Assembly (NCBI GenBank): GCA_030614305.1
Contig: JAUWKH010000008.1
Location: 1 to 18,959 of the forward strand
DNA from: Bacteroidota bacterium
GTDB lineage: Bacteria; Bacteroidota; Bacteroidia; Bacteroidales; JADFUO01
Length of the DNA stretch: 18,959 bases
Direction: 5' to 3'
Below, one piece after another: positions 1 through 18,959 of the stretch (the stretch's first letter is position 1; each line of letters starts with the position of its first letter). Below the pieces are notes generated by a model. The model had not been told where the DNA came from. It worked only from the letters and a program-made list of their open reading frames with translations, and did no database searches. Made by a program: the position numbers and the translations under genes.

Positions 1-945
1 ATTTATAATAATTATATTTTGCATGACAGCTATGCTGAAGAAAATTTTCAGATGAGCGGAATATTAATCGGAGGGGGAAGCGATTGCGACTGCTATAATA
101 ACAAAATAATTGATGGAAAAGGCGATGGTATAGATTTGATGGGACTTGGTAATCAAAAAATATTTAACAATTTAATTGTAAATCCCGGTAAAACATATCA
201 TCCAAACGACCCCCCTATGGAGTTTAAAAAACATGGTATCTGGGTAGGTGATGTTTTTACTTATCCCAATGAAAATTATTATTTCTTTAACAACACCATA
301 ATCAGCCCCAGAACCTTTGGAATTAAATTAGCAAATGAAGTTATAAACGAAAATATTGTTTATAACAACATAATTGTTGATCCCGGAGCGTTTCAAACAG
401 TTGGAGATGAAGCATATATTAACCTTGCTAATACATCCATAAATTTAATTTCATCTAATAATTATTTTACAACAAATTCAGCTTCATTGAAATTTGTTGA
501 TGAGGCAAACGGAAATTATGATCTGAAACCTTCATCTCCTGCTGTAGATTCAGGTCTTAATCTTACAGCTTATGGTATTACATTTGATATTGAAAACCGC
601 CCCCGCCCGTTTAATAACTATTTTGATATTGGCGCCTATGAATGTCAGACCATATCCGATATTCCGTCTTACCTTTTTAAAGAACAGGAAATTAAGCTAA
701 ATAATTACCCAAATCCGGTTAAAAACAAAACGAAAATTTTTTACTTCATACCTGAAAATACTTTTGTTAATATTTCAATTTATAATAGTATTGGAAAGAA
801 AATTGAAGACCTGGTCAATCAGGATCAAAAGGCAGGAGAATATATATTAAATTTTTACGCAAACGATTTACCTTGTGGAATCTTCTATTATACATTAAAA
901 ACAACAAAAGCATCGGTAACAAAAAAAATGATAATCTTAAAATAA
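1..945 (+). CDS. Secreted parallel beta-helix protein with T9SS sorting domain (5' partial)
   Basis: The frame is open from the first base, so the true start lies left of the window; the TTG at 19 is an internal codon. About 314 residues are visible. The first ~150 are rich in short Asn-containing strands (FNNLIVNP, FFNNTIISP, VYNNIIVDP), the look of a right-handed parallel beta-helix as in pectate-lyase-like and surface proteins. A segment with SSPAVDSG, then NRPRP and DIGAYE, matches the end motif common after such helices in Bacteroidota surface proteins. The last ~80 residues begin with NNYPNPVKN and end in KKMIILK, a type A T9SS C-terminal sorting domain, so the protein is probably exported through the outer membrane and anchored or released. 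Substrate and enzymatic role cannot be read: no catalytic residues were recognised, and a purely structural or adhesive role is equally possible. Confidence 0.8.
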   Translation: MYNNYILHDSYAEENFQMSGILIGGGSDCDCYNNKIIDGKGDGIDLMGLGNQKIFNNLIVNPGKTYHPNDPPMEFKKHGIWVGDVFTYPNENYYFFNNTIISPRTFGIKLANEVINENIVYNNIIVDPGAFQTVGDEAYINLANTSINLISSNNYFTTNSASLKFVDEANGNYDLKPSSPAVDSGLNLTAYGITFDIENRPRPFNNYFDIGAYECQTISDIPSYLFKEQEIKLNNYPNPVKNKTKIFYFIPENTFVNISIYNSIGKKIEDLVNQDQKAGEYILNFYANDLPCGIFYYTLKTTKASVTKKMIILK

Positions 946-998
946 CTTAACATAGCGAAGCTACAAACAAATTAACTTAAGTGATAGTTAATGAAAAG

Positions 999-1130
999 TC
1001 GGCAGTCCATACGGACTCCTTTCAGTCGTCAGCAGTCGGCAGTCAGCGATTAATTGGCTGAAGACTGACGACTGACCCCGAAAGCTTTCGGGGGAGGACT
1101 GGAGACTGAGGACTGGGGACTGGAAACTGA
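999..1130. repeat. Heptameric tandem array with embedded 18-bp palindrome, copy 1
   Basis: The left part has 7-nt units of the TCAGCAG type (999-1005, then 1022-1049 in register). The right part has the complementary-type RRACTGR units: three at 1055-1075 (TGGCTGA, AGACTGA, CGACTGA), then the perfect palindrome CCCCGAAAGCTTTCGGGG at 1076-1093, a GA spacer, and five more at 1096-1130 (GGACTGG, AGACTGA, GGACTGG, GGACTGG, AAACTGA). The strict period of 7 resembles the short tandemly repeated repetitive sequences known from cyanobacteria. It lies between the beta-helix gene and the methyltransferase gene, and the same architecture recurs at 4686-4755. Confidence 0.85.
1005..1029 (+). repeat. Dyad element TCCATAyGGA, copy A
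   Basis: GTCCATACGGACTCC followed by TTTCAGTCGT. The core AGTCC-ATAC-GGACT (1004-1017) is an inverted repeat. Related copies lie at 10724-10751 (opposite orientation) and 16183-16206. Here it interrupts a heptamer array. Its function is unknown; it looks like a small REP-type intergenic element. Confidence 0.6.
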
Positions 1131-1190
1131 TAATCAAAAAACCAGTACTTTGCTAAAAAACAATGTTTTACAAGATAATAGTATAAACTT

Positions 1191-2000
1191 ATGAAATCCA
1201 AATTGAAAAAATACATTCCCTCTGCATTAGGATATAAAATCAAAGAAATAAGGCAAAAAATACTGGGGTTTTATTATTCAGGCACAAATTATTATTGTCC
1301 TTTTTGCAAAAAAAGTTTTAGGAAAATGCTTACCGGTGGTTCTAAACATCCGGTTTTGGAAGAGAAGCAAATCATAGGAAGCGGATACAGGCAAAATTGT
1401 GTTTGTCCCAAATGTTTATCAACCGACCGTGACAGATTGATATTTTTATATCTGAAAGAAAAAACAAATATTTTCAGCGAAAAACTAAAAGTGCTTCATA
1501 TTTCTCCTTCAATAAGTCTTAAGAAATTTATATCTTCGCTTCCAAATATTGACTATACAACCGGAATAAAATATCACGAGGGATTTTATTATTCAAAAAA
1601 TTCAGCAATTTTGGATATAACTGACATTCCTTTTAAAAATAATGAATTTGATATTATTATCTGTAATCATGTTCTTGAACACATTCTTGATGATAAAAAG
1701 GCCATGACAGAATTATTTAGAGTTTTGAAACCGGATGGCTGGGCAATTCTTCAGGTACCAATTTCTCATATTCTTAAAACAACTTATGAAGATAAAAATA
1801 TAACAACAACAAAAGAAAGGGAAAAATATTTCGGTCAGTTTGACCACGTCAGAATTTATGGTCAGGATTACATAAAAAGATTGGAAGATGTTGGTTTTAA
1901 AGTCGAAACACATAATCCAAACAAAGAAAATTGGGGAATTAGTGATATTACAAAGTATGCAATCAATCCCGACGAAGATATTTTTATAGCAAGAAAATAA
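1191..2000 (+). CDS. Zinc-ribbon class I SAM-dependent methyltransferase
   Basis: 269 aa. The N-terminal part has a zinc-ribbon-like set of cysteines: CPFC at C36/C39 and CVCPKC at C70/C72/C75. A Rossmann-type methyltransferase domain follows. The VLHISPS segment near residue 101 stands where the SAM-binding motif I is expected. FDIIICNHVLEHI (153-165) is the motif typical of the Methyltransf_11 group, and FRVLKPDGW (176-184) is the following strand-loop. Small-molecule, glycan or lipid methylation is usual for this group, and proteins of this build are often found in surface polysaccharide clusters of Bacteroidota, but no glycosyltransferase is nearby. The substrate is unknown. The kinase gene begins only 14 nt downstream, so the two may share a transcript. 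The ATG start directly follows the repeat-containing gap; no clear ribosome binding site is seen. Confidence 0.8.
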   Translation: MKSKLKKYIPSALGYKIKEIRQKILGFYYSGTNYYCPFCKKSFRKMLTGGSKHPVLEEKQIIGSGYRQNCVCPKCLSTDRDRLIFLYLKEKTNIFSEKLKVLHISPSISLKKFISSLPNIDYTTGIKYHEGFYYSKNSAILDITDIPFKNNEFDIIICNHVLEHILDDKKAMTELFRVLKPDGWAILQVPISHILKTTYEDKNITTTKEREKYFGQFDHVRIYGQDYIKRLEDVGFKVETHNPNKENWGISDITKYAINPDEDIFIARK

Positions 2001-2014
2001 TTAATACACATGTC

Positions 2015-4642
2015 ATGAAAAAATTTGCTTTATTGCTTTTTTCAATTATAATTGCCTGTTTAAATGTTATCGGTAATATTCCGGAAAACACTCACAAATC
2101 AAAAATTGACAGCCTTGAAAATATTTTAAAGCAAACTGCCGGTACAAAAAAAATTAAGGTTCTTAATGATTTGTCATATGCATACTTAAATGTATCTCCA
2201 CAAAAAAGCATTGAATATGGTGATTCAGCCTTAATATTAGCAATTACTTCAAATAATAAAAACGAACAAATTATTGCAATAAGTGTAACTGGATTAGCAT
2301 ATTACTTATTAAATGATACTTGTAAACTATTGAATAATTATATAAGATTATTGAATTTATATGAAGAAACAAACAATAAATTTCAAATAGAAAGAGCCCC
2401 AGATAACCTTAATGAAATGTTTTACGATTACTTAAGCAAATACGACGATTTTTTAGAAACCAATTTACTTATTTCAAAAATTGAAGAAGAACTGAAAGAC
2501 TATAAACAAATTGCAGATTTATTGAGCGACATAGGTAATGCATATTATTACATGAGTAATTATGATAAGGCACTTAAATATCTAAAAAAAGCCCTGCAGG
2601 TTGCTCAGAATTCTAACGATAGTAAAAAAGCAGCACAAATCTATAATAAGATAGGTTTAGTATACATAAAATTGAAAGAATTTGAAAATGCAACTTTGTA
2701 CTTCCAGCCTTCTCTAATTATTTTTAAGGAATTAAATGATCAATATGGAACTGCTACAGTTTTAAACAATATTGGCAACGAATACTTTTTAAAGAAGGAT
2801 TATGATAAAGCTATGGATAACTATCAAAAATCTCTGAAAATCAGCAGCGAATCAGGAAATAAAGGTATTACAGCAAACTCATTAAAAAATATTGGTGAAA
2901 TTTATATTCATGAAATAAAATTCAATGATGCTATAACATACTTTGAAGAAGCTATTACAAATGCCAGGCAGATTAATTCATTTGTATTTCTACTTGACAT
3001 TTGTAATACTTTATCAGAACTGTATAAAAAGATTAGTAACTATGAAAAATCACTTGAATATTCTAATCTTTATCGGTCAATAAATGATTCTCTTTACAGG
3101 GCAGAAAGCCAAAGACAAGTTGGTGGATTCGACTTTAAAAAAAATATTCAAAAAATTGATAACGAACATGAAATACTTCAGAAAGATAATAAAATTCAGG
3201 CTTTGGAAGTATCAGGAATCCGTAATATTATTATTCTAACAATTACTATTTCAATATTAATACTGATACTTTTTATAATTATTTACAGTCGTTATCGTAT
3301 AAAAACCAAATCAAATAAATTATTAACCGAAAAAAACACACAAATTGAAGAACTAAAAAAAGAGTTAGAAATCCTTAATGATGATCTTAAAGAAAAAACA
3401 AAAGAAGGTACTAAAAAATTACAGGATGAAATTGACGAACTAAAAAAAGTTGATGTTAAAAGAAAAAAAGTATTAAAAAATGCAGAAGATACTATATACA
3501 TCAAAAACAACTTCCTTGCAAATATGAGTCAAGAAATCAGAACACCGTTAAACGGAATAATTGGGTTTTCAAACCTATTAACTACCGAACTTTCATTACT
3601 TGAAAATCATGAACTTTACGAATATGCAGATGGAATTGAACAAAGTGGTAGCCGACTGCTTCATTTATTGAACAACATTATTGACATCAGCAGAATTGAA
3701 GCTAATGATATGGAGCTAATAATTGCTCCAAGTGATATAAATGAAGTAATTAAAAATATTTCAGAACTTTATAGATTCAAAGCAAATGAAAAAGGACTGA
3801 AATTTAATATTAAATATAATAAAATCCCAAAAGCAATTGCCGATGGAGCTTGTTTGACAAAAATAATAAGCGATGTAATTGATAATGCAATAAAATATAC
3901 AGATAAAGGATTTATTAATGTTATTACTGATTACAAGCCTGAAGAAAATCAGGTTCTTATCATTGTCAAAGATACAGGTATTGGAATTGATGAAGCATTT
4001 CTTAAGCACATTTTTGAGCCATTCAGGCAGGAGAGTCTGGGGTTTTCACGCGAATTACAGGGAGCAGGATTAGGTTTGCCTATTGCAAAAAAACTATTAG
4101 AACTTATGAATGGCAAAGTTAAAGTTGAATCAAAAAAAACCATTGGTACATCCGTTACTATTTTTCTAAATATTGCTGAAACTGATACATCACTTGAAGT
4201 TGAACCTAAAGCAGTCAAAGAAATCGTAACTTTAGAAGATAAACCCGAAAAAGATAAGATTGATATTTTTATTGTTGAAGATGACAGGATGAACAGAATA
4301 GTCCTTGAAAAAATGCTGGAAAAAACCTCTAACAATATTTCGGCAGTTGATGGAGATGAAACAATTAAAATTATAGGTGAAAACTATAAAAAAGGAAAAA
4401 TATTTGAAATTATGCTGTTTGATATTAATTTGCCTGCTCCATGGGATGGTATTAAACTAATGAAAGAAATCAAAAAAAGATGGCACGAATATAACAAAGT
4501 TCCATTTATTGCTCAGACAGCTTATGCTATGGCAGGCGACAGAGAACGATTATTAGAAGCCGGTTTTGATAATTATATTGCTAAACCTGTTAATAAAAAA
4601 GAGTTAATTAATATGATATATAATCAACTGAAAATATTTTGA
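2015..4642 (+). CDS. TPR hybrid histidine kinase lacking the phospho-accepting His
   Basis: 875 aa. A Sec-type signal sequence (residues 1-20) precedes a periplasmic TPR sensor (about 55-380, with NYDKALKYLKKAL-type units), one TM helix (about 405-428) and a coiled coil (430-500). The dimerisation/phospho-acceptor helix starts at ~500. The HATPase domain has DNAIKYT at 623, DTGIGI at 653 and GAGLGLPIAKK at 683, and the C-terminal receiver has the acidic pair E755/D756 with D757, phospho-acceptor D803, and Thr in AQTAY and Lys in AKPVN. The H-box reads FLANMSQEIRTPLNGIIGF: Gln506 (CAA, 3530-3532) replaces the His of the family and of its neighbour. Autophosphorylation on the usual site should therefore be impossible, although ATP binding and the receiver look intact. 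It is about 72 residues longer than its paralogue, from an extra degenerate TPR-like stretch after residue ~65. It may act as a pseudokinase, a heterodimer partner or a scaffold. Confidence 0.9.
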   Translation: MKKFALLLFSIIIACLNVIGNIPENTHKSKIDSLENILKQTAGTKKIKVLNDLSYAYLNVSPQKSIEYGDSALILAITSNNKNEQIIAISVTGLAYYLLNDTCKLLNNYIRLLNLYEETNNKFQIERAPDNLNEMFYDYLSKYDDFLETNLLISKIEEELKDYKQIADLLSDIGNAYYYMSNYDKALKYLKKALQVAQNSNDSKKAAQIYNKIGLVYIKLKEFENATLYFQPSLIIFKELNDQYGTATVLNNIGNEYFLKKDYDKAMDNYQKSLKISSESGNKGITANSLKNIGEIYIHEIKFNDAITYFEEAITNARQINSFVFLLDICNTLSELYKKISNYEKSLEYSNLYRSINDSLYRAESQRQVGGFDFKKNIQKIDNEHEILQKDNKIQALEVSGIRNIIILTITISILILILFIIIYSRYRIKTKSNKLLTEKNTQIEELKKELEILNDDLKEKTKEGTKKLQDEIDELKKVDVKRKKVLKNAEDTIYIKNNFLANMSQEIRTPLNGIIGFSNLLTTELSLLENHELYEYADGIEQSGSRLLHLLNNIIDISRIEANDMELIIAPSDINEVIKNISELYRFKANEKGLKFNIKYNKIPKAIADGACLTKIISDVIDNAIKYTDKGFINVITDYKPEENQVLIIVKDTGIGIDEAFLKHIFEPFRQESLGFSRELQGAGLGLPIAKKLLELMNGKVKVESKKTIGTSVTIFLNIAETDTSLEVEPKAVKEIVTLEDKPEKDKIDIFIVEDDRMNRIVLEKMLEKTSNNISAVDGDETIKIIGENYKKGKIFEIMLFDINLPAPWDGIKLMKEIKKRWHEYNKVPFIAQTAYAMAGDRERLLEAGFDNYIAKPVNKKELINMIYNQLKIF

Positions 4643-4685
4643 TTTAAGTGATTATAAATCCTGAAAAATATAAATAGGACAGCAG

Positions 4686-4755
4686 TCAGCAGTATGCGAT
4701 TGACTGGGGACTGAGGACTGACCCCGAAAGCTTTCGGGGGAAGACTGGGGACTGA
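4686..4755. repeat. Heptameric tandem array with embedded 18-bp palindrome, copy 2
   Basis: TCAGCAG (4686-4692) is followed by three heptamers at 4701-4721 (TGACTGG, GGACTGA, GGACTGA), the palindrome CCCCGAAAGCTTTCGGGG at 4722-4739, a GA spacer and two heptamers at 4742-4755 (AGACTGG, GGACTGA). The order three heptamers, palindrome, GA, heptamers is the same as in the copy at 999-1130. It fills most of the 139-bp gap between the two paralogous kinase genes. Confidence 0.85.
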
Positions 4756-4781
4756 AATAATTTGTAATAAATACACTCACC

Positions 4782-7193
4782 ATGAAAAGATTTTATTTAT
4801 TGTTTTTTTCAATTCTGTTAACCTGTTTAAATGCTAATGGTGAATTTCAGAATACTTCCATCTCAAAAACAGACAGCCTTAAGAATCTTTTGAAACTAAG
4901 TTCGGATACTAACCAAATAAACATTCTGATTGAACTCTCGTCAGCTTATCTGAGCATATCACCACAAAAAAGTATTGAATATGGTGATTCAGCTTTAGCT
5001 TTAGCACTTAATTATGATAATAAAAACAAACAAATTAAAGCATTAAATAATATTGGGAATATTTACTGTTACATGAAAAATTATGATAAAGCACTTGAGC
5101 ATTTTAAAAAAGCTCTTCAAATTGCCCAGGATTTAGGCGACAGCGAAGGGGTAGCTCAGTTTCTTAATAATATTGGTATAATATATACCGAAAACCAAGA
5201 ATTTGAAAGTGCAATCTTATATTATCAATCATCTTTAATCATATACCAAGAAGCTGATAATAAACGTGGTATAGCTTCGATTTTAAATAATATCGGTTAC
5301 ATATTTTTTGTTCAGGGTGATTTTGAAAACGCAATGCAGAACTACCAAAAGTCGCAGAAAATTAGTCGTGAATTAGGCGATCAATGGGACATTGCAAACA
5401 CATTAAGAAACATAGGCGGAATTTATTTAGAACAAGGTAAATATTATGATGCTTTACCGTATTTTAAAGAATCATTAAATATTGCCCGTGAAATCGGTTC
5501 AAACGAACTTTTGCAGAACTGTTATCACACATTATCAGAACTCTATCTTGAGAAAAAAAATTATAAAAAATCACTCGAATATTTCAGATTATATTCAGCA
5601 ATCAAAGATTCAATTTACACAGACGAAACCGGCAAAAAAATTGCTGAATTGCAACTTGGATATGAAATTCAGAAGAAAGATAAAGAAAATGAGATACTTC
5701 AGAAAAATAACGAAATTCAAACTCTGAAAATTAAAAGAAGCCGTAACATTAATATCCTGATAATAGCTATCTTATTACTTATCCTGCTACTTATTTTATA
5801 TATTTACAGCAGATATCGTGTAAAAATTCGAACAAACAAATTATTAAACGAAAAAAACGAACATATAGAAAAAATCAATCAGGAGCTAAAAAATTTCAAC
5901 GATAAGCTTGAAACAAAAGTCAATGAACGTACCAAAGCATTGCAGGAAGAAATTTCAGAACGCAGACAAGTTGACATTGATCTAAAAAAAGCATTAAAAA
6001 ATGCAGAAGATGCCAACTATCTCAAAAATGCTTTCCTTGCAAATATGAGCCATGAGATCAGAACCCCGTTGAACGGAATTATTGGATTTTCAAGTCTGTT
6101 GGCTTCCGAACTGTCTATACGTGAGGATCCCGAACTTTATGAATATGCAGAAGGTATAGAAAAAAGTGGTGACCGCTTGCTTCATTTATTGAATAATATT
6201 CTTGACATCAGTAGAATTGAAGCAAATGATATGGAAATAAAATTAGCTCCATGCCAAACAAATGAAATAGTAAAAAACATTTCCGAACTTTATAGCTTTA
6301 AGGCAAATGAAAAAGGACTAATACTAAATGCAAAATTTAATGAGATTCCCAATGCAATTGCCGACGAAGTTAATTTAACCAAAATTATAAGCGATGTAAT
6401 TGATAATGCCATAAAATATACTGTAAAAGGATTTATCAATGTTATTACAGATTATGACCCGGAAGAAAACCAAGTCTTGATAATGATTAAAGATACAGGA
6501 ATTGGAATTGATGAATCATATCTGAAACATATTTTTGAAACATTCAGTCAGGAAAGCCTGGGATATTCACGTGAATTTCAGGGTGCAGGTTTAGGTTTAC
6601 CTCTGGCAAAAAGAGTAATAGAACTTATGGGAGGCAAAATTAAAGTTGAATCTAAAAAATCAGAAGGTACAACCGTTACACTCTTTATTAACGCTGAAAC
6701 TGAAGAATCAATTGATACTATACCTCAGATTAAAAAAGAAATTGTAACTTTGAAAGATAAAATTGAAAAAGATAAAATTGATATTTTTATTGTTGAAGAT
6801 GATAAGATGAACAGGATGGTAATTGAAAAAATGCTTGATAAAATCGGAAACAATACTTCGGCAGTTGATGGAGAAGAAACAATAAAAATTATCGGTGAAA
6901 ACTATAAAAAAGGAAAGATATTTGAAATTATGCTGTTTGATATTAATTTGCCGGCTCCATGGGATGGTATTAAACTAAAGAACGAAATCAAAAAAAGATG
7001 GCCCGAATACAAAAATATCCCATTTGTTGCACAAACAGCTTATGCAATGAGTGGTGACAAAGAACGTTTATTAGAAGCCGGTTTTGATAGCTACATTTCC
7101 AAGCCGGTAAATAAAAACAAACTTATTAACATAATATACAATCAACTGAAAATATTTAAAAAATCAAAAATCAAAATCAATGAGTACAGATAA
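4782..7193 (+). CDS. TPR-sensor hybrid histidine kinase
   Basis: 803 aa, paralogue of the upstream kinase. It has a signal sequence (1-20), periplasmic TPR repeats (about 55-270; NYDKALEHFKKALQIAQ is a clear unit), a TM helix (about 323-343) and a coiled coil with NERTKALQEEISERRQ. The HisKA domain has an intact H-box, FLANMSHEIRTPLNGIIGF, with His424. The HATPase domain has DNAIKYT, DTGIGI and GAGLGLPLAKR, and the receiver has a VEDD acidic pocket, D720 as phospho-acceptor and Lys in SKPVN. TPR-sensor hybrid kinases are common in Bacteroidota; the ligand is unknown. The receiver DNA is almost identical to that of the upstream gene (99 of 103 nt by eye, 4381-4483 against 6899-7001), pointing to recent duplication or gene conversion. 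The C-terminus has an extra basic tail ([11 protein letters not shown]) that runs 14 nt into the next kinase gene, which suggests coupled translation. Confidence 0.92.
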   Translation: MKRFYLLFFSILLTCLNANGEFQNTSISKTDSLKNLLKLSSDTNQINILIELSSAYLSISPQKSIEYGDSALALALNYDNKNKQIKALNNIGNIYCYMKNYDKALEHFKKALQIAQDLGDSEGVAQFLNNIGIIYTENQEFESAILYYQSSLIIYQEADNKRGIASILNNIGYIFFVQGDFENAMQNYQKSQKISRELGDQWDIANTLRNIGGIYLEQGKYYDALPYFKESLNIAREIGSNELLQNCYHTLSELYLEKKNYKKSLEYFRLYSAIKDSIYTDETGKKIAELQLGYEIQKKDKENEILQKNNEIQTLKIKRSRNINILIIAILLLILLLILYIYSRYRVKIRTNKLLNEKNEHIEKINQELKNFNDKLETKVNERTKALQEEISERRQVDIDLKKALKNAEDANYLKNAFLANMSHEIRTPLNGIIGFSSLLASELSIREDPELYEYAEGIEKSGDRLLHLLNNILDISRIEANDMEIKLAPCQTNEIVKNISELYSFKANEKGLILNAKFNEIPNAIADEVNLTKIISDVIDNAIKYTVKGFINVITDYDPEENQVLIMIKDTGIGIDESYLKHIFETFSQESLGYSREFQGAGLGLPLAKRVIELMGGKIKVESKKSEGTTVTLFINAETEESIDTIPQIKKEIVTLKDKIEKDKIDIFIVEDDKMNRMVIEKMLDKIGNNTSAVDGEETIKIIGENYKKGKIFEIMLFDINLPAPWDGIKLKNEIKKRWPEYKNIPFVAQTAYAMSGDKERLLEAGFDSYISKPVNKNKLINIIYNQLKIFKKSKIKINEYR

Positions 7194-8421
7194 ATCAAAA
7201 GAAGAATTTTTGAAGGAAATTTCCAATTTAAACAAAAAAATTCAACAATTGGAAACCGATCTTTCAAATACCAGGGAAAAGGCTGATATTTCAAACCGTT
7301 TAAAATCTATGTTTTTGGCAAACATCAGTCATGAAATTCGTACTCCAATGAACGGAATCATTGGGATGTATAATGTTTTGAAGCAAACCGAATTAACTGA
7401 CGTTCAACGTGAATACCTTAATATTATCAATTTATCAGGCAATAACCTTTTAACAATTATTGATGATATACTTGACCTGGCAAAAATAGAATCCGGACAG
7501 TTAGAGCTTGAACATAATATTTTCAGTTTAAAGAATGAATTAAACCATGTAATAACCCTGCTAAAAGATAAGGCAAAAGGCAAAGGAATTGAACTGTTTT
7601 ATAAAACTTCACCTGAAATACCAGATTCATTAATTGGCGACCAGACAAGATTAAAACAAATAATAATTAACCTTGCCAATAATGCTATTAAATATACCAA
7701 AGAGGGTAGCGTTTCAATTGAGATTGAATTATTGAACCTTAAAAATAATATTGCAGAATTAAAATTGAGTATAATTGATACGGGTATCGGCATATCTCAT
7801 GAAGATAAAGAAAAGCTATTTAAAGCGTTTTCTCAAATTGATTCTTCCACAACTCGTAAATATGGTGGAACAGGCTTGGGTCTTGCAATTTCAAAACATT
7901 TATCATCACTTATGAATGGTAATATTGGTGTTGACAGCGTTGTAGGAAAAGGCTCCACATTCTGGTTCACAGCTCATCTTGAAGTAGATTCTGTAATTGA
8001 TACACCTTCTGAAACAAAATTAACAAAAGGACATAAAGAACAAAAAGAACGGTTAAGCATCCTCTTAGTTGAAGATAATTTACTTAATCAAAAATTTGCT
8101 TCAGCAACACTTAGAAAAGAAGGATATAATATTGATATAGCTGAAAATGGAAAAATTGCACTTGAAAAATATAAAAATAATAATTACGACCTGATATTGA
8201 TGGATATCCAAATGCCGGTTATGGATGGTATTGAAGCAACAAAGGAAATTCGTGCTATTGAAGACAAAAATAATATTAAGGATAAAATTAAAATAATCGC
8301 CATCACAGCTTATGTTATTGAAAAAGACAGAAAGATGTGTTTGACTGCAGGAATGGACGAATACCTTGCCAAACCCTTTAAACCAAAAGAATTAATAGAT
8401 TTAATTGATTATGTAATGTAA
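7180..8421 (+). CDS. Soluble hybrid histidine kinase (HisKA-HATPase-receiver)
   Basis: 413 aa with no signal peptide or TM helix, so it is predicted cytoplasmic. A short N-terminal coiled coil (about 5-40) leads into the H-box [19 protein letters not shown] with His51. The HATPase domain has NNAIKYT, DTGIGI and [12 protein letters not shown]. The receiver has [10 protein letters not shown] (E298/D299), phospho-acceptor D342 in [10 protein letters not shown], Thr in AITAY and Lys in AKPF. No sensory domain other than the coiled coil is present, so its input may come from a partner, perhaps the two membrane kinases upstream. The ATG overlaps the end of the preceding kinase gene by 14 nt. It is less similar to the two upstream kinases than they are to each other. 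There is no output domain and no HPt protein in the window. The gene ends 13 nt from a convergent gene. Confidence 0.92.
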
Positions 8422-8434
8422 ACTTCTTAAGTAC

Positions 8435-9763
8435 CTAATTCACTTCCAACAACTCCACTTCAAAAACCAAAGGAGTAAACGGTGGAATATCTTTCCCTTT
8501 TCCTCTTTCACCATATCCGATTATTGAAGGAATAATAAACCTGGCTTTGCCTCCTTCATTCATCATCGAAACACCTTCATCCCATCCTCTGATAACCTGG
8601 CCTTTTCCTAATGTGAATTCAAACGGTTGTTCGCCGTCAAGTGACGATTGAAGCTTTGTACCATCTGTTAAATAAAGGGTATAATGTACCTTAACTTTTT
8701 TCCCACTTTCTGCTTTTTCGCCGGTACCTTTTATGGTTTCAATGTAATACAAGCCGTCTTTAGCAGGTTTTGATGTAATATTATTGTCTTTAATATATTT
8801 ATTTATTTTCGTTTTTTCTATATTCATCAATTTTTGATTTTCAGCTTTTTGTTTTTCTCTTTCTAATGCTTTTTCCTTATCAAATTCAGCTTTTGAGCGA
8901 ACATCAATAATTTCAACATCATATAAAAGAGTAGTAAATGGAGATATAACTCCTCCCCTTCCCATTTCTCCAAAAGCAATACTTGAAGGTACTATTAAGT
9001 TTGCTTTTCCACCTTTTTTCATTTTTCCTAAGGCTTCTTCAAGTCCCTCTGTATCAAACTTTTTACCGTATTCAATTTCAATTGGTTCGCCTCTATCTCT
9101 TGTAGAAAATACTTTATTGCCATTTATTGTATTAATTGTAAAATGAATTTTAACATAATTGCCGGTATCAATTCTTGATCCTTTACCTTTTTTTGTTACA
9201 ATATAGTATAATCCTGATTCTGTGGGCTTAGTAGTAATTTTATTATCATTAAGGTATAATTTCAATTTTTCCCCTTCTTCAATTTTTAACATAGCATTTC
9301 TTTCCTGCTCTTCTTTTTTAACTTCTTCTTCTGTTTGAATACCATTAAGCTTTACATTAAAATACAAAACACTATTACTGTCAATAAATGGAGGTAGCTT
9401 AGGTGATCTGGCAGTTATATGAAAAAATGAATCAGCACTAATAATAAAAGTTGCACTATCACCAACCGACAAGTAAGTCAGAGCTTCATAAAAATCACCT
9501 TTAAACTGAGGTTCAATAATAGGTATCTGAACAGGGCGTTTTGATTTAATACTACTGAATATAATTGAATCTTTTGAACCGTATTCCATATCAATATCAA
9601 CAATATCGCTAAGAACAGGCTTTAAAGTATCGTTCGAAACATGAATTTTATAATACAAACCCGTATCGGTTTTTTTAAAACCCGGATATTTTGAATCACA
9701 TGCACTGAAAATTAAAACTGATGCCACTAAAACTGACAAATAACTTTTAATACTTTTTTTCAT
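8435..9763 (-). CDS. Lipoprotein with three FKBP-type peptidyl-prolyl isomerase domains
   Basis: 442 aa. A signal peptide ends in a lipobox-like SAC with Cys22, so it is probably a lipidated envelope protein. Three FKBP-like units follow: about 33-142, 185-290 and 336-442, separated by charged, Lys/Glu-rich linkers (145-170 and 292-318). Domain 3 has the full FKBP pattern: KVHYTLYLTDG, VIRGWDEGV with W394, YGERG and PLVFEVEL. Domain 2 keeps the fold signature, but the binding-pocket Trp is Leu (TEGLEEAL) and the YG Tyr is Phe (AFGEMG). Domain 1 is recognisable only by its outline. So probably only the last domain isomerises proline bonds, and the others may bind client proteins. The likely role is folding of periplasmic or outer-membrane proteins. 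It lies 33 nt downstream of the PorT-like barrel gene on the same strand, probably co-transcribed. Confidence 0.88.
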   Translation of the reverse strand: MKKSIKSYLSVLVASVLIFSACDSKYPGFKKTDTGLYYKIHVSNDTLKPVLSDIVDIDMEYGSKDSIIFSSIKSKRPVQIPIIEPQFKGDFYEALTYLSVGDSATFIISADSFFHITARSPKLPPFIDSNSVLYFNVKLNGIQTEEEVKKEEQERNAMLKIEEGEKLKLYLNDNKITTKPTESGLYYIVTKKGKGSRIDTGNYVKIHFTINTINGNKVFSTRDRGEPIEIEYGKKFDTEGLEEALGKMKKGGKANLIVPSSIAFGEMGRGGVISPFTTLLYDVEIIDVRSKAEFDKEKALEREKQKAENQKLMNIEKTKINKYIKDNNITSKPAKDGLYYIETIKGTGEKAESGKKVKVHYTLYLTDGTKLQSSLDGEQPFEFTLGKGQVIRGWDEGVSMMNEGGKARFIIPSIIGYGERGKGKDIPPFTPLVFEVELLEVN

Positions 9764-9796
9764 TTCATTAAATTGTTTTAAGTTAATTATTAAATA

Positions 9797-10516
9797 TTAT
9801 TTATTTATTATTTTGTTTTTAAAATTATAAATTATACCCCAATTAATTGAAAAAGAACGATTATAAACATTTGTAAAATAATCATATACCTCTGAAGTTA
9901 AATAATTATTAGATTTCCCATTTATTGCTGACTTGGTTAAACCTAAATCATATCTTGCATCAAGCATTATATTAACATTATTACACAAAGGTATTTTAAA
10001 TCCTAATCCTAAAATAGCCCCTATCTCACTATTGTTAAATTTATTCATTACATTATCATTATAATCATATCTTAATGGAGGATACACTAATGCAACAAAG
10101 TTTGCCTGATTATAAGCTTTCAATAGAAAACCAAAAGAAGCACCAACATATCCATAGTATTTAATGCTTTTACCTAATTCATAATTAATCAGCAGGGGGG
10201 TTACAAGATATGTTAAATTATAATTCCCCGAGTATCCACCACCCATCATATTACTATTAAATTCAAACCCTTTTTTATTATAATTTAATTCAGTTTGCAG
10301 TGAAACAAATTTATTTATCGGGAAATTAATCAATATTCCAAAATTTCTTCCTTTTATTTTACTGATTTCAGTAACTTTATAATCATGAAAATAGTAACTT
10401 CCGTTAATAGTTGACCAGCTTAAACCATCTTTAATACCAATGGAAACATTTTGTGCAATTAATGAATTGATGAAAAATGATAATATAATAATAAATATAA
10501 ATCTACTTTTTTTCAA
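9797..10516 (-). CDS. PorT-like outer-membrane beta-barrel protein
   Basis: 239 aa with a signal peptide ending near Ala21 (INSLIAQ) and then alternating aromatic/Gly-rich strands (GRNFGILINF, FVSLQTELNYNKKGF, YYGYVGASFGFLL, AILGLGFKIP, RSFSINWGIIYNF) ending in aromatic residues, as in the outer-membrane protein beta-barrel families of Bacteroidota. The exact role is unknown: family members range from structural porin-like proteins to secretion-system parts. The start is TTG at 10516-10514; no ATG fits the signal peptide and an in-frame stop lies five codons upstream. It is followed after 33 nt by the FKBP lipoprotein gene, so a barrel and a folding factor may be made together. Confidence 0.8.
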   Translation of the reverse strand: MKKSRFIFIIILSFFINSLIAQNVSIGIKDGLSWSTINGSYYFHDYKVTEISKIKGRNFGILINFPINKFVSLQTELNYNKKGFEFNSNMMGGGYSGNYNLTYLVTPLLINYELGKSIKYYGYVGASFGFLLKAYNQANFVALVYPPLRYDYNDNVMNKFNNSEIGAILGLGFKIPLCNNVNIMLDARYDLGLTKSAINGKSNNYLTSEVYDYFTNVYNRSFSINWGIIYNFKNKIINK

Positions 10517-10611
10517 GCTGTTAAAATTTTATAAAACTGACAGTATAAAATTATATCTCTGATTATTTACTTAAGCTCTAATAATTTACCATTATTAATT
10601 AAGATTTGCTT

Positions 10612-10650
10612 TTTACGGAATTTTATTATTATTACCCATTGATCCGTAAA
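10612..10650. repeat. Inverted repeat TTTACGGA/TCCGTAAA
   Basis: Eight-base perfect arms at 10612-10619 and 10643-10650, with a 23-nt AT-rich loop. Outside the arms TTTGC and GCAAA also pair if a bulge is allowed. The site lies about 100-130 bp upstream of the barrel gene, so it could be a regulatory dyad or a decayed REP-type element. Confidence 0.45.
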
Positions 10651-10723
10651 TAATTTGCAAAACTAAAATAAATTTACTTTATAGGCTGTTTATATCAATA
10701 ATTTTTTTTATTTCCTAAACCTC

Positions 10724-10751
10724 ACGACTGAAAGGAGTCCTTATGGATGAC
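10724..10751 (-). repeat. Dyad element TCCATAyGGA, copy B
   Basis: Read on the minus strand this is GTCATCCATAAGGACTCC, then TTTCAGTCGT, matching copy A at 1005-1029 in nearly every position but in opposite orientation. Confidence 0.6.
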
Positions 10752-10763
10752 AAGCACCAAAAT

Positions 10764-10826
10764 ATTTACCCTGTGAAATAATTTTTGCTTGCAAAAAATA
10801 CTTAGTATTTCACAGGGCAGGTAAAT
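10764..10826. repeat. Long bulged hairpin element
   Basis: Nested complementarity: ATTTA (10764-10768) with TAAAT (10822-10826); CCCTGTGAAATA (10769-10780) with TATTTCACAGGG (10806-10817), leaving a CAGG bulge at 10818-10821; and inner TTTTTGC (10782-10788) with GCAAAAA (10791-10797). Over 20 base pairs in about 63 nt. There is no T-run after the stem, so it is not a classical terminator for either strand. Confidence 0.65.
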
Positions 10827-10838
10827 CTCAATGACCGA

Positions 10839-10856
10839 TTCCGAAAGCTTTCGGAA
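10839..10856. repeat. 18-bp palindrome TTCCGAAAGCTTTCGGAA
   Basis: Perfect 18-bp palindrome with the core CCGAAAGCTTTCGG, as at 1076, 4722 and 11010. The outer two pairs are TT/AA here. It lies in the gap between nrnA and the barrel gene and carries no heptamers around it. Confidence 0.8.
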
Positions 10857-11009
10857 CAATATTCAAAACTGTTTTGAACATCCATCCATAGGGGCCCATG
10901 CGGGCTAACTTCGTGTCGCTTGCTTCACTTCGTACAGATAAGTTTTGATCATTGATATTTGGAATTTATCCATACTGACAAGTTTTGTCATTTGTTTTTT
11001 GTTATTTGG

Positions 11010-11027
11010 TCCCGAAAGCTTTCGGGA
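11010..11027. repeat. 18-bp palindrome TCCCGAAAGCTTTCGGGA
   Basis: Fourth copy of the palindrome family, perfect over 18 bp, with outer pairs TC/GA. It lies about 60 bp past the stop codon of nrnA. Confidence 0.8.
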
Positions 11028-11088
11028 TTATTTCAAAATTTGTCTGACTTTATGGACGGACACTATTTAGTCTTTTTTAAATTTTTTC

Positions 11089-12102
11089 TTAATAATTCAA
11101 CTGCCTTCTGTATTGCGGAAGCAATTCCTCAAACTTTTTAAGTGTTTGCTCCAGCGATAAATATGAATTACCTCCGGCAGCATTCTTATGTCCACCACCT
11201 TCAAAGTGTTTTTTGGCGAATTCATTAACTAAAAATTCTCCTTTTGACCGAAAAGATAATCTTATTAATTTTTCTTTTTCAATAAATAAAACTGCAAAAT
11301 TGATATTTTTAATAGAAAGTGGGTAATTTACAACATCTTCAGTATCACCAACCTGGTAATTGAATTTCTTTAAATCTTCAGCCGACAAATAAATATATGC
11401 TGTGTGGTATTCATTGAGTACTTTTAATTTTTCGCTTAAACAGTATCCAAGTAATCTTAAACGGTTTTCAGAAAAAGTATCATAAACCAATCTGTGAATA
11501 TGTTCGCCATCAACACCCAATTTTATTAATTCGGCAATAATCAGATATGTTTTTTTATAGTTGCATAAATAGCTGAATGAGCCGGTATCAGTAACAATTC
11601 CAACATAAATACATTCGGCAATTGATTTATTTATCAGATGTTTTTCTCCTAAATCAACAATAAAATCATAAACAAGTTCTGAAGCAGATGAAGTTTTAAC
11701 TGATGAAATAATATAATCAAAATTATCTTCTGGTTGTGGATGGTGGTCAATTAAAATCTTTATTGCATCGGAATTTTTTAATGGCTCCGAAAACTTCTCC
11801 GCCCGTTTAATTGAGTTAAAATCGAGACAAAAAACTATATCAGCATTATTCAGTAATTCCAGCGCCTTTTCCTGTTGATGTTCATAAACTAAAATTTTAT
11901 CAGAATTGGGTATCCATGCTAAAAATGCAGGATATTCATTAGGAACTATCACGCTAACATTATGATTCTTTTGTAATAAAAAATTATACATTGCTAAAGA
12001 AGAACCAATTGCATCTCCATCAGGATTTAGATGAGAAGTAATTATTATGTTTGATGGTCTGTTAAGAAGTTCCTTAACTTTTGAAAATTTAATATGTGTC
12101 AA
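11089..12102 (-). CDS. nrnA: DHH/DHHA1 phosphoesterase, NrnA-type nanoRNase / pAp phosphatase
   Basis: 337 aa, the usual length for NrnA. The DHH domain has SHLNPDGDAIGSS (H24, D28, D30; metal ligands), FCLDFN (D94), LIDHHPQ (D119-H120-H121) and VTDTGSFSY (D172). The C-terminal DHHA1 domain has GGGHKNAAGG (302-311), which binds the substrate. The family degrades 2-5-nt RNAs and often dephosphorylates 3'-phosphoadenosine 5'-phosphate, in the cytoplasm with Mn2+. The start must be TTG (12102-12100): an in-frame stop lies four codons upstream and no ATG precedes the first motif. An AAGG (minus strand, 12114-12111) lies 8 nt before it and could serve as a Shine-Dalgarno site. It is divergent from ndk. 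The split between nanoRNase and pAp activity cannot be settled by sequence. Confidence 0.9.
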   Translation of the reverse strand: MTHIKFSKVKELLNRPSNIIITSHLNPDGDAIGSSLAMYNFLLQKNHNVSVIVPNEYPAFLAWIPNSDKILVYEHQQEKALELLNNADIVFCLDFNSIKRAEKFSEPLKNSDAIKILIDHHPQPEDNFDYIISSVKTSSASELVYDFIVDLGEKHLINKSIAECIYVGIVTDTGSFSYLCNYKKTYLIIAELIKLGVDGEHIHRLVYDTFSENRLRLLGYCLSEKLKVLNEYHTAYIYLSAEDLKKFNYQVGDTEDVVNYPLSIKNINFAVLFIEKEKLIRLSFRSKGEFLVNEFAKKHFEGGGHKNAAGGNSYLSLEQTLKKFEELLPQYRRQLNY

Positions 12103-12184
12103 TTGTTTACCTTATTTTAAAAAATTGTGTTATTTCCACCCTGGTGGCTTTAATTTTAAACTTTATTTAAAACTAACAATTTAG

Positions 12185-12218
12185 CAAAAGTATTAATAAA
12201 ATTCACAAAATATTCAAA
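12185..12218 (-). promoter_or_regulatory. Candidate nrnA promoter
   Basis: On the minus strand TTTG (12218-12215), 22 nt, then TACTTTTG (12192-12185), close to the Bacteroidota -33/-7 consensus TTTG-N19-21-TAnnTTTG. It implies a ~75-nt leader containing the small inverted repeat CCACC-CT-GGTGG at 12136-12147. The spacing is slightly long. Confidence 0.4.
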
Positions 12219-12235
12219 CGAAATAAATAAAGTAT

Positions 12236-12243
12236 TATTTTTG
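12236..12243 (+). promoter_or_regulatory. Candidate ndk -7 box
   Basis: TATTTTTG fits TAnnTTTG 32 nt before the ndk ATG. No TTTG is seen at the -33 position, so support is partial. Confidence 0.35.
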
Positions 12244-12275
12244 GGCAATTTTATTTTAAACTTATATGTAAGAAA

Positions 12276-12695
12276 ATGACAGGAAACAGAACATTTACAA
12301 TGATTAAGCCCATGGCAGTAAAAAACGGATTTATCGGACCTATAATGAACAAAATTCATGAGGGTGGATTCAGGATTGTTGCCATGAAATTATTAAAGTT
12401 ATCACTTGAACAGGCACAGGAATTTTACGCTGTTCATAAAGGAAAATCATTTTATGACGACCTTTGTGTATTTATGTCCTCAGGACCTATTGTTGCAGTA
12501 ATACTTAAAAAAGAAAATGCCATTGAAGCATACAGAGAGCTTATAGGATCGACTAATCCTGAAGAAGCAGCCGAAGGTACTATAAGAAACTTATATGCAA
12601 CCTCAACACAAAAAAATGCTGTTCACGGTTCTGATTCTGATGAAAATGCAATAATTGAAAGTAATTTTTTCTTTTCGGAATTTGAAAGATTCTGA
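12276..12695 (+). CDS. ndk: Nucleoside diphosphate kinase
   Basis: 139 aa, typical length. It transfers the gamma phosphate from ATP to other (d)NDPs through a phospho-His intermediate. RTFTMIKP (K11, phosphate contact), SSGPIVA, GSTNPEEAAEGTIR and NAVHGSDS with active-site His117 are all present, and the sequence has the build common in Bacteroidota NDP kinases. One oddity: the family motif KPDAV or KPDGV reads KPMAV, with Met13 (ATG, 12312-12314) for the usual Asp. That Asp is not the catalytic residue, so activity is probably kept. The ATG is followed in frame by the conserved beta strand. Gene order: divergent from nrnA and convergent with the XRE regulator. Confidence 0.95.
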   Translation: MTGNRTFTMIKPMAVKNGFIGPIMNKIHEGGFRIVAMKLLKLSLEQAQEFYAVHKGKSFYDDLCVFMSSGPIVAVILKKENAIEAYRELIGSTNPEEAAEGTIRNLYATSTQKNAVHGSDSDENAIIESNFFFSEFERF

Positions 12696-12708
12696 TTAAG
12701 GTTACGCA

Positions 12709-12746
12709 CTTCGACGGAGTTTATCTTGAGCTTGTCGAAAGGCTCA
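12709..12746. repeat. REP-like hairpin TTCGAC/GTCGAA
   Basis: TTCGAC (12710-12715) pairs with GTCGAA (12734-12739), and alternatively TGAGC (12727-12731) pairs with GCTCA (12742-12746). The stretch GAGCTTGTCGAAAGGCTCAG is of a type I recall as scattered between genes in many bacterial genomes. It lies between the convergent ends of ndk and the XRE gene, where it could also help end transcription. Confidence 0.5.
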
Positions 12747-12760
12747 GGGTGACGATTATT

Positions 12761-12816
12761 ACGGATTACGAGTTACGAATTAAAAATTACTCCTTACTCC
12801 TTACTCCTTACTCCTA
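12761..12816. repeat. Heptameric tandem array, ACTCCTT type
   Basis: Eight 7-nt units in exact register: ACGGATT, ACGAGTT, ACGAATT, AAAAATT, ACTCCTT three times, ACTCCTA. The array ends at the base before the stop codon of the XRE gene (12817). The period equals that of the arrays at 999-1130 and 4686-4755, though the unit differs. Confidence 0.8.
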
Positions 12817-13269
12817 CTATTCAGGGATATATTGCCTGAATGAATCATCAGTATAAAACACAATAATTTTCTCAATCTCTTTCTTAACTTCGTTTTTAGA
12901 ACTAATTTTTTGTTTATTTAGTAAAGTTGAGGTTGTAGAACCAGCATTTTGTATTTTTTCTAAACCCGATAATTCAGCTTTTTGTTCTTCATCCGATAAT
13001 TTTGATGTGAATAAATCATTTTTAACTCTGTCTCTTTGAACTTCTGGTTCATTTTCCTGGTCAATCATCATTTTTCCCTTGCCAAACAAAATCCAGTCGG
13101 AACTGATTTCAGGGTATGTTTTTAAAATTTTCTGTATAAATTCAAGACCCGGCTTATTTCTTCCTGAAAGCACATGAGAAATACTTGAACGCTGAACTCC
13201 AATTTCATCAGCAAATTTTGCTGATGTTAAATTTTTTTGTTTTAAAATTAAAGCTATTCTATTTAACAT
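12817..13269 (-). CDS. XRE-family helix-turn-helix regulator
   Basis: 150 aa. Residues 1-60 form a Cro/C1-type HTH: LTSAKFADEIGVQRSSISHV with the recognition helix around QRSSISHVLSGR (26-37), then the PGLEFIQKILKTYPEISSDWILFGKG extension typical of Bacteroidota XRE proteins. Residues 70-150 are charged and low in recognisable motifs, and there is no S24 peptidase (LexA-like) domain. It is a probable repressor. The start is ATG at 13269. The region upstream carries many TTTACA/TGTAAA half-sites, the first 3 nt from the start codon, so autoregulation is likely. No phage or conjugative genes are nearby, so a prophage origin is unsupported. The stop codon abuts a heptamer array. Confidence 0.85.
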   Translation of the reverse strand: MLNRIALILKQKNLTSAKFADEIGVQRSSISHVLSGRNKPGLEFIQKILKTYPEISSDWILFGKGKMMIDQENEPEVQRDRVKNDLFTSKLSDEEQKAELSGLEKIQNAGSTTSTLLNKQKISSKNEVKKEIEKIIVFYTDDSFRQYIPE

Positions 13270-13271
13270 TG

Positions 13272-13711
13272 TTTACAATATTAATATTTATTTTACAAAT
13301 GTAAATAATATATCAATGACAAATGTAATTTTTAATAATTTACATTTGTAAACCATTAAATATGTCAAAAATACTATAATTCTTCGTATATGTTTTTAGT
13401 ATATAATTTACTGTTTTTCTTTTATTTAGTATCATACTTTTATAAATAAATTAAATATTTTAGACTTAATAATAATACATTAATCTTATACTTTAGATAA
13501 ATATTTTAATTAACTGATATACTTTAAATTAAAATGTAAATACTATTAATTTTAGTAACTTTTGAACAATTTTATTATTTTTTTAATTTAATAAGATAAA
13601 TTAATATTGTAAACTATATATTTACAATTGTAACCCTTGTTTTAAATCATTAAATTACATTGACTTATAATAATATATTGACATTTGTAATTTATCGGAT
13701 AGAAATGTAAA
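13272..13711. promoter_or_regulatory. Operator-like array of TTTACA/TGTAAA dyads upstream of the XRE gene
   Basis: Full sites with both arms: TTTACAAATGTAAA (13292-13305), TTTACATTTGTAAA (13339-13352) and TTTACAATTGTAAC (13621-13634, with TTACAATTGTAA a perfect 12-bp palindrome). Near-full sites: ATGACAAATGTAAT (13316-13329) and TTGACATTTGTAAT (13678-13691). Half-sites: TTTACA at 13272-13277; TGTAAA at 13535-13540, 13608-13613 and 13706-13711. Arms are always 2 nt apart. TACATTTG within the sites also fits the -7 box TAnnTTTG, so a bound protein could block RNA polymerase. Confidence 0.6.
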
Positions 13712-13986
13712 TACTGTCTTCCCGATTCGTTCCTCATCGGAATTAATTCTACTAAATAATTTTAATTCGCCTTCGGTTCCTAAAATTATAGTCTCATTCA
13801 ATCTGTCTTCTGTATTCTTATTTATAGTAATTAATCGGACTAAATTATCAATACTCCTACTCTATGATTAGGCAAAATATTATTTTGGTGTGCTGGAAGT
13901 AAAATTGTATTTATAATATTTTTATCAACTATAAATCCACTTTGTATTCCAATAATAAAATCCAGACATAAATAATTGGAAATTAA

Positions 13987-14028
13987 TGGGAATTGGGAAA
14001 ACTGGAATAATAAGAATTGAGAATTGAG
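13987..14028. repeat. Degenerate heptameric tract
   Basis: In a 7-nt register: TGGGAAT, TGGGAAA, ACTGGAA, TAATAAG, AATTGAG, AATTGAG. Only the last two units are identical, so this is a weak case, but the period matches the other arrays in the window. Confidence 0.4.
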
Positions 14029-14237
14029 ATTTATGTATAATCATTATTCGCAAAAAAACATTCCATTTCTATAACCATTAAACGATGAAGCAATGAAATC
14101 ATTTAACTCCTGTTTTCCGCACACATAAATAAAGTTGAATATTTCAAGATTTAAAATACAGAATAACAACATAACACAGTAAACTGTAAGATAAAAGTAA
14201 AAAGTGAAGCGAAGCAAACCCGTATGGGATAAAAGTC

Positions 14238-14262
14238 TTTAACAGAAATAAAACTTGTTAAA
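14238..14262 (-). terminator. Weak terminator candidate after the protease gene
   Basis: TTTAACA (14238-14244) and TGTTAAA (14256-14262) form a 7-bp stem with an 11-nt loop. On the minus strand it starts 11 nt after the protease stop codon, and a short T-run follows three bases later. The stem is AT-rich and the case is weak. Confidence 0.3.
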
Positions 14263-14273
14263 AAAATTCTTTA

Positions 14274-15962
14274 TTAATCCTTAATCAATCTGCTTACTGA
14301 AACATCATTATTTGAAATAATCTTCATTAAATAAATTCCGGAAGGTATTTCAGATAAATTATTTATAGCTAATTTATTTAATCCTGAAGTATTTAATTTT
14401 TTGGTAATTGAAAGTGCTTTTTTACCTGTAATATCATAGATTTCGATTAAAACAGAAGAATTATCATCTTTATTATTATAAACAATATTAATGTAATTTT
14501 TAAAAGGAAGAGGATAGACATTTATAATATTATTTTGAATAGAAACCGGGATTTCAATAACAGACAACATATCATTTGCTTCAACATAATCAGGGATTCC
14601 ATAACCTAAAAATTCATCGGGATTTGAAGCTTGACTACCGCTTTGCTGGATTGCATTAGTTATTTCCATGTTTTTCATAGAAGGATTTGCCTGCCACAGA
14701 CAAGCAGTCATACCGGCAATTACAGGAGAGGAAAAAGAAGTTCCGTTTCCTTGAGCAATACCGCCATAAGGGCTTGCAAATGTAGTTCCTTCACCTTGTG
14801 CTACAACATTTGGTTTTATTCTGCCATCATAAGTTGGTCCGTGTGAACTAAAACTTGTATAAATTCCGGCGCCATTTACAGCACCTATTGCAAATACACT
14901 GTCGCCATCAGCTGGAGCTCCAATATAATACCAGGAACTGGTTCCTGAGTTACCTGCACTATTAACAACAATAATTCCTTTACTTGCAGCAAAGTCAGCG
15001 CCTCGTGTAACAGGAGTGGTATTACCATCCATATCTTGATAAGTATGGTTATGATCAGGATTATCAAATTCGGTATAACCAAGCGATGAATTTATTATAT
15101 CAGCACCTGCACTGTCGGCAAATTCAGCAGCAGAAACCCAGTTATATTCTTCAATTAAAGTTTCCGAGCCACCATCTTCCGAACGTAACAGCCAATAAGA
15201 AGCTTTTGGTGCAGTACCAATAATTTCACCGGGCAGATTTGCTCCCATAATTGAAAGTACGCAAGTCCCGTGAGTATGTTTATCAAAAGTAATAGTGCCT
15301 CCGTCAACAAAATCATGTGTACCTAATATCTGATTATTATTCCATAAGCTGTCAAAAGCCGGTAAAGTATTGACGCTCAGGAAGCCGGCATCAAGTACTG
15401 CAATTGTTTTTCCCTCTCCGCTATAACCCATTTCATGCAAAACATCTCCCATTATCATATGAATCTGATTATAAGAAGCACCATAATCAAAATAATCGCT
15501 GCCTTTATATTGCGAACTGCCTGAAGGTTTTGCAGGAAATATTGATTCATTAGCAAAAAACGGCTTTTCAATAATTTCATTTTCAAGACCATCTGATTTA
15601 TTTTTGTTTTTTAGAACAGTTTGAACAAAAGGAAGTGCATTTATCTGTGCCAGGGCATTCGGGTCGGTTGTATAAATTGTTATTCCGTTAAACCATTTGT
15701 TCCTGTTTAAAACAGTAACTCCGATTTCCGCAACTTCTTCAACATAAGAAGGATTTACCGGCAAATCATTTTCAACTATGCTTATCCCCTGGTTAGATCT
15801 TCTGTCAATTGCTTTTTGAGAAAGAAACTCTGACGGATTACCAATTGAATAAGGTGAATTATTCTTATCAGTAAACTGAACAAAATATTTATCGGGTGAA
15901 ATTTGAGAAAACCCAATATAACTTATTAGAATACAAACGATTAAAATATTTATTTTCTTCAT
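14274..15962 (-). CDS. Subtilisin-like (S8) serine protease with T9SS sorting domain
   Basis: 562 aa. A signal peptide ends near Ser19/Gln20 (YIGFSQ). An inhibitor-like propeptide region (about 22-120: KYFVQFTDKNN, LSQKAIDRR, NGITIYT) is typical of Bacteroidota members. The peptidase domain has the full triad: D191 in IAVLDAGF, H231 in KHTHGTCV and S409 in GNGTSFSSP, with oxyanion Asn338 in NSAGNSG. The C-terminal ~85 residues (from about 478, NVYPLPFKN to SVSRLIKD) form a T9SS type A sorting domain; the usual YPNP reads YPLP. It should be exported to the cell surface or medium and process or degrade proteins. It is transcribed alone, with a consensus promoter and dyad upstream. Confidence 0.93.
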   Translation of the reverse strand: MKKINILIVCILISYIGFSQISPDKYFVQFTDKNNSPYSIGNPSEFLSQKAIDRRSNQGISIVENDLPVNPSYVEEVAEIGVTVLNRNKWFNGITIYTTDPNALAQINALPFVQTVLKNKNKSDGLENEIIEKPFFANESIFPAKPSGSSQYKGSDYFDYGASYNQIHMIMGDVLHEMGYSGEGKTIAVLDAGFLSVNTLPAFDSLWNNNQILGTHDFVDGGTITFDKHTHGTCVLSIMGANLPGEIIGTAPKASYWLLRSEDGGSETLIEEYNWVSAAEFADSAGADIINSSLGYTEFDNPDHNHTYQDMDGNTTPVTRGADFAASKGIIVVNSAGNSGTSSWYYIGAPADGDSVFAIGAVNGAGIYTSFSSHGPTYDGRIKPNVVAQGEGTTFASPYGGIAQGNGTSFSSPVIAGMTACLWQANPSMKNMEITNAIQQSGSQASNPDEFLGYGIPDYVEANDMLSVIEIPVSIQNNIINVYPLPFKNYINIVYNNKDDNSSVLIEIYDITGKKALSITKKLNTSGLNKLAINNLSEIPSGIYLMKIISNNDVSVSRLIKD

Positions 15963-15989
15963 TTTGATAATTTTTAATTTTAATTAATG

Positions 15990-16020
15990 CAAAAATAACT
16001 TATTTAATTAAACAAGCAAA
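15990..16020 (-). promoter_or_regulatory. Consensus Bacteroidota promoter of the protease gene
   Basis: On the minus strand TTTG (16020-16017), exactly 19 nt, then TATTTTTG (15997-15990): a full match to TTTG-N19-TAnnTTTG. It predicts a start about 20 nt before the ATG at 15962. A second possible -7 box, TAATTTTG (16042-16035), lies upstream without a -33 partner. Confidence 0.6.
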
Positions 16021-16027
16021 CTTGTTT
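16010..16027. promoter_or_regulatory. Perfect dyad over the protease -33 box
   Basis: AAACAAG (16010-16016), CAAA, CTTGTTT (16021-16027): perfect 7-bp arms with a 4-nt centre that is itself the minus-strand TTTG of the -33 element. This placement is what a repressor operator would show. Confidence 0.45.
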
Positions 16028-16129
16028 TATAATCCAAAATTAAGACATATTGCATTACTTAATGGTTGCATAGATAAAAGTACTTATTTATTGTTTAAGC
16101 GTATAAGGGCATAAAGGTATAAAAGTAAA

Positions 16130-16224
16130 GGAATGATGGAATGATGGAGTAATGAAGTAATGGAATAATGGAGTGATGTAGTGTCCATATGGATTCCCTT
16201 CGGTCAATGGAGTAATGGAATGAT
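16130..16224. repeat. Octameric tandem array split by a dyad element
   Basis: Six 8-nt units at 16130-16177 (GGAATGAT twice, GGAGTAAT, GAAGTAAT, GGAATAAT, GGAGTGAT), then an interruption that contains dyad element copy C, then two more units at 16209-16224 (GGAGTAAT, GGAATGAT). It lies between the divergent starts of the protease and dehydrogenase genes. Confidence 0.8.
16183..16206 (+). repeat. Dyad element TCCATAyGGA, copy C
   Basis: GTCCATATGGATTCC followed by CTTCGGTCA. TCCATATGGA is a perfect 10-bp palindrome. It aligns with copies A (1005-1029) and B (10724-10751), and like copy A it interrupts a tandem array. Confidence 0.6.
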
Positions 16225-16236
16225 GTTAAAAAAAGC

Positions 16237-16319
16237 AAGACCTACGAGGTTTTATTAATAAATAAATTTTAAGTTTGTTGGATTTTAAGAAATTAACTAA
16301 AATAAACCTCGTAGGTCTT
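16237..16319. repeat. 83-bp element with 16-bp terminal inverted repeats
   Basis: AAGACCTACGAGGTTT (16237-16252) and AAACCTCGTAGGTCTT (16304-16319) are perfect 16-bp inverted repeats around a 51-nt AT-rich middle. Each arm is itself a small dyad (ACCT-ACG-AGGT). It lies between two divergent gene starts, so it is not the terminator of either gene; a miniature mobile element or a transcript-isolating double hairpin fits better. No target duplication is evident. Confidence 0.65.
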
Positions 16320-16351
16320 TTTCATACTATCTGAATTAAAAAATGGAACAT

Positions 16352-16359
16352 TAATTTTG
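16352..16359 (+). promoter_or_regulatory. Candidate -7 box of the aldehyde dehydrogenase gene
   Basis: TAATTTTG fits TAnnTTTG and lies 25 nt before the ATG. No TTTG is found at the -33 position, which lies just beyond the inverted-repeat element. Confidence 0.4.
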
Positions 16360-16384
16360 ATTAGATAAATTCAAAATAAACTTA

Positions 16385-17743
16385 ATGAAAAGTATTAATC
16401 CATACAACAACAAACTTATTACAGAATACCCTGACCATTCATTAAATGAAGTAAAAAACACCCTTCAAAAAGTTGATAATGAATGGCAAAGATGGAAGAA
16501 CACATCATTTTCCGAGAGATCATACTTGATAAAGAATGTTGCAAAAATTCTCAGGGACAAAAGCGAATATTATGCAAAATTGATCACAAGCGAGATGGGA
16601 AAGATAATTAAAGAATCAAAAGCAGAAGTTGAAAAATGTACATGGCTCTGTGAATATTATGCTGATAATGCTGAGAAAATGTTACAGGATGAGTTGATCC
16701 CAACAGACGCACACAAGAGTTTTGTTACTTTTGAACCTCTCGGAACTGTGTTTGCAATAATGCCATGGAATTTTCCTTTCTGGCAGGTATTACGTTTTTG
16801 TATTCCTACTCTGATGGCAGGAAATACAGCCGTTTTAAAACATTCGTCAAATGTGCCGGGTTGCGCCTTAGCAATTGAAGACATTTTTATAAAAGCAGGA
16901 TTTCCGGCAAATATTTTTCGTTCGCTTATGATACGTGCTGAATTTGTTGAGTCTGTTATTGCAAATGATCATATTAAAGCAGTAACTATTACAGGAGGTT
17001 TAAAAGCAGGGAGCAAAGTTGCATCACAAGCAGGTAAATATCTTAAAAAATCAGTACTTGAACTTGGAGGCTCCGACCCGTATATTGTTCTAAATGACGC
17101 TGAAATAAATAAATCATGCGCTACCGGTACATCTTCAAGAATGTTGAATGCAGGACAGGTTTGTATTTCAGCAAAACGATTTATTGTTGAAGAAGGTATT
17201 GCAGACGATTTTACAGAACAACAAAAAAACATTCTGGAAAATATGATAGTTGGCGACCCTATGAAAGAAAATACACAAATGGGTCCTTTAGCACAAAAAA
17301 ACCTGCTGGATACTATTGACACACAAATTCAGCAATCAATAAAAATGGGAGCTGAATTAATTACAGGTGGAAAAAGAATAAACAGTGACGGATTTTTCTT
17401 TCAGCCAACACTTTTAACAAACGTAAAAAAAGGAATGCCTGTTGTGGATGAAGAAACCTTTGGACCTGTATCAGTAATAATCAGGGTGAAAAATACTGAA
17501 GAAGCTATTAAAATTGCTAATGATACAATGTATGGTTTGGGTGCAAGTATCTGGACAAAAGACATTAAAAAAGGTGAGAAAATTGCCGGAAAAATTGAAG
17601 CCGGTGCTGTTTTTGTGAACGGCATGACCAAATCCGACCCACGACTGCCGTTCGGAGGAATTAAAAAATCAGGATATGGAAGGGAGTTATCTTCCTATGG
17701 AATAAAGGAGTTTTTAAATATTAAAACTATTTGGATAGCGTAA
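16385..17743 (+). CDS. NAD(P)-dependent aldehyde dehydrogenase, succinate-semialdehyde type
   Basis: 452 aa, the size of Sad/GabD-like enzymes without the longer N-terminus of others. Motifs: PWNFPFWQ with N129 (oxyanion), LKHSS with K152 (cofactor), KKSVLELGGSDP with E226 (general base), GQVCISAKR with C260 (nucleophile), EETFGPV, and LPFGGIKKSGYGREL near the end. The SVLELGGSDP form and the short N-terminus favour succinate-semialdehyde dehydrogenase, which oxidises succinate semialdehyde to succinate (GABA or 4-hydroxybutyrate breakdown), but another aldehyde is possible. The cofactor loop reads TITGGLKAG, where TGS is usual, so the choice of NAD or NADP is open. No GABA transaminase is nearby, and the gene appears to be a single unit with its own promoter. 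Confidence 0.9.
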   Translation: MKSINPYNNKLITEYPDHSLNEVKNTLQKVDNEWQRWKNTSFSERSYLIKNVAKILRDKSEYYAKLITSEMGKIIKESKAEVEKCTWLCEYYADNAEKMLQDELIPTDAHKSFVTFEPLGTVFAIMPWNFPFWQVLRFCIPTLMAGNTAVLKHSSNVPGCALAIEDIFIKAGFPANIFRSLMIRAEFVESVIANDHIKAVTITGGLKAGSKVASQAGKYLKKSVLELGGSDPYIVLNDAEINKSCATGTSSRMLNAGQVCISAKRFIVEEGIADDFTEQQKNILENMIVGDPMKENTQMGPLAQKNLLDTIDTQIQQSIKMGAELITGGKRINSDGFFFQPTLLTNVKKGMPVVDEETFGPVSVIIRVKNTEEAIKIANDTMYGLGASIWTKDIKKGEKIAGKIEAGAVFVNGMTKSDPRLPFGGIKKSGYGRELSSYGIKEFLNIKTIWIA

Positions 17744-17758
17744 ATTTAAAACTATTGA

Positions 17759-17785
17759 AGTAAAAAAATAAATTATTTTTTTACT
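17759..17785. terminator. AT-only palindrome between convergent genes, possible bidirectional terminator
   Basis: AGTAAAAAAATAA (17759-17771), one base, TTATTTTTTTACT (17773-17785): a near-perfect 27-bp palindrome. It lies 16 nt past the dehydrogenase stop and covers the stop and last codons of mnmD. Either strand gives an A-rich arm followed by a T-run, as wanted for a two-way terminator, though the stem has few GC pairs. Confidence 0.45.
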
Positions 17786-18444
17786 GCCCTTATAAATTCC
17801 CTTTTACCTTTGGGTCCTGGTATTTTCTCAACTTTTAAACCTGCAGATATCATATTTCTTTTTACAATTCCCTTTGCCGAATAAGTTACAAGCACTCCAT
17901 TGTTTCTCATTGAATTATAAACCTTTTGAAATATTTGTTCTGTCCACAATCCGGGTTGTACTTCAGGTGCAAAAGCATCAAAATAAACCAGGTGATATTT
18001 ATCAGACTCCAAAATAACATCTTCAATTTTTGAATTGATTTTTAACAGAAAAAAATCTTTTGATATCTCAGCATGTTTGTTCCTGTCGTTTTGGTGTAAT
18101 CTTAAAAATATTTTTTCAGCATTTTTATCTTTTATAAAATTAAAATAATTTAGTTTGGGAAATATATCTTTATCAAGAGGATCAGGTTCAATTGCAGTAT
18201 AATTGACTTTCTGTTTGTTTTTTCTTGTCTCAAATAAAGTAAGAAAAGCATTTAATCCGGTTCCGAAGCCAAGCTCAAGAATATTAATTTGCTCTGTAAG
18301 ATTCTTGAAATAATTAAAGCCGGCATTAATAAAAATATGCCTGGATTCATTAACTGCACCGAAAGTTGAATGATAATGTTCATTCAGTTCGGGAACAAAT
18401 AAGGTAAACGAACCATCACCGGTTTTAATTAGTTTTAGGGGCAT
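17773..18444 (-). CDS. mnmD: tRNA 5-methylaminomethyl-2-thiouridine methyltransferase, MnmD type
   Basis: 223 aa. The SAM-binding site is ILELGFGTGLNA (55-66), acidic residue E86 follows in AIEPDP, and the family hallmark DAFAPEVQPGLW runs from D156 to W167; GVLVTYSAKG and PGPKGKREF end the domain. This is the methyltransferase half of MnmC found as a stand-alone enzyme; it makes the last methylation of the wobble uridine mnm5s2U34 in tRNAs for Lys, Glu and Gln. No FAD-dependent MnmC2 half is fused. The ATG lies 2 nt after the hicB stop codon, so the gene is probably co-transcribed with, and perhaps translationally coupled to, the toxin-antitoxin pair. It overlaps a palindrome at its 3' end. 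Confidence 0.9.
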   Translation of the reverse strand: MPLKLIKTGDGSFTLFVPELNEHYHSTFGAVNESRHIFINAGFNYFKNLTEQINILELGFGTGLNAFLTLFETRKNKQKVNYTAIEPDPLDKDIFPKLNYFNFIKDKNAEKIFLRLHQNDRNKHAEISKDFFLLKINSKIEDVILESDKYHLVYFDAFAPEVQPGLWTEQIFQKVYNSMRNNGVLVTYSAKGIVKRNMISAGLKVEKIPGPKGKREFIRAVKK

Positions 18445-18446
18445 AT

Positions 18447-18662
18447 TTAAACTTGAAAAAACATAGTTTCCGCTTCTGTTTTATTATCAGGAATAAACAA
18501 TTTATCTTCTTGTAAACCTTGTAGATGAAATTCAATAGCTTCGAAAATATTTTTTTCTGCTTCAGATTTTGTTGGACCTGTCGCTATACAGCCCGGTAAA
18601 TCTGGCACATAAACCGAAAAACCTGTTTTTGTTTTTTCAAATATGACTAAATATTTTTTCAT
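18447..18662 (-). CDS. hicB: HicB-family antitoxin
   Basis: 71 aa. YLVIFEKTKTGFSVYVPDLPGCIATG and the following helix (SEAEKNIFEAIEFHLQGL) match the degenerate RNase H fold of HicB, which binds and masks HicA. The protein is of the short type: no C-terminal HTH or ribbon-helix-helix domain, so DNA binding and autoregulation by HicB itself are not evident. It follows hicA by 4 nt (AGAG on the coding strand, perhaps part of a weak ribosome binding site) and precedes mnmD by 2 nt. Confidence 0.85.
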   Translation of the reverse strand: MKKYLVIFEKTKTGFSVYVPDLPGCIATGPTKSEAEKNIFEAIEFHLQGLQEDKLFIPDNKTEAETMFFQV

Positions 18663-18666
18663 CTCT

Positions 18667-18858
18667 TTATTTTTTTATTTGAGCTTGTTTTAAAATACTG
18701 TTAATTGTACCTTTTGCAACTTCATCTGATAATTTATGAATGGCTATTGTAACTGTTCCCTTTTTTGTTGTATGCTTGTATTGCTTATGGCTTCCTTTTT
18801 GACGTACTAAATACCATCCATCATTCTTAATTAATTTTATTATATCCCTTACTTTCAT
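18667..18858 (-). CDS. hicA: HicA-family mRNA interferase toxin
   Basis: 63 aa, the usual size. The dsRBD-like fold is shown by VRDIIKLIKNDGWYLVRQKGSHKQYKH with the active-site His24 in GSH, then a TVTIAIHKLSDEVAKGTINSILKQA tail. HicA toxins cut mRNA and tmRNA; HicB neutralises them. The toxin-first order is the common one for hicAB. The ATG lies 8 nt before the conserved helix. All key residues are present, so it is probably active. Confidence 0.88.
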   Translation of the reverse strand: MKVRDIIKLIKNDGWYLVRQKGSHKQYKHTTKKGTVTIAIHKLSDEVAKGTINSILKQAQIKK

Positions 18859-18868
18859 ATTACAAAAA

Positions 18869-18876
18869 CAAAATTA
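18869..18876 (-). promoter_or_regulatory. Candidate -7 box of hicAB-mnmD
   Basis: On the minus strand TAATTTTG fits TAnnTTTG, with its end 11 nt before the hicA ATG, implying a nearly leaderless transcript. No TTTG at -33 is seen, so support is weak. Confidence 0.3.
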
Positions 18877-18959
18877 TAAATTCTTTTTGATTTAATATAA
18901 GATGTTGTTAAAATATTTTCAGATGAAGATTAACACTGATAAAAAAATCATAATAAATC

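What the first reader, a model, noticed from the sequence alone, without database searches (positions are those of the whole stretch)
3482..3565. Hybrid histidine kinase with His-to-Gln change at the phosphorylation site, next to an intact paralogue
The H-box of the first kinase reads NMSQEIRTPLN (Gln506, codon CAA at 3530-3532), while its tandem paralogue reads NMSHEIRTPLN (codon CAT at 6051-6053). A single transversion separates them. All ATPase motifs and the receiver Asp803, Thr and Lys are kept, and the reading frame is intact. HisKA kinases need this His for autophosphorylation, so the protein may be a pseudokinase that dimerises with the paralogue, senses through its longer TPR domain and lends its receiver. 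A degenerate histidine kinase kept beside its active copy is uncommon and suggests a decoy or modulating role.
Basis: partly seen in the sequence, partly recalled or inferred. Interest (0 to 1): 0.7.

Follow-up and report, generated by a model that had tools for sequence, protein, structure and literature searches.

The report
Kinase-dead sensor beside its active twin
A bacterial sensor protein has lost the one amino acid it needs to switch itself on, yet is kept nearly unchanged beside its working twin, and relatives have lost the same residue more than once in the same gene pair, so the inactive form probably has a job of its own.

Summary
HK1 (2015-4642) has Gln506 (CAA, 3530-3532) at the phosphoacceptor site; its tandem paralogue HK2 has His424. 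It is not a sequencing error: a congener's orthologue (86% identical) has the same codon and gene order, while six HK2-clade proteins have His. HK1's kinase core is under purifying selection (DHp dN/dS 0.075, ATPase domain 0.18), as HK2's is.

The main new result lies outside the window. In 47 genomes (46 of this order) the TPR kinase sits in a cassette, methyltransferase - TPR hybrid kinase - short hybrid kinase (HK3), complete in 40. Outside this genus there is one TPR kinase, usually with His. Its His was lost at least three times: Gln here, Ser in 11 genomes, Arg in 3. HK3's H-box is altered or gone in 16 of 44. The receiver Asp was never seen lost (49 of 49 TPR-kinase rows, 43 of 43 readable HK3 rows). 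All 16 His-less rows keep the E..T phosphatase motif; the Ser clades change ATP-site residues.

Best reading: a DivL-like pseudokinase that keeps its docking/phosphatase surface and receiver and modulates HK2/HK3. Biochemistry untested. The "longer TPR" is probably ancestral; HK2 shortened.

The parts
1191..2000 (+). SAM-dependent methyltransferase gene, upstream neighbour in the cassette; ends 14 nt before HK1
   Evidence: Pfam Methyltransf_11; methyltransferase, TPR kinase(s) and HK3 adjacent in 40 of 47 stretches (39 by script, G432 added because only an overlapping frame intervenes)
2015..4642 (+). HK1: TPR hybrid histidine kinase, 875 aa, His-less
2513..3055 (+). HK1 TPR region recognised by Pfam (about residues 167-347)
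3503..3703 (+). HK1 HisKA (DHp) domain, residues 497-563
   Evidence: Pfam PF00512, 63.1 bits, cut-off 26.9;
3530..3532 (+). codon CAA, Gln506 in place of the phosphoacceptor His; Glu507 and Thr510 kept
   Evidence: same codon in L041
3851..4171 (+). HK1 HATPase_c (CA) domain, N/G1/F/G2 motifs intact
4265..4618 (+). HK1 receiver domain with Asp803, Thr, Lys
4643..4781 (+). HK1-HK2 spacer with GACTGGGGACTGA repeats and an 18-bp palindrome; differs in the congener
4782..7193 (+). HK2: TPR hybrid histidine kinase, 803 aa, with His; TPR array shorter than HK1's
6051..6053 (+). codon CAT, phosphoacceptor His424 of HK2
7180..8421 (+). HK3: short hybrid kinase (HisKA-HATPase-receiver), 413 aa, all motifs present here; start overlaps HK2's end by 14 nt

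Best explanation
HK1 is a conserved histidine-kinase pseudokinase made by tandem duplication of the single TPR hybrid kinase of a methyltransferase / TPR kinase / HK3 cassette (supported by tree and gene order). It should not be able to phosphorylate itself at the usual site (follows from HisKA chemistry; not assayed). It keeps the DHp surface, including the Glu-x-x-Thr motif, and a complete receiver (shown by sequence). I infer that it sits in the membrane with HK2 and HK3, binds or dephosphorylates receivers in answer to its TPR input, and takes phosphoryl groups on its own Asp803 from HK2, HK3 or an HPt protein. It would thus lower or retune the output of the active kinases, as DivL does for CckA or RetS for GacS. 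The DHp/receiver side, rather than the ATPase, is the more likely seat of function, because the Ser clades of the same family change conserved ATP-site residues but none of the tested receiver sites and keep the E..T motif.
For: Gln506 is in the orthologue of a second species at 86% aa identity, in the same gene order. Tree: HK1 pair 100/99, HK2 clade 100/99, the two together 100/97, inside a family of mostly His-bearing single-copy kinases. dN/dS of HK1 between species: DHp 0.075, CA 0.177, receiver 0.220 (NG86); HK2: 0.069, 0.198, 0.124. With a control that defines conserved sites without the clade tested, both HK1 rows depart at 1 of 101 core sites besides 506 (L690I); HK2 departs at 1 of 102. 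Parallel losses: Ser in 11 and Arg in 3 genomes, with silent codon changes while the residue stays (TCA/TCC/TCG/TCT; AGA/CGC). All 16 His-less rows keep Glu(+1), Thr(+4), the N-box Asn, G1 Asp and Gly, and receiver Asp, Thr and Lys. ATP-domain sites: each Ser clade departs at 4 of 30, nine His-bearing clades at 0-2 of 30-32, among them F667 to L/M, Q672, S674 and G685 to R. Published: CrdS H371A loses kinase activity but keeps most phosphatase activity (RR~P half-life 2.6 min, 0.7 with wild type, 53.5 alone), and the Asn/Thr at +4 is what phosphatase needs (PMC3510030, passages). DivL is described as keeping H, N, G1, F and G2 boxes with Tyr for His (PMC4211667, passages).
Against: Only two species carry the Gln form; in congeners G002 and G003 (77 and 82% complete) no orthologue of HK1, HK3 or the methyltransferase was found. 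HK1's whole-gene dN/dS (0.36/0.31) is above HK2's (0.215/0.225), and its membrane/coiled-coil stretch is at 0.9-1.5 over 90 codons: partial relaxation is possible. The case for DHp over ATPase is uneven: mean ATPase-to-receiver divergence in the Ser clades (1.61, 1.30) barely exceeds His-bearing clades (0.97-1.56); conserved DHp sites also change in His-less clades (3, 2 and 6 of 33 in the two Ser clades and the Arg clade, against 0-4 in His-bearing ones), and the Arg clade departs at only 1 of 30 ATPase sites. DivL is said to lack both kinase and phosphatase activity though it keeps its boxes, so motif retention does not prove phosphatase activity; PleC H610A lost both (PMC3510030). In the three Arg genomes HK3 is also altered, so 'one active kinase always remains' fails there.
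Confidence: 0.5

Rival explanations
1. Trans-phosphorylation: HK1's intact ATPase domain phosphorylates His424 of HK2 in an HK1-HK2 heterodimer; HK1 is a sensor-controlled ATP donor.
For: CA domain intact and constrained (dN/dS 0.177); DHp 80% identical to HK2, so heterodimers are plausible. The Arg clade too keeps its ATPase sites (1 of 30 changed).
Against: The two Ser clades change ATP-site residues, G685 to R in the five g210 rows. No direct test of heterodimers.
Confidence: 0.2
2. Receiver donor or phosphate sink only: HK1 persists as a membrane-tethered receiver fed by HK2, HK3 or an HPt protein; its DHp-CA is scaffold.
For: Receiver Asp/Thr/Lys kept in 49 of 49 TPR-kinase rows and 43 of 43 readable HK3 rows; gene 3 is a receiver alone in L061; matches to the HPt family in 12 of 12 genomes searched.
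Against: HK1's DHp has the lowest dN/dS of its domains; a pure receiver donor would let DHp decay, as HK3 does in a group of nine relatives (mean identity DHp 0.318, receiver 0.610).
Confidence: 0.17
3. Recent loss of function: the duplicate is an early pseudogene and Gln506 is neutral.
For: Only two species; whole-gene dN/dS above HK2's, fast membrane/coiled-coil stretch.
Against: Frame intact in both species, core dN/dS 0.08-0.22, core sites as conserved as HK2's; parallel His-less clades on longer stems than HK1's (0.66, 0.62 and 0.43 against 0.27).
Confidence: 0.1
4. Assembly or sequencing error.
For: G001's counterpart record is a MAG, and the window's genome is a 413-contig draft.
Against: Same CAA codon in two species whose genes differ at 14% of residues.
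Confidence: 0.01

Closest known systems
DivL of Caulobacter crescentus (pseudo-histidine kinase acting on CckA)
   Same: Phosphoacceptor His replaced (Tyr; Ala in one homologue), replacement conserved in homologues, other HK boxes kept, works beside an active hybrid kinase (PMC4211667 passages; PMC12189002 passage).
   Different: DivL is PAS-based and, as recalled, has no receiver of its own; HK1 is a TPR hybrid kinase, a tandem duplicate of its presumed partner. No sequence comparison with DivL was made.
CCNA_03265 (CC3162) of Caulobacter, hybrid kinase lacking the His but keeping the receiver Asp
   Same: Hybrid kinase, His missing, Asp kept; its authors consider heterodimers or phosphorylation from an HPt (PMC11481889 passage).
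   Different: One protein, no tandem partner mentioned in the passage read; an alternative His (H151) is proposed there, whereas HK1's only conserved His in the DHp helices, H550, is shared with HK2.
ChrS pseudokinase of Corynebacterium glutamicum
   Same: An inactive kinase promotes signalling through its active paralogue; native ChrS-HrrS heterodimers in a two-hybrid assay (PMC9491836, abstract and Discussion).
   Different: Arose in the laboratory by a frameshift in the ATPase domain; the truncated form gave no two-hybrid signal; [quoted passage not shown]
RetS-GacS of Pseudomonas aeruginosa
   Same: Hybrid kinases of which one controls the other by heterodimers and dephosphorylation (PMC12189002 passage).
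   Different: Not a His-less tandem copy; genes not adjacent (both recalled).
FimS-type TPR sensor kinase (Porphyromonas)
   Same: TPR input and histidine kinase core (recalled; papers seen as a listing only); NCBIfam's FimS model hits HK2 at 177.4 and HK1 at 126.5 bits.
   Different: Far under the model's cut-off of 600, so not FimS; HK1/HK2 carry receivers.

Membership tests
HisKA hybrid histidine kinase (Pfam HisKA + HATPase_c + Response_reg) | the three domains in order, above Pfam cut-offs | tested here: met
   HK1: 63.1, 83.8 and 66.4 bits against 26.9, 26.4 and 30.2
HisKA hybrid histidine kinase (Pfam HisKA + HATPase_c + Response_reg) | phosphoacceptor His in the H-box | tested here: not met
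   Gln506; hence not a working kinase of this family by sequence
Histidine-kinase pseudokinase (DivL-like in mechanism) | non-His residue at the site conserved among orthologues | tested here: met
   Gln in 2 of 2 orthologues; Ser in 11 and Arg in 3 genomes in parallel cases
Histidine-kinase pseudokinase (DivL-like in mechanism) | domains and other boxes retained under selection | tested here: met
   fold by sequence match only
Histidine-kinase pseudokinase (DivL-like in mechanism) | no autokinase activity; binds or acts on a phosphorylated receiver or a partner kinase | not testable with these tools
   needs protein work
DivL family proper | homology to DivL as an orthologue | not tested
   no DivL sequence was compared; architecture differs (TPR, receiver), so no membership is claimed
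FimS | score above NCBIfam NF053520 cut-off (600) | tested here: not met
   HK1 126.5, HK2 177.4 bits

The most novel reading that the evidence does not exclude
The cassette is a receiver-centred module whose kinase activity is dispensable and interchangeable between its two proteins. The phosphoacceptor His has been lost at least three times in the TPR kinase and once or twice in HK3, the receiver Asp in no row seen, and in the Arg/Gln genomes (G284, G399, G394) both proteins lack the His. Such a module would be charged from outside, for example backwards from an HPt protein, and would act on polysaccharide synthesis or export by protein contact rather than through DNA; HK1 is a fresh, still nearly perfect case of that conversion.
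Probability: 0.2. Interest if true: 0.78.

Novelty: new variant of a known kind. Interest (0 to 1): 0.58.

Why it matters
DivL is the natural histidine-kinase pseudokinase that the papers seen here return to. Here one syntenic gene pair offers natural replicates of the conversion, apparently from fresh (Gln, core intact) to further gone (Ser, ATP site changing) to complete (gene 3 reduced to a receiver in one genome). That makes testable what a histidine kinase is still good for without its histidine. It also warns that calling hybrid kinases active from domain hits alone fails in this family.

Tried and rejected
Sequencing error: rejected by the second species. 'Longer TPR as a new sensor': rejected as far as the data go; relatives with one TPR kinase have 870-879 aa and HK2's array shrank, with different breakpoints in the two species. 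A substitute His near the site: H532 is Gln in the orthologue; H550 is shared with HK2. Two independent His-to-Ser losses: the best tree separates the two Ser clades, but holding them together is not rejected (p-AU 0.186) and both share A563S, so I count one Ser loss at least. HK3: two changes on the TPR-kinase tree, with an unsure backbone. Conserved-site comparison: its reference set was the His-bearing rows themselves, which favours them, so I repeated it leaving each tested clade out; the report uses the latter for counts. Promoter/terminator scan: 50 promoter-like sites against 41.3 expected and 3 terminators against 2.9, no use. Pfam on the 30-codon frame in the congener's spacer: no match. 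Pattern for codons not beginning with C at the His position: 19 matches in 17 of 295 genomes, one of them the G284 Arg kinase; I did not check which others are kinases.

Literature: seven searches (open-licence PMC only, capped listings of 8-25 papers) listed no paper that by title or abstract start deals with this cassette or with repeated loss of the His in one gene pair. Passages or sections were read only for the papers cited.

Dropped before counting: L057-L060 are taken to be the same genomes as L041, L106, L043 and L108 (equal contig lengths) and were left out of the 47; L062-L066 were not used. I fetched 36 stretches out of a longer list, so more cassettes may exist. Non-cassette TPR kinases served as outgroup (six rows: L052, L053, L112, L113, L116, L117) or were not used (L055, L056, L119, L122-L125). 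G401's HK3 and the TPR kinases of G408 and G434 are cut by contig ends. Of the 47, seven lack a flanking gene: G079, G100, G408 and G434 at contig ends, G023 without the methyltransferase, G346 and G393 without HK3. Family searches were aimed at clades where I had already seen Arg and Ser, so 16 of 47 rows is not a rate; the step before gave 4 non-His in 27 TPR-kinase rows and 12 altered or deleted in 23 HK3 rows.

Full report
WHAT IS THERE. The window holds three adjacent sensor kinase genes on the plus strand behind a methyltransferase gene. HK1 (2015-4642) and HK2 (4782-7193) are TPR-membrane-HisKA-HATPase-receiver proteins (the membrane segment is read by eye). HK3 (7180-8421) is a short HisKA-HATPase-receiver protein whose start overlaps HK2's end. 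HK1's H-box reads NMSQEIRTPLN with codon CAA at 3530-3532; HK2's reads NMSHEIRTPLN with CAT at 6051-6053.

NOT AN ERROR. The only close orthologue found (P0002; genome G001, contig of 42,157 bases, the same length as JAUXFX010000004.1, a Bacteroidota MAG, CSMAG_2914) is 86% identical over its whole length and has Gln506, also CAA. Its neighbours are methyltransferase, HK1, HK2, HK3 and FKBP in the same order. Six HK2-clade proteins (P0003-P0008, P0007 being the window's own) have His. In two other congeners (77% and 82% complete) HK1 and the methyltransferase have no orthologue and HK3 only weak matches (38-40%), so they cannot be used.

SELECTION. Between window and G001, NG86 dN/dS is 0.356 for HK1 and 0.215 for HK2. 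By domain, HK1 against HK2: DHp 0.075 and 0.069, ATPase 0.177 and 0.198, receiver 0.220 and 0.124, TPR part 0.403 and 0.269, membrane/coiled coil 1.53 and 0.154 (YN00 for the last: 0.93 and 0.25). HK1's core is thus held much as HK2's is, while its input and linker change faster. At core sites conserved in His-bearing kinases of other clades, HK1 departs at 1 of 101 (L690I, besides 506) and HK2 at 1 of 102.

WHERE IT CAME FROM. A search of 393 genomes of the order found matches to the TPR-kinase alignment (E up to 1e-100) in 70. I fetched 36 stretches, most of the best matches and some weaker ones, and read their gene order. With two families added I have 47 genomes (46 of the order, one named Bacteroidetes MAG, L061) and 49 TPR-kinase rows. 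Methyltransferase, TPR kinase and HK3 are adjacent in 40 of 47. A secreted beta-helix protein is seen in 33 and a glycosyltransferase or hexapeptide transferase in 27 of the 47 stretches, which differ in length (domains). That suggests a cell-surface polysaccharide cluster; the substance is unknown. The window's contig begins in the beta-helix gene, so nothing further upstream is seen; in G001 no match to the glycosyltransferase references lies in the stretch fetched. Only the window's genus has two TPR kinases in the cassette (2 of 47 genomes). The tree puts HK1 (2 rows) and HK2 (5 rows) together (100/97) inside mostly His-bearing single-copy kinases. The duplication therefore came before the two species split, and the His was lost in the upstream copy.

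THE SAME LOSS ELSEWHERE. Of 47 TPR-kinase rows readable at the site, 31 have His, 2 Gln, 11 Ser and 3 Arg. Ser and Arg are kept through silent changes (TCA, TCC, TCG, TCT; AGA, CGC), so the new residue itself seems to be held. Parsimony needs four changes in the cassette clade, three if the Ser clades are one (not rejected, p-AU 0.186). One outgroup TPR kinase (G255) has Gln as well. HK3 is intact (H, E, T at 0, +1, +4) in 28 of 44 genomes with the gene, altered in 15 (in three of these the His itself stays and its neighbour is lost) and reduced to a 131-aa receiver in one. Where a TPR kinase has Ser or Gln, HK3 is intact (13 of 13); where it has Arg, HK3 is altered too (3 of 3). Against all this, receiver Asp, Thr and Lys are present in 49 of 49 TPR-kinase rows and 43 of 43 readable HK3 rows.

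WHAT IS KEPT HINTS AT WHAT IT DOES. All 16 His-less TPR kinases keep Glu at +1 and Thr at +4; the altered HK3s keep Thr at +4 in 1 of 15. In the HisKA kinase CrdS, replacing the His abolishes kinase activity with a modest loss of phosphatase activity, and the Asn/Thr at +4 is the phosphatase residue (PMC3510030, passages). In both Ser clades conserved ATP-domain sites change more (4 of 30 each) than in nine His-bearing clades (0-2 of 30-32), while conserved receiver sites do not change (0 of 38). This speaks for a DHp/receiver function rather than ATP donation. Against it: mean ATPase divergence relative to the receiver in the Ser clades (1.61, 1.30) is about that of His-bearing clades (0.97-1.56); conserved DHp sites also change in His-less clades (3, 2 and 6 of 33; His-bearing 0-4); and the Arg clade changes its DHp (6 of 33) but hardly its ATPase sites (1 of 30). 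HK1 sits on the shortest stem of the His-less clades (0.27 against 0.43-0.66) and its ATP site is untouched.

HOW IT PROBABLY WORKS. Shown: shared loss in two species, constrained core, motif retention, parallel loss, conserved receivers. Inferred: HK1 associates with HK2 (DHp 80% identical) or HK3, docks or dephosphorylates their receivers under TPR control, and carries phosphate on Asp803 when charged by them or by an HPt protein; HPt matches occur in all 12 genomes searched. I saw no DNA-binding output domain in the three kinases, so the output is either an HPt relay or direct contact; a single-domain receiver that acts directly on an exopolysaccharide enzyme is known in Myxococcus (PMC12802240: title and start of abstract, passages).

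COMPARISON. It works most like DivL (PMC4211667, passages) and resembles CCNA_03265, a hybrid kinase lacking the His but keeping the Asp (PMC11481889, passage), the laboratory-made ChrS pseudokinase (PMC9491836, abstract and Discussion) and RetS-GacS (PMC12189002, passage). It is not claimed as a member of any of these families. New, as far as the listings of searches show, is a syntenic kinase pair in which the His is lost more than once while the receivers stay.

LIMITS. Draft genomes, two species for Gln, no structure, no biochemistry, clade sampling partly aimed at known cases, and an uncertain tree backbone.

Noticed in passing
7180-8421 and its orthologues in L045-L050, L054, L061, L110, L114, L115, L121, L134-L137: HK3, the third gene, has all motifs here but is altered at the H-box in 15 of 44 genomes (Tyr, Asn, Gln, Glu, or His with the acidic neighbour lost) and is a receiver alone in L061.
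   Followed up: yes
4643-4781 and L041:10832-11169: The HK1-HK2 spacer holds GACTGGGGACTGA-type repeats and the palindrome CCCCGAAAGCTTTCGGGG; in the congener the same spacer holds a different insert, 21-nt inverted repeats 154 nt apart round a 30-codon frame without a Pfam match.
   Followed up: partly
4782-7193: HK2's TPR array is shorter than HK1's and than that of full-length relatives, with different deletion points in the two species; P0003 of the HK2 clade has full length.
   Followed up: partly
L117/L159 (G255), L156 (G263), L160 (G117), L161 (G283): Four other kinases with Gln at the H-box; G255's is a TPR hybrid kinase outside the cassette, and those of G263 and G283 look changed in the ATPase part as well, read by eye.
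   Followed up: partly
L051, L118, L139-L149, L151-L154: In family f100 the TPR kinase has lost most of the TPR part (about 470-500 aa) whether it carries His or Ser; the second Ser group has a Gly-to-Arg change in the G2 loop.
   Followed up: partly
8435-9763: FKBP gene with three FKBP domains, on the opposite strand behind HK3; one to four FKBP-like genes sit at this place in several relatives.
   Followed up: no
14274-15962 and 19-945: Subtilase and beta-helix proteins, both with a Por secretion C-terminal sorting domain.
   Followed up: no
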